Shown: positions 1 through 48,351 of the stretch, piece by piece
Layout: the number at the start of each line of letters is the position of its first letter
Numbering within the stretch: position 1 is the stretch's first letter
Assembly: GCA_030528555.1 (NCBI GenBank)
Contig: JAUMYQ010000012.1
Location: 1-48,351 of the forward strand
From: Porphyromonadaceae bacterium
GTDB lineage: Bacteria; Bacteroidota; Bacteroidia; Bacteroidales; Porphyromonadaceae
Direction of reading: 5' to 3'
Length of the DNA: 48,351 nt
Notes under the pieces: generated by a model
Told to the model about the DNA's origin: nothing
Databases searched by the model: none
What the model saw: only the letters and a program-made list of their open reading frames with translations
Position numbers and translations under genes: made by a program

Positions 1-69
1 ATGTCACCTCAGGGGAGTCTTAGATAGGGCTTTATGTGGTTTGAAGACTTTGTTAGGGAACTTGTAGGT

Positions 70-100
70 TTTGCGTATAGTGGGATAATGCTTACCTTTG
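70..100 (+). promoter_or_regulatory. Promoter of rpsO
   Basis: TTTG at 70-73 and TACCTTTG at 93-100 are separated by 19 bp, which matches the Bacteroidota housekeeping promoter (TTTG, about 19 bp, TAnnTTTG). The start codon of rpsO lies about 80 bp downstream, leaving a leader that could carry S15 autoregulation. That regulation is inferred from other bacteria, not seen here. Bases 1-69 hold no recognisable gene. Confidence 0.75.
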
Positions 101-181
101 TACAACGATCCGAAGCTCCGTCTGTACGCGAGGTACTTACGGAGGCGGTATTAAGGTTTAATTGTAATAACAAACAACATT

Positions 182-451
182 ATGTATCTAGATTCAGCTA
201 AGAAGGCAGAGCTTTTTGAGAAGTATGGTAAGGGAGCTAAGGATACGGGTAGCCCAGAGAGCCAGATTGCGCTCTTCACGTTCCGCATAGCTCACCTAAC
301 GGAGCATCTCAAGAAGAACCATAAGGATTACAGCACGCAGCGTTCGCTCAAGATGATTATCGGTAAGCGTCGTCGTATGCTGGATTACCTGCTCAAGAAT
401 GATATCGAGCGTTATCGTGCGATCATCAAAGAGCTAGGTATCCGCCGTTAA
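182..451 (+). CDS. rpsO: 30S ribosomal protein S15
   Basis: Small-subunit ribosomal protein that binds 16S rRNA early in assembly of the platform. The 89-residue length is exactly usual for S15. The middle holds the family signature region GSPESQIALFTFRI (about residues 23-36) and the conserved stretch HKDYSTQRSLKMIIGKRRRML (about 47-67), followed by the LGIRR end. It has its own promoter upstream and a strong terminator downstream, so it is probably monocistronic. No anomalies are visible. Confidence 0.97.
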   Translation: MYLDSAKKAELFEKYGKGAKDTGSPESQIALFTFRIAHLTEHLKKNHKDYSTQRSLKMIIGKRRRMLDYLLKNDIERYRAIIKELGIRR

Positions 452-478
452 TATCGGGGGCCAGGCCCAAGCCACTTC

Positions 479-523
479 GAGCCATCGTTTTGCCAGAGCG
501 GCAAGGCGATGGCTCAGTCTTTT
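479..523 (+). terminator. rpsO terminator
   Basis: GAGCCATCG (479-487) pairs with CGATGGCTC (507-515), and the stem continues inward through TTTTGCC/GGCAAGG with G-U pairs, closing on a five-base loop. TCTTTTT follows. This is a standard intrinsic terminator 28 bp after the rpsO stop. Confidence 0.85.
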
Positions 524-546
524 TAGAGGAATTATCCGATTTGGGA

Positions 547-554
547 TATCTTTG
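547..554 (+). promoter_or_regulatory. Probable -7 element for yjdM
   Basis: TATCTTTG sits 34 bp before the yjdM start codon. A good -33 box is not obvious (only a T-run at 521-524, about 22 bp away), so the call rests mainly on the -7 match and on its position after a terminator. Confidence 0.45.
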
Positions 555-588
555 TAGGAGTAATTAAGCGTAACGACGAGGAAACAAT

Positions 589-924
589 ATGACAGATTAT
601 CCAAGTTGCCCACATTGTACGGGCGAGAATACCTATTTCGATGGGACGACCTATGTGTGTCCCGATTGTGGTGCAGAGTTTAGTGCTGCAGAGGCGGAGG
701 CAGCAGCCCAAGAGGGCATAGCCAAGGACAGTAACGGCACACCGCTGGAGACCGGCGATGCCGTGACGGTGATCAAGGACCTCAAGGTCAAGGGGTCGTC
801 TATGGTCATCAAGCAGGGGACTAAGGTCAAGAGCATTCGCCTGACGGAGAACTCCGAGGAGGTCGATTGTAAGATCGACGGCAGCAGCATTGTGCTGAAG
901 ACCTGCTTTCTGCGCAAGGGTTAA
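589..924 (+). CDS. yjdM: Zinc-ribbon protein of the YjdM/PhnA family
   Basis: Small cytoplasmic protein of the family formerly annotated as alkylphosphonate utilisation protein PhnA. Despite that name it is not phosphonoacetate hydrolase, and its biochemical role is unsettled. The N-terminus carries a zinc ribbon with two CxxC knuckles, CPHC (residues 7-10) and CPDC (about 24-27). The remainder is the SH3-like PhnA domain, with DSNGTPLETGDAVTVIKDLK near residue 50-67 and KVKGSSMVIKQGTKVK after it. At 111 residues it has the usual family length. It has a probable promoter of its own and lies 49 bp ahead of the next gene in the same direction. Confidence 0.92.
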   Translation: MTDYPSCPHCTGENTYFDGTTYVCPDCGAEFSAAEAEAAAQEGIAKDSNGTPLETGDAVTVIKDLKVKGSSMVIKQGTKVKSIRLTENSEEVDCKIDGSSIVLKTCFLRKG

Positions 925-973
925 GCTGGAGAGAAAAGATTACAGACCACAGACTAATAAAAGATAAGAAGCT

Positions 974-1303
974 ATGGCTGAAGATTTCTTGGGTTACGAT
1001 GACCTTGCTGCAATGGCATTTATTCGCAATCATATCCCACAGGAGATGAAGGAGCTGCTCTCGGACGATGATATTATCTACTTTGTGGACCTCATTAGCG
1101 ACTTCTACGAGAGCCGTGGCTTCGTGGGCGAGGATGTGGACGAAGACGCTACGCTCGAGTTTGACGAGGAGGAACTGCTAGACTATGTCGTCAAAAATGC
1201 GATGAAGGATGAGGTGGGCAAGTTCGACCGCGACCAAATTCGCTTCGTTGTGCAGGCAGAGCTGGCTTATTGCGACTCGATTAACCTCTTTGAGGAAGAC
1301 TGA
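974..1303 (+). CDS. Conserved acidic hypothetical protein
   Basis: A 109-residue protein that I do not recognise as a named family. It is strongly acidic, with runs such as [18 protein letters not shown] in the middle, has no signal peptide or membrane segment, and should be cytoplasmic. Predicted structure would be mostly helical. The stop codon is followed after 2 bp by the trmB start, so the two are almost certainly cotranscribed and translationally coupled. This suggests, but does not prove, a link to tRNA or translation. Codon use resembles its neighbours. The start at 974 is the only sensible ATG. Confidence 0.75.
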
Positions 1304-1305
1304 CG

Positions 1306-2052
1306 ATGGGGAAGAATAAGCTGGCGAAGTTTGCCCAGATGGAGGGCTATCCCCACGTGTTTCAATATCCTTGGGCAAGGCTTCAGACGGAGGCATTTCC
1401 CCACAAAGGTCGTTGGAGGGAGGTCTTCTTTGGGAATGATAACCCTATCGTGTTGGAGCTTGGTTGCGGCAAGGGTGAGTACACCGTGGGGTTAGGACGT
1501 AAGTTCTCCGATAAGAACTTCATCGGCATCGATATCAAGGGAGCGAGGATGTGGGCTGGGGCAACCGAAAGTCACGAGGTAGGGATGACGAATGTTGCTT
1601 TCCTGCGTACCGAGATCGAGCTATTGGAGCATTTCTTCGCCGAGGGCGAGGTGGATGAGATATGGATCACTTTTCCCGATCCGCAGATGAAGAAGACCTC
1701 CAAGCGGTTAACCTCCACGGGCTTTATAGCTCGCTATGCTCGTCTGCTGCGCCCCGAGGGTGTGGTGCATCTCAAGACGGATAGCCCCTTCCTTTACACC
1801 TACACTCGGGCGATGATAGAGTTGAATACCCTCAAAGTGCATGCCGATACGAGCGATCTTTATTCGGGCGATCTAGTGAGTGACATCCTTGAGATTAAGA
1901 CGTATTACGAGCGTCAGTGGTTGAGCCGTGGGCTAACGATCAAGTATCTCGCCTTTGAGCCGCAGAGGGTGGAGGCGTACGAGGAGCCTGATATTGAGAT
2001 AGAGCCTGATAGTTATCGCAGCTTTGGTCGCAACGCTCAAATAACCTCATAG
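1306..2052 (+). CDS. trmB: tRNA (guanine-N7)-methyltransferase
   Basis: SAM-dependent enzyme that methylates G46 in the variable loop of tRNAs to m7G. The Rossmann motif [13 protein letters not shown] lies near residue 51, followed by [12 protein letters not shown], which binds the ribose. The family signature [20 protein letters not shown] (about 122-141) contains the catalytic and tRNA-contacting Asp-Pro and basic residues. The length of 248 residues is slightly above the family average, with a short acidic C-terminal tail ([12 protein letters not shown]). It is the last gene of a short run with the acidic protein upstream, and a strong terminator lies downstream. Confidence 0.95.
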
Positions 2053-2210
2053 CACGGCACTAGAGTTGTTGCCATCGGATATCGGCTTCGGTTACGTACT
2101 TGAGTGTACGCTGCTCTCGTCAGCCTCGCCCTCTGCGCTTAGCTATTACTGCGCTCTGAGGCTATTTGTGTGAGGAGGTGTATAGCACTAGCGTCGTTAT
2201 AAGACAAGAG

Positions 2211-2250
2211 GCCCCGAGAGAATACTTTTGTATTCTCTCGGGGCTTCGTT
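2211..2250. terminator. Bidirectional terminator between trmB and the SDR gene
   Basis: GCCCCGAGAGAATAC (2211-2225) and its perfect complement (2230-2244) form a 15-bp stem with a TTTT loop. It lies between two convergent genes and can serve both. No open reading frame crossing it is credible. Confidence 0.85.
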
Positions 2251-2273
2251 TGGGGTTCAAGCCTCACAGCGTG

Positions 2274-3005
2274 CTATTTGATAGGCAGACGCTCCCAAAG
2301 GGGGCGAGGGATGAGCCGCCAAAGTCCAACGAGGAGGCGGTATCGCCAGTCGATTATGCGGATGCTTTTGCCCTTGTCGATGGCTCGGACTATGGCACGA
2401 GCCACAGTAGGAGCTGTCATTATCATCGGGAAGTGTGCGCCCGATAGGAGGGGAGTAGCTACGAAGCCAGGGCGAATGTCCGTAATGCGCACATTACTTA
2501 GCCCACGGATGGCGCAGAGCTGGCGCAATGCCTGCAGGTAGGTCGCTTGATAGGCTTTGCTGGAGGAGTAAGCCGCTGCACTCCCCAAGCCACGAGTGCC
2601 AGCAACGGAACTGATGGCTGCGATATGTCCGTCACCTTGTGCTGCAAAGAGGTTGAATATGTGTCCTACGGCACGAGTAAAGCCGAAGACATTCACTTCG
2701 TTTGTTTGCTGCTCTAGCTCTTCGTTAAGACCGATGTTTTGCCAGCCAATGCCCGAGCTGTGGAGGTAGAGGTCTAGCCCGCCAAGCTCCTCGATAAGGC
2801 GATCGAGGAGGCGAGTGCACCCCTCGTCTGTGAGGTCGATGCTTTCGATGATGATGCGTTCGGGGGCGAGCTTTTGTAGCTGTAGAAGCGGCTCTAGTCG
2901 CCTTGCTGCTAGACCGACCTGATAGCCTCGTGCGATGTATAGCTTTGCTAGCTCTAGCCCGATACCCGAGCTAGCTCCCATAATGATGACGCGTTTGTTA
3001 GCCAT
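2274..3005 (-). CDS. SDR family NAD(P)-dependent oxidoreductase
   Basis: Classical short-chain dehydrogenase/reductase of 243 residues. The N-terminal cofactor motif is GASSGIG (about residues 10-16), and an LAARR segment after strand 2 (about 33-37) suggests NADP preference. The NNAG-like position reads HSSGIG. The catalytic Ser lies in ISSVAG and the Tyr/Lys pair in AAYSSSKAYQ, so the active site is complete. The substrate cannot be read from the sequence. The start codon is separated by only 4 bp from the stop of pdxB, so the two are cotranscribed, but a shared pathway is not established. Confidence 0.9.
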   Translation of the reverse strand: MANKRVIIMGASSGIGLELAKLYIARGYQVGLAARRLEPLLQLQKLAPERIIIESIDLTDEGCTRLLDRLIEELGGLDLYLHSSGIGWQNIGLNEELEQQTNEVNVFGFTRAVGHIFNLFAAQGDGHIAAISSVAGTRGLGSAAAYSSSKAYQATYLQALRQLCAIRGLSNVRITDIRPGFVATPLLSGAHFPMIMTAPTVARAIVRAIDKGKSIRIIDWRYRLLVGLWRLIPRPLWERLPIK

Positions 3006-3009
3006 TGGG

Positions 3010-4134
3010 TTATGCTTTGTGAGGGGTGAAGCCTAGGACTGCGAGGGCTACATCTAGCTCGGCATCGCCTGTGGGCTGGTAGGTGTAGGCGGAGGTTTCC
3101 CTCGGATAGTGATAGCTGCGCCGTAGGGCTTCAAAGGCTGTGGGTTGCGCCTTGAGCCGCTCCGTGAGGGGCGCAAGGTCTAGGACATGGTGCATCGCGT
3201 GGCGTAGGGCGACCTCCTTGGGAGAACTGATTCGTAGAGGTTGCTTAGGCTGTTCCAAGGCTTTAGTGTCGTACAGCCCACGAGTGAGGGGCAGCCCGAA
3301 GTGTTGGCACAGTGCCTCGACCGACATATGCGAGCCTCGGAGCTTGCCATCGGCCGAGAAGCCCGCGATGTGGGGGGTAGCGGTGTGGGCTAGGTGAAGC
3401 AGCTCGGTACTAGGGTTTGGCTCTCCCTCCCAGCAGTCGATCATGAGGGCCGAGAGCTGCCCAAGGCGTATCCCCCTGATGAGGGCAGCGGTGTCGGTGA
3501 CTGCGCCACGGCAGGCGTTGATGAGGATGGGCTTGCGCTGGCAGCGACTGACGAAGCCTTCGTCCACGAGGTGGAAGGTTGGGTGTGCACCCTCTCTTGT
3601 GAGTGGTGTATGTAGGGTGATGATGTCTGCCTCAGCCCATATTTGCTCCAGTGAGCAGAACCCCTCGCTCCCCTCTCTTTCGGCTCGTGGGGGGTCGTAG
3701 AGTAGGGGCTTTAGCCCAAAGGCGGTACAGCGGCTAGCGACCTCACGCCCCACATGCCCCACGCCAATGATGCCGATGGTCTTATCTTCTAACGCTTGCC
3801 CCGAGCTGTCGCTCCATGTACTTAGAGCGGAGTAGACCCACTCGGCTACGGCCGTAGCATTGCAGCCAGCGGCACTGCGCACCATGATACCCGAGCGAGC
3901 GCAGAAGTCTAGGTCGATGTGATCCATACCTGCCGTGGCTGTGCAGATGAGACGTACGCTACTTCCCTTGAGTAGCTCTTCGGTGCAGGGGGTAATGCTG
4001 CGCACGATGAGGGCATCTGCCCCCGAGATACTTTGGGGTGTGAAGTCTCTATTCTCTAGCCTTGTGAGCCTTAGCCCCTCAATCACAAGCCCCTCAAGGT
4101 AGGGGATAGAGCTCTCGGCAATGACGTGTATCAT
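3010..4134 (-). CDS. pdxB: 4-phosphoerythronate dehydrogenase
   Basis: Second enzyme of the DXP-dependent pyridoxal-5'-phosphate pathway; oxidises 4-phosphoerythronate to 2-oxo-3-hydroxy-4-phosphobutanoate. It belongs to the D-2-hydroxyacid dehydrogenase family. The substrate-domain start (MIHVIAESSIPYLEG), the segment TATAGMDHIDLDF, the NAD motif IGIIGVGHVGREVA and the catalytic residues Arg (NACRGAVTD), Glu (DCWEGEP) and His (TPHIAGFSADG) are all visible. The segment after IAGFSADGK and the C-terminal dimerisation domain are typical of PdxB instead of generic dehydrogenases. The length of 374 residues is normal. The SDR gene follows after 4 bp. Confidence 0.93.
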   Translation of the reverse strand: MIHVIAESSIPYLEGLVIEGLRLTRLENRDFTPQSISGADALIVRSITPCTEELLKGSSVRLICTATAGMDHIDLDFCARSGIMVRSAAGCNATAVAEWVYSALSTWSDSSGQALEDKTIGIIGVGHVGREVASRCTAFGLKPLLYDPPRAEREGSEGFCSLEQIWAEADIITLHTPLTREGAHPTFHLVDEGFVSRCQRKPILINACRGAVTDTAALIRGIRLGQLSALMIDCWEGEPNPSTELLHLAHTATPHIAGFSADGKLRGSHMSVEALCQHFGLPLTRGLYDTKALEQPKQPLRISSPKEVALRHAMHHVLDLAPLTERLKAQPTAFEALRRSYHYPRETSAYTYQPTGDAELDVALAVLGFTPHKA

Positions 4135-4144
4135 AGTGCTTGCT

Positions 4145-4193
4145 TAAAAATAAATAGTGCTGCAAAACGAGGTATGCCTACGTCTTGCAGCAC
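4145..4193 (-). terminator. Terminator of the DUF3467 gene
   Basis: GTGCTGCAA (4157-4165) pairs with TTGCAGCAC (4185-4193), with further pairing inside. On the minus strand the hairpin is followed by TATTTATTTTTAA, so it terminates transcripts leaving the DUF3467 gene. This implies that pdxB has its own promoter or relies on read-through. Confidence 0.75.
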
Positions 4194-4214
4194 CGCCCTT
4201 GGGCTTGTATTGCA

Positions 4215-4526
4215 CTAAGCCTGACCCTCTGGCATGGCGTTGGGGCTGCCCTCAAGCTCCTCAGCGAGGAAGATCTTGCCAAACTGCTGCTCGTGTGCAT
4301 AGACGTGTTGCCCGAGTAGGTTCAGAAGACGTTTCGTGTTGGCAGGGTTTAAAATCACACGACTATGTACTTTGGCAGAGTGTCTCCCTGGGATCATACG
4401 CACGAAGTCAATGACAAACTCCTCGGGCGACTGCGATACGAGTGCCATATTGCTGTAGATACCCTCGGCGATGTCTTCAGGTAGATCGATCTTGAATTCT
4501 ACGGCTGATGATTCATTACTCTCCAT
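4215..4526 (-). CDS. DUF3467 domain-containing protein
   Basis: A 103-residue cytoplasmic protein of the DUF3467 family, common in Bacteroidota and of unknown function. Typical features are the segment IDLPEDIAEGIYSNMALV (about residues 13-30), EEFVIDFVRMIPG (about 35-47) and the NPANTKRLLNLLGQHVYAHE stretch (about 60-79). No signal peptide or catalytic motif is visible. It has a -7 element upstream and a clear terminator downstream, so it is probably transcribed alone. Family assignment is confident; role is not. Confidence 0.85.
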   Translation of the reverse strand: MESNESSAVEFKIDLPEDIAEGIYSNMALVSQSPEEFVIDFVRMIPGRHSAKVHSRVILNPANTKRLLNLLGQHVYAHEQQFGKIFLAEELEGSPNAMPEGQA

Positions 4527-4883
4527 AAGCTTTAAAAATTAGTTGTTCGTATATCTTCCTTTGCCTCAAAGGTAGCAAAATCTCATCAAAAGAGCGATGA
4601 CTAAGCGCAGTGAAATAGGGTTGTATACTTCTATCTTTCGTGGTGTTTCGTCGAGGATCGAACTCTCGTTCTACTCGTTCTGGGCTTCAGTACATATCTC
4701 TTGAAAATCGTATGCCTAAAAGTCTCGAAATTAACCTCATCGTTTTGTGAAGATGATTTGCTAAGTTTGTAGAGTGGTGCTGTCTGAGAGACCTTAAGTG
4801 CTAATCCGTTTCCGCCCGAGGCTCAAAGTTCTTGAGGCGCCACCACTAGGATAGCAACACTAACCCTTAATAGTATTAAGGTA
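4527..4883. other. Divergent intergenic region
   Basis: About 357 bp between divergent genes. On the minus strand TACCTTTG (4567-4574) is a likely -7 element of the DUF3467 gene, although no -33 box is well spaced. On the plus strand TAAGTTTG (4762-4769) could be the -7 element of the propeptide gene at 4884; the TTTTG at 4743-4747 is only 14 bp away, so the match is weak. I see no coding sequence or RNA gene here. Confidence 0.4.
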
Positions 4884-5549
4884 ATGAAAACAAGAGAAAA
4901 ATTGAGCCGTTGGCTCTTAATTTCTCTTTTCGTGGGATTGATGTGGACTTCCTGTGCCAAAGAGGAGATTGCTGTGCTGGATGTGCCTACTGCATCATCT
5001 AAGCAAGTTATGCAGACGCAAGACGCGCCTTCCCTCTTCCTCACCGAGGAAGAAGCCGAGGTGCAAGCCTCCGACCTCTACGCAGCGTTCTTTGCGGACG
5101 AACTGCGCTCGAGCCATCCGCCCCGAGTAGAGAATGTTCGCCTGCTTGATCCTTTCCGCTCTACGCAAGACTCCTCGGGCGGTATCTATGTGGTGAACTT
5201 TGAGAACAATGGTGGCTACATTATGATGGCAGAGCATCGCCACGGTGAGCCAATCCTCGCTGCTTGTCCTCAGGGCAATTTCGATCTTGACAAAGCTCTC
5301 GGCAATCCCAACTTCGCTCCCATCCTCGCTAATATGCGTGCCCTCGTTGCTGCTGGTCCACAGCAAGGTAGCCTAGATGGCAAGAGCCTTCCTCCTGATG
5401 TGCCAATGCCAGAGCCAGGTGATCCTCATTACCCTGATGCTCCAATAATTCCTAAGCCTCCAGTCGATCCTACTCCTTCGAAGCTTATTCGTAAGCTTAT
5501 AGGTTATGATTATGGACCGTGGAACGAGGCTCAGGGGATACTAGGGTGA
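4884..5549 (+). CDS. Secreted Spi-like propeptide of a truncated C10 (streptopain-type) protease
   Basis: A 221-residue lipoprotein with signal peptide and lipobox LMWTSC (Cys near residue 24). The domain that follows resembles the propeptide/Spi inhibitor region of C10 cysteine proteases such as streptopain and PrtT: it has the segments LTEEEAEVQASDLYAAFF and GGIYVVNFENNGGYIMMAEH, typical of the beta-sheet that fills the active site. After a Pro-rich linker (about residues 170-195) the sequence reaches IGYDYGPWNEA, which looks like the first residues of a mature protease, and stops. No catalytic Cys follows. It is a protease reduced to its inhibitor domain by deletion; whether it still acts as an inhibitor is inference. 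Confidence 0.7.
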   Translation: MKTREKLSRWLLISLFVGLMWTSCAKEEIAVLDVPTASSKQVMQTQDAPSLFLTEEEAEVQASDLYAAFFADELRSSHPPRVENVRLLDPFRSTQDSSGGIYVVNFENNGGYIMMAEHRHGEPILAACPQGNFDLDKALGNPNFAPILANMRALVAAGPQQGSLDGKSLPPDVPMPEPGDPHYPDAPIIPKPPVDPTPSKLIRKLIGYDYGPWNEAQGILG

Positions 5550-5794
5550 GAATTGAAACAACTACAAGGTATGACGAAAAACGTTTAGTGCATTGCAACT
5601 TTGGTTGGGAGGCAGGGAATGTCCCTTTTGTAAATAAATATAGCTACAATGGATATTACTTTAGTGAGGTGTTCTATGCTCGAAAGAACCCGAGTGCTTC
5701 TATAGAAAAAGAACTTAGAAGAGCCAAGGAAGGAACGATCGACTTTTTCCGGTATAATCTACAAATATTGACCAATATAGCCCCAAAGCGATGA
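5519..5794 (+). pseudogene. C-terminal remnant of a C10 cysteine protease
   Basis: This reading frame overlaps the preceding one in a different frame and encodes about 90 residues. The motif LVHCNFGWEAG followed by YNGYYFSEVF corresponds to the catalytic-His strand of C10 proteases (HxNWGWGG...NGYY in other members). The part that should lie between, including the nucleophilic Cys and most of the catalytic domain (an estimated 150-200 residues), is absent. A deletion together with a frame change thus separates propeptide and tail. It has no convincing start of its own and is best read as debris, though its stop overlaps the next start codon and translation through it could feed the lipoprotein gene. 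Confidence 0.7.
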
Positions 5795-6513
5795 CAACGA
5801 AAAGTATAGTGTGGGTAATGCTGGCTGTGTTAGCCAGCGTTGTATTCAGTCGCTGCGGACAGACAGATCCTACAATTGATGGGGGAGATACAGAAGAGAA
5901 TAGATACTTTTACGACTATATCTTTGGTAGTATTATGGTGCCTAGTCAGTTAAAAATTAAGACGTGGACTCATCCAGTGTATGATAAGGAGTTGAATACG
6001 CCAAGGACAAAGTTGTTTCTGGAGTTCGATGGAGAGGTATATAGTGACAGACGGGATACCCCTGCTGTGCCGAAGCCCTTAGAGGAGTTTCGTACCCGTG
6101 TGGGTGATGTTTATCGAGTAGATTATTATGAGTCATATCGTCCAGGAGGGGAGGTGGCGATAGGTTTAGGAATCGCTGCGTTGTCTGTAGAGGCTGTGGA
6201 TGATTATAGCACTGTTTATAAGGCAGGTGCAAGCCTTGCACCTATTACCGAAGTTACCTATTTTTCCTGGGATATAGGTTTGGCGAAGCTAATCTTAGGA
6301 GAACGAAAACGTCCAATAGATTTAGAAGAGAAGTATACGAGGATGCTCTCCGATGGTATAGAGCAGTGTCGGGTTCCTTTTCCTAGCTTTATAAAGTTTA
6401 ATTTTCTAGAAGCACCGAGCCAGCCGCGGGTGAAGCTGCGGTTTGTAGTGACGTTCGACAACGGCTCTCAGCTGGAGTGTACCGAGGAGGTCGAGATCCG
6501 CGAGATGATCTAG
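5791..6513 (+). CDS. Putative lipoprotein downstream of the C10 remnant
   Basis: A 240-residue protein of unknown function. The N-terminus is a signal peptide ending in a lipobox-like VVFSRC (Cys near residue 22), followed by an acidic linker. The rest appears beta-rich with no enzyme motif that I recognise; it may belong to the DUF5034 type of Bacteroidota lipoproteins, but I cannot confirm this. The ATG overlaps the stop of the upstream protease remnant in an ATGA arrangement, which points to translational coupling and to an original operon of protease plus partner. A function as inhibitor or accessory factor of the lost protease is speculation. Confidence 0.65.
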   Translation: MTTKSIVWVMLAVLASVVFSRCGQTDPTIDGGDTEENRYFYDYIFGSIMVPSQLKIKTWTHPVYDKELNTPRTKLFLEFDGEVYSDRRDTPAVPKPLEEFRTRVGDVYRVDYYESYRPGGEVAIGLGIAALSVEAVDDYSTVYKAGASLAPITEVTYFSWDIGLAKLILGERKRPIDLEEKYTRMLSDGIEQCRVPFPSFIKFNFLEAPSQPRVKLRFVVTFDNGSQLECTEEVEIREMI

Positions 6514-6834
6514 GGTGATACACCTTCAAAACAATGTAGCGAAGCGAAGAGTATTATATTGCGCTGTTGGCGCTTCTCCATTTTGGAGTACTTTGGCTGT
6601 TGCTATTACGAGATATTATGCCCCACGAATGACACACCTTGGTCGTTCGTGGGGCGTAATGTTTGCCATGTTGCTTTGGGCTTTTGCGATATCCAGGGGA
6701 AGTTGATAGTGCATTTTATCAGCGATATCGCTTCATCCGTTGTTCATAAATTGTTGTTTGCTTCAAGGGTAACTATAGATCCTTTAGATGATGCTGGAGA
6801 GAACTCTTCCTCTAGTAAATGTTTAGTATTAGGC
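6514..6834. other. Convergent intergenic region
   Basis: About 320 bp between the lipoprotein gene and rnc, which converge. It contains the long hairpin described separately. Short open frames here encode low-complexity, non-conserved-looking peptides and run into rnc in antisense, so I do not call them. Confidence 0.5.
6615..6660. terminator. Long hairpin, probable bidirectional terminator
   Basis: The arms 6615-6633 and 6642-6660 (centred on CCCCACGAA and TTCGTGGGG) form a 19-bp stem with a few G-U pairs and an eight-base loop. It lies between convergent genes. The T-run on either side is poor (GTTTG after the stem on the plus strand), so termination efficiency is uncertain. Confidence 0.6.
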
Positions 6835-7602
6835 TTATTGGACTTCCGTTAGGCTGATAGTAGGATCGATAGCATTGAGCGAGATGAGTGCTACGTGTGC
6901 TGCCTCTTGATGAGCCTCTTTCTTGTTGCGTCCATGTCCTACGCCCACTTTTTTGCCGTCAATGAAGACGGCCGAGATAAATGTGCCTCCTGAGCGTTTA
7001 GGTTCTTGTTGCATTTGAAATTCTAAGGGTAAATGGTGCTTTTGTGCCCACTCTAAGAGAAGTGACTTGTAGTTGGTGGTTTGATCCAATAGGCTGTCTT
7101 CGAGCTCAAAAAACATAGGGAGTACCTTTTGGATAATAAATCGCTCTGCAACCCTATAGCCTCGGTCTAGGTAGATAGCTCCGATAAGGGCTTCTAGTGT
7201 ATTGCCATAGACATCAGCACTAAGACTGCTGTTCAGAGCCTCGTGTCCATGTCGGAGGTAGAGGTCTAGCTGCATACGTCTGCCGATGGCGTTATTTACG
7301 GCACGTTTGACGATGGCTGAGCGACGTTTGCTCATTTGTCCCTCGGTCCACTCTGGGTACTTTCGATAGAGGTGCCCTGCAATGACAGTCGAGAGCACGG
7401 AGTCACCGAGAAACTCTAATCGCTCGTTGTTGAGCTTATTGCCCCCCGTGTCTTGCTCGCTGCAGGAGCTGTGTGTAAAAGCCAGTTTGTAGACCTCCAG
7501 ATGCCGAGGGTGAAAGCCGAGGGTCTTGTACGAAGGAAGCAGAGGCTTCTCAGTGTGGTTACCGAAAAGCCTCTGTATCCGTTGGATGAAATGACGTATC
7601 AT
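6835..7602 (-). CDS. rnc: Ribonuclease III
   Basis: Double-strand-specific endoribonuclease that processes rRNA precursors and structured mRNAs. The catalytic domain carries the signature NERLEFLGDSVLSTV (about residues 60-74) and the second acidic cluster YGNTLEALIGAIYLDRGY. In that cluster an Asn stands where E. coli has Asp114, while the essential Glu is present; I believe this Asn is usual in the phylum. The C-terminal dsRNA-binding domain is visible from NYKSLLLEWAQKH to KKEAHQEAAHVAL. The length of 255 residues is slightly long because of an N-terminal extension. It is the last gene of the acpP-fabF-rnc operon, 59 bp after fabF. Confidence 0.95.
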   Translation of the reverse strand: MIRHFIQRIQRLFGNHTEKPLLPSYKTLGFHPRHLEVYKLAFTHSSCSEQDTGGNKLNNERLEFLGDSVLSTVIAGHLYRKYPEWTEGQMSKRRSAIVKRAVNNAIGRRMQLDLYLRHGHEALNSSLSADVYGNTLEALIGAIYLDRGYRVAERFIIQKVLPMFFELEDSLLDQTTNYKSLLLEWAQKHHLPLEFQMQQEPKRSGGTFISAVFIDGKKVGVGHGRNKKEAHQEAAHVALISLNAIDPTISLTEVQ

Positions 7603-7661
7603 GTAGATTGTTTAGAGCTAATCTGGTGATCCGCCCCAAGTCGTTTGCCTACGCGTGAGGA

Positions 7662-8918
7662 TTAGTCTTGATATTTCTTGAAAATCACGCTGGCATTGTG
7701 ACCTCCAAAACCAAAGGTATTGGAGAGGGCCGCACGCACGGTGCGTTCTTGAGCCTTGTTGAACGTGAAGTTCAGCTTGTAGTCTATCTCGGGGTCGCAG
7801 TCATCATCGGCATGGTTGATGGTAGGTGGCACGATATCTGTCTCTACGCTCTTGACAGCTACCATGGCCTCAAGAGCCCCAGCTGCACCGAGGAGGTGCC
7901 CTGTCATGCTCTTGGTCGAGCTAATATTGAGCTTATAGGCATGCTCTGCGAAGACATCCTTGATCGCTTTCACCTCCGAGATGTCGCCCACAGGAGTAGA
8001 CGTACCATGTACGTTGATGTAGTCGATGTCGGCAGGCGTTAGGCCTGCATCTTCGAGAGCATTGCTCATGACGAGCTTGGCTCCTAGCCCCTCAGGATGA
8101 GTAGCTGTTAGATGGTAGGCATCGGCCGAGAGGCCTGTGCCCACAAGCTCGGCGTAGATGTGGGCCCCACGAGCCTTGGCGTGCTCTAGCTCCTCTATGA
8201 CCATACATGCTGCTCCCTCCCCCATTACAAAGCCGTCACGACTTGCAGAGAAAGGACGAGATGCCCCTTGTGGATCATCGTTGCGCGTAGAGAGTGCATT
8301 CATCATGTTGAAGCCCCCTACACCCGAGGCACAGATAGATGCCTCTGCTCCGCCTGCGATAATGACATTGGCTTTACCCAAACGGATCAGGTGACAAGCA
8401 TCGATAAGCGCATTTGTACTGGAGGCACAGGCCGAAGCCGTAGAGTAGTTAGGACCGTGGAACCCATACTTCATAGATATATGACCTGCAGCGATGTCTG
8501 AGATCATCTTAGGGATGAAGAATGGATTGAAGCGTGGGCCTCTCTCCTGATCATACCCAAGCACTTCTTCTTCAAAAGTGCGTAGCCCTCCGATACCAGA
8601 GGCAACGATGACACCAACCTTGTTTTTGTCGACCTGCTCTAGGTCTAGTTTGGAGTCTGCTAGGCACTCGTCAGCAGCTATCATAGCGAACTGAGCATAG
8701 CGGTCAAGCTTACGTGCCTCCTTGCGATCCATATAGTCACCTACGTTGAAGTCCTTAACCTCACAAGCAAAGTGGGTCTTGTGCTTGCTTGGGTCGAATA
8801 GAGTGATGGCCGAGGCTCCACTCCGTCCAGCGACAAGGCCTTCCCAAGTCTCGGGAGCAGTCTTGCCAAGTGGCGAGATAGCACCCAGACCTGTGATGAC
8901 TACTCTCTTGAGTTCCAT
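7662..8918 (-). CDS. fabF: Beta-ketoacyl-ACP synthase II
   Basis: Elongating condensing enzyme of type II fatty acid synthesis; joins malonyl-ACP to acyl-ACP. The Cys nucleophile lies in TASACASSTNAL (about residue 165), and the two catalytic His residues in NVHGTSTPVGD and SMTGHLLGAAGA, with the Lys in SSTKSMTGH between them. The C-terminal NTFGFGGHNAS loop is intact. The length of 418 residues is normal. acpP lies 21 bp upstream and rnc downstream, the common acpP-fabF-rnc order. Confidence 0.96.
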   Translation of the reverse strand: MELKRVVITGLGAISPLGKTAPETWEGLVAGRSGASAITLFDPSKHKTHFACEVKDFNVGDYMDRKEARKLDRYAQFAMIAADECLADSKLDLEQVDKNKVGVIVASGIGGLRTFEEEVLGYDQERGPRFNPFFIPKMISDIAAGHISMKYGFHGPNYSTASACASSTNALIDACHLIRLGKANVIIAGGAEASICASGVGGFNMMNALSTRNDDPQGASRPFSASRDGFVMGEGAACMVIEELEHAKARGAHIYAELVGTGLSADAYHLTATHPEGLGAKLVMSNALEDAGLTPADIDYINVHGTSTPVGDISEVKAIKDVFAEHAYKLNISSTKSMTGHLLGAAGALEAMVAVKSVETDIVPPTINHADDDCDPEIDYKLNFTFNKAQERTVRAALSNTFGFGGHNASVIFKKYQD

Positions 8919-8939
8919 CGAAATAAGAGAAGTAAGGGA

Positions 8940-9176
8940 TTAAGCCTGCTTAGACTCGATGTAGCTGATCGCGTCACCTACAGTCTTGATCTGCTGGGCA
9001 TCTTCATCGGGGATTGACATGCCGAACTCCTTCTCAAAGTCCATGATGAGCTCTACAGTGTCTAGAGAGTCTGCACCTAGGTCGCTAGAGAAGTTCGCCT
9101 CACGCGTTACCTCAGAAGCATCGCAGTTGAGCTTGTCAACGATGATTTCTCTCACCTTTTCTTCGATCTGTGACAT
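8940..9176 (-). CDS. acpP: Acyl carrier protein
   Basis: Carries growing acyl chains on a phosphopantetheine arm during fatty acid synthesis. The attachment site is Ser37 in [11 protein letters not shown]. The protein is short (78 residues) and acidic, as is usual. I chose the start at 9176 ([11 protein letters not shown]) over an in-frame ATG ten codons upstream because the extra residues ([10 protein letters not shown]) are basic and not found in ACPs. It is the first gene of the acpP-fabF-rnc operon, with a TATCTTTG element about 125 bp upstream. Confidence 0.95.
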
Positions 9177-9301
9177 AATGTTCTTGTTTTTAAGTTTGAA
9201 AATCAAATTCTATTTAAATACGTATCACTTAATCTTGCGTTGGTCTTCTCCAGTGTGTAACTATGCTGATTGCTTTTGCACACATTGATGAGATTTGCGC
9301 A

Positions 9302-9309
9302 CAAAGATA
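9302..9309 (-). promoter_or_regulatory. Probable -7 element of the acpP operon
   Basis: On the minus strand this reads TATCTTTG, a perfect -7 match, with the transcription start expected near 9295 and a leader of about 120 nt. The -33 region (around 9328-9331) reads TGGTT and is not a good match. Confidence 0.5.
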
Positions 9310-9441
9310 CTCGTTTTTTATTAATAAACCATATTGAACGTCTTTTGAGATGAGGTGAATGGGTAGGGTGTCTTTCTCTACTTTTTCTGGGACTATAGAG
9401 CTTGCAGGGGTGCTCATTCTAGGCCGTAAAAATACACCCCC

Positions 9442-9541
9442 CATTTTTGGAAAAAATGTTCCCGAACTTTTTTCTCGGAGTTCCCGAACTTTTTCCAAAA
9501 AGTTCGGGAAGTTTTTTTTGAAAGTTCCCGAAGATTTTTTG
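9442..9541 (-). repeat. Dispersed palindromic repeat, copy 1
   Basis: First of three copies of a repeat of about 100 bp, here in opposite orientation to copies 2 and 3 (19721-19820 and 33855-33954). It contains four TTCGGGAA-type blocks. The two inner ones form perfect 14-bp arms, TTCCCGAACTTTTT (9481-9494) and its complement (9497-9510), separated by 2 bp. It lies between the acpP promoter and tRNA-Pro. A reading frame through all copies gives peptides such as KVRELREKSSGTF, but this looks incidental. Confidence 0.85.
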
Positions 9542-9710
9542 TCTAGACAGGGTGGTTTTTAATTGTCTTTTATACAATGGTTTATGTGTATCCGTTTAGG
9601 TGATGATATTGTCTAGAACCTGCATATGACTTTGGTGTCGCTGTCTCGAAACTATATAGTAGAAGTACGGCAGTCGTGGAAATAATGATTGAAAGTTTTG
9701 TTGGTGTAGA

Positions 9711-9742
9711 TTTGGCAATTACGAGTAAAAGATATACCTTTG
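9711..9742 (+). promoter_or_regulatory. Promoter of tRNA-Pro
   Basis: TTTG at 9711-9714 and TACCTTTG at 9735-9742 with a 20-bp spacer. The mature tRNA starts 17 bp after the -7 element, so transcription should begin a few bases ahead of the tRNA. Confidence 0.8.
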
Positions 9743-9758
9743 CAGAGCAAAATGAGGA

Positions 9759-9836
9759 CGGGATGTAGCGCAGTCCGGTTAGCGCACCTGCTTTGGGAGC
9801 AGGGGGTCCCAGGTTCGAATCCTGGTATCCCGACCA
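9759..9836 (+). tRNA. tRNA-Pro (anticodon UGG)
   Basis: Acceptor arm CGGGATG (9759-9765) pairs with TATCCCG. The anticodon stem CCTGC/GCAGG encloses TTTGGGA with anticodon TGG, so it reads proline codons. The T arm is CCAGG-TTCGAAT-CCTGG. The discriminator base is A and the CCA end is encoded in the DNA (9834-9836). It is transcribed alone, between its own promoter and terminator. Confidence 0.96.
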
Positions 9837-9837
9837 T

Positions 9838-9881
9838 AAAATGCGAGGTCAGAACTTAGTTCTGGCCTCGCATTTCTTATT
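9838..9881 (+). terminator. tRNA-Pro terminator
   Basis: ATGCGAGGTCAGAAC (9841-9855) pairs with 9859-9873 around a three-base loop, with one G-U pair, and TTCTTATTT follows. Confidence 0.85.
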
Positions 9882-10101
9882 TCGTTTGTGAACTTGACTT
9901 TAGGTGTGATGCCATAAGCGATCTTGGTCATCTCAGTTGAGATATGAACTTAAGATGATAGCTTGGTTCGTACAAAGTCTTTTGCTGGGATGCAGCTAGT
10001 TTTGTAGAGCTGATAGATAGGTCGATGTTTGGTTTAGGTAGAGCGCATCTATGCTCATCTTTGTTTTGTTTATTAGGCAAAATAAATTATTTGAGCCTAT
10101 C
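9882..10101. other. Intergenic, nothing recognised
   Basis: About 220 bp between the tRNA-Pro terminator and the rpsA terminator. I see no coding frame, promoter pair or RNA structure. Confidence 0.4.
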
Positions 10102-10155
10102 ATAAAAGCCCTGGGCCAAAGAGTTTTGCTCTTTGGCCCAGGGCTTTTATTCTCT
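10102..10155 (-). terminator. rpsA terminator
   Basis: A perfect 22-bp stem: 10102-10123 pairs with 10129-10150 (core CCCTGGGCCAAAGAG), loop TTTTG. The stem is A/T-rich at its base on both sides, so it can terminate transcription from rpsA and from the opposite side. Confidence 0.9.
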
Positions 10156-10201
10156 AGAGGCTAAGCCGAGAGGGCTTAGCCTTCTGGGATAGCGGTTTAG
10201 C

Positions 10202-11986
10202 TTAGGATAGTTTTTCCTTGAGTGCTGCTAGTACATCGAGGTCACCGAGCGTAGCTTTCTCATTGGCGTTGTTAATCGTAGCTGACGTTGGGTTAGCTGT
10301 AGCCTGAGAGGCCTTGGCTTCTGCGCGCTCTGCACGACGCTCTGCACGCTGTACATCCTCAAAAACACGGCTGTGAGATACGATGATGCGACGACCATCC
10401 TTGTTGAACTCAATTACCTTGAACTCTAGCTCCTCGTCCTTGCTTGCGACAGAGCCGTCTTGCTTGACTAGGTGCTTGGGCGTAGCGAAGCCTTCTACTC
10501 CATGAGGTAGAGCCACGATGGCACCCTTCTCAAGCTGTTCGGTGATAGTTCCTTGGTGGATAGTTCCTGGCTTGAAGATGGTTTCGAATACATCCCATGG
10601 GTTCTCTTCGCACTGCTTGTGTCCGAGGCTTAGGCGACGATTTTCCTTGTCAATCTCAAGTACCTGGATCTCCATGTCTGCACCCACCTTGGTGAACTCA
10701 GCAGGGTGCTTAACCTTCTTCGTCCAAGATAGGTCGCTGATATGTACTAGACCATCTACACCCTCTTCAATCTCAACGAAGACACCGAAGTTGGTGAAGT
10801 TGCGTACGCGACCTGTGTGGCGAGAGCCAACAGGGAAACGGTTCTCAATGCCAGCCCATGGGTCCTCCTTGAGCTGTTTGATACCGAGGCTCATCTTGCG
10901 GTCTTCGCGATCGAGCGATAGGATGACAGCTTCGATCTCTTCACCAACGTGCAGGAAGTCCTGAGCTGAGCGCAGGTGTTGCGTCCAAGACATTTCAGAG
11001 ACGTGTACTAGACCCTCAACGCCAGGGGCAACCTCTACGAACGCACCATATTCGGCTACAACAACGATCTTACCCTTGACCTTGTCTCCCACTGTGAGGT
11101 TGGCATCTAGGGCATCCCATGGGTGGGGTAGAAGCTGCTTGATACCAAGGGCGATGCGCTTCTTGTCTTCGTTGAACTCGAGGATAACAACGTTGATCTT
11201 CTGATCAAGCTCTACCACCTCGCTTGGGTGACCTACGCGACCCCAAGATAGATCCGTGATGTGCACGAGGCCATCCACGCCCCCGAGATCAACAAATACA
11301 CCGTACGAAGTGATGTTCTTAACGACACCTTCGAGTACCTGACCCTTCTCGAGCTTGCTGATGATCTCAGCTTTCTGAGCCTCAAGCTCCGCTTCAATGA
11401 GAATCTTGTGAGACACGACTACGTTGCGGAACTCGTGATTGATCTTCACGATCTTGAACTCCATGGTCTTGTCTACATAGGCGTCGTAGTCGCGGATTGG
11501 ACGAACGTCAATCTGTGAACCAGGTAAGAAGGCCTCAATACCGAAGACATCAACGATCATACCACCCTTTGTGCGACACTTAACATAGCCCTTAACCACT
11601 TCGTCCTTCTCTAGAGCCTCCTGAACGCGCTCCCAAGAACGCGCCGCACGAGCCTTGCGGTGGCTAAGGATAAGCTGTCCCTTTTTGTCTTCTTGGCTCT
11701 CAACAAATACCTCTACCTCATCACCAACTTTAAGGTCGGGGTTGTAGCGGAATTCGCTTGCTGAGATAGCTGCCTCGCTCTTGAAACCAACATTAACGAT
11801 CACTTCACGCTTGCCGATCTTCATGACCTTGCCGACAGTCGTTTCGTTCTCCTTAATGTTACTCATTGTGCCTTCATAGGCAGTCATCTGCTCCTCACGA
11901 GATGTAGCGCATACGCTTGCGCCCTTCTCAAACTCGTCCCAGTCGAAGCCGTCTACGGGGACGATCTTTTCATTAAAATTGTTCAT
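10202..11986 (-). CDS. rpsA: 30S ribosomal protein S1
   Basis: RNA-binding ribosomal protein that helps mRNA reach the 30S subunit; important in Bacteroidota because Shine-Dalgarno sites are rare. Six S1 (OB-fold) repeats are visible in order, beginning near GKVMKIGKREVIVNV, VKGYVKCRTKGGMIVDV, LEGVVKNITSYGVFVDL, VKGKIVVVAEYGAFVEV, TGRVRNFTNFGVFVEI and HQGTITEQLEKGAIVAL. Repeats 3-5 are the best conserved (GLVHxSxxSW). The C-terminal tail is rich in Ala and charged residues. The start at 11986 (MNNFNEKIVPVDGF) is preferred over an ATG six codons upstream, which adds only a hydrophobic MCYYLI. Confidence 0.95.
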   Translation of the reverse strand: MNNFNEKIVPVDGFDWDEFEKGASVCATSREEQMTAYEGTMSNIKENETTVGKVMKIGKREVIVNVGFKSEAAISASEFRYNPDLKVGDEVEVFVESQEDKKGQLILSHRKARAARSWERVQEALEKDEVVKGYVKCRTKGGMIVDVFGIEAFLPGSQIDVRPIRDYDAYVDKTMEFKIVKINHEFRNVVVSHKILIEAELEAQKAEIISKLEKGQVLEGVVKNITSYGVFVDLGGVDGLVHITDLSWGRVGHPSEVVELDQKINVVILEFNEDKKRIALGIKQLLPHPWDALDANLTVGDKVKGKIVVVAEYGAFVEVAPGVEGLVHVSEMSWTQHLRSAQDFLHVGEEIEAVILSLDREDRKMSLGIKQLKEDPWAGIENRFPVGSRHTGRVRNFTNFGVFVEIEEGVDGLVHISDLSWTKKVKHPAEFTKVGADMEIQVLEIDKENRRLSLGHKQCEENPWDVFETIFKPGTIHQGTITEQLEKGAIVALPHGVEGFATPKHLVKQDGSVASKDEELEFKVIEFNKDGRRIIVSHSRVFEDVQRAERRAERAEAKASQATANPTSATINNANEKATLGDLDVLAALKEKLS

Positions 11987-12070
11987 AATTAAATAATAAC
12001 ACACGCTCTTTTGCTCATCTCTAGGCAGTACATCATATGATATTACTGCTCAAAGCCGTCAAAATTGCCA

Positions 12071-12078
12071 CAAAGGTA
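12071..12078 (-). promoter_or_regulatory. Probable -7 element of rpsA
   Basis: Reads TACCTTTG on the minus strand, identical to the rpsO and tRNA-Pro elements, with a leader of about 80 nt. The -33 region is not a clear match. Confidence 0.5.
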
Positions 12079-12235
12079 AGAAATTATCTTCATTGTATCA
12101 CCGACTTAGGTCCGAATTCTTGGGTGTTTGATACTCATCTCGAAAGAGTTTTGTATCGGCCTAGGTGAATGTATAGAAGCGACGCTCTGAGCTAAGATGA
12201 AAGGAGTGCTAAGACAGAGTAGGAATGCCGCGCCT

Positions 12236-14251
12236 CTAGGCTCCCAACTCAGCGATGCGCATCTCTATTTGTTTCAGTTCATCTCGAAGACGTGCGGCTT
12301 CAATGAAGTCGAGTTCGGCCGCGGCTTCGAGCATTTTGGCCTTTGTTGTGTCGGCTAGTCGCTGTAGGCTTTCAGCACCTGCTTCGGAGAGGATGGGATC
12401 TATTGCTCTTCCCTGGGGTTCAACATAGGTACCATTGGGAGGGTTGAACTCCTGCTTCCAGACGGAGGTTGCATTCTTGACGATTTGATGAGGAGTGATA
12501 CCGTGTGCCTTGTTGTAGGCGATCTGCTTGTGCCTGCGCCTCTCGGTCTCTTCGATAGTTAGGCGCATGCTCTCTGTTATCTTGTCGGCGTAGAAGATAA
12601 CCCGCCCATGTACATTGCGGGCTGCACGCCCTGCTGTTTGGGTCAATGAACGATGAGACCGAAGGAAGCCTTCTTTGTCGGCATCTAGGATAGCAACCAG
12701 TGCTACCTCGGGCAAGTCGAGCCCCTCACGTAGGAGGTTTACACCAATGAGCACCTTATAGGTTCCAGACCTAAGCTCCTCCATGATGCGGATGCGGTCG
12801 AGGGTATCGACATCGCTGTGGATGTAGCTCGTGGGTATTTGATGGCGAATGAGGTACTCCGATAGCTCTTCTGCCATGCGTTTGGTTAGCGTGGTAACCA
12901 GTACCCGTTGGTCAAGGGCGATACATTGGGCAATTTCTTCCTCAAGGTCGTCTACTTGATGTTCTGTGGGGCGCACTTCGATGGGTGGGTCGAGCAGGCC
13001 TGTGGGGCGAATGAGTTGATCTACTACAACACCCTCGCACTGCTCCAGCTCATATTCGGCTGGCGTAGCACTTATGTAGAGTGTTCGGGGGGTGAGGCTG
13101 GCAAATTCATCAAAGGTCAACGGACGATTGTCGAGGGCAGCAGGCAGGCGAAAGCCGTACTCTACGAGGTTAGTCTTGCGGGAACGGTCTCCGCCATACA
13201 TCGCCCGAATCTGAGGTATAGTCACGTGGCTCTCGTCGATGACCATTAGGAAGTCCTTGGGGAAGTAGTCCAAGAGACAGAAGGGACGCTCCCCTGCCGT
13301 GCGTCCATCAAAGTAGCGAGAGTAGTTTTCGATACCCGAGCAGTAGCCTAGCTCCCGTATCATCTCCATATCGTACGTTACACGTTCGTAGAGCCGCTTA
13401 GCTTCGTATACTTTACCGTCCTCCTCTAGCTCTTGTACTCGAGCCCCGAGATCTAAGGCGATGAGACTAAGAGCACGATTGACTTGCTCTTGGGTAGTGA
13501 CGAAGAGGTTGGCAGGATGGATGACGAGGCTCGTCATCAGATTGTACTCTCGCCCTGTCTTTGGGTCAAAGGAGGCGATGCGCTCAATCTCATCGTCCCA
13601 AAATGTGATGCGATAGGCTATGCCGTTGAAGCCCTCGATAGCAGGAAAAACGTCTATCGTATCGCCTTTTACCCTAAAGTATCCGCTTTGGAAGGTCGTG
13701 CGGTCATTGATGTAGTAGTTTGCTACGAGGTCACGGGCAAATTGCTCCTGCCCATACCTATTGCCCTGCTTGAGGTAAATAATCTTCTCGGCAAAGGCAC
13801 TGGGGTCTGCCATACCGTAGAGGCAGGACACGGAGGATACAACGATGATGTCTGTTCGCCCCGAGAGTAGAGCCGCTGTAGCCCGAAGGCGCATCTTCTC
13901 TATCTCGGCGTTGATGGCCATATCCTTCTCTATATAGGTATCGGAGTGAGCGATGTAGGCCTCAGGCTGGTAGTAATCGTAGTAAGAGACGAAGTACTCG
14001 ACGGCATTATCTGGGAAGAATGCCTTGAGCTCGGCGTAGAGCTGAGCCGCCAAAGTCTTATTATGGCTGAGTACTAAGGCCGGTTTGCCAAGACGAGCGA
14101 TGACGTTGGCTGCGGTGAAGGTTTTTCCTGAGCCTGTTACCCCGAGGAGGGTCTGAGCAGGTTGACCAGCTTGGAAGCCTCGTACAAGCTGTTCGATAGC
14201 CTCTGGCTGGTCTCCTGTGGGGCGAAAGCGAGATGTGAGTTGATAGTTCAT
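12236..14251 (-). CDS. uvrB: Excinuclease ABC subunit B
   Basis: Damage-verifying helicase-like subunit of nucleotide excision repair; loaded by UvrA and cut by UvrC. Walker A is GVTGSGKTF (about residues 38-46). The beta-hairpin that inserts between the strands is FVSYYDYYQPEAYI (about 88-101). Motif II is VIDESHVTIPQI, motif VI is QTAGRAARN, and the C-terminal UVR motif that contacts UvrC is AAELDFIEAARLRDELKQ. The length of 671 residues is normal. The start at 14251 (MNYQLTSRF) is chosen over one 17 codons upstream because UvrB proteins begin close to this point. Confidence 0.96.
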   Translation of the reverse strand: MNYQLTSRFRPTGDQPEAIEQLVRGFQAGQPAQTLLGVTGSGKTFTAANVIARLGKPALVLSHNKTLAAQLYAELKAFFPDNAVEYFVSYYDYYQPEAYIAHSDTYIEKDMAINAEIEKMRLRATAALLSGRTDIIVVSSVSCLYGMADPSAFAEKIIYLKQGNRYGQEQFARDLVANYYINDRTTFQSGYFRVKGDTIDVFPAIEGFNGIAYRITFWDDEIERIASFDPKTGREYNLMTSLVIHPANLFVTTQEQVNRALSLIALDLGARVQELEEDGKVYEAKRLYERVTYDMEMIRELGYCSGIENYSRYFDGRTAGERPFCLLDYFPKDFLMVIDESHVTIPQIRAMYGGDRSRKTNLVEYGFRLPAALDNRPLTFDEFASLTPRTLYISATPAEYELEQCEGVVVDQLIRPTGLLDPPIEVRPTEHQVDDLEEEIAQCIALDQRVLVTTLTKRMAEELSEYLIRHQIPTSYIHSDVDTLDRIRIMEELRSGTYKVLIGVNLLREGLDLPEVALVAILDADKEGFLRSHRSLTQTAGRAARNVHGRVIFYADKITESMRLTIEETERRRHKQIAYNKAHGITPHQIVKNATSVWKQEFNPPNGTYVEPQGRAIDPILSEAGAESLQRLADTTKAKMLEAAAELDFIEAARLRDELKQIEMRIAELGA

Positions 14252-14555
14252 TATAGCATCTTTGATTGAGTCTAGACGCTTAGTGCGCTGGGCTCGGTGC
14301 AACCCTACCCTCTTAGCAGTAAAGTATTCTCAGGTATCGGAGATAGGCGTATAATCTGAGCCGTGGTTTGTGAGAGACTAGGTTGATATTAGCCCGATGA
14401 TATGAGAAGCCAACATGGCTCGAGAAGCGCCCCATGAATAACTGATGGGGAGCCATCTAAGATAGAGCCATGACTACTGAGCCCACACAACGGAGAGTAG
14501 AGTGGGGGGCTCCGCCTGAGGTATCAAAGGCTACCTCCCTAAGTGTTGCGCGCCC
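14252..14555. other. Intergenic between YhcH-family gene and uvrB
   Basis: About 304 bp. A weak hairpin GAGGTA (14518-14523)/TACCTC (14532-14537) could end transcription from the YhcH-family gene. I find no convincing promoter for uvrB and no small gene. Confidence 0.35.
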
Positions 14556-15008
14556 TTAGTAATTGACAAGCGCCTTGACCACTAGCTTGCGGATGCACCC
14601 TTGACCAATGAGTGGGGCGTGGGCATCCTCGGGATAGACGATGGCGAACTGCCCAGGCTTGAGGTCTATATAGCTAGAGGCAGGCTGCTCCCACAGCATA
14701 TAGTCTTCCTGCTCATTGTATACTTTGCTTGGCTCGCCACAGTCCTCGATGGCTCGCCAGCCGATGCGCTCCTGCCCCTCGAGTAGTACATGAATGTCGA
14801 GGTACTGTCGGTGCGCCTCGAGCGGCATGCTGCTTGCTTGTCGTCCTTCGGACTGCACATTGTTGATAAAGAGCTTATCTCCGTCAAGCGTTATACGCTC
14901 GAGTGGTGCAGTGAGCAAATCGTGTTCCTTGATGAAAGCAAATACTCGGGCGAAGGCTGGGTGTAGCCCCTCGATACGCTCCGAGTGCGCTAGACTTCCT
15001 ACTATCAT
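14556..15008 (-). CDS. YhcH/YjgK/YiaL family protein
   Basis: A 150-residue cupin-like protein of the family that includes NanQ (YhcH) and the EbgC-type beta-galactosidase subunit. Members are thought to act as sugar anomerases or in sialic acid catabolism. The metal-binding segment HRQYLDIHVLLEGQERIGW (about residues 65-83) and the second ligand segment FAIVYPEDAHAPL (about 123-135) are intact. There are no sugar-catabolic genes nearby, so its substrate is open. A well-formed promoter lies just upstream, and the gene seems to be transcribed alone. Confidence 0.85.
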   Translation of the reverse strand: MIVGSLAHSERIEGLHPAFARVFAFIKEHDLLTAPLERITLDGDKLFINNVQSEGRQASSMPLEAHRQYLDIHVLLEGQERIGWRAIEDCGEPSKVYNEQEDYMLWEQPASSYIDLKPGQFAIVYPEDAHAPLIGQGCIRKLVVKALVNY

Positions 15009-15044
15009 ATCTTGTCCATTTATAATTTAAGTGGGTGTGAGTTC

Positions 15045-15075
15045 CAAAATTAACTATTTGGTTCATCCTGCCAAG
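15045..15075 (-). promoter_or_regulatory. Promoter of the YhcH-family gene
   Basis: On the minus strand CTTG (15072-15075) and TAATTTTG (15045-15052) are spaced by 19 bp. The start codon is 37 bp beyond the -7 element. Confidence 0.6.
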
Positions 15076-15088
15076 CAGATCTCAAGAC

Positions 15089-15787
15089 CTAGAAAGTCCA
15101 CTTGGCGGCAAGGGTCGGGATAACCTGCCAGTGACCTGTGCGAACGGGGAAGTTGTAGCTAATCTCTACCTCACCGCCCACACTCAGTGGCGGATTGCGT
15201 TCGCCCCACAGGGCTTGCAGGTTTAGCCACAGCTGCGGTTCGCTAATGACTGTCAGCATAGTATCGCCATGAGTATCCCTGTCGCCCCAAAGGTCTACAA
15301 AGCCATTGAAAGTTACGAGCCGCCCACGAGAGTGCCAGTACCACACGGAGGTTAGCTGCCAGGAGTGCGGATTTTGCTTACGAGCTAGGTGCTTATACAT
15401 CGGAGTAAGGGTAATACCATAGCGATAGTCCTTGGCATTGTAGGTATAGGTGCCACCAATGAGGTAAGCATCATCGTAAGAGAATGCATTGTTTAGCCCG
15501 CCATTGTACTCGAGGTGAAGGGAGAGCGGAGATTGCCACAGACGTATCTCACGAGCAACTTCCCAGTAGGCTGATTGGATGCCCGAGGCTTGGTAGTTCA
15601 TATCTACAAAGAAAAAGGTATTGCCCCAGCGATCGGGCTTGAATAGCTCTATGGTGGTGGTGAGTGCTGGTCGGCCTGCGAGGTCCCTGTCGAGGGAGCT
15701 GCCGAGGTCGTAGTGTAGCTGAATGTTTTGCGCCTGTAGGGAGAGGGCAGCGAGTGTGATGAGGCAAGCGAGAATAATGCGTTTCAT
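15089..15787 (-). CDS. DUF5020 family protein, Tsx-like outer membrane channel
   Basis: A 232-residue secreted protein with a signal peptide ending at SLQAQ (about residue 20). The mature part consists of alternating aromatic beta-strands (FFFVDMNYQ, WLNLQALWG) and ends in a C-terminal Phe (LAAKWTF), as expected for an outer-membrane beta-barrel recognised by the Bam complex. The start of the mature protein matches the DUF5020 family, related to the nucleoside channel Tsx. It lies 30 bp after uraA in the same direction, so a role as the outer-membrane pore for pyrimidine nucleobases or nucleosides is a reasonable inference. Confidence 0.8.
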   Translation of the reverse strand: MKRIILACLITLAALSLQAQNIQLHYDLGSSLDRDLAGRPALTTTIELFKPDRWGNTFFFVDMNYQASGIQSAYWEVAREIRLWQSPLSLHLEYNGGLNNAFSYDDAYLIGGTYTYNAKDYRYGITLTPMYKHLARKQNPHSWQLTSVWYWHSRGRLVTFNGFVDLWGDRDTHGDTMLTVISEPQLWLNLQALWGERNPPLSVGGEVEISYNFPVRTGHWQVIPTLAAKWTF

Positions 15788-15817
15788 TGTTTTGTATCAA
15801 ATAAGTGTTTATGCCGA

Positions 15818-17023
15818 CTAGTTTGTTGCCTTAGCCTCTTTGGGGTAGGGCAGGACAAGGTTGAGTAGCACCGCTACAATGGCAGAGAGACCGATGCCCG
15901 AGAGCGAGAAATTGCCCATTTGCAGGACAGCGCCACCAATACCTGTAGTGAGGGTTACGGATATGATGACTACATTGCGTGGGCTAGCGAGATTGACCTT
16001 ACTACTGAGGAGGCTACTAATCCCAGCCCCAGCGATTGTGCCGAAGAGCAGCAGCATGATCCCCCCGAGGACTGCACTGTCGATGCTCTTGAGCAGGGCG
16101 CTTACCTTGCCAATCATGGAGAACATGATGCCCGTTACGGCAGCAATGCGTAGGACAACTGGGTCGGTTACCTTAGTGAGCGACATGGCGCCAGTGACTT
16201 CGGAGTAGGTTGTTACGGGGGGCGCTCCGATGAGCGAGGCGAAGAGGCAGGCCAAGCCATCGCCCAGCATCGTGCGGTGTAGCCCAGGCGAATGGATGAA
16301 GTTCTTGCCCGCTACATTATTTACCACATAGACATCGCCAATATGTTCGATGACAGGGGCGATAGCCACAGGGATCATGAAGAGAATAGGCTCCCACGCC
16401 CAGCTTTCGGGTAGGATGAGCTGAGGTAGAGCAAACCAGTTTGCCTCGGCAATAGGGGTGAGATCGACTTCAAAGAAGAGGAGGTCGACTAGGTAGCCAG
16501 CGATGATACCGCAAAAGATGGGTATGAGTTTCAATATACCTCGGGCATAGAGCGTCACAGTGATGGCCACCGAGAGGGCAATGATAGCTAGTATCCAATT
16601 GGTTGCTGCCATACCTACTGCAGCCCCCGAGAGCGAAAGCCCAATGAGCATGATGATCGGCCCGATAACTACAGGAGGAAAAAGTTTACTAATGAAGCGA
16701 ATGCCGAATGCCCGAATGAGGGCGGACATACCGATATAGACTAGGGCTACGCCAAGGATTCCGAAGAGTGCGCCCGATAGTCCGTACAGCTCGGTTGCAC
16801 TCTTGATGGGCGCAATGAAAGCAAAGCTACTACCAAGGAAGATAGGTACTTGTCCCTTGGTGATGAAGTGGAAGATAAGGGTGCCTATACCTGCCGAGAA
16901 GAGGGCGGTCGAGGGGTCTAGCCCGATAAGTAGAGGTACGAGTACGATCGCTCCAAAGGCTACGAAGAGGTACTGCACGCCCACGAGCGTTTTGCGTCCA
17001 GGGCTTAGGTTTGATGGTGTCAT
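15818..17023 (-). CDS. uraA: Uracil/xanthine permease family protein, probable uracil permease
   Basis: Inner-membrane nucleobase transporter of the NCS2/NAT family with about 14 hydrophobic segments. The N-terminal GVQYLFVAFGAIVLVPLLIG and the TM3-region GSSFAFIAPI are typical of UraA. The conserved Glu lies in VAIAPVIEHIGDVY (about residue 230-245), and the NAT signature region follows at GAPPVTTYSEVTGAM. The length of 401 residues fits. The start at 17023 (MTPSNLSPGRKTLVG) is preferred over an ATG 14 codons upstream that would add a hydrophobic leader. The DUF5020 gene follows in the same transcript. Confidence 0.9.
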   Translation of the reverse strand: MTPSNLSPGRKTLVGVQYLFVAFGAIVLVPLLIGLDPSTALFSAGIGTLIFHFITKGQVPIFLGSSFAFIAPIKSATELYGLSGALFGILGVALVYIGMSALIRAFGIRFISKLFPPVVIGPIIMLIGLSLSGAAVGMAATNWILAIIALSVAITVTLYARGILKLIPIFCGIIAGYLVDLLFFEVDLTPIAEANWFALPQLILPESWAWEPILFMIPVAIAPVIEHIGDVYVVNNVAGKNFIHSPGLHRTMLGDGLACLFASLIGAPPVTTYSEVTGAMSLTKVTDPVVLRIAAVTGIMFSMIGKVSALLKSIDSAVLGGIMLLLFGTIAGAGISSLLSSKVNLASPRNVVIISVTLTTGIGGAVLQMGNFSLSGIGLSAIVAVLLNLVLPYPKEAKATN

Positions 17024-17064
17024 GGGGCTATACAATAATATGATGTGTATATATAGGTATGCCA

Positions 17065-17117
17065 ATGCCCCACTAGTGGGCTGTCTCCCTTGTGGGAGCT
17101 GCTCTCTAGTGGGGCAT
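17065..17117 (-). terminator. Nested hairpin between fabI and uraA
   Basis: ATGCCCCACTAG (17065-17076) and its perfect complement (17106-17117) enclose a smaller hairpin CTCCC/GGGAG. It lies 24 bp after the fabI stop and 42 bp before the uraA start. No T-run follows on the minus strand, so it may be a weak fabI terminator, an mRNA 3' stabiliser, or a leader structure of uraA. Confidence 0.5.
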
Positions 17118-17140
17118 ATCAGGCGAAATCGACTCGGAGA

Positions 17141-17968
17141 TTATTGCTGCTCCTTGCCCTTGGCGTAGGCTTCCATCGCCTCGTAGCTCATGGCCATAGA
17201 GCTAAACCCACCATCATTGAAGAGGTTCTGCATCGTGATTTTGCGCGTCAGGTCGCTAAAGAGTGTAATGCAGTAGTCAGCGCAGTCGTCAGCATCGGCA
17301 TTACCCAGGGGAGAAACGTCTTCGGCAAAGTGCAGGAGGTCTATCATGCCCTTGACACCATTGCCAGCTGTCGTCATTGTAGGCGACTGAGACACTGTGT
17401 TGATGCGTACACCTTTCTCCCGACCATAGTAGTAGCCAAAGCTGCGCGCGATAGACTCGAGGAGGCTCTTCGCATCCGCCATGTCTCCATAGCCGAGGAA
17501 TATCCTCTGGGCAGCGATATAGGTCAGGGCTACCACCGAGCCACCCTCAGCGATAGCATCGAGCTTTTTGGCCGTCTGGAGCATTTTGTGGAATGATACA
17601 GCCGAGATGTCTAGCGTAGTCGAGAGCATTTTGTAGTCGAGATCGTCATAGCTGCGCCCCTTACGTACGTTGGGGCTCATGCCGATAGAGTGGAGGACGA
17701 AGTCCACAGGAGAGCCAAAGGTCTCCATAGCCGTCTTGAAGACTAGCTCGAGGTCTTCGAGACTTGTGGCATCGGCAGGGACTACCTTTGCGCCTAGCTT
17801 CTCGCCAAGCTCACTGAGCTGCCCCATGCGTACCGCTACTGCGGTGTTTGTTAGGATGATCTCTGCACCCTCTTCTACGGCGCGCTCAGCCACACGCCAA
17901 GCAATTGACTGTTCGTTTAGGGCTCCGAAGATAATCCCCTTCTTACCCTTGAGTAGGTTGTAACCCAT
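17141..17968 (-). CDS. fabI: Enoyl-ACP reductase (NADH)
   Basis: Last step of the fatty acid elongation cycle; reduces trans-2-enoyl-ACP. The divergent SDR cofactor motif is GALNEQSIAWRVAE (about residues 15-28), as in FabI. The active site has Tyr in LTYIAAQ and the Tyr-(6)-Lys pair in GYGDMADAKSL, matching FabI in place of FabL or FabV. The segment VRINTVSQSPTMT stands where FabI has the substrate-loop proline. The length of 275 residues is slightly above E. coli FabI. The start at 17968 (MGYNLLKGKKG) is chosen over an ATG 19 codons upstream that lies beyond the promoter-proximal region. The sulfatase gene ends 99 bp upstream. Confidence 0.93.
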   Translation of the reverse strand: MGYNLLKGKKGIIFGALNEQSIAWRVAERAVEEGAEIILTNTAVAVRMGQLSELGEKLGAKVVPADATSLEDLELVFKTAMETFGSPVDFVLHSIGMSPNVRKGRSYDDLDYKMLSTTLDISAVSFHKMLQTAKKLDAIAEGGSVVALTYIAAQRIFLGYGDMADAKSLLESIARSFGYYYGREKGVRINTVSQSPTMTTAGNGVKGMIDLLHFAEDVSPLGNADADDCADYCITLFSDLTRKITMQNLFNDGGFSSMAMSYEAMEAYAKGKEQQ

Positions 17969-18022
17969 AATATTTGTTTTAATAGTGTTATCTATCCTGC
18001 GACTTAGTCGCTTTGACCTGCA

Positions 18023-18030
18023 CAAAGATA
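18023..18030 (-). promoter_or_regulatory. Probable -7 element of fabI
   Basis: Reads TATCTTTG on the minus strand, 55 bp before the chosen fabI start. A TTTG (18042-18045) is only 11 bp away, too close for a standard -33 box. Its position supports the shorter fabI reading frame. Confidence 0.45.
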
Positions 18031-18067
18031 GCCATTTTGAGCAAAGTATGTCTTTGCATTTGCTTTA

Positions 18068-19483
18068 CTACCTCGCTACTTTGCGCTCGTGGCCGAATGG
18101 GAACTCCGCAGAGGGCGTGTGCATACGGCTCATTTCTCGCTGCATTTGGCGTAGCTTCTTGGGGTAACGGTCGGCCAAATTGGTTGTCTCACCGATGTCT
18201 TCCCTTAGGTTGTAGAGCTCATAGCGAGGGTTACCCTTGTCTACATCTAGGGCAATGAGCTTCCACTGCCCACGCCTTAGTGCCATCTTGCCCCCCTCCT
18301 CATGAAACTCCCAGTAGAGGCCGCGCTCCTTGTGGCACTTGCTACGCCCACGCCAGGTGGAGAGGAGCGAAACGCCTGAGGTAGGCTGCGTTGCTTTCTG
18401 TCCCAAAAGCTGAGCAAAGGTGGGAAGGAAATCCCAAAATGCCCCAGGCGTATCGCTCACGCTACCAGCAGGCACTTGCCCTGCCCAGCGCACGATCATA
18501 GGTACACGGATACCGCCCTCATAGAGGTCACGCTTAACACCTCGGAGTGGGCCATTACTGTCGAAGTACTCAGGATTGGCTCCGCCCTCCGTATGCGGGC
18601 CATTGTCGCTGGTGAAGACAATGAGCGTTTTGTCCTCTAGGCCGAGTCGCTTGAGCTCTGCCACCAGTTCGCCCACATAGTGGTCGAGCTTACCCACCAT
18701 AGCTGCAAACGAAGCGTGCGCATCGGGCGTGCTGGGATAGTCGCCCTTGTATTGGCTCTGCCATGGGCGTGGTGTTACCTTACCCTCGTATTGGCGGTAG
18801 ATCTCATCGTGGGGCAGGTTCAGCTCGGCATGGGGCAGCGTGTAGGTCATCATGGCGAAGAACGGCTTGCCCTGTTGCCCAGCCTTACGGATGAAGTCCA
18901 AGGCGTTCTTTTGAATCAGCTCGGGTGCATACACGCCCCGGGCATCATCTTTGTTCTCTGGTAGCGATACCTTGGTGCGGTCGCTCCACAGATGCTCGGG
19001 ATAATAGAGGTGCGACACACGCTGACAGTTGTAGCCGTAGAAACGGTCGAAGCCTCTATCGAGTGGCTCTGCCCCCGACCCTGGGAAGCCTAGCCCCCAT
19101 TTGCCGAAGAGGCCCGTGCGATAACCTGCGCTCTTGAAGAGCGTGCCAAGGGTAGTGCGGTCCGCCATTGGTGCCTGCCCCTCGGGCTGGATCTCTTTGT
19201 TGCCTCGTATCTTGGTACGCCCCGTGTGCAGTCCTGTCATGAGCGAAGCCCTAGAGGGCGCACTCACCGAGCAGCCTGCATAGAAGTCCGTGAAGCGAAC
19301 GCCCTCCCTTGCTAGGGCATCGATGTGGGGCGTTTGTATAATCTGCTGACCGTAGCAACCCACATCTCCATAGCCGAGGTCATCGGCAAGGATGAAGATT
19401 ACATTCGGGCGCTCTGCCGTCTGAGCTTGAAGCATACCCATAGATCCGAGCAGCACCATTGGCAGTGTAAGCTGTTTTTTCAT
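18068..19483 (-). CDS. Serine-type sulfatase (arylsulfatase family)
   Basis: A 471-residue secreted sulfatase with a signal peptide ending near MLQAQ. The N-terminal metal-binding segment RPNVIFILADDLGYGD holds the Asp pair (residues 34-35). The formylglycine site reads SVSAPSRASLMTG, so the modified residue is Ser74, which requires an anaerobic radical SAM maturase; none is in this window. The second metal site is FTSDNGPHTEGG. The C-terminal subdomain (LYWEFHEEGGKMALRRGQWK) is typical of S1 sulfatases. The substrate, probably a host glycan sulfate, cannot be inferred. The start at 19483 is selected because it begins the signal peptide. Confidence 0.9.
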   Translation of the reverse strand: MKKQLTLPMVLLGSMGMLQAQTAERPNVIFILADDLGYGDVGCYGQQIIQTPHIDALAREGVRFTDFYAGCSVSAPSRASLMTGLHTGRTKIRGNKEIQPEGQAPMADRTTLGTLFKSAGYRTGLFGKWGLGFPGSGAEPLDRGFDRFYGYNCQRVSHLYYPEHLWSDRTKVSLPENKDDARGVYAPELIQKNALDFIRKAGQQGKPFFAMMTYTLPHAELNLPHDEIYRQYEGKVTPRPWQSQYKGDYPSTPDAHASFAAMVGKLDHYVGELVAELKRLGLEDKTLIVFTSDNGPHTEGGANPEYFDSNGPLRGVKRDLYEGGIRVPMIVRWAGQVPAGSVSDTPGAFWDFLPTFAQLLGQKATQPTSGVSLLSTWRGRSKCHKERGLYWEFHEEGGKMALRRGQWKLIALDVDKGNPRYELYNLREDIGETTNLADRYPKKLRQMQREMSRMHTPSAEFPFGHERKVAR

Positions 19484-19570
19484 TTTGTTTCGTTTTTGTG
19501 AGTTAAGCAGAGCCTCTATGGCTGTGGAGCGTATGGTGCCATATTGTTGAGACCTGACTAAGTTTGCAGA

Positions 19571-19578
19571 CAAAGATA
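19571..19578 (-). promoter_or_regulatory. Probable -7 element of the sulfatase gene
   Basis: Reads TATCTTTG on the minus strand, 87 bp upstream of the signal-peptide ATG. No good -33 partner is visible. Confidence 0.45.
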
Positions 19579-19720
19579 GCGTCTATGGTGTAAATGTAGT
19601 CGAGCGAAGAGCTCTCAAGGTAGCGAAATCTGAGCAGATTTTCGGCCCAAGTTTCTCTGGGTTTAGTCGTGTCTGTTAAATTGCTTGTTTTTAGATGATT
19701 ATCTTTGTTCCTCATGGAGG

Positions 19721-19820
19721 CGAAAAATCTTCGGGAACTTTCAAAAAAAACTTCCCGATCTTTTTGGAAAAAGTTCGGGAACTCCGAGAAAAAAGTTCGG
19801 GAACATTTTGTGAAAAGATG
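19721..19820 (+). repeat. Dispersed palindromic repeat, copy 2
   Basis: Second copy of the repeat of about 100 bp also found at 9442-9541 (inverted) and 33855-33954. The inner arms (19752-19765 and 19768-19781) carry one mismatch. Similarity to copy 3 continues beyond the core to TGTGCCGATTTT at 19897-19908, so these two copies share roughly 190 bp. Confidence 0.85.
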
Positions 19821-20233
19821 GGGGGTCTCTGCAATTTGTTCTGGATAAGGAAATTAGGTATCTTTGGGCGCGGTTGTGTAAATTGAGGCCGTGATGTGTG
19901 CCGATTTTGTCGTTTGAGGGCTATTTCTGGGGAAACTTTGTCATGAGAAAATCTTGCACTCTGCCTCTAGGACCTTTGTTTTTATTTGCTCTTGGTCTTG
20001 ATTTTAGAAAAAATCTCAGGTCGGTGTTTTTGTCTTGGAGGCCATTTTGAGGCATAAGTAACGGATTGTGGCCCTTGTAGATGTCAAAAGGCGAGAAAAA
20101 GCTTGAAAATAAAAACGCATTGCCTCTGAGAGACTTTTATCTCCTTGAGCCTTGAGGCTTGGCATCCGATAAATGATTATTTTTGGCAACATCATCAGGG
20201 GTGAACCCGAGCATCGAGATACATTGTAAGCCT
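19821..20233. other. Intergenic upstream of the FNT gene
   Basis: About 410 bp, T-rich on the plus strand. It contains the extended flank of repeat copy 2 (to about 19908) and, near its end, TATTTTTG (20178-20185), a possible -7 element for the long operon starting at 20234; a CTTG is 23 bp ahead of it. No gene is visible. Confidence 0.4.
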
Positions 20234-21016
20234 ATGATCAATTCGCCGAGTGATGTCATCGAGCTAACCAGAGCGATGGCGGTTAAGAAATATAAAACTT
20301 CTACCTTGAGGCTTATCCTCCTGGGAATGCTTGCTGGTGTCTATATCGCTATGGGAGGGTTGCTCTCGTTGATGACCTCGGCAGGTATGGCTGGGTATGG
20401 AGTGGATAACCCCTTCCTCCCAAAGCTCCTTAGTGGGGCCACATTTCCCGTGGGGCTTATGTTGGTGCTGCTTGTAGGGGCGGAGCTGTTTACAGGCAAT
20501 ACCGCTTACTTGATGCCTGCAACCCTTAGGGGCGATGTGCCGCGCTACTATTGGCTAAAAAATTGGTCGATAGTCTTTGTGAGTAACTTCGTGGGGGCAT
20601 TTCTTTTCGATTATCTACTCGTCTATCGTACAGGGGTGCTTGCCCCTGAGGTGTATCGAGACTATCTGCATCATTTGGCAGAGTATAAGGTTGGGCAGAC
20701 GATGGAGCAAATATTTCTGAAGGGTATCGGAGCTAATTGGATGGTGTGCCTGGCCGTATGGCTTGGCTTCTCCGCCAAAGATATGCTTGGACGCTTGGTT
20801 GGCATCTGGTGGCCAGTGATGGCGTTTGTTGCCATTGGTTTTGAACACTCTGTGGCTAATATGTTTTATATACCCACAGCCATACTCTATGGTGCACCCA
20901 TAGGATGGGGCGACTTTTTGCAGTACAATCTGCTCCCAGCCACCCTAGGTAATATCGTTGGTGGAGCTCTCTTGGTGGGCATGGCGTACGCTTATATAAC
21001 GAAAAGCAAAGACTAA
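20234..21016 (+). CDS. Formate/nitrite transporter (FNT) family channel
   Basis: A 260-residue integral membrane protein with six hydrophobic segments, the FocA/NirC/HSC fold that forms pentameric channels for small monovalent anions (formate, nitrite, hydrosulfide, lactate). Family signatures are GGLLSLMTSAG near TM1, VGAELFTGNT after TM2, KNWSIVFVSNFVGA in TM3, GIGANWMVCLAVWLGF in TM4 and GFEHSVANMFYIP in TM5, which holds the pore His. The specific anion cannot be told. The start at 20234 (MINSPSDVIEL) is preferred over one 17 codons upstream. The next small gene starts 4 bp after its stop, so it opens a probable eight-gene operon. Confidence 0.9.
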   Translation: MINSPSDVIELTRAMAVKKYKTSTLRLILLGMLAGVYIAMGGLLSLMTSAGMAGYGVDNPFLPKLLSGATFPVGLMLVLLVGAELFTGNTAYLMPATLRGDVPRYYWLKNWSIVFVSNFVGAFLFDYLLVYRTGVLAPEVYRDYLHHLAEYKVGQTMEQIFLKGIGANWMVCLAVWLGFSAKDMLGRLVGIWWPVMAFVAIGFEHSVANMFYIPTAILYGAPIGWGDFLQYNLLPATLGNIVGGALLVGMAYAYITKSKD

Positions 21017-21020
21017 AGCT

Positions 21021-21176
21021 ATGATACAATACGTTATAGTCATGATAATAGCTCTTGTAGTCCTAGTCTATACGGCTTGGCGCTTGTACAGGCTGCTCTA
21101 TGCCCCCAAGACCGATGGCGGTTGTCATGGGTGTGATGGCTGTGGCCTGAAGAAGCGTGCTCATGGTGAAAATTGA
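21021..21176 (+). CDS. FeoB-associated Cys-rich membrane protein family peptide
   Basis: A 51-residue protein with one N-terminal membrane helix (VIVMIIALVVLVYTAWRLY) and a short cytoplasmic tail with the motif CHGCDGCGLKK. This matches the small family found beside feoB in many Bacteroidota and Firmicutes and thought to help iron transport. No feoB lies here; instead it sits 4 bp after the FNT gene and 21 bp before the SusC gene. The Cys-rich tail could bind iron or another thiophilic metal. Function in this setting is unknown. Confidence 0.8.
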   Translation: MIQYVIVMIIALVVLVYTAWRLYRLLYAPKTDGGCHGCDGCGLKKRAHGEN

Positions 21177-21197
21177 TAACTAAGTAAATAATGAGGA

Positions 21198-24100
21198 ATG
21201 ATGAAGTCAGTACGATGGACGAGTGTCGCCCTTGTGTGTCTACTCGTTGGACTATCCCCAGGGACGTTGCTGGGGCAAAGCCCACAGACATCCCCGAGGG
21301 GAGCTCAGCGGGAAGACCTGATCATCCAAGGGGTCGTCAAAGAGCCAGACGGTCAGCCCGCTATAGGGGCGACCATTAAGGTCAAGGGAACGAACCTAGG
21401 GGGAGCGACCGCAGCCGATGGACGGTTTAGTATCAAGGCAAATAAGCCTAAGGGAGAGATTATAGTCAGCTCTATTGGCTTTGAGACGCAGGTGTTGGCC
21501 TATGATGTCAATAGGTCGCTCTCCATAACCCTAAAGGAGGAGGTCAACAAGCTTAACGAAGTCAATATTGTTGCCTACGGCAAGAAAACTACGCGTGAGC
21601 TGGTGAGCTCCGTGGCAAGCATCAAGGCGGATGACCTCAAGGGGGCGGTAGCTCCATCTATCGAGAGCCTCTTGCAGGGCAAGATGGCAGGGGTGCAAGT
21701 GACACAGGCCTCAGGCTCGCCTGGGGGCGGTGGCTCGGTAATATCTATTCGTGGTATTAACTCGCTGATTGGGAGCAATGGAACGGCCAACAATGGTGCG
21801 CCACTCTATGTGATCGATGGCGTACCCGTGCGTGCGAGCGATGCCGCTGGTACGGGGATTAACCCTTTGGCTGGCCTAGACCCTAGTACCATCGAGTCGG
21901 TACAGGTACTCAAGGACGCTTCTTCGGCTTCGCTCTATGGCTCTCGTGCCTCTAATGGGGTAATCCTCATTACTACAAAGAAGGGTAAGAGCGGCAGGGC
22001 TTCCTTTGATGTAAACGTATCTCAGTCCTTCTCTTGGCTGCCCGAAACGCCAGTGCAGGTAATCGGTAAGGGAGAGCGTGACTTCGCCCTCTTGCTAGCA
22101 CGCAAATATCGCCTAGCGTATAGCGATGGAGATGAAACTAAACTGCCTAGCAAGCCCGAAGACACTTGGGGCTGGGGTACAAACGGTGCGTACGACTACC
22201 TCTGGAACAATGGGCTTATCGGGAACGATGGTCTACCTGCGGCCATGCAGGATTCGCTCAATACCTTCTACAACAATCAGACGAACTGGTGGAAATACTT
22301 CTTCCGTCTAGGGCGAGTAACCAAGGCCGATATGAACGCCTCTGGTGGTACGGACAACGTGCGCTACACACTCGGAGGAGGTATCTATGACGAAACGGGG
22401 ATTATGCTCAACTCGAGCTTCCGACGTGCCAGCTTCCTGACCAACCTAGACCTCAATCTTACGCCCAAGCTAGAGGCGTTTGCTCGCGTCTACCTCTCAT
22501 ACACAGACCGTACGGCAGGGACAGACCGAGGTGTGGCTCAGGGGCTAACTGTAGACCCCAAAGGGACCTCTTCGCTGCTCCCTGGCCGAGGCTCCGAGGC
22601 GGAGCGGTTCGCTCTTGAGAAGCTGCAAAGTATTCATCAGAAGAATTCCTCCTATAGTATTAGGCTCAATACGGGGCTAAACTACCAGATTCTCAAAGAC
22701 CTTCGGCTATCGACCTCGGCAGGGGTAGACCATCATCTGATGCGCTCCAATATCGCTACGCCCGATTTTCTTAATCATCGCAACCTCACTGAGAGCCGTT
22801 TCTCAGGGGCGGGGATGTCTCTCTTGCAGTGGGAGAGCGTTGCAGACTACAACTTCCACTTCGGAGGCAATAAGTTTGGCCTGATGCTTGGTGCGGCTCT
22901 GACGGGAGAGCGGATGGAGAGTGTAGAGGGCAAAGCTGAGGGCGGACCCTCCAACTCCGTTTACTATATCGGTGATGAGTGGGCTGAGAGCCGAGAGTTT
23001 GGAGGTACGGTGGAGCCATTGCATCGCGTCAAGACAGACTATCAGGCGCAGAATATGGTCAGCTTTTGGGGTAGGCTTTCCTATAACTATAAGCAGAAAT
23101 ATTTGGCTGAGTTGGCATTTCGCCGAGATGGTACCAGTGTATATGCCAAGAAGCATCGCTGGGGTACGTTCCCCTCTGTGGGAGCAGGCTGGGTCTTCAC
23201 CTCCGAGCGGTTTATGAAGCCCCTTTGGTGGCTCAGCTTTGGTAAGCTAAGAGGCTCGTGGGGACGCTCAGGTCAGAAGCTTGATAATCCATATCTGGCA
23301 CAAGCGCCTATGGAAATATATAACCATTTTCTCGGAGTTCCAGGCCTTATCCCCAGCATTTCAGCCAATAGCGATATGACTTGGGAGGAGAGCGATCAGG
23401 TAGACCTTGGGATGGACCTCTACTTCATGAATCAAAAGCTTCGTCTCAAGGTGGATTACTATAATAAGTACTCGCGTAACCTCCTATTACAAGTGCCTCT
23501 GCCTGGTAACGTATATCTCAAACAAGTGGCGTGGCTCAACTCGGGAGCGGTATCAAATGAAGGGCTTGAGCTGGAGCTCTCTGCAGATATTATCAAGAAG
23601 AAGGACTTTGCCTGGGAGATGAGCTTCAACATTGCTCGTAACTGGAACCTCTTGCGTCAGCTTCCTGGTGGTGTAGATATGGTAGGGAGAGGCATGCGCA
23701 TGGTCGTGGGTCGTCCTATCTTTGGGTTATATGCTTATAAGAACGAGGGGCTTGTACAGAACGAGAGTGATATCCCTTACTATTATACGCCTACTGGAGA
23801 GCGTGTGCCCCTCAGTCTTGGCTCAGAGAACCATCCTCTTGGTTTGGGTGCTCGTAAGCTTAAGGACTTCAATGGTGATGGTAAGATTACCGATGACGAT
23901 GTTTATTACGTGGGTAGCGTACTCCCTATGGCTTATGGTGGCATTACGTCGCACGTGCAGTGGAAGAACTTTAGCCTCGATGCCTTCTTTAGCTTTAGTC
24001 TCGGGCGTAAGATGGTGAACCAGTCACGCTACTCCTCCCTTGCTTTCACCAAGCTCTTTGGTAGCATCCTTGAGGATTACAACAAGGTTACCTTCTGGAC

Positions 24101-24431
24101 CAAGCCAGGCGATGATGCTCTCTATCCTGCTCTAGAGTATGCCGACTCGGGCTACGCGGGACAGTTTGATGCCAGTGTGGATAGTCATATCGAGAATGTA
24201 AGCATGCTTCGACTGAGCCAGCTAACTTTCTCGTACGATATGCCCAAGACATTCGTCAGTAAGCTCGGTGTTAAGGGAGCACGTGTGTTCCTGACAGGTG
24301 AGAACATCTTCTTGCTACACAATTATTCGGGGGTAGATCCCGAGATTGCGGATCAGTATACAGGTATAGATAATGGGGATAGGTATCCTCTAGACCGTAA
24401 GGTGACTCTCGGGCTGAATATCAAGTTTTAG
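21198..24431 (+). CDS. SusC/RagA family TonB-linked outer membrane protein
   Basis: A 1077-residue TonB-dependent outer-membrane transporter. After a signal peptide (cleavage near LLGQS) come a carboxypeptidase-regulatory-like domain (IIQGVVKEPDGQPAIGATIK, about residues 33-110), a plug domain with LLQGKMAGVQVTQASGSPGG and APLYVIDGVPV, and the long barrel to the C-terminal KVTLGLNIKF. It pairs with the SusD lipoprotein 18 bp downstream, forming a lid-and-barrel importer. The cargo is more likely a peptide than a glycan: no glycoside hydrolase is nearby, while a periplasmic thioredoxin and an M16 peptidase are. A second ATG at 21201 is an equally possible start. Confidence 0.93.
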   Translation: MMKSVRWTSVALVCLLVGLSPGTLLGQSPQTSPRGAQREDLIIQGVVKEPDGQPAIGATIKVKGTNLGGATAADGRFSIKANKPKGEIIVSSIGFETQVLAYDVNRSLSITLKEEVNKLNEVNIVAYGKKTTRELVSSVASIKADDLKGAVAPSIESLLQGKMAGVQVTQASGSPGGGGSVISIRGINSLIGSNGTANNGAPLYVIDGVPVRASDAAGTGINPLAGLDPSTIESVQVLKDASSASLYGSRASNGVILITTKKGKSGRASFDVNVSQSFSWLPETPVQVIGKGERDFALLLARKYRLAYSDGDETKLPSKPEDTWGWGTNGAYDYLWNNGLIGNDGLPAAMQDSLNTFYNNQTNWWKYFFRLGRVTKADMNASGGTDNVRYTLGGGIYDETGIMLNSSFRRASFLTNLDLNLTPKLEAFARVYLSYTDRTAGTDRGVAQGLTVDPKGTSSLLPGRGSEAERFALEKLQSIHQKNSSYSIRLNTGLNYQILKDLRLSTSAGVDHHLMRSNIATPDFLNHRNLTESRFSGAGMSLLQWESVADYNFHFGGNKFGLMLGAALTGERMESVEGKAEGGPSNSVYYIGDEWAESREFGGTVEPLHRVKTDYQAQNMVSFWGRLSYNYKQKYLAELAFRRDGTSVYAKKHRWGTFPSVGAGWVFTSERFMKPLWWLSFGKLRGSWGRSGQKLDNPYLAQAPMEIYNHFLGVPGLIPSISANSDMTWEESDQVDLGMDLYFMNQKLRLKVDYYNKYSRNLLLQVPLPGNVYLKQVAWLNSGAVSNEGLELELSADIIKKKDFAWEMSFNIARNWNLLRQLPGGVDMVGRGMRMVVGRPIFGLYAYKNEGLVQNESDIPYYYTPTGERVPLSLGSENHPLGLGARKLKDFNGDGKITDDDVYYVGSVLPMAYGGITSHVQWKNFSLDAFFSFSLGRKMVNQSRYSSLAFTKLFGSILEDYNKVTFWTKPGDDALYPALEYADSGYAGQFDASVDSHIENVSMLRLSQLTFSYDMPKTFVSKLGVKGARVFLTGENIFLLHNYSGVDPEIADQYTGIDNGDRYPLDRKVTLGLNIKF

Positions 24432-24449
24432 AACAAGCAACAGACCATC

Positions 24450-26000
24450 ATGAAACATTCAAAGATATTGGCACTTGTGGCTAGCCTTTTCCTTGTGGGG
24501 TGCAATCTAGATACGCCACCAGAGAACCAACTTACTCAGAGTAATGCTTTTCTTACCGAGCGTGATCTAAATACCACAACTACTGCGATCCACGCTATTA
24601 TGAACAATGTCATAGCCGACAGCGGTCTGCCTATCTTCATTGATGCTGGAGAGATAAGCAGTGAGGTAGGCCATGGGACCACGGTTAAGCAATGGAATCC
24701 TAAGAGTATACTCTCGGGGGACATTGACTGGAAGGGGTTGTACGACTTGATTTTTACAGCGCACATTCTGTTGGATAATATCCACAAGACGGTGGGCTTG
24801 CCCAAGGAGCGTGCTGCATATCATAAGGGGCAGGCCTATTTTGCTCTTGGTTTTGCCTACCTCTGTCTTGTTCAGAGGTATGGTGATTGTATCTTACTGG
24901 ATAACTCAACGAACCTCTCTGCCTATCCTCTCACGCCCCAACTTATGGTGCTAAATAAGGCGATAGAATATGCGCGAGAGGCTTATGGGCTATTACCCAT
25001 CCACGCTCAGCTTAAGGACTATGCTGGGATAGCCCTGACGGCTAAACAATTTGCCTCGAAGGGTAGTGCTGCAGCCCTGCTCGCTCATCTGTATGCCTGG
25101 AAGGGGAGTGTTATTGACAACTATAAGATCAGTAGCGAGCCCTCGTCCGAGGCGTATCGTTTGTCGGCAGAGTATGCCAGCAAGATTATTGATGGAGAGG
25201 CAGGTGCTTATCAACTTTGCTCAAGTCCAGAGGAGCTGTGTCAGAAGCTGTCCAACCCAATGCAAGACAATTCTGAAGTGATCTTCTCTGTTATTTTTGA
25301 CCGTAGTCGTAGTGGCGGTGCAAGTGAATCTCCCCTGCCTACCCGTGGTTACGTGTCCTATCCCGTAGATAAGACCAAGAGTCTTGGTGACCTTACAGAG
25401 AGCACAGACTATAGAGTGTATAAGGGTAAGGTAGACGAAGTTTATCCTGAGGCGACAGATGCTCGTCGTAGTGCATATTTCTTTGAGATTGATCAGCCAC
25501 ATCTTGTCAATGGAGAGGATTATGCTTTGCTTTATAAGTGGCGTAGTGCGCTCTATGAGGGCAATAGTACCGATGAGTTTGGGGAGAGCCTGCGCTCTAT
25601 TGATGCCGATTTTGTGGTTTGGCGTTTGGCTGATATCTATTTGCTGCGTGCCGAGTGCTATGCAAAGCTTGGGCAGGATGCAGAGGCTGTTCGGGACCTG
25701 AATGTGATACGTACAAGAGCCGAAGCTACAGCTTATCCCAATAATGGAGAGAACGACCTTAAGCTCGCAATATTCCGAGAGCGGGAGAAAGAATTATTTG
25801 CTGAAGGGTGTCGCTATTGGGATGTGCTGCGTGCTGGGTTGTGGAATACGGAGCTTCAGGGTAAGTTTAGGGCACTGAGTGAGGCGGATGTTCTCGGCGG
25901 AGCACTGCATTTGCCTAAGCCAGAGTCCGCCTATAAGCACAATGGCATCACGGTGAATACTCAGATTAGGGAGAGTAACTACTGGTCACGTTACAAATAA
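24450..26000 (+). CDS. SusD/RagB family nutrient-binding lipoprotein
   Basis: A 516-residue surface lipoprotein with signal peptide and lipobox SLFLVGC (Cys18). The N-terminal SusD segment (TPPENQLTQSNAFLTERDLN) and the TPR-rich helical body with GQAYFALGFAYLCLVQRYGD are standard. The C-terminal SusD region includes VVWRLADIYLLRAECYAKLG and IFREREKELFAEGCRYWDV. It forms the lid over the SusC partner. The stop codon overlaps the next start (TAATG), so translation of the fasciclin lipoprotein is coupled. Confidence 0.93.
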   Translation: MKHSKILALVASLFLVGCNLDTPPENQLTQSNAFLTERDLNTTTTAIHAIMNNVIADSGLPIFIDAGEISSEVGHGTTVKQWNPKSILSGDIDWKGLYDLIFTAHILLDNIHKTVGLPKERAAYHKGQAYFALGFAYLCLVQRYGDCILLDNSTNLSAYPLTPQLMVLNKAIEYAREAYGLLPIHAQLKDYAGIALTAKQFASKGSAAALLAHLYAWKGSVIDNYKISSEPSSEAYRLSAEYASKIIDGEAGAYQLCSSPEELCQKLSNPMQDNSEVIFSVIFDRSRSGGASESPLPTRGYVSYPVDKTKSLGDLTESTDYRVYKGKVDEVYPEATDARRSAYFFEIDQPHLVNGEDYALLYKWRSALYEGNSTDEFGESLRSIDADFVVWRLADIYLLRAECYAKLGQDAEAVRDLNVIRTRAEATAYPNNGENDLKLAIFREREKELFAEGCRYWDVLRAGLWNTELQGKFRALSEADVLGGALHLPKPESAYKHNGITVNTQIRESNYWSRYK

Positions 26001-26698
26001 TGTTTAATAGACGAACGAATATCATGATTAGGAAATATATAATGCTTGCCTTAATGGTTCTCTTTGTTTGTGGAGCATTGGCTAGCTGTACTAAGTATAA
26101 CCTTGTGGAGACGGGCTATGCTCGTGGCAAGCACGATACATCTATGGATAAGTACTTCCAGGGCGATACCTACAATTGGCGACTAACGCGTCAGCTCATT
26201 ACTTACGCAGGGCTTACGGATATCTTCAGCCAGACTGAGGGAGAGGGGATAACTTTCTTTGGAGTAACGGACCATAGTATCCGCCGTTACCTCCTCCAGA
26301 TGCAAGATCGGGAGAATGAGGCTGCAGAAGAGGAGGGCAGAGTGGCCAAGAAACTTACTCTAGAGGACATCCCTGTGAATACAGCTAGGGAGATGATCCA
26401 GCGGAGTGTCATTAAGGGTCGTTTTATGCTCTCGGATATTCCCTTGGGTAAGCTTACTCCGAATGGAGATGCCCTTAGGGGAGAGGGGGGAAAGGAATAT
26501 GAAACTCTAGCAGGTTCGAAGCTCTGGATCTATACCTTTCGTGAGCCATACGAGCGTATCCCTGACGCAGGGCCAGTGTCTATCTACGTGGTTTCTGAGG
26601 AGCGAGACAAGCGCGTCAAGGTAGCCTCGTCCGACATACAGACACTCACTGGTATCGTACACTCTCTGCCCTACGACTATACTTTGGGAGAGCTATAA
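26000..26698 (+). CDS. Fasciclin-domain lipoprotein
   Basis: A 232-residue lipoprotein with a signal peptide ending in GALASC (Cys near residue 29). The body resembles a single FAS1 domain: RLTRQLITYAGLTDIFSQT, then the beta-strand ITFFGVTDHSIRRYLLQM, which corresponds to the TVFAPTDxA element of fasciclins. Such lipoproteins often accompany SusCD pairs and may add ligand contacts at the surface. The first ATG overlaps the susD stop. An internal ATG at 26024 (MIRKYIMLALMVLF) would give a more normal signal peptide, so the true start may be there. Confidence 0.75.
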   Translation: MFNRRTNIMIRKYIMLALMVLFVCGALASCTKYNLVETGYARGKHDTSMDKYFQGDTYNWRLTRQLITYAGLTDIFSQTEGEGITFFGVTDHSIRRYLLQMQDRENEAAEEEGRVAKKLTLEDIPVNTAREMIQRSVIKGRFMLSDIPLGKLTPNGDALRGEGGKEYETLAGSKLWIYTFREPYERIPDAGPVSIYVVSEERDKRVKVASSDIQTLTGIVHSLPYDYTLGEL

Positions 26699-26730
26699 AT
26701 CAGCCTTTTGTTTAGAATACAATTAAGTTT

Positions 26731-27192
26731 ATGATAAAGAATGTATTTGCCTTTGCTTTGCTGCTGTTCCTGCTGGTGGCGTGCAGCAAAGTGCCAGTAG
26801 GCTTCCTCAAGACGGAAGATGCTAGCTACAAACCCAGCAAGGTCTATGCCTATCATGAGGTAGAGGAGGGTACGCCATGGAGCAAAGGTGCCCCATTTAC
26901 TTCGACCGAGATCCAAGGGTTGGCTGGTACGCCACCGATTAGCTTTGAATTCCTCTCCGTTCGAGCTACCGATGGTGGTAGCGAGGCGAAGTTTCTAGAG
27001 GCGGTGCGCTCGGGAGGGGTTCAGCTGCGTGGCAGCTATATCCAGCTCTTTCCAGAGGCGGCCAAGACATTGCCCCATGGTATCTATACTATTAGCCTAA
27101 AGGTCTATAACGAGGATCATAGTGCTACGCTGAACGATGTCTTTGCATTTGTTGTGAAGAAGGCTCCAGAGGATGGAGACGATGAGTTGTAA
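26731..27192 (+). CDS. Small lipoprotein of the SusCD operon
   Basis: A 153-residue lipoprotein of unknown family. The signal peptide ends in LLVAC (Cys near residue 18). The mature part appears to be a beta-sandwich: YKPSKVYAYHEVEEGT, then PPISFEFLSVRATDGG, and the closing GIYTISLKVYNEDHSATL, which resembles the last strands of an Ig-like or cadherin-like fold. The C-terminus is acidic (APEDGDDEL). It lies 32 bp after the fasciclin gene and 25 bp before the thioredoxin gene. A role as a surface-exposed ligand-binding subunit of the SusCD complex is the simplest inference. Confidence 0.7.
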   Translation: MIKNVFAFALLLFLLVACSKVPVGFLKTEDASYKPSKVYAYHEVEEGTPWSKGAPFTSTEIQGLAGTPPISFEFLSVRATDGGSEAKFLEAVRSGGVQLRGSYIQLFPEAAKTLPHGIYTISLKVYNEDHSATLNDVFAFVVKKAPEDGDDEL

Positions 27193-27217
27193 TGTATTAA
27201 AGTCAAAGAATAGGGTT

Positions 27218-28528
27218 ATGAGAAAATGGGTATTGAGCCTTGCTATGTCCCTCTCTGCCTGCTTGGCAGTTCTGGGGCAGGGGAGTAAGCAGGGGATACA
27301 ATTCTTCGAGGGGACACTAGAGGAGGCCCTTGTGCAGGCTGGCAAAGACAATAAGCTCGTCTTCATTGACTACTATGCCACGTGGTGTGTACCATGTAAA
27401 AAGATGGATAAGCTTGTTTTTACCGATGCCAAGGTAGGGGAGTACTTCAATGATAAGTTCATCAACTTGCAGCTTGATGCGGAGAAGCCCGAGAATAAGG
27501 CTTCGGCTAAGCTTTACAAGGTGGAGGCATTTCCCACCATGGTCTTTGTTGCGCCTGATGGCAAGCTCAAGTCAGTGCTGACGGGATATCACGAGGCGAG
27601 TGAACTGCTCAAGGCAGGAAAGACAGTAGGTGGTGACCTGCTCGGTGTGTCTCAGCTCTATGATCAATATAGAAAGGACAGTAAGAACCTGGATATTCAG
27701 CAGCAGATCCTTATACAAGCTCCAGACTTCCTCATGGCCCAGGAGGGGATAGAGGCAGATAAGTGGACGGTACGCCTCAGTCGCCTGTATAAGTCTTACA
27801 TTAAGGCAAAGAAAGGACCACAGCTTATCAATAAGGAGGACTATATCATCTTGTCGACCCTTGGGGGTGACGATGCAGCCCTCAAGGAAGAGTTGGTGCA
27901 ATTTATAAGTGATAATCTTGCTAGTTGGATAGCAGCCGTTGGTAATGCGCCAGCTTACTATGTGATGGAGTACAACGATGCTCAGATAGAGAGCTTGGCC
28001 AAGGAGCGTAAGACGAGCTATACTGAGTATCTGGAGAAGATCCGTACGGTCTACAAAGATGCTTATGCGATAGCTCCCGAGGCTAAGCTCTCTCCCTATA
28101 GCAAGGCGAAGCTTACGGCAGATGCTCTCTATCATCTTTATAAGGATAAGGATGCAAAGGTTTATATCGCAGCTATGCGCACCTACTTCGATAAGATGGA
28201 GGGTACTGCTACGCCCAATGAGTACGCCAAGGCTGCTCAGGAGCTCTATGTTGCTATTGGCGATAAACTTCCTAAGGATGTACATCGTGAGGCTATCGCA
28301 TGGCTTGAGGAGGCACTCAAGGGTGCAGACATTACAGTGATGGATCGCGTGAATTTCGTTACCATGATGGGTGACTCAGAGAAGGCTCTTGGGGCTTATG
28401 ACAAAGCACAAGCTCTCTATAACCAAGCTTATGCCGAGAGCCTACAGCTTACCGAGATGGAGATGGTACAGCAGATGATCCAGGGGCGACTCCGCATGCG
28501 TCTGGCTGAGTTAGAACTACTCAGGTAA
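27218..28528 (+). CDS. Periplasmic thioredoxin-fold protein
   Basis: A 436-residue secreted protein with signal peptide (cleavage near VLGQG). The N-terminal thioredoxin domain has the redox motif WCVPCKKM (Cys57 and Cys60) and the cis-Pro in EAFPTMVF. The remaining 290 residues are helical, resembling TPR-like repeats (LSPYSKAKLTADALYHLYKD, LGAYDKAQALYNQAYAE). It might reduce disulfides in imported peptides before proteolysis by the M16 enzyme encoded 21 bp downstream. I chose the start at 27218 (MRKWVLSLAM), because the upstream extension from 27173 would place 15 polar residues ahead of the signal peptide and overlap the lipoprotein gene. Confidence 0.88.
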   Translation: MRKWVLSLAMSLSACLAVLGQGSKQGIQFFEGTLEEALVQAGKDNKLVFIDYYATWCVPCKKMDKLVFTDAKVGEYFNDKFINLQLDAEKPENKASAKLYKVEAFPTMVFVAPDGKLKSVLTGYHEASELLKAGKTVGGDLLGVSQLYDQYRKDSKNLDIQQQILIQAPDFLMAQEGIEADKWTVRLSRLYKSYIKAKKGPQLINKEDYIILSTLGGDDAALKEELVQFISDNLASWIAAVGNAPAYYVMEYNDAQIESLAKERKTSYTEYLEKIRTVYKDAYAIAPEAKLSPYSKAKLTADALYHLYKDKDAKVYIAAMRTYFDKMEGTATPNEYAKAAQELYVAIGDKLPKDVHREAIAWLEEALKGADITVMDRVNFVTMMGDSEKALGAYDKAQALYNQAYAESLQLTEMEMVQQMIQGRLRMRLAELELLR

Positions 28529-28549
28529 TCTAAGTAATAGGATTAGGCT

Positions 28550-31372
28550 ATGAAGAAATTAATTTTAGTGCTTGCCTTGCTCGTCTCAGGAGTTGTAGCT
28601 GTTGCTCAGCTGAGCGCACCCTCTGCCACTCTTCAGGGGCTGCGTATGGGTAAGCTGCCCAATGGGCTAACCTACTACATCTATCCTACTGAATATACCC
28701 CAGGGGAGGTGCATTTCTATCTGTTGCAGAATGTTGGTGGTGTCGTTGAGCGTGACGATGAGCAGGGTATGGCACACTTTATGGAGCATCTTTCGTTCAA
28801 TACCAGTGAGCACTTTCCTAAAGGGATAATGAACTACTTTATCTCTAATGGTATCAGAACCTTCGATGCTAAGACAGGTATCAATGAAACGAACTATCAA
28901 ATCAATAGCATTCCTACAGATAATATAGGGCGTGTAGACACGGCTCTGCTCATCTTGCGCGATTGGGTGGAGGGTATCCGCATTACACCTGAGGCTGTGG
29001 AGAAGGAGCGTGGCATCGTTCTCGAGGAGTGGAGACAGCGCGCTGGTGTAGATCGCAGACTGACAGACGCGATCGCTCCAGCCATCTATCCTGCTAGCCC
29101 CTATGCTTACCGCAATACTATTGGCCAGGAGGCTACGCTGCGAGCGTTTACTCTTAAGGGACTTAGGGCGTTTCGCCAAGCATGGTATCGCCCCGAGCTA
29201 CAGGCTGTGATGATTATTGGCGACATCAAGGCCGAGGACTATGAGGCTAAGCTCCGTACGCTATTCAAGGGTAAGGCCAGCAAAAAGCTCGTTAGTCGCC
29301 CCGATATAGAAATTAAAACTAACGACAGGCCTACCTATTATCGCTTCATCGATGCTGATAATATGGGGGCATCTTTTGGGATCTATCAGCGTATAGCTGC
29401 CGACCCTCGGGAACGTGGGCGCAACTATGTGGCCGAGAATCTCTATTATCGGATGTTCGACAATGTATTAGCTCTGCGCTCGGCACGCTTGCGCAACGAG
29501 GGGCGAGAGGAATTTATCGCTCAGACCATCAGCTCTTCGCCTCTGGTACGCTCCTACGATCAAATCTCTTGGGATGTAGTTCCCTATCCTGGTAAAGAGC
29601 TATTAGCCCTCAAGCAAGCACTTGCTCTGCGTGAGCAGTTGCGCCGAGATGGGCTGACCTCTGAGGAGTTCGATGCAGAGCAGGCGAAAATGCTCGAGGG
29701 GGTTAAGGGATTGCTGGAGCAGAAAGACCTTGATATTCCCGATAATCTGATGGGGCTCTTCAAGACGCATTATCTATATGGCACGCCTCTCAAATCTGTG
29801 AGGGAGGAGATAGAGACTACCTATGAGACGCTCACTGAGCTAGAACTCTCGGATGTGAACGAATGGTTACAGCGTACGCTTACGGACAAGAACCTCGCCT
29901 TCATCACCTATTCCAGCCGACCTGATGAGATGAATATTTCTCTGGCTGAGTTTGAACGTATGCTTTCGGAGGTGAAGCGTGAGCCAACACTCCGTTTCGT
30001 TGAGCCAAAGCGCATCGATCAGCTCATAGACTATCCCATCACGGCAGGGAGGATAATTAAGGAACATACGATAGCAGGGCTTGGCACGAAAGAGTGGATA
30101 CTCTCCAACGGTGGTCGAATGCTTTATAAGCATGTTCCTGAGCTCAAGGGACAATTCTATTTCGTTGCCTCCAGCCATGGAGGTCGCTCTGCGGTGCAAC
30201 CTCAGGATCTCCCCGCTTTCCTCGCCATGCGTTCCCTCATCATGCGCTCTGGGTTAGGAGCGTATAACCGTAACGACATTCATCACTGGCTTCAGGGCAA
30301 GGATATTGAGCTAAGTATCTCCATCGAGAATTACAACGAAGGCTTAGGAGGGAATGCTCCTTCGGCTCAGGCCCGTAACTTCTTCGAGTACGTTCATCTC
30401 GTCCTCACTAAGCAAAACTTTGCGCCCACGGACCTCGTTAAGTATCGAGAGCTTGAGAAGTACCTCTACAGCACGCGTGTGGCTACGCCTCGTGGAGCAG
30501 TCGAGGAGGAGATCAAGTCTGTGCTTTATCCCTACTCGCCCCTCAATCCTAAGCAGGATGTGGCGTTCTATGATGGCATCAAGCACACCGATGTGGTGCG
30601 TGTTTTTGGAGAGCGCTTGCTATCGGCCGCGGACTTCACCTATTGCATCGTGGGCGACCTGTCTGAGAGCCAGGCGCGCAAGCTCACCGAGCAGTATATC
30701 GCTAGTTTACCTAAGGGAAATCTTAGTGCTAGGGAGGCCTATACACCTCTGGACTTCTCTGCCCCAGACAAGCGTATCGTACGCGTATTTGAGGCAGACC
30801 TCGAGGGTGATCTGGGTGAGGTAGAGCTATCTTTTAGTCATGAGGGGAAGCTCTCGGAGCGAGAGCAGCTAGCATTGCCCGTACTGGAGACGCTTCTTCA
30901 GGCTCGCCTCTTCGAGGAGCTACGTGAGCGAGAGCAGGCGGTCTACTCTGTTGGTGTCAGTGCTCAGTACGAAGACGAACCGTTGGCCTCGGCACGCCTT
31001 AGCCTGCGCTTCAATACTGAGCGAGCTAAAGCGGAGCGTACCAAGCTGCGTGCCTATGAGCTATTGGGAGAGGTAGCTCATGGGGAGATAGATCCGATGG
31101 CTTTCAAGCAAGTCCTCGTGCAGCACGCTGTAGGACGTGAGGAGGTAGCGACCACACCAGAGGACAATCCGCTTATGTGGCTTCTCTATCTCAACGCCTA
31201 TGTAGAGACGGGCAAAGTGCCAAATATGACTAACAATCAGACGGCTGCTACTCCTAGGGTGGAGGACCTCAAAAGTGAGGATCTCTCTTCGCTAGCAATG
31301 AAGCTCATGAGTGGCAAGTATCGTGAGATCGTTGTTAAGTCTAAGGAGAGGGCCGCAGATCGCCTTCATTAG
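28550..31372 (+). CDS. M16 family zinc metallopeptidase (pitrilysin/insulinase type)
   Basis: A 940-residue secreted peptidase with a signal peptide ending at VAVAQ. The inverted zinc motif HFMEH (His76, Glu79, His80) lies in the first M16 domain, with the distal Glu ligand in EKERGIVLEEWRQR (about residue 150-160). A second, inactive M16 half follows, from about residue 500, where no HxxEH is present. This two-half architecture forms the chamber that encloses peptides of up to a few kDa. It is the last gene of the operon and suggests that the SusCD ligand is a peptide. The strong terminator is 77 bp downstream. Confidence 0.92.
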   Translation: MKKLILVLALLVSGVVAVAQLSAPSATLQGLRMGKLPNGLTYYIYPTEYTPGEVHFYLLQNVGGVVERDDEQGMAHFMEHLSFNTSEHFPKGIMNYFISNGIRTFDAKTGINETNYQINSIPTDNIGRVDTALLILRDWVEGIRITPEAVEKERGIVLEEWRQRAGVDRRLTDAIAPAIYPASPYAYRNTIGQEATLRAFTLKGLRAFRQAWYRPELQAVMIIGDIKAEDYEAKLRTLFKGKASKKLVSRPDIEIKTNDRPTYYRFIDADNMGASFGIYQRIAADPRERGRNYVAENLYYRMFDNVLALRSARLRNEGREEFIAQTISSSPLVRSYDQISWDVVPYPGKELLALKQALALREQLRRDGLTSEEFDAEQAKMLEGVKGLLEQKDLDIPDNLMGLFKTHYLYGTPLKSVREEIETTYETLTELELSDVNEWLQRTLTDKNLAFITYSSRPDEMNISLAEFERMLSEVKREPTLRFVEPKRIDQLIDYPITAGRIIKEHTIAGLGTKEWILSNGGRMLYKHVPELKGQFYFVASSHGGRSAVQPQDLPAFLAMRSLIMRSGLGAYNRNDIHHWLQGKDIELSISIENYNEGLGGNAPSAQARNFFEYVHLVLTKQNFAPTDLVKYRELEKYLYSTRVATPRGAVEEEIKSVLYPYSPLNPKQDVAFYDGIKHTDVVRVFGERLLSAADFTYCIVGDLSESQARKLTEQYIASLPKGNLSAREAYTPLDFSAPDKRIVRVFEADLEGDLGEVELSFSHEGKLSEREQLALPVLETLLQARLFEELREREQAVYSVGVSAQYEDEPLASARLSLRFNTERAKAERTKLRAYELLGEVAHGEIDPMAFKQVLVQHAVGREEVATTPEDNPLMWLLYLNAYVETGKVPNMTNNQTAATPRVEDLKSEDLSSLAMKLMSGKYREIVVKSKERAADRLH

Positions 31373-31448
31373 TTCCCTTGCCTAGCTGTCTGTTGTTTGG
31401 CAGGGCTGTGTGAAAATCATTTTGTCGCAGCCCTTATCTTCTGGAGAC

Positions 31449-31498
31449 CTCATACAATGAAGCCCTAACTTACGCAAGTTAGGGCTTCATTGTATGAG
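31449..31498. terminator. Bidirectional terminator of the SusCD/M16 operon
   Basis: Perfect 23-bp arms (31449-31471 and 31476-31498, core GAAGCCCTAACTT) with a four-base loop, between the convergent M16 and fimbrillin-like genes. One of the longest perfect hairpins in the window. Confidence 0.88.
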
Positions 31499-31515
31499 AA
31501 CTCTGACGTTATACC

Positions 31516-33306
31516 TTAGTTACGCTTCCAGAGGCGTATACTAAAGCTATGTGTCTTATAAGTAATAGCTCCAGAGGCATCGTTCATGAAGCTTCTCATC
31601 GAGTAAACACCATATGGATCATGCTCTGTAACACCATGCCAATATCCAGCCCTATCTCTGAGTTGGGGTTCGTTCAGATTTCCATCATCATAGCGTCCAC
31701 AGAAAGACAGACGTGCGGTTTTAATATCCGCAGTGTTACTCTTCCAGAACTCTTCAGAGGCGACCTGAGCAATAGTAATGTCCCTTTTATTACCAAGGTA
31801 GCGGGCCTCAATTTTTAAATGACGCTGTCCTGCAATATTGATACGGCTATAGCGGAAAGCAGTCCTATTGTAATTGGTATTGTCTTTAAATCTTACAGCA
31901 TAAGTCACACCATTACCCATATTGCGGTAATCCGCTCTATAATTCTTGGTTACATTACCAATCTTAATATCTTGTTCTAAAACATCGTCATAAGTAGTCA
32001 CCGCTCCGTAGTGAATTAGATTCCCATAAGATGTAGGAACAGCAGTGATATAATCGCGGAACGGAAGTACTGAATTCATTTCTGAGGCTGTCGGCATTGA
32101 GTAACTGTGAGCCTCTATCGTAATTGGAGTCTTGAATTTAGCGACCGCCTCATCCCAAGTGTAGTAACCACGTTCGGGATCGCTAGTGTTGAGGTTCTTG
32201 ACGAAGCCATCGCCAGTTTTATTAACATCATAGTCTGCCATGTACTCGATAGATAGCTTGGGTACGGCAGGTGTAACACCCCATTCGTAGGGCACTTCAC
32301 CGATATTGTCAAACGAAGCATTGTGGTTGCCTCCAATCGTCAGCGTCATGGGTACAGAACCAGTAGGTAGAAGCTGATTTGTACTGAATACGTTAGCAAT
32401 AACATCACCATTAGCATTGATCAAATCAACCTCCGTCTCCATCTTATAGCTCTCTGTGGGCATTACCCAAATGTAGAACCAAGGGGATAATTCAGGAGCT
32501 GATCCAGATGCGGCTTGGATAGTCGTAGGATTAGGCAGCGTATAATCGAAAGGAGGATAGTAATCATCGCGAACAAAGTGAATATTAGTTAGCGTACCAG
32601 AGTTAGGCTTCACGAATGAGAACCACCCTTTACGAGTAAAAGCACTCGTTTTGAAGCGAACGGTCGTGATCCTCTGTGCTGAGACAGTTGTATTCTTGAT
32701 CCTAAAGCGTAGGAGTGTTCCCTGAGGCTCGAACTTAAGAGAAATAGGATTTAGTGCATTATCTTCTGCAAGAGATATATCCGTCCAACCTGCTACATAA
32801 GGAACATTTACCTCTGTCTTATTACCTATTGGTTGCTCCAACTGTAAGGGGTCTAAAATTGGCTCTACTACATCTAGCTGAGTACCCTTATTTACAACTT
32901 TGGCAAACTCCTTACCTCCATCTTCTCCTAGGAGAATTGCGGAGAGCTTGTACGTGCCTGTACCTGTAGCAGGGATCAGGATCTTACCCTTATAGAACGC
33001 ATGATTTTGATTAGGTGTCTTTTCGAAAATAACGTCTTGATAGGTAGGAGCTCCATCTCCACGTTTCACTGCAAGGCGGAGCTTCACATTCTTCTCTGCC
33101 ATCTCTAGGCCACTGATTGAGCCACTATCATCGTTAGTATTGATATTATAGATCGCACGTATCCCATCTTCTTGACCAACAGAGATAGTAGCATAAACTT
33201 CTTTTGTCTCAGGTTGCTCCAAGATAGGTGCAATATCCTGATCTTTGTTACACGCCGTCAGGGCCAGCATTGCCAAGGCTGCTGCCCAAAAGTTCTTTAG
33301 TTTCAT
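31516..33306 (-). CDS. Fimbrillin-like surface lipoprotein
   Basis: A 596-residue lipoprotein (signal peptide, lipobox MLALTAC). The N-terminal half resembles fimbrillin/Mfa-like proteins: after the Cys it has a Glu/Thr-rich segment, VYATISVGQEDGIRAIYN, and beta-strands such as GTGTYKLSAILLG. The C-terminal half (about 380-596) resembles FISUMP-like domains with aromatic strands (TYAVRFKDNTNYNRTAFRYS, KTHSFSIRLWKR). Family placement is by resemblance only. The start at 33306 begins the signal peptide. A 46-residue ORF lies 55 bp upstream in the same direction, and the likely promoter has a T13 tract in its spacer. The locus fits a phase-variable surface adhesin, which is inference. Confidence 0.75.
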   Translation of the reverse strand: MKLKNFWAAALAMLALTACNKDQDIAPILEQPETKEVYATISVGQEDGIRAIYNINTNDDSGSISGLEMAEKNVKLRLAVKRGDGAPTYQDVIFEKTPNQNHAFYKGKILIPATGTGTYKLSAILLGEDGGKEFAKVVNKGTQLDVVEPILDPLQLEQPIGNKTEVNVPYVAGWTDISLAEDNALNPISLKFEPQGTLLRFRIKNTTVSAQRITTVRFKTSAFTRKGWFSFVKPNSGTLTNIHFVRDDYYPPFDYTLPNPTTIQAASGSAPELSPWFYIWVMPTESYKMETEVDLINANGDVIANVFSTNQLLPTGSVPMTLTIGGNHNASFDNIGEVPYEWGVTPAVPKLSIEYMADYDVNKTGDGFVKNLNTSDPERGYYTWDEAVAKFKTPITIEAHSYSMPTASEMNSVLPFRDYITAVPTSYGNLIHYGAVTTYDDVLEQDIKIGNVTKNYRADYRNMGNGVTYAVRFKDNTNYNRTAFRYSRINIAGQRHLKIEARYLGNKRDITIAQVASEEFWKSNTADIKTARLSFCGRYDDGNLNEPQLRDRAGYWHGVTEHDPYGVYSMRSFMNDASGAITYKTHSFSIRLWKRN

Positions 33307-33360
33307 TGTTTTTGTTGCTTTTAAATTTTGAATTGATGTCATTTAATGAGAGCCAAGGCC

Positions 33361-33501
33361 CTACTGGCCCCACTCATCCTGCTCTGTCACATGCCCGAAC
33401 TCTGCCTCGATCGTCCCTGGATAGGATAGGTCGCTAAGCAGGCTCATGGTACGCACGACGTAGAGGTCGCACTCTGGTCGTTGATAAGGAACTTTCTTCA
33501 T
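33361..33501 (-). CDS. Small ORF upstream of the fimbrillin-like gene
   Basis: A 46-codon frame, starting MKKVPYQRPECDLYVVRTM and ending VTEQDEWGQ. It is acidic at the C-terminus and has no signal peptide. Short peptides beginning MKK...QRPE/QPEI are often seen ahead of fimbrillin-type lipoprotein genes in Porphyromonas and Prevotella; I recall this as a general pattern only. It shares the direction of the lipoprotein gene, 55 bp ahead. An ATG one codon upstream (33504) is equally possible. Function unknown; it could be a leader peptide or a small structural protein. Confidence 0.65.
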   Translation of the reverse strand: MKKVPYQRPECDLYVVRTMSLLSDLSYPGTIEAEFGHVTEQDEWGQ

Positions 33502-33600
33502 CATACTGCCATACTCATTTGGTTTAAAGATTAAAACTGTAATTAAGCTGTGTCTTTCATGGCCAGGGCGAGCGAAGCATCCTTAGCACCAAAAGACAGA

Positions 33601-33630
33601 CAAAGTAAAGAAAAAAAAAAAAACATCAAA
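33601..33630 (-). promoter_or_regulatory. Candidate phase-variable promoter with T13 spacer tract
   Basis: On the minus strand TTTG (33627-33630, within TTTTG) and TTACTTTG (33601-33608) are separated by 18 bp, of which 13 consecutive bases are T (33611-33623). The other convincing promoters here have 19-20 bp. A one- or two-base slip would move the spacer into that range. The -7 element has one mismatch but equals that of the sigma-factor promoter at 43695-43726. About 100 bp separate it from the small ORF. Confidence 0.6.
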
Positions 33631-33854
33631 ATGAGTTGACGAATTTCCCAGAAACCCTCGCAAAGAACCCCATTATCTTGTCTCTTCGTGCACCGAAAAT
33701 AGAGCACATCAGAGGCAATAGATGCCCGTTTATCCTGAGACGAAGCAAGGGTGAATGCATCAAAACCGCTCCATTAGCCCTGCAATTTGCCCCTCGAAGT
33801 AGGATATTCTTATTTAACTGTAATAAAGGTGATTAACCTGTTTCCTGAAGAGTG

Positions 33855-33954
33855 CGAAAAATCTTCGGGAACTTTCGAAAAAAACTTCCCGAACTTTTTA
33901 GAAAAAGTTCGGGAACTCCGACAAAAAAGTTCGGGAACTTTTTGTGAAAAGATG
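33855..33954 (+). repeat. Dispersed palindromic repeat, copy 3
   Basis: Third copy of the repeat found at 9442-9541 and 19721-19820, in the same orientation as copy 2. Perfect 14-bp inner arms at 33886-33899 and 33902-33915 with a 2-bp spacer. Similarity with copy 2 extends to TGTGCCGATTTT at 34029-34040. Confidence 0.85.
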
Positions 33955-34317
33955 GAGTGGGTCTTTAACCTCTTCGGATTAAGTGAATTATGGGGATTTG
34001 GGCCTTCTGGTTAGACTTGGGGATGGTATGTGCCGATTTTCACTACCTCAGGCGGTGACTTTCAGGCTGCTGTTTCCGAAAAGTATATCATGCTTTACAC
34101 AAAAGGCTACGGAGCATGGGCACTCATGGGGCGAGTTTATATGCTTTGCTTTTGAGTTCAAAGAGATGTGTGGGCGTTCCCTCCTCCAAAGCTTGGTGCG
34201 CATGTGCATCATTGTTTGGCTAAGTATGGCATTCTGAGGCGAAGAGCCCTACCCCTATCGCCTCTCTTGAGGTATAGTATGTGTAGTAGAGGGTATAGAC
34301 TTCTCTTGGTTGGAGAG
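33955..34317. other. Intergenic downstream of priA
   Basis: About 360 bp with the extended flank of repeat copy 3 (to about 34040). The rest shows no coding frame, promoter pair or strong hairpin, and I see no clear terminator for priA. Confidence 0.4.
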
Positions 34318-36813
34318 TTACAAAGGGTCTATGTCGAATAGGATGCGTACTCGAGAGCTTTCTGGCATCGAGGAGCGAAGCTGATTTAGTGCAGTCGAGA
34401 AGGCTATTCTCTCGGCAGGGAATGCCTCATGATAGGGCCGGCGGCAGGTGATTTGGCGCAAGTATTGGTTGTCTATCTTAGTTACAGATAGGTTTTGGGA
34501 CGATGATACTCGGCCTGGTAGGAGCTGTCTCAAGATCTGAGCGAGATGTATGGCTGTACGCTCCACAAGTGCTTCGTCGAAGGCCCTGAGTTTGATGTAG
34601 GTTAGTCGGCAGAATGGGGGGAAGAGGTTCAGCTCCTCTCGGCGCTCGGCTAGCTGTCCCTTGATGAATGTGCGGTAATCGCCACGCTCTAAGCTAAGCA
34701 GGAAGGGGTGCTCGTCTTGCCTGGTTTGGATGCACATCTGGATGTCTCCCTGCCCCCCAAGGCGGAGCTGTAACTGGCGTAATAGCTGATAGGCGCGCTC
34801 TTGAGCTCGAAAGTCGGGGAAGCCGATCATGGCATCGAGATTAATCACACCTACCAATCCAATACGCTCCCACACGGGTTGCCCTTTGATGAGCTGGGTG
34901 CCAACGATGATGTCCACATCGTCTGCCTCGAGTCGTGCCTCGAGCTCGGCTAACTGTCGCCGTGATTGCAGGCTATCGCTGTCGATACGCAATACGCGTC
35001 TCTCGGGGAATAGCCCCTGCACCTCTTCCTCTACTCGCTCTACGCCGTGACCTATAAGGCTTAGGGCTGGGATACGTCCCCATGGTTTCTCCACCTCGTG
35101 CTCGCCACAGCTAGGGCAGGAGGTTGGGCGAGGCTGCTCGTAGGCGCAGTAGTGACAGTGCATACTCCGTCTTTGGCTGTGATAGGTAAGGCTAACGGAG
35201 CAGTGAGGGCAGGGGATGCGCTCCTTACAGTGCCAGCAGTAGATGCACGGAGCATAGCCTCGCCTATTCTGTAAGAGTAGTACACGCTGCCCACGAGCTA
35301 GGGTTTGTTCTATTTGCTCTCGGAGTGTCCAGCTGACACTCTGTCCGTAAGGCAGTCGTCCTGCGGACTGTTCGCTATCTAGATTGATGATGTTTATAGG
35401 CACGCTGAAGCTGGGCTGCTCAGGCTCCGAGACGGTAAGTAGCTCATACTTGTGGCGTAGCGTATTGAAGAGGGCTTCGGCCGAAGGGGTCTCGGAGGTT
35501 AGCAGCACTTGAACCCCTCGAGTATGACCTAGCCAAAGAGCTACATCTCGAGCGTGATAGAGTGGTGCCGTGAATTGTTGCTTATACAGATACTCTTGCT
35601 CTTCGTCTACGATGATTAGCCCAAGGTGGCGTAGAGGGAGCAGGACGGCAGCCCTCGTGCCAACGATGACGCAAGGTTGTGAGCTGCGAGCAAGGCTCAG
35701 GTACAGCTCCGAGCGTAGATGCTCGCCCAGCAAACTATGGTAAGCCCATGCCTTGCCCTCAGCGATCGCCTGCACACGCTGCAGAAAGTCGTTACTAGCT
35801 GCTCCTACAGTAGGTGTGGGGGTAAGGAGTAGCACCTGCCGCCCCTCACTCAGCACACGCTTTATTTGCCCCAAGATATAAGCCTCACGGCTGTCGCTGC
35901 GTCGAGTGTAGAGTAGTCCTACTGGGCTACTGAAGGAAGCTTGGGGTACAACCTCAAGAGCTTGCATAGGGGGTAGAGCTGAGCTAAGTCGAGGCTCCTC
36001 TCGCTCCTCTTGCCGAAGGATGCCCCGCCCCTCCAGCTGGCGCAGCAGGTTTTGTCTACGGCTATCGCCCTGAGTGAGGGTCGCTCTCTTGACCATCCCT
36101 CCTAGCCCCTCTGCACTATCCGACAGCTGCTCCACAAGCTCGTAGAGTAACTCGAGTTGCTTGGGCGCACGGTGAAGGAGCTGTTCGGCACGTCTTAGGC
36201 CAGCTTCGTCCCCAAACTCGTCCGCTATACCTATATATGTAGTGCGCTTGGGTCGGTAACGCTCCGTAAGTCGCTCCTCGGTGTAGATTGCTCCCCGAGC
36301 AATGAGCTGAGTGATAGCCGCAGGGCAACCTCTGCCTAGCCTTAGCCTTAGCTGCCCCATCGTGAGCCGACCGCACTCCTCAGCGGCTAGAGCCTCTAGT
36401 ACAGCCAGCTCCGTATGGCTATGCGTTCCCTTGGCAAGGTAGTCGCCATCGAGCATTACCTCGGTTTGGCTCTCGGGAAGCAGCCCTCCCGGCAGGGCGG
36501 CACGCATCACTTGTCCGAGGGAGCATTGGTAGTAATGAGCCAGAAACTCCCATAGCTGGAGGGTCGAGGCATCGATGAGTGGTTCATCGTCCAGTGCGCT
36601 CTCGATGGTCTTGACCTTGGTGGGGCTAATACTTTCGGGGAGCGCACTCGTGAGGCTATGCACGATGCCTGTGTAGAACCGCTTAGGCCCGAGGGGAGCG
36701 ATCACCCTCATCCCCGGGCGCACTACCGCCTCCCCGAGCAGTGATGGCTCGGGGAGGCGGTAGTGATACAGCTCGGACAAGGCGAGCGGTAGGATGAGCG
36801 TGGCGTAGATCAT
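34318..36813 (-). CDS. priA: PriA-like replication restart protein with degenerate helicase motifs
   Basis: PriA recognises stalled forks and reloads the replicative helicase. The 831-residue protein is full length. The N-terminal DNA-binding domain is typical, and the zinc module is intact with its CxxC pairs (CWHC, CPHC, CHYC, CPSC; residues about 526-570). The helicase motifs are not: Walker A, normally GxTxSGKTE, reads YTRRSDSREAY (302-312), lacking the Gly-Lys-Thr; motif II DEEH reads DEEQ (403-406); motif VI QVxGRAGR reads QLQLRLGG (680-687). ATPase activity therefore seems lost. The start codon follows the miaB stop directly. The reading frame is undamaged, so it is not a pseudogene by frame. 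Identity is confident; catalytic loss is inferred. Confidence 0.88.
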   Translation of the reverse strand: MIYATLILPLALSELYHYRLPEPSLLGEAVVRPGMRVIAPLGPKRFYTGIVHSLTSALPESISPTKVKTIESALDDEPLIDASTLQLWEFLAHYYQCSLGQVMRAALPGGLLPESQTEVMLDGDYLAKGTHSHTELAVLEALAAEECGRLTMGQLRLRLGRGCPAAITQLIARGAIYTEERLTERYRPKRTTYIGIADEFGDEAGLRRAEQLLHRAPKQLELLYELVEQLSDSAEGLGGMVKRATLTQGDSRRQNLLRQLEGRGILRQEEREEPRLSSALPPMQALEVVPQASFSSPVGLLYTRRSDSREAYILGQIKRVLSEGRQVLLLTPTPTVGAASNDFLQRVQAIAEGKAWAYHSLLGEHLRSELYLSLARSSQPCVIVGTRAAVLLPLRHLGLIIVDEEQEYLYKQQFTAPLYHARDVALWLGHTRGVQVLLTSETPSAEALFNTLRHKYELLTVSEPEQPSFSVPINIINLDSEQSAGRLPYGQSVSWTLREQIEQTLARGQRVLLLQNRRGYAPCIYCWHCKERIPCPHCSVSLTYHSQRRSMHCHYCAYEQPRPTSCPSCGEHEVEKPWGRIPALSLIGHGVERVEEEVQGLFPERRVLRIDSDSLQSRRQLAELEARLEADDVDIIVGTQLIKGQPVWERIGLVGVINLDAMIGFPDFRAQERAYQLLRQLQLRLGGQGDIQMCIQTRQDEHPFLLSLERGDYRTFIKGQLAERREELNLFPPFCRLTYIKLRAFDEALVERTAIHLAQILRQLLPGRVSSSQNLSVTKIDNQYLRQITCRRPYHEAFPAERIAFSTALNQLRSSMPESSRVRILFDIDPL

Positions 36814-38214
36814 TTAGTCTTCCTTGGGTGCCCAGCCCTCGGCTGGGCGTAGAGGCTTGCCGATAAGGGTAGCGGAGGTTGCACTCTCGATGATTACCTG
36901 CACGTATTGCCCTACTCGGTAGCCCTGCTTGTCGAAGACGACTACCTTATTCTGCTGCGTCCGTCCAAAGAGATGCTCACGGCTGCGCTTGCTGAAGCCC
37001 TCGACCAACACCTCGACAGTTCTACCCACATCGGCAAGATTGCTCTCGAGGGAAAGTTTGTTTTGTAGATCTATCATCTCCGAGAGGCGGCGCACCTTGA
37101 CCTCTTCTGGTACATTATCCTCGAGATGCTTGGCAGCATAAGTGCCTGGCCGTTCGCTGTATTTAAACATGAAGGACGAGTCGTAGCGTACCTCTCTCAT
37201 CAGGGAGAGTGTCTCGTGGAAGTCTTCTTCCGTCTCGTCATGGAAGCCACAGAAGAGATCACTGCTGATGGCGCAGTCTGGCATCACTGCTCGGATGGCC
37301 TCTACCCGATTGAGGTACCACTCCCTCGTGTAGCCTCGCTTCATAAATTTGAGGATGCGGTTGCTACCGCTCTGGGCCGGGAAATGGATATGGCGACAAA
37401 TGTTGGGATACTTCGCCATTGTGGCAATAGCTTTGTCGTCCATGTCCTTGGGATGGGGGGATGTGAAGCGGATGCGCATCTCAGGTACTGCCTCGGCTAC
37501 GGCACTAAGCAGATCACCGAAGTCGTAGATGCGCTCCCCACTATCGTAGCGGTAGGAATTGACGTTCTGCCCAAGGAGCGTCACCTCCCGATAGCCCTTG
37601 TCGGCCAGGTCCTTCACTTCGTTTAGAATACTGGCTATCTCTCGGCTACGCTCCCGACCTCGGGTGTAGGGGACGATGCAATAAGAGCAGAAGTTGTTGC
37701 AACCACGCATGATGGAGACGAAGCCTGAGATATGCACTCCGCTGAGCTTGAGTGGCATGACGTCTTTGTAGGTCTCTTGTGTGGAGAGCTCTACATTGAT
37801 AGCCTTCTCTCCTCGCTCCACTGCTCCGATGAGGTTCGGCAGGTCGAGATAGCTATCTGGGCCGACCACGAGGTCTACGCCGTGCTTGTCGATGAGCTCC
37901 TCGCGCACGCGCTCGGCCATACAGCCGAGTATACCAAGGATCATCTTGCGCTTGTGCTTGCGACGGATGGCATTGTAATACTCGATGCGAGCGATGACTC
38001 TCTGCTCGGCATTTTCACGTACCGAGCAGGTGTTGATAAGAACTGCGTCTGCCGTCTCGGCATGCTCGGTAAGGTAGAAGCCGTCCATCTGCATGATGCT
38101 GGCAACCACCTCGCTGTCGGCTACATTCATCTGGCAGCCGTAGGTCTCGATGAAGAGACTTCTCTCTACTTTGGACAGGTCGGATTTAGAGTCCGATGTC
38201 GGATTTGAGTTCAT
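36814..38214 (-). CDS. miaB: tRNA-2-methylthio-N6-dimethylallyladenosine synthase
   Basis: Radical SAM methylthiotransferase that converts i6A37 to ms2i6A37 in tRNAs reading UNN codons. The N-terminal domain holds the three Cys of the auxiliary 4Fe-4S cluster (TYGCQMN, NTCSVRE, ILGCMAE), and the radical SAM motif is RGCNNFCSYCIVPYTRGRE. The C-terminal TRAM domain (VEVLVEGFSKRSREHLFGRT) binds tRNA. The length of 466 residues is normal. It forms a two-gene operon with priA, whose start codon abuts the miaB stop. No clear promoter was found upstream. Confidence 0.95.
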   Translation of the reverse strand: MNSNPTSDSKSDLSKVERSLFIETYGCQMNVADSEVVASIMQMDGFYLTEHAETADAVLINTCSVRENAEQRVIARIEYYNAIRRKHKRKMILGILGCMAERVREELIDKHGVDLVVGPDSYLDLPNLIGAVERGEKAINVELSTQETYKDVMPLKLSGVHISGFVSIMRGCNNFCSYCIVPYTRGRERSREIASILNEVKDLADKGYREVTLLGQNVNSYRYDSGERIYDFGDLLSAVAEAVPEMRIRFTSPHPKDMDDKAIATMAKYPNICRHIHFPAQSGSNRILKFMKRGYTREWYLNRVEAIRAVMPDCAISSDLFCGFHDETEEDFHETLSLMREVRYDSSFMFKYSERPGTYAAKHLEDNVPEEVKVRRLSEMIDLQNKLSLESNLADVGRTVEVLVEGFSKRSREHLFGRTQQNKVVVFDKQGYRVGQYVQVIIESATSATLIGKPLRPAEGWAPKED

Positions 38215-38615
38215 AAATTAAATTATTATATACTATTTCTCTAAAGTTGCTTGTGGGAATGAAAAGAACTACCTACATTTGCTATTGGAAAATGTAAGAT
38301 TTTTCATAGTTAAGGTTTTGGTTAAATGGGTTGGAGTAAGCTGGGAAGCTTGCTCCACTTTTTTTGTCCTACCATTGCCTTAGCCAATGTGCCCAGTTTT
38401 AGTCTATTATCTATACGTTTAGTCACTCGTTATTTTCTGGAAAGTCTAGTGAGATTCACACGAATTTGCCTAATTTTGACCGCGTAAAAGTAGCGAAAGT
38501 TTGTGTATCACTTGGTCGGAGTGGTGGATGCCATCTCAGAGCCGAGGGTAGTCCTCTACCCTTAGAGCCGAAGACTAGGCAGTGCGATTACGTATATCTA
38601 AATAATCATAGTATT
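38215..38615. other. Divergent intergenic region between miaB and the CoA-transferase gene
   Basis: About 400 bp. On the plus strand TAATTTTG (38471-38478) is a possible -7 element, giving a leader of about 130 nt for the CoA-transferase. In that leader AGGGTAG (38545-38551) pairs with CTACCCT (38556-38562) around a four-base loop, flanked on both sides by the direct repeat AGAGCCGA (38539-38546 and 38564-38571). An in-frame ATG at 38466 precedes the CoA-transferase but its 50 codons look untranslated. No promoter for miaB is clear. Confidence 0.45.
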
Positions 38616-40112
38616 ATGGCTTTGAAGTTTATCACAGCAGAAGAGGCAGCTGCCGTAGTGCAGCACAACGACAATGTGGGCTTTAGCGGCTTTACGCCTG
38701 CAGGTTGTCCCAAGGTTGTTACCGAGGCCCTGGCTAGGCGTGCCGAGGCGGAGCATGCTGCAGGCAGAGAGTTTAAGATCGGTATGTTCACAGGTGCCAG
38801 CACAGGCCCACATTTGGACGGCTCTCTCGCCAGAGCAGGGGCGGTGAAGTTCCGCACGCCTTATCAGTCTAACAAGGATATGCGTAATGCGATCAACGCA
38901 GCGGACGCACCCTACTTCGATATGCACCTCTCGATGCTTGCCCAGGAGATACGCTATGGTTTCCTTGGACCAGTGGATGTCGCCATTGTAGAGGCGGCCG
39001 ATGTGACGGAGGATGGTGAGATCGTTCCCACAAGCGGTGTGGGCATCCTGCCTACAATCTGCCGTATGGCTGAGAAGATCATCATCGAGCTCAATGATCG
39101 TCATCCCAAGGAAATCCGCGGTATGCACGACCTCTGTGAGCCACTCGACCCACCCCACCGCATGGACCTTGGCATCAATAAGCCAGACGACCGAGTGGGG
39201 CTCCCCTATGTGAAAGTGGACCCTCGGAAGATTGTGGGCGTAGTGCGCACGAGCGAGCCAAACGATGAGAGCGAGTTTGCTCCTCTGGACGATGTTACCA
39301 GGGCAATTGGAGACAATGTGGCGAAGTTTCTCGTCAGTGAAATAGAGGCTGGTCGCATCCCTGCAGAGTTCCTTCCCCTACAGAGCGGTGTGGGCAATGT
39401 GGCTAATGCCGTACTTGGTGCTCTGGGTGACAACCCCAGCATCCCAGCCTTCAATGTCTATACGGAGGTCATCCAAGACGCTGTAATCGGCTTGATGAAA
39501 AAAGGGCGCGTTAAGTTCGCCAGTGGATGCTCACTCTCTGTGAGCCGTCCTGTGATTCAGGACATTTATGCAAACCTCGATTTCTTCAAGGATAAGCTGC
39601 TGCTGCGTCCGCAGGAGTACTCCAACAATCCCGAGGTCGTACGCCGCTTGGGTATCATTACTATCAATACAGCCCTGGAGGCAGACATCTTTGGTAATGT
39701 GAACTCGACGCATGTCAACGGCACGAGGATGATGAACGGCCTCGGTGGCTCGGGCGACTTTACTCGTAGCGGATATCTCTCCATCTTCACCACGCCCTCA
39801 ACGGCCAAAGATGGTAAGATAAGTGCCTTCGTCCCTATGGTATCGCATCATGACCACAGCGAGCACTCGGTCAAGATCATCGTCACCGAATATGGTGTGG
39901 CCGACCTGCGTGGCAAGAGCCCACGCCAACGTGCCGAGGAGATCATCGAGAAGTGTGTACATCCCGACTATCGTCCGCTACTGCGTGAGTACCTCGAGCT
40001 GGGTGTACCTGGGCAAACGCCTCAGTCCCTAGAGGCTTGCTTTGCCTTCCACAGGCAAATCGCTGAGACGGGCGACATGCGCCATACGGACTTCAGTAAG
40101 TATCGCAAGTAA
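38616..40112 (+). CDS. Succinyl-CoA:acetate CoA-transferase (acetyl-CoA hydrolase/transferase family)
   Basis: Transfers CoA between succinate or another acid and acetate, part of amino-acid fermentation to acetate, propionate and succinate. The 498-residue length and segments GFTPAGCPKVVTEALARR, SGVGNVANAVLGALGD and VYTEVIQDAV match the SCACT/AarC type; the catalytic Glu that forms the glutamyl-CoA intermediate is Glu284 in YTEVIQD. The C-terminal part contains GSGDFTRSGYLSIF and TEYGVADLRGKSPRQRA. I chose the start at 38616 (MALKFITAEEA) because the 50 residues encoded upstream are unlike the family. The acid specificity (succinate, propionate or butyrate) is not settled. Confidence 0.9.
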   Translation: MALKFITAEEAAAVVQHNDNVGFSGFTPAGCPKVVTEALARRAEAEHAAGREFKIGMFTGASTGPHLDGSLARAGAVKFRTPYQSNKDMRNAINAADAPYFDMHLSMLAQEIRYGFLGPVDVAIVEAADVTEDGEIVPTSGVGILPTICRMAEKIIIELNDRHPKEIRGMHDLCEPLDPPHRMDLGINKPDDRVGLPYVKVDPRKIVGVVRTSEPNDESEFAPLDDVTRAIGDNVAKFLVSEIEAGRIPAEFLPLQSGVGNVANAVLGALGDNPSIPAFNVYTEVIQDAVIGLMKKGRVKFASGCSLSVSRPVIQDIYANLDFFKDKLLLRPQEYSNNPEVVRRLGIITINTALEADIFGNVNSTHVNGTRMMNGLGGSGDFTRSGYLSIFTTPSTAKDGKISAFVPMVSHHDHSEHSVKIIVTEYGVADLRGKSPRQRAEEIIEKCVHPDYRPLLREYLELGVPGQTPQSLEACFAFHRQIAETGDMRHTDFSKYRK

Positions 40113-40142
40113 ATTAGGCCGTTGGGCTAGCATTCATAAGAA

Positions 40143-40182
40143 GGGCTGCGTCAGAGAGCATCTGGCGCAGCCCTCTATCTTT
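40143..40182 (+). terminator. Terminator of the CoA-transferase gene
   Basis: GGGCTGCGTCAGA (40143-40155) pairs with TCTGGCGCAGCCC (40161-40173), one G-U pair, five-base loop, followed by TCTATCTTTG. Confidence 0.8.
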
Positions 40183-40316
40183 GTTGACCGTGCTCCTCTT
40201 ATCTCCATGACAAACCCTTATCGTTCCTGGGCAAATGGCTCGTTTCGTGTAGCTCTTAAGTTCTCTTCATGCAGTTTAAACACCTATTTGAGGTAGAGAG
40301 CAGGCCTCATTGGAAT

Positions 40317-40470
40317 GGACAGAAAGTTTGTTTCGAGCGGACCAAAAGTTTGCGTTGAGCGGATGAAAAACTTATTTCTTCAGGATGAATTCTTCAAATC
40401 GTGACGTGATTTGTATAAATCCAATCTGGATTTGTACAAACTAAGTTTTGATTTGTATAAATTCAACCTT
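40317..40470. repeat. Two adjoining short tandem repeat arrays (22 bp and 21 bp)
   Basis: Part one has three 22-bp units beginning GGA (40317-40338, 40339-40360, 40361-40382), sharing a GGACxxAAAGTTTG core, with a faded fourth at 40383. Part two has three 21-bp units beginning GATTTGTA (40408-40428, 40429-40449, 40450-40470). Each of these holds ATTTGTAYAAA, near-palindromic, with a perfect TTTGTACAAA in the middle unit. The array lies in a gap between convergent genes, so it is not upstream of either. The 40183-40316 stretch ahead of it shows nothing recognisable. Confidence 0.8.
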
Positions 40471-40548
40471 GGTTTTAAGTTTTTATCGGGACAGAGCTAT
40501 TTTTTGTCCGCGAAAACCTAAGTTTTCTTCCCAAGTACCAAGAGAAAG

Positions 40549-40572
40549 GGGAGCGGCTAATCAGCCGCTCCC
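40549..40572 (-). terminator. cls terminator
   Basis: GGGAGCGGCT (40549-40558) and AGCCGCTCCC (40563-40572) form a 10-bp stem with a four-base loop. On the minus strand CTTTCTCTT follows. Confidence 0.75.
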
Positions 40573-40594
40573 TCCTTGTCATTCGTAGAGGTCG

Positions 40595-42040
40595 CTACAT
40601 CGCAGGGGAGAAGAGGCGCATGACACTCTCGGCAAGCTTGCGCCTGCGGCTGCGTGCCTGCCAGCGCTCGGGCTCTACTCTGGTGCAACCTGCTTTGTCC
40701 TGCTCGAATAGCTCTTCTAGTTGTCGTCCAAGAGCCTCGCCGTAGACCACGCCCGTAATCTCGAAATTGTGCTCCAAGCTACGGAAATCCATGTTGGCCG
40801 AGCCGATGGCCGAGATGTTGCCATCTACGACAAGGAGCTTGGAGTGCAAGAAGCCCGCTTCGTAGAAATATACCTCGATGCCCGAGGAGAGCAACTCGTC
40901 TATATACGAGGCTGTGGCATGCGTAGCTGCCCAGCTATCTCCTCGCTTGGGTAGCATCAGCTCTACCCGTACGCCAGAGAGCGAGGCGATGATGAGGGCC
41001 ATTTGTAGCGCCTCGGTCGGCAAAAAGTAGGGAGTTTGGATGCAAATATGACGCTTTGCCTGAGCGACCATCGCGATCATGGCCTGCTCGATGCTGGTCC
41101 AGGGAGACATGGGCCCTCCGAGGACGAACTGCACGTAGCCGTAAGCAGGACGAGTGCTCGGATCGCGCTCTACAAAACACTGCTCCAAATTGAGTACTCT
41201 ACGGCTAACGCTATACCAGTCGAGCAAGAAAGCACTTTGTAGAGCCGCTACAGCATCACCCTCGATGCGGAAGTGGGTGTCTCGCCAAGCCCCGAGGTTA
41301 TTGCCCGAGCGGTATCGCTCGGCAAAGTTCATCCCCCCAACATAGCCAGTATGCCCATCTATAATGGCTACTTTTCTATGATTTCTATAGTTTACTGTAC
41401 TAGAGAGTAGCGGTATGGCCACTTTCATGAAGGGATAGATTTGCATCCCAGCGAGCTTCATCCGCTCCCAGCGATCGAGGCTCACGGAGTAGGAGCCTAG
41501 GTAGTCGTAGATGATGCGGACCTCCACACCCTGGGAGGCTTTGTAGGTTAGTAGCTCCTCCAGCTCATCGAGCAGGTCATCCTCGTCGAAGATATAGGCT
41601 TGCAAGTGAATGTGCTGCTTGGCCCAGGCAATGTCTTCCATGAGGCTAGCATACATGGCCTCGCCATGAGCGAAGACCTCTACGCTCTCGAGGCTGAGTA
41701 GAGGACTATCGGCCGAGTGCTCGAGTAGATTGATGAGCCGCTCCTGCTCATCGAGTAGCTGTACCTGAGAGCTTAGGTGACGTGGTATGGAGAGCTGCAG
41801 GGGGGCGCGCATCAGACGTTGGTAAAACTGCTTGCTCAGGCGAGAGAGGCGACGTTGGTCTTGTCCAAAAAGAATATAGGCCATTAGCCCAACAATGGGG
41901 ATGAATATCACGATAAGCACCCAGGCCGTAGCCTTGAGTGGGTTGCGGTTCTCACTCAGTACCGTGCCGATAACTCCAAGGATGGTAATTCCATACAGAG
42001 CTGTCAGGGTCATCCATATGCCCCAGTGGTTGGCCTCCAT
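40595..42040 (-). CDS. cls: Cardiolipin synthase
   Basis: Phospholipase D-superfamily membrane enzyme that condenses phosphatidylglycerol to cardiolipin. Two N-terminal membrane helices (ALYGITILGVIGTVL and ATAWVLIVIFIPIVGLMAYI) form the PLDNF domain. Two HKD motifs follow: NHRKVAIIDGHTGYVGGMNF (about residue 220) and HSKLLVVDGNISAIGSANMD (about 400). The length of 481 residues is normal. It lies 6 bp after the beta-helix lipoprotein gene and likely shares its transcript, with a terminator after it. Confidence 0.93.
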   Translation of the reverse strand: MEANHWGIWMTLTALYGITILGVIGTVLSENRNPLKATAWVLIVIFIPIVGLMAYILFGQDQRRLSRLSKQFYQRLMRAPLQLSIPRHLSSQVQLLDEQERLINLLEHSADSPLLSLESVEVFAHGEAMYASLMEDIAWAKQHIHLQAYIFDEDDLLDELEELLTYKASQGVEVRIIYDYLGSYSVSLDRWERMKLAGMQIYPFMKVAIPLLSSTVNYRNHRKVAIIDGHTGYVGGMNFAERYRSGNNLGAWRDTHFRIEGDAVAALQSAFLLDWYSVSRRVLNLEQCFVERDPSTRPAYGYVQFVLGGPMSPWTSIEQAMIAMVAQAKRHICIQTPYFLPTEALQMALIIASLSGVRVELMLPKRGDSWAATHATASYIDELLSSGIEVYFYEAGFLHSKLLVVDGNISAIGSANMDFRSLEHNFEITGVVYGEALGRQLEELFEQDKAGCTRVEPERWQARSRRRKLAESVMRLFSPAM

Positions 42041-42046
42041 GTCGTT

Positions 42047-43561
42047 CTAACTATTATCTGCTGGTTCGTAGGCTCCGTAGCTTGCAGGCACGAGGCGAGC
42101 CTTGCCCGAGAGGTCGGGCGGCAGGTCGGGCTCTCCCGTGCGTATTAGCCCTACGAAGGGGGCCCTTGGTGTGGGGCGGAAGTCAAAAAGATAGTCTTTC
42201 CGCCCGAGGCTATCCAGTCCAAGACGTGTGTACGTTGGGTTGGCCTCCCCTTGGCGCTCGGCATAGACAATCCCCGAGGCTTCGATATGAGGGCTATCGT
42301 AGTGGCGCATGCGGAGGTAGCTGTCTACGAGGCGGACGGTTGGGCTGCCCTCTTGCGAGCCAAAGGTCGTGATGTTCACTTCGCCCCCCGAGGCTCTCGA
42401 GGCCGAGACCCCGAGGCTGCCATCCACAACAGACCTTTCTACGAGAAGTCGGCTGCCCCTCTCGCTTGTTGTGCTGCCTCTAGGTGCGTTGCTAAAGGAG
42501 AGGGCTGCTGAGCTACGGATACCTGGCCAAGGGTAGTGGTTGATGATGCTGCTGCGACGAATGGTATAGTCTCCGCCCCAAAGTGAGAGCGTGGAGCCAA
42601 GGGTGTTGGACAGCTCGCAGTCTTCTATGACGTAGAGCCCCCTAGAGGCTGAGATACCTACCCCCGAGATGTTGTGCAGACGGCAGTGACGAAGCTCTAG
42701 ACGCTCCTTGGGTGCTGCCTCGCTCTCCTCAACAAAGTAGATGCCCCATTTGGCGTTCGTCAGCTCCATGTGCCGAGCCTTAATGCTCCCTGCCTTGCCC
42801 ACAACGATACCGCCCCACTGCCCTGGCACTCGGCTGTAGGGTACTCGAGGAAGGAACTGGTCTCGGCGGATACTTCCCAGGCTAATACGCTCCTGAGGCA
42901 TCCCCTCGGCGAGCAGCTCTCCCTCGACACGGATGTGTGCCGAGGAGGCCATGAGCAAGCGAGTCCCTGGCGTAAGAGTGAGGCTTGCTCCAGGGGCTAT
43001 ATAGATGCTGTCCTTGATCAAGATGGGGCGAGTGGAAGAGAGTGTCTCATGCGAGCGGACGATTAGGTCCGAGAGGTGCTGCACATTTTGCCGTACTGCT
43101 ACAATTGGGATGTAGCTTACCCGACCGCTAGCCTCTGTGACAACGATAGAGTCCATGACGGAGGTCGGGCTATCGCTCAGACCCTCGGGGAGGTAGGCTC
43201 GCACGAAAATGAAGATGCTATCGCGCCCCTCGATGATCAGCCCTTCGGCACCACCAGCCCTGCCATCTACATTGAGACGGAAGCCCCTGCTATCCTCTCC
43301 CTTGAGACGAATGCTGGAGAGCTCGAGCGGACTTGTCCCAGGATTGAAGAGGCGCAGACTGTAGGTCGAGGAGAGGAGCATAGAGGGAAGAGTGTCTAGG
43401 TTTACCGTGTCCGTCGAGAGCGAATAGGCACGCCCGTCTCTGCTGGGTGGGATGGGATACTCCTGTATCGTTGCCCTACACCCCAAAAGCAGTGGTAGGA
43501 GAGCCAGCAGTCCCAAGAGCAGGGCTAGAATGGTCTTTGTATCTGTTTGTCTAACTATCAT
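42047..43561 (-). CDS. Right-handed beta-helix lipoprotein
   Basis: A 504-residue lipoprotein. The signal peptide is hydrophobic and Leu-rich, with lipobox PLLLGC (Cys near residue 28). An N-terminal beta-sandwich (about 40-165) is followed by a repetitive region (about 180-420) with the turn-by-turn pattern of parallel beta-helices: GTRLLMASSAHIRVEGELLA, HMELTNAKWGIYFVEE, LELRHCRLHNISGVGIS, LYVIEDCELSNTLGSTLS. No pectinase or lyase catalytic residues are recognised. Bacteroidota genomes commonly encode such proteins beside cls or membrane genes; function is unknown. cls begins 6 bp downstream. Confidence 0.82.
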   Translation of the reverse strand: MIVRQTDTKTILALLLGLLALLPLLLGCRATIQEYPIPPSRDGRAYSLSTDTVNLDTLPSMLLSSTYSLRLFNPGTSPLELSSIRLKGEDSRGFRLNVDGRAGGAEGLIIEGRDSIFIFVRAYLPEGLSDSPTSVMDSIVVTEASGRVSYIPIVAVRQNVQHLSDLIVRSHETLSSTRPILIKDSIYIAPGASLTLTPGTRLLMASSAHIRVEGELLAEGMPQERISLGSIRRDQFLPRVPYSRVPGQWGGIVVGKAGSIKARHMELTNAKWGIYFVEESEAAPKERLELRHCRLHNISGVGISASRGLYVIEDCELSNTLGSTLSLWGGDYTIRRSSIINHYPWPGIRSSAALSFSNAPRGSTTSERGSRLLVERSVVDGSLGVSASRASGGEVNITTFGSQEGSPTVRLVDSYLRMRHYDSPHIEASGIVYAERQGEANPTYTRLGLDSLGRKDYLFDFRPTPRAPFVGLIRTGEPDLPPDLSGKARLVPASYGAYEPADNS

Positions 43562-43869
43562 ATCCTTATTACTAGACTATGGCTATGGGGCAAAGATAGC
43601 CCGATTTGCCATTTAAGTAAATGCGGTAGAGCGTTCTGAGAAGAAACCAGAATGGGTATCTCTACATTGGAGATATGAGCGTATAGGTCATATATTTGTA
43701 TTTCTTGTAGATATTGCATTACTTTGTTTCATCCTCCTAGCCCTGGTAGGGTGGTGGGCAGGCCTAGCTCGTAGTCTAACATAAACTAAATGTATATCGC
43801 CTATAGAAGTGTCATTACATCGAGAATTATAAGATAGAATAGAGGTCAAATCGGCTAATAAATAATGCT
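43562..43869. other. Divergent promoter region
   Basis: About 308 bp. On the minus strand TATCTTTG (43591-43598) is the probable -7 element of the beta-helix lipoprotein gene, with no clear -33 partner. On the plus strand the sigma-factor promoter lies at 43695-43726. No gene is present. Confidence 0.5.
43695..43726 (+). promoter_or_regulatory. Promoter of the sigma-factor gene
   Basis: TTTG (43695-43698) and TTACTTTG (43719-43726) with a 20-bp spacer; the -7 variant is the same as in the promoter of the fimbrillin-like locus. It leaves a leader of about 140 nt. Confidence 0.6.
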
Positions 43870-44454
43870 ATGAACGGATTTGTAAACCTGAGTGATGATC
43901 AGCTCATCGCTCTCTATATGGACGGATGTAATGAGGCTTTCGATGCGTTGCTTGAGCGACACGATGCCTATATACATACTTATATACGCTTCTCCGTGAG
44001 TGATGAAGACCTGATTGAGGATATCTTTCAAGACACTTTCATCAAGGTCATGACCACGATAAGGCAGGGGCGGTATAGTAGTGAGGGGAAGTTTAAGCAG
44101 TGGCTTACGCGCATCGCTCGTAACCTCATCATGGATAGCTTCCGTAGGCAAAAGACACAGGCAAAGATGCAATCTTGGGGAGATGATGTTGGACCCGATG
44201 GTGTATTGGGCTCAATTGCGTCTGAGGCACAGACTGCCGAGCAAGAGATCATCTTTGCTGACCTCATCGCGGAGCTGCATGATAGGCTGGGGCAGCTCCC
44301 TCCCGAGCAGCAAACAGTTGTACGCCTGCGCTATTGGGAAGAGATGAGCTTCAAAGAAATTGCAGCCCACACGGGAGTGAGCATCAATACCGCTCTTGGG
44401 CGGATGCGCTATGCGCTTCTAAACCTGCGCAAGCACATTGATGCTAATACCTAG
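43870..44454 (+). CDS. ECF-like RNA polymerase sigma factor (sigma-70 family)
   Basis: A 194-residue sigma factor with region 2 (DQLIALYMDGCNEAFDALLE through IEDIFQDTFIKVM and FKQWLTRIARNLIMDSFRR) and region 4 (QLPPEQQTVVRLRYWEEMSF, then the helix-turn-helix EIAAHTGVSINTALGRMRYA). Regions 1 and 3 are missing, as in ECF sigma factors. No anti-sigma gene is adjacent: the next frame encodes a 47-residue soluble peptide, then rpe. It is therefore likely regulated by transcription or by an unlinked partner. Its regulon cannot be read from the window. Confidence 0.9.
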   Translation: MNGFVNLSDDQLIALYMDGCNEAFDALLERHDAYIHTYIRFSVSDEDLIEDIFQDTFIKVMTTIRQGRYSSEGKFKQWLTRIARNLIMDSFRRQKTQAKMQSWGDDVGPDGVLGSIASEAQTAEQEIIFADLIAELHDRLGQLPPEQQTVVRLRYWEEMSFKEIAAHTGVSINTALGRMRYALLNLRKHIDANT

Positions 44455-44520
44455 GTTAGAGGCAATAAAGAAGGCAAAGGGGGCGTTGTATCCGTGTGAG
44501 TACGAACCGTTATTAGGACT

Positions 44521-44664
44521 ATGCTTATGCAACAAAACTACCCCTTCGTTTTTGAGGCAGAATATATTCGCCTTGCTCTCGATGCTGCCGAGCTGAGGCG
44601 CGGCACGAAGCATCAGCAAACGCTCGAGAGGCTGCGCTTCATGGCTCGAATAGTCAATGTATAA
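44521..44664 (+). CDS. Small hypothetical protein after the sigma factor
   Basis: A 47-codon frame between the sigma factor gene (66 bp upstream) and rpe (14 bp downstream). The peptide (MLMQQNYPFVFEAEYIRLAL at its start, LERLRFMARIVNV at its end) is predicted to be a single amphipathic helix rich in Leu, Arg and Glu, with no signal peptide. A second in-frame ATG at 44527 is a better start by composition. Position and direction fit cotranscription with rpe. Too short to assign; it may be real but could be chance. Confidence 0.5.
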   Translation: MLMQQNYPFVFEAEYIRLALDAAELRRGTKHQQTLERLRFMARIVNV

Positions 44665-44678
44665 TCAATACTCTAAGG

Positions 44679-45335
44679 ATGAGTACTATTATCTCTCCCT
44701 CGTTACTCTCGGCAGACTTCTTGCATCTAGCCGATGACATCGAGATGATCAACCGCAGTGAGGCAGAGTGGCTGCACATAGATGTCATGGATGGGGTCTT
44801 TGTACCCAATCTGTCGTTTGGCTTCCCGATTTTAGAGGCCATCCGTCCCCTCATTAAAAAGCCGCTTGATGTTCACTTGATGATCGTGGAGCCAATGAAG
44901 TTCGTTCGTGAGCTTGCCGCTCTCGGTGTAGATACGATGAATGTACATTACGAAGCTGTTACCCATCTGCATCGAGCCATTGGGGCGATCAAAGATGCTG
45001 GGATGAAGGCTGCCGTGACGCTGAACCCCCACACGCCTGTAGAGCTGCTGCGCGATGTGCTCTCAGAGCTGGACATGGTGCTCATCATGAGCGTCAATCC
45101 AGGCTATGGTGGTCAGAAGTTTATCGCACAAACTCTAAACAAAGTAAGTCGTCTGCGTCGGATGATAGACGAGGCAGTCCTATCTACCCTCATCGAGGTA
45201 GACGGTGGTGTGAATGCTACCACAGGGGCGCAGCTCGTTGAGGCAGGAGCCGATGTATTGGTGGCTGGCAGCTACGTGTTTTCTCATGTCAATCCGATAG
45301 AAGCCATTGCTGGGCTCAGGGCCTTGTCTCGCTAG
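44679..45335 (+). CDS. rpe: Ribulose-phosphate 3-epimerase
   Basis: Interconverts ribulose-5-phosphate and xylulose-5-phosphate in the pentose phosphate pathway. TIM-barrel enzyme of 218 residues. Signature segments are ISPSLLSADFLHL (residues 4-16), the metal/catalytic stretch WLHIDVMDGVFVPNLSFG (about 28-45), PLDVHLMI with the His, MSVNPGYGGQKF (about 139-150) and EVDGGVNATTG with the catalytic Asp. The active site is complete. It is 14 bp after the small frame at 44521. Confidence 0.95.
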   Translation: MSTIISPSLLSADFLHLADDIEMINRSEAEWLHIDVMDGVFVPNLSFGFPILEAIRPLIKKPLDVHLMIVEPMKFVRELAALGVDTMNVHYEAVTHLHRAIGAIKDAGMKAAVTLNPHTPVELLRDVLSELDMVLIMSVNPGYGGQKFIAQTLNKVSRLRRMIDEAVLSTLIEVDGGVNATTGAQLVEAGADVLVAGSYVFSHVNPIEAIAGLRALSR

Positions 45336-45682
45336 GACGAGGTCTTAGGGCTATCTGAATAGACTAAGGAAGGGTCGATTGCTCCTTGTGAGGTCAAAGT
45401 AGAGCTGAAACGAGGGTGAGGGGAGGCCTTTTTGAGGAATGAGGAGGGGACGAGAGTATCGCCCCCTCATTTGTTGCCTAAGTATCGGCTCTATTGCAGC
45501 GAGCCCAGAGCTGAGGCCTGGTCTGCACCTCGGATAATCTGTGAGCCAAGCCAGGAGGATTTTCAAGTTGTGCCCTTCAACTTTTGGATTTAATGCCTAA
45601 TGTTTTGGCGAAAAGACATTATCTTTGCGCTGTAGATAAAGATATTAACGAACGAACATCAACAAAGTAAGCTAGCTAATTT
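45336..45682. other. Intergenic upstream of the ROK kinase
   Basis: About 347 bp. TATCTTTG (45620-45627) is a good -7 element for the ROK gene, 55 bp before its ATG; no -33 partner is at the proper distance. No terminator for rpe and no gene are evident. Confidence 0.45.
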
Positions 45683-46639
45683 ATGGAGAAGCCTTATGTA
45701 ATAGGTGTAGATCTTGGTGGAACCAATACGGTCTTCGGTATAGTGGATGCTCGCGGTAATGTGGTGGTGAACGCGTCTATCAAGACTGGCACTCACAACG
45801 ACATCGAGCTATACCTTAACGACCTAGTTATTGGTCTGAACATGCTCATCGACCAAGTCGGAGGTAAAGATATGATCCGAGGTATCGGTGTAGGGGCACC
45901 CAATGGTAACTATTTTACTGGCTCAATAGAGTTTGCTCCCAATCTCCCTTGGAAAGGCAAGATCCCCCTGGCGCAGATGATACAAGAGCGTATGGGCGTT
46001 CCCGTAGCGCTGACCAATGATGCCAACGCAGCCGCTATCGGTGAGATGACCTATGGTGCAGCTCGTGGTATGAAAGACTTCATTGTTATTACACTAGGTA
46101 CGGGCGTAGGTAGCGGTATTGTTGTAGGCGGTCAGCTAGTTTATGGACATGATGGCTTTGCTGGTGAGCTAGGCCATATGATCGTGCGCCGTAATGGACG
46201 TATCTGTGGCTGTGGTCGTCAGGGGTGCCTCGAGACTTATACCTCTGCTACTGGGGTGGCTCGTACGGCTCGTGAGTATCTGAGTATTCGTTCGGATGAT
46301 AGTCTGTTGCGTGGTGTCGAGATTGATACTATTACATCGAAGGATGTGTTTGACGCAGCAGTCAAGGGCGATAGGCTCGCTCTTGAGATATTTGAGAGCA
46401 CGGGTGCACTATTGGGCGAGGCATTTGCAGACTTCGTTACTTTCTCTAGCCCTGAGGCAATCATCCTCTTCGGTGGGCTTACTAAGTCGGGCGACCTGCT
46501 GATGAACCCCATTAAGCATCATATGGAAAAGAATCTCCTAAATATCTACAAGGGCAAGACCAAAGTGCTCTTCTCGCAGCTCAAGGAGAGCGATGCTGCT
46601 GTGCTTGGGGCTAGTGCTCTGGGCTGGGAGGCTAAGTAA
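45683..46639 (+). CDS. ROK family sugar kinase (probable glucokinase)
   Basis: Phosphorylates a hexose, probably glucose, at O6. The ATP phosphate motif is DLGGTNTVFGIVD (residues 10-22), the sugar-binding Asp lies in LTNDANAAAIGEM, and the second nucleotide motif is ITLGTGVGSGIVVGG. The ROK zinc site is GELGHMIV (His ligand) with CGCGRQGCLE (Cys ligands). The length of 318 residues is usual. Exact substrate within the ROK family (glucose or N-acetylmannosamine) cannot be fixed without neighbours in sugar metabolism. A perfect hairpin follows the gene. Confidence 0.9.
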   Translation: MEKPYVIGVDLGGTNTVFGIVDARGNVVVNASIKTGTHNDIELYLNDLVIGLNMLIDQVGGKDMIRGIGVGAPNGNYFTGSIEFAPNLPWKGKIPLAQMIQERMGVPVALTNDANAAAIGEMTYGAARGMKDFIVITLGTGVGSGIVVGGQLVYGHDGFAGELGHMIVRRNGRICGCGRQGCLETYTSATGVARTAREYLSIRSDDSLLRGVEIDTITSKDVFDAAVKGDRLALEIFESTGALLGEAFADFVTFSSPEAIILFGGLTKSGDLLMNPIKHHMEKNLLNIYKGKTKVLFSQLKESDAAVLGASALGWEAK

Positions 46640-46667
46640 GCTACGAGATACGATAAGATTGCATTGG

Positions 46668-46700
46668 GAGGGTGTAGCGAATAGACCTCGCTACACCCTC
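46668..46700 (+). terminator. Hairpin after the ROK gene
   Basis: GAGGGTGTAGCGA (46668-46680) and its perfect complement (46688-46700) form a 13-bp stem with a seven-base loop, 28 bp after the stop. There is no T-run after it, so it may be a partial terminator or mRNA stabiliser. Confidence 0.6.
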
Positions 46701-46723
46701 ATTCATGTCCATAAACGAACTCT

Positions 46724-47260
46724 ATGATTTTGCGAGAAAATCCACTACATAACTTCGTCTATTGTCCTTGTTGTGGTAGAGAAGGCTTTGCTAACTATGG
46801 CGAGCGTGCCAAACATTGCTCCGCTTGTGGGTTGACCTATTACGCCAATGTCGCTTCGGCTGTTGCTTGCCTTGTGATAGATAGAGAGGGCCGGGTACTC
46901 CTAACGCGTAGAGCCCTTCCTCCAGCCGAGGGAACGCTTGATTTGCCTGGTGGTTTCGTCGACCCACTCGAGACCGTAGAGACTGCCGTGCGTCGGGAGA
47001 TTAAGGAAGAGACTGGTTTAGAGGTCGTAGATATGGAGTACCTCACGTCTTTGCCTAATATCTATCCTTATTCTGGTGTTGTGGTCTATACCTCCGATTT
47101 GTTTTTCCTCGTGCGAGTGGATAGCTTCGATGGAGCTCAGGCTGCAGACGATGCTTCCGAGCTCGTTATTAAGGAGCTTCGGGACCTTGATGACAAAGAT
47201 TTTGGACTAACGTCTATCAAGACGTTTATCGCCTCTATAGATAACTATCTTGTTCGCTAG
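46724..47260 (+). CDS. NUDIX hydrolase with N-terminal zinc ribbon
   Basis: A 178-residue hydrolase of nucleoside diphosphate derivatives. The N-terminus has a zinc ribbon with CPCC (residues 14-17) and CSAC (about 32-35), resembling the zinc-ribbon domain of NudC-type enzymes. The Nudix box, GGFVDPLETVETAVRREIKE plus ETGL (about residues 76-99), is complete, with the REIKEE catalytic core. The lack of the NudC SQPWPFPxS motif argues against an NADH pyrophosphatase. Substrate unknown. Its end overlaps the next gene by 11 bp. Confidence 0.88.
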   Translation: MILRENPLHNFVYCPCCGREGFANYGERAKHCSACGLTYYANVASAVACLVIDREGRVLLTRRALPPAEGTLDLPGGFVDPLETVETAVRREIKEETGLEVVDMEYLTSLPNIYPYSGVVVYTSDLFFLVRVDSFDGAQAADDASELVIKELRDLDDKDFGLTSIKTFIASIDNYLVR

Positions 47261-48170
47261 AGGGATACAACCCACACAGTTCGCTAAGAACATTTTGCCC
47301 CTTGTGGCACTCCTCATCGGTTTGGTTGGGGGAGGATGGCTTGCTCCCTTGGTTTGGCTGATACCATGGGCCATTGTAGTGATGCTCTTTCTTACTTTTT
47401 CTGGAGTGCCTGCCACCAAGCTTAGGTTGCGAAAGGCGCATTTCTCCCTGCTTGGGATTGAACTCCTATTGCTTGTTCTTGGCTTGATTTACTGTATCTA
47501 CAGCCCATTGATAGGTATTGGAGTTGTTCTTCTATTTATGACCCCTACAGCCACAGCGGCTCCGAGCATTGTCTCGCTTCTAGGAGGCGATGTAGGCTTT
47601 GTGGCTAGCTCGATGTTGCTCGCTCATGGTTCGATTGTGATTCTTGCGCCTTTGTTATTGCCGATCATAAGCCCGAGCGGAGCAACGCTTCCTTTTGTTA
47701 CACAAGCCACTGAGATCTTTAGTAGTCTTACTTTCCTTGTTTTGCTCCCGATTGGTTTAGCTTGGGGAGTGAGAGCCCTGCGTCCTGCGCTTTCTGAGCG
47801 GATTGCGCAGCAGAGGCAATTGCCATACTTCATTTGGCTAAGCTCGCTCGTCTTACTAATGGCGCATACACAGCAGCTTCTCTTGACCGATCCTCATTCG
47901 TGGAATTGGAGAGATATGAGTAGCTGCCTTGCTGTCGGACTAGTGGTTTGTCTTCTTGAGTTCTCTCTTGGACATTCCCTGGCGCGACCTCTAGGTATAG
48001 AGCGGCATGCTGCCCGACAGAGTTTGGGACAGAAAAATACGACTCTTGCCCTATGGCTTGCCACATTTTTCTTGCCACCTCTCATTGCTACGGTAGTGGC
48101 AGGTTATATCCTTTGGCAAAATCTCTTTATTACCCTGCTGATGATGCGTCGCTGCCCTCCGTCTTCTTAA
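47250..48170 (+). CDS. BASS-like (bile acid:sodium symporter family) membrane transporter
   Basis: A 306-residue membrane protein with about nine hydrophobic segments. Features resembling the bile-acid:sodium symporter superfamily include LLFMTPTATAAPSIVSLLGG (like the TxPxxAAP crossover region) and the later LGQKNTTLALWLATFFLPPL (like the GxQNxxLAxxL crossover). Substrate unknown. The first codon in frame is TTG at 47250, overlapping the NUDIX gene by 11 bp and suggesting coupled translation; no ATG lies near the first membrane segment, so TTG is a plausible start. The assignment rests on these two motifs and the membrane topology. Confidence 0.75.
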   Translation: MFARGIQPTQFAKNILPLVALLIGLVGGGWLAPLVWLIPWAIVVMLFLTFSGVPATKLRLRKAHFSLLGIELLLLVLGLIYCIYSPLIGIGVVLLFMTPTATAAPSIVSLLGGDVGFVASSMLLAHGSIVILAPLLLPIISPSGATLPFVTQATEIFSSLTFLVLLPIGLAWGVRALRPALSERIAQQRQLPYFIWLSSLVLLMAHTQQLLLTDPHSWNWRDMSSCLAVGLVVCLLEFSLGHSLARPLGIERHAARQSLGQKNTTLALWLATFFLPPLIATVVAGYILWQNLFITLLMMRRCPPSS

Positions 48171-48198
48171 GTATCAAAGACCTATTTGCTTTGATACT
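48170..48198 (+). terminator. Hairpin after the BASS-like gene
   Basis: AGTATCAAAG (48170-48179) pairs with CTTTGATACT (48189-48198), starting at the last base of the stop codon. TATATCTTG follows. The remaining 150 bp of the window show no gene. Confidence 0.6.
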
Positions 48199-48351
48199 AT
48201 ATCTTGAGAACGTTGATAGACTGAGGAGAGGGAGCGGCTGTAGTCATTGATGTTTGGCTTTTCTAGCTTAGATATTTCTATCTCTTATGCGTATGATTTC
48301 TCTCATTTAAGTTTCTGGTTATTTGCTGTTTGTTGATTTTGTTGTTGTATT

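Follow-up and report, generated by a model that had tools for sequence, protein, structure and literature searches.

Porphyromonadaceae carry a single-copy PriA predicted to have lost its helicase motor and retaining its fork-binding modules

The window, a stretch of 48,351 nucleotides from a Porphyromonadaceae bacterium, carries a priA gene predicted to encode a PriA pseudohelicase (34318..36813, minus strand, as are all features given below), which forms one open frame of 831 codons with an ATG start and no internal stops. Its upstream neighbor is a 466-aa ORF (36814..38214), which we take from its sequence to be miaB-like and whose stop lies immediately before priA; among the 75 loci compared, mostly with short flanks, this ORF adjoins priA at the window's own locus alone. 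The protein matches the TIGR00595 profile (NCBIfam) from profile position 15 onward with 348.8 bits against a curated cut-off of 230.35, and thirteen other listed NCBIfam models of PriA type all fall under their own, narrower cut-offs. A PRK05580 model scores it at 415.3 bits and the PRK14873 models, which presumably describe actinobacterial PriA, at no more than 112.9 bits, and its sequence matches among solved structures are PriA entries, the best being 4nl4 and 6dgd.

The 3'-DNA-end binding domain (3'BD) spans residues 7-108 (36490..36795; Pfam PF17764, E 8.4e-23). In the alignment on E. coli K-12 PriA, the reference for all PriA residues given here, its Y18, G42 and K68 correspond to E. 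coli Y18, G37 and K61, residues that we take to have a role in the 3'BD, and H17 replaces D17. The cysteine-rich zinc region (CRR; residues 526-569, 35107..35238) is recognized by Pfam PF18319 above its cut-off (E 6.8e-10) and holds eight zinc-site cysteines (C526, C529, C535, C538, C553, C556, C566, and C569), and the PriA C-terminal domain (PriA_C, CTD; residues 733-830, 34324..34617) scores 27.7 bits with Pfam PF18074 against a cut-off of 26.9 (E 4.8e-6). All four features by which we judged PriA membership, namely the 3'BD, the eight cysteines, the CTD and the TIGR00595 score, are present. The helicase lobes, delimited approximately for a domain identity test, comprise HD1 (residues 299-478, 35380..35919) and HD2, of which the second part, HD2b, covers residues 576-699 (34717..35088); the Pfam DEAD model stays below threshold on this protein (23.0 bits against a cut-off of 26), with a match that starts at profile position 30.

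Within these lobes, the former motif I or Walker A (residues 302-312, 35878..35910) reads YTRRSDSREAY, such that E. coli G224, G229, K230 and T231 align with T303, S308, R309 and E310, and the pattern G-x4-GK[ST], which we required of an active helicase, is missing throughout the entire protein. The former motif VI (residues 680-687, 34753..34776) reads QLQLRLGG, with LRLGG at 683-687, against QVAGRAGR in E. coli; its final arginine is gone, and with it the GRxGR likewise required of an active helicase. Motif V (GTQLIKGQ, residues 638-645, 34879..34902) retains GTQ, with the register of the next K-G altered (GTQLIKGQPVW against GTQMVSKGLDF in the canonical relative L084). Motif II (DEEQ, residues 403-406, 35596..35607) keeps its acidic residues, including the D-E pair that was our third requirement for an active helicase, and the aromatic-rich-loop region that follows (YKQQFTAPLYHARD, residues 410-423, 35545..35586) is retained in the alignment with E. 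coli, including its YKQ and YHARD residues. Motifs I, II and VI, the undamaged frame and the eight cysteines are all as the initial annotation had read them. Sequencing error or frame damage, against which it had set the three changed motifs, is rejected on the open frame and on the same sites being degraded in all readable family relatives. DEEQ is not diagnostic and is rejected as a mark of a dead helicase, because DEEQEY coexists with an intact GSGKT in two clostridial PriAs (L037 and L039) and five congeners of the window protein keep the motif II histidine.

We searched 26 genomes of the genus, 22 of them with a completeness of 90% or more and low contamination, and 38 genomes of the family, in two genera, at E <= 1e-30. 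PriA was matched in all 26 genus genomes (above cut-off in 25, slightly under in G023) and in 37 of the 38 family genomes; G034 (89% complete) gave no PriA match at E <= 1e-30 or 1e-15. P. loveana (L035) and P. gulae (L036) have BLAST rows identical to those of two genus members (L012 and L011), which ties the genus to Porphyromonas, a genus that includes mouth species. All 26 genus and 11 second-genus PriA proteins were read at residue level, the relatives being translated stop-to-stop with N-termini that may be overlong. In all but one of the 26 genus genomes the frame is open over 818-879 aa, and in the remaining one a 335-aa piece lies at a contig end; 25 of the genus proteins are informative for motif I because L025 is a C-terminal fragment.

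The pattern GxxxxGK[ST] occurs in none of these 25 readable genus PriAs and in none of the 11 from the second genus, and the final motif VI arginine is missing at its own column in all 26 and all 11; with both gone in every readable family member, the motif loss is not chance. A looser motif VI pattern was discarded, its match in the congener L030 being a chance one at residue 366, away from the motif site; it also misses L056 (GRCGR) and L058 (GRVAR), both ordinary variants. The eight zinc cysteines are all retained in the 26 genus and 11 second-genus proteins and in 36 of 36 from other Bacteroidales. Columns of the aromatic-rich loop that correspond to E. coli Y327, K328, Q329 and R338 hold Y in 23, K in 25, Q in 24 and R in 25 of the 25 readable congeners; second-genus proteins mostly have R for the K and lack R338. 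A linker motif with Trp186 has been described for PriA (PMC8323898); Trp is not among the commonest letters at this poorly aligned column in any group. Residue numbers assigned to an SSB-tail pocket did not agree with E. coli numbering, in which 82, 86 and 697 are L, D and S.

Not every nucleotide-binding feature is gone. Motif II keeps its D-E in 13 of 25 genus members and motif V its GT in all 26, the G of the latter being gone in 11 of 11 second-genus proteins, and the K230 column, R309 in the window, holds R in 3, K in 11 and other letters in 11 of the 25 readable genus proteins. Residual nucleotide binding in some species of the genus is therefore possible, judging from the K at the Walker lysine column and the retained D-E. 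A divergent ATPase that is still active through an atypical nucleotide site, to which the same D-E, the motif V GT and the K or R in 14 of 25 would lend themselves, is nevertheless unlikely: the losses of the P-loop glycines and T/S, of the final motif VI arginine and of the K-G register in motif V go together, the letters that replace lost motif sites differ within the family, and the K230R change alone kills the ATPase of E. coli PriA (PMC4504706).

Outside the family, a sample of 198 Bacteroidales genomes, 3 of them from the window family, gave a PriA match at 1e-30 in 192; the six without a match, even at 1e-15, belong to other families. We read 36 PriAs from 36 genomes of families other than that of the window (20 chosen and the 16 weakest scorers), the remaining order genomes being assessed by score alone or by score and, where listed, profile start. 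Four of the 36 are fragments lacking motif I; the GKT is found in 31 of the 32 readable for that motif, the exception being L052, and the final motif VI arginine in 35 of the 35 readable for it. Across the phylum, 294 of 296 genomes were matched by the PriA profile (G351 and G521 were not), the window PriA giving the weakest match (5.2e-105), followed by one of 2.2e-113 in a genome with two matches and then by 2.1e-143.

In a tree of 69 PriAs (25 from the genus, 11 from the second genus, 29 from other Bacteroidales and 4 outgroup), the motif-deficient PriAs of both genera share a single branch of length 0.59 (SH-aLRT 99) that arises from among the remaining Bacteroidales PriAs, and the nearest relative of the window species is 51% identical. 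The tree comes from a quick search with no bootstrap; it leaves 18 of its 66 inner branches open and has several long terminal branches, so the exact placement of the clade is unsure; as the clade sits within Bacteroidales, horizontal replacement of PriA was rejected. Canonical Bacteroidales PriAs, its nearest relatives by the tree, share domain order and zinc ligands with the window PriA but keep the GKT and the final motif VI arginine, both of which the window protein is without. A single ancestral loss followed by further drift would be the simplest reading of the history of the family PriA. The initial annotation had proposed a helicase-dead PriA fixed in "this lineage"; the sequences agree with such a protein, but the proposed extent was too narrow, as the loss is older and wider and takes in both genera of the family, the GKT and GRAGR being missing in close relatives as well.

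The window genome (1.78 Mb, 42 contigs, completeness 85.58%) contains the window PriA as its sole TIGR00595 match above cut-off. Four sub-cut-off pieces lie in frames of 1123, 697, 710 and 540 aa; a RecG search identified the 710-aa frame as RecG and gave a sub-cut-off match to the 1123-aa frame, which is Mfd-sized, and the 697-aa frame would be RecQ-like by its size and profile range. No second canonical PriA was found: each genus genome has at most one TIGR00595 match above cut-off, with weaker ones in other frames, and in the second genus the search covered matches at E <= 1e-30 (12 genomes) or 1e-15 (7 of the 12). The second, intact priA that the initial annotation had named as an alternative is accordingly not seen in the window genome or the other family genomes at these thresholds. 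As in a pseudohelicase of the D. radiodurans type, the family shows helicase motifs lost taxon-wide and a gene retained in single copy, with G034 as its lone unmatched genome.

Among potential partners, DnaB is present in 37 of the 38 family genomes, the miss being G020 (54% complete). DciA is matched at E <= 0.001 in 29 of 38, above cut-off in 26, and at 27.8 bits against a cut-off of 24 in the window genome. DciA is found in 25 of 26 genus genomes and in only 4 of 12 from the second genus, where, as noted above, the aromatic-rich-loop arginine is also lost; this combination sits uneasily with a scaffold role for PriA in that genus. PriC was found in 0 of 38 family genomes (E. coli gave the sole match among 14 controls) and PriB above cut-off in 0 of 38; G000 gave a single PriB match below the cut-off (25.5 bits, 72 required), probably to an OB fold of SSB type. 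The PriA fold might have been kept with its function moved off restart, for example to that of a general ssDNA or fork-protection protein, as the long branches, the altered lobe sequences and these missing partners could suggest. Such a shift is improbable, since no other PriA for the restart job was found in family genomes and since the zinc ligands are exactly conserved and the 3'BD is conserved, both being modules tied to fork recognition in E. coli (PMC10175261).

Nei-Gojobori dN/dS was calculated for 15 chosen pairs of other genus members, the window species being in none; six had dS above 1.6 or undefined, and the nine usable pairs (dS 0.16-0.56) are non-independent because they involve seven genomes that form two clusters (G006/G008, and eight pairs among G001, G021, G023, G024 and G025). 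In these nine pairs, PriA dN/dS was 0.097-0.147 and RecG dN/dS 0.040-0.103, with PriA higher in 8 of 9; by domain, the values were 0.07-0.19 for HD1, 0.07-0.24 for the 3'BD and 0.02-0.15 for the CTD, HD1 being no more relaxed than the other two. Purifying selection therefore acts on priA in the measured pairs, the lobes not excepted, and is somewhat weaker than on RecG; the value near 1 by which the initial annotation would have recognized recent decay is replaced by one of about 0.1.

Over longer times, conservation has dropped in a confined part of the protein. Mean pairwise identity within approximate domain borders was compared between 25 genus members and 20 further Bacteroidales. RecG, which served to control for depth, is unchanged (0.583 in the genus against 0.574 in the others; 95% bootstrap interval of the difference -0.023 to 0.042), and its GKT is intact in all 25 genus genomes where RecG was found. 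HD1 identity is 0.384 in the genus against 0.615 in the others (-0.263 to -0.198) and HD2b 0.426 against 0.616 (-0.230 to -0.144), and HD2a, at 0.368 against 0.490, likewise has a bootstrap interval that excludes zero. There is no measurable drop, with intervals that include zero, in the 3'BD (0.442 and 0.465), the winged helix (WH) plus linker (0.286 and 0.281), the CRR (0.506 and 0.539) or the CTD (0.361 and 0.383). In the long term, only the helicase lobes have lost conservation. For whole PriA, identity is 0.378 in the genus against 0.465 in the others, a wider gap to RecG in the genus; low PriA identity alone proves nothing, because PriA lies under RecG in all 190 pairs of canonical Bacteroidales as well as in all 300 genus pairs.

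That PriA is dispensable in the family and heading toward a pseudogene is highly improbable, for although the lowered identity, the place under RecG in every genus pair, the higher dN/dS in eight of nine pairs and the unmatched G034 (like the six unmatched genomes of other families) might be read that way, the frames remain open in 25 of 26 genus genomes, dN/dS is about 0.1 with HD1 included, all 37 family PriAs hold the eight cysteines, and the 3'BD, WH, CRR and CTD are conserved about as in canonical PriAs.

A motor-dead PriA is an already known kind. The PriA of D. radiodurans was described as a "pseudohelicase" with no ATPase and no unwinding that binds fork DNA and DnaB, in a lineage without clear priB and dnaT homologs, and the same paper reports a K to R change in the GKT and poor motifs I and II for Deinococcus-Thermus PriA (Lopper et al., 2015; PMC4504706). 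The window PriA is like it in having helicase motifs lost taxon-wide and DNA-binding architecture retained. The likeness to Deinococcus is drawn through motifs I and II only, whereas in the window family the P-loop is gone entirely, together with motif VI and the register of motif V, and the ATPase loss demonstrated for D. radiodurans is predicted from sequence for the window family. The two losses are probably independent because the phyla differ and the window clade is nested inside canonical Bacteroidales PriAs, in a tree made up without Deinococcus PriA. Actinobacterial PriA, which appears to lack helicase motifs, may be a further motor-dead case. It has been described as a putative ortholog that is smaller and very divergent (PMC1193525).

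Compared with the E. coli K230R mutant, the window PriA has R at the same column and shares domain order, the eight zinc cysteines and the 3'BD; wild-type E. coli, in contrast to the window family with its missing PriB and PriC, combines intact motifs with the partners PriB, PriC and DnaT. PriA-PriB restart in E. coli needs no PriA ATPase or helicase in vivo (PMC10175261), and a DciA-PriA partnership has been raised as a possibility for Caulobacter (PMC9825169).

Taken together, these data make it very probable that the family retains a single-copy PriA without ATPase or helicase, selected as an ATP-independent fork-recognition scaffold, with an ancestral loss and a putative role in DnaB loading. 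The role that the initial annotation assigned to it, a platform for fork recognition and loading alone, would fit the retained 3'BD, CRR, CTD and aromatic-rich-loop residues. The starting points are read directly from sequence: the P-loop and the final motif VI arginine are gone, the 3'BD and eight zinc ligands are kept, the two genera have this state in common, selection is purifying in the measured pairs, and only the lobes have lost conservation. The mechanistic steps beyond these are ones that we infer. ATPase activity would be truly absent from the family PriA, lost once in the family ancestor; with ATP binding and hydrolysis lost, helicase activity is predicted to be lost as well. E. coli PriA contacts each of the fork arms, and fork binding shifts the CRR so that a pore forms around the lagging-strand ssDNA. 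In the family, the 3'BD, CRR, CTD and retained aromatic-rich-loop residues may still grip the fork and the lagging-strand ssDNA, and the PriA scaffold could recruit DnaB, directly or via a loader such as a DciA-like protein. Most likely, by analogy with D. radiodurans PriA, it would bind forks that already have a single-stranded lagging template and serve passively as a platform for recruitment. Where the lagging arm is duplex, a different helicase would open the fork or a different pathway would deal with it. More tentatively, the low HD1 dN/dS despite the missing motifs suggests that the lobes might have been re-purposed under new selection as a DnaB-docking surface, with or without DciA, in a minimal ATP-independent primosome lacking PriB and PriC, an idea we regard as doubtful.

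In the literature searched, mostly without subscription papers, we found no report of PriA motif loss in Bacteroidota, and the main text of a study of P. gingivalis essential genes does not mention PriA (PMC3547785). What appears to be new is that the case spans a whole family of Bacteroidota, probably arose independently and has a sharply drawn phylogenetic limit, canonical relatives surrounding the motor-deficient clade in the same order. To the clear case known from Deinococcus it adds a second, from a different phylum, of a restart PriA apparently stripped of its motor by evolution, and it calls for caution in annotating Porphyromonadaceae PriAs as helicases. If these cells live without it, the family offers a natural separation-of-function system for asking what the PriA helicase is for, and it may also bear on which partner loads DnaB where PriB and PriC are not found.

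Profile searches at E ≤ 1e-15 found no PriA in G034, a genome of the second genus of the family (89% complete), or in six Bacteroidales genomes of other families. DnaB is present in G034, where the missing match may reflect further divergence of PriA, true loss of the gene or an assembly gap. In G007, a genome of the window's own genus, the dnaB match lies in two pieces (G007:C33:175487-176811), one of which contains two in-frame stops; the gene may really be disrupted, or the contig may be misassembled.

In the window, a miaB-like open reading frame (36814..38214, minus strand; 466 aa) adjoins priA on its upstream side at 36813/36814, with a gap of 0. This neighbor was found beside priA at one of 75 loci, the window's own, although most of the loci have short flanks.

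The PriA of genome G148 (L049) retains both SGKT and DEEH, while its motif V reads GTRMISRW and its motif VI SEKACRI, a pattern which suggests, at the sequence level, that the helicase motifs are eroding in another order. L052, the sole readable PriA lacking GKT among 32 from other Bacteroidales families, is encoded by a 1.2 Mb, ~99% complete genome (G127); this 667-aa protein reads NISLGEIE at motif I and VEKVKRQ at motif VI, and retains the zinc cysteines and a 3'BD-like stretch at its N-terminus. A congener with a 2.7 Mb genome (G228) has a PriA match of ordinary strong score (6.6e-172), as judged by score alone. The loss of motor motifs in L052 is apparently an independent event, separate from that in the window's family.
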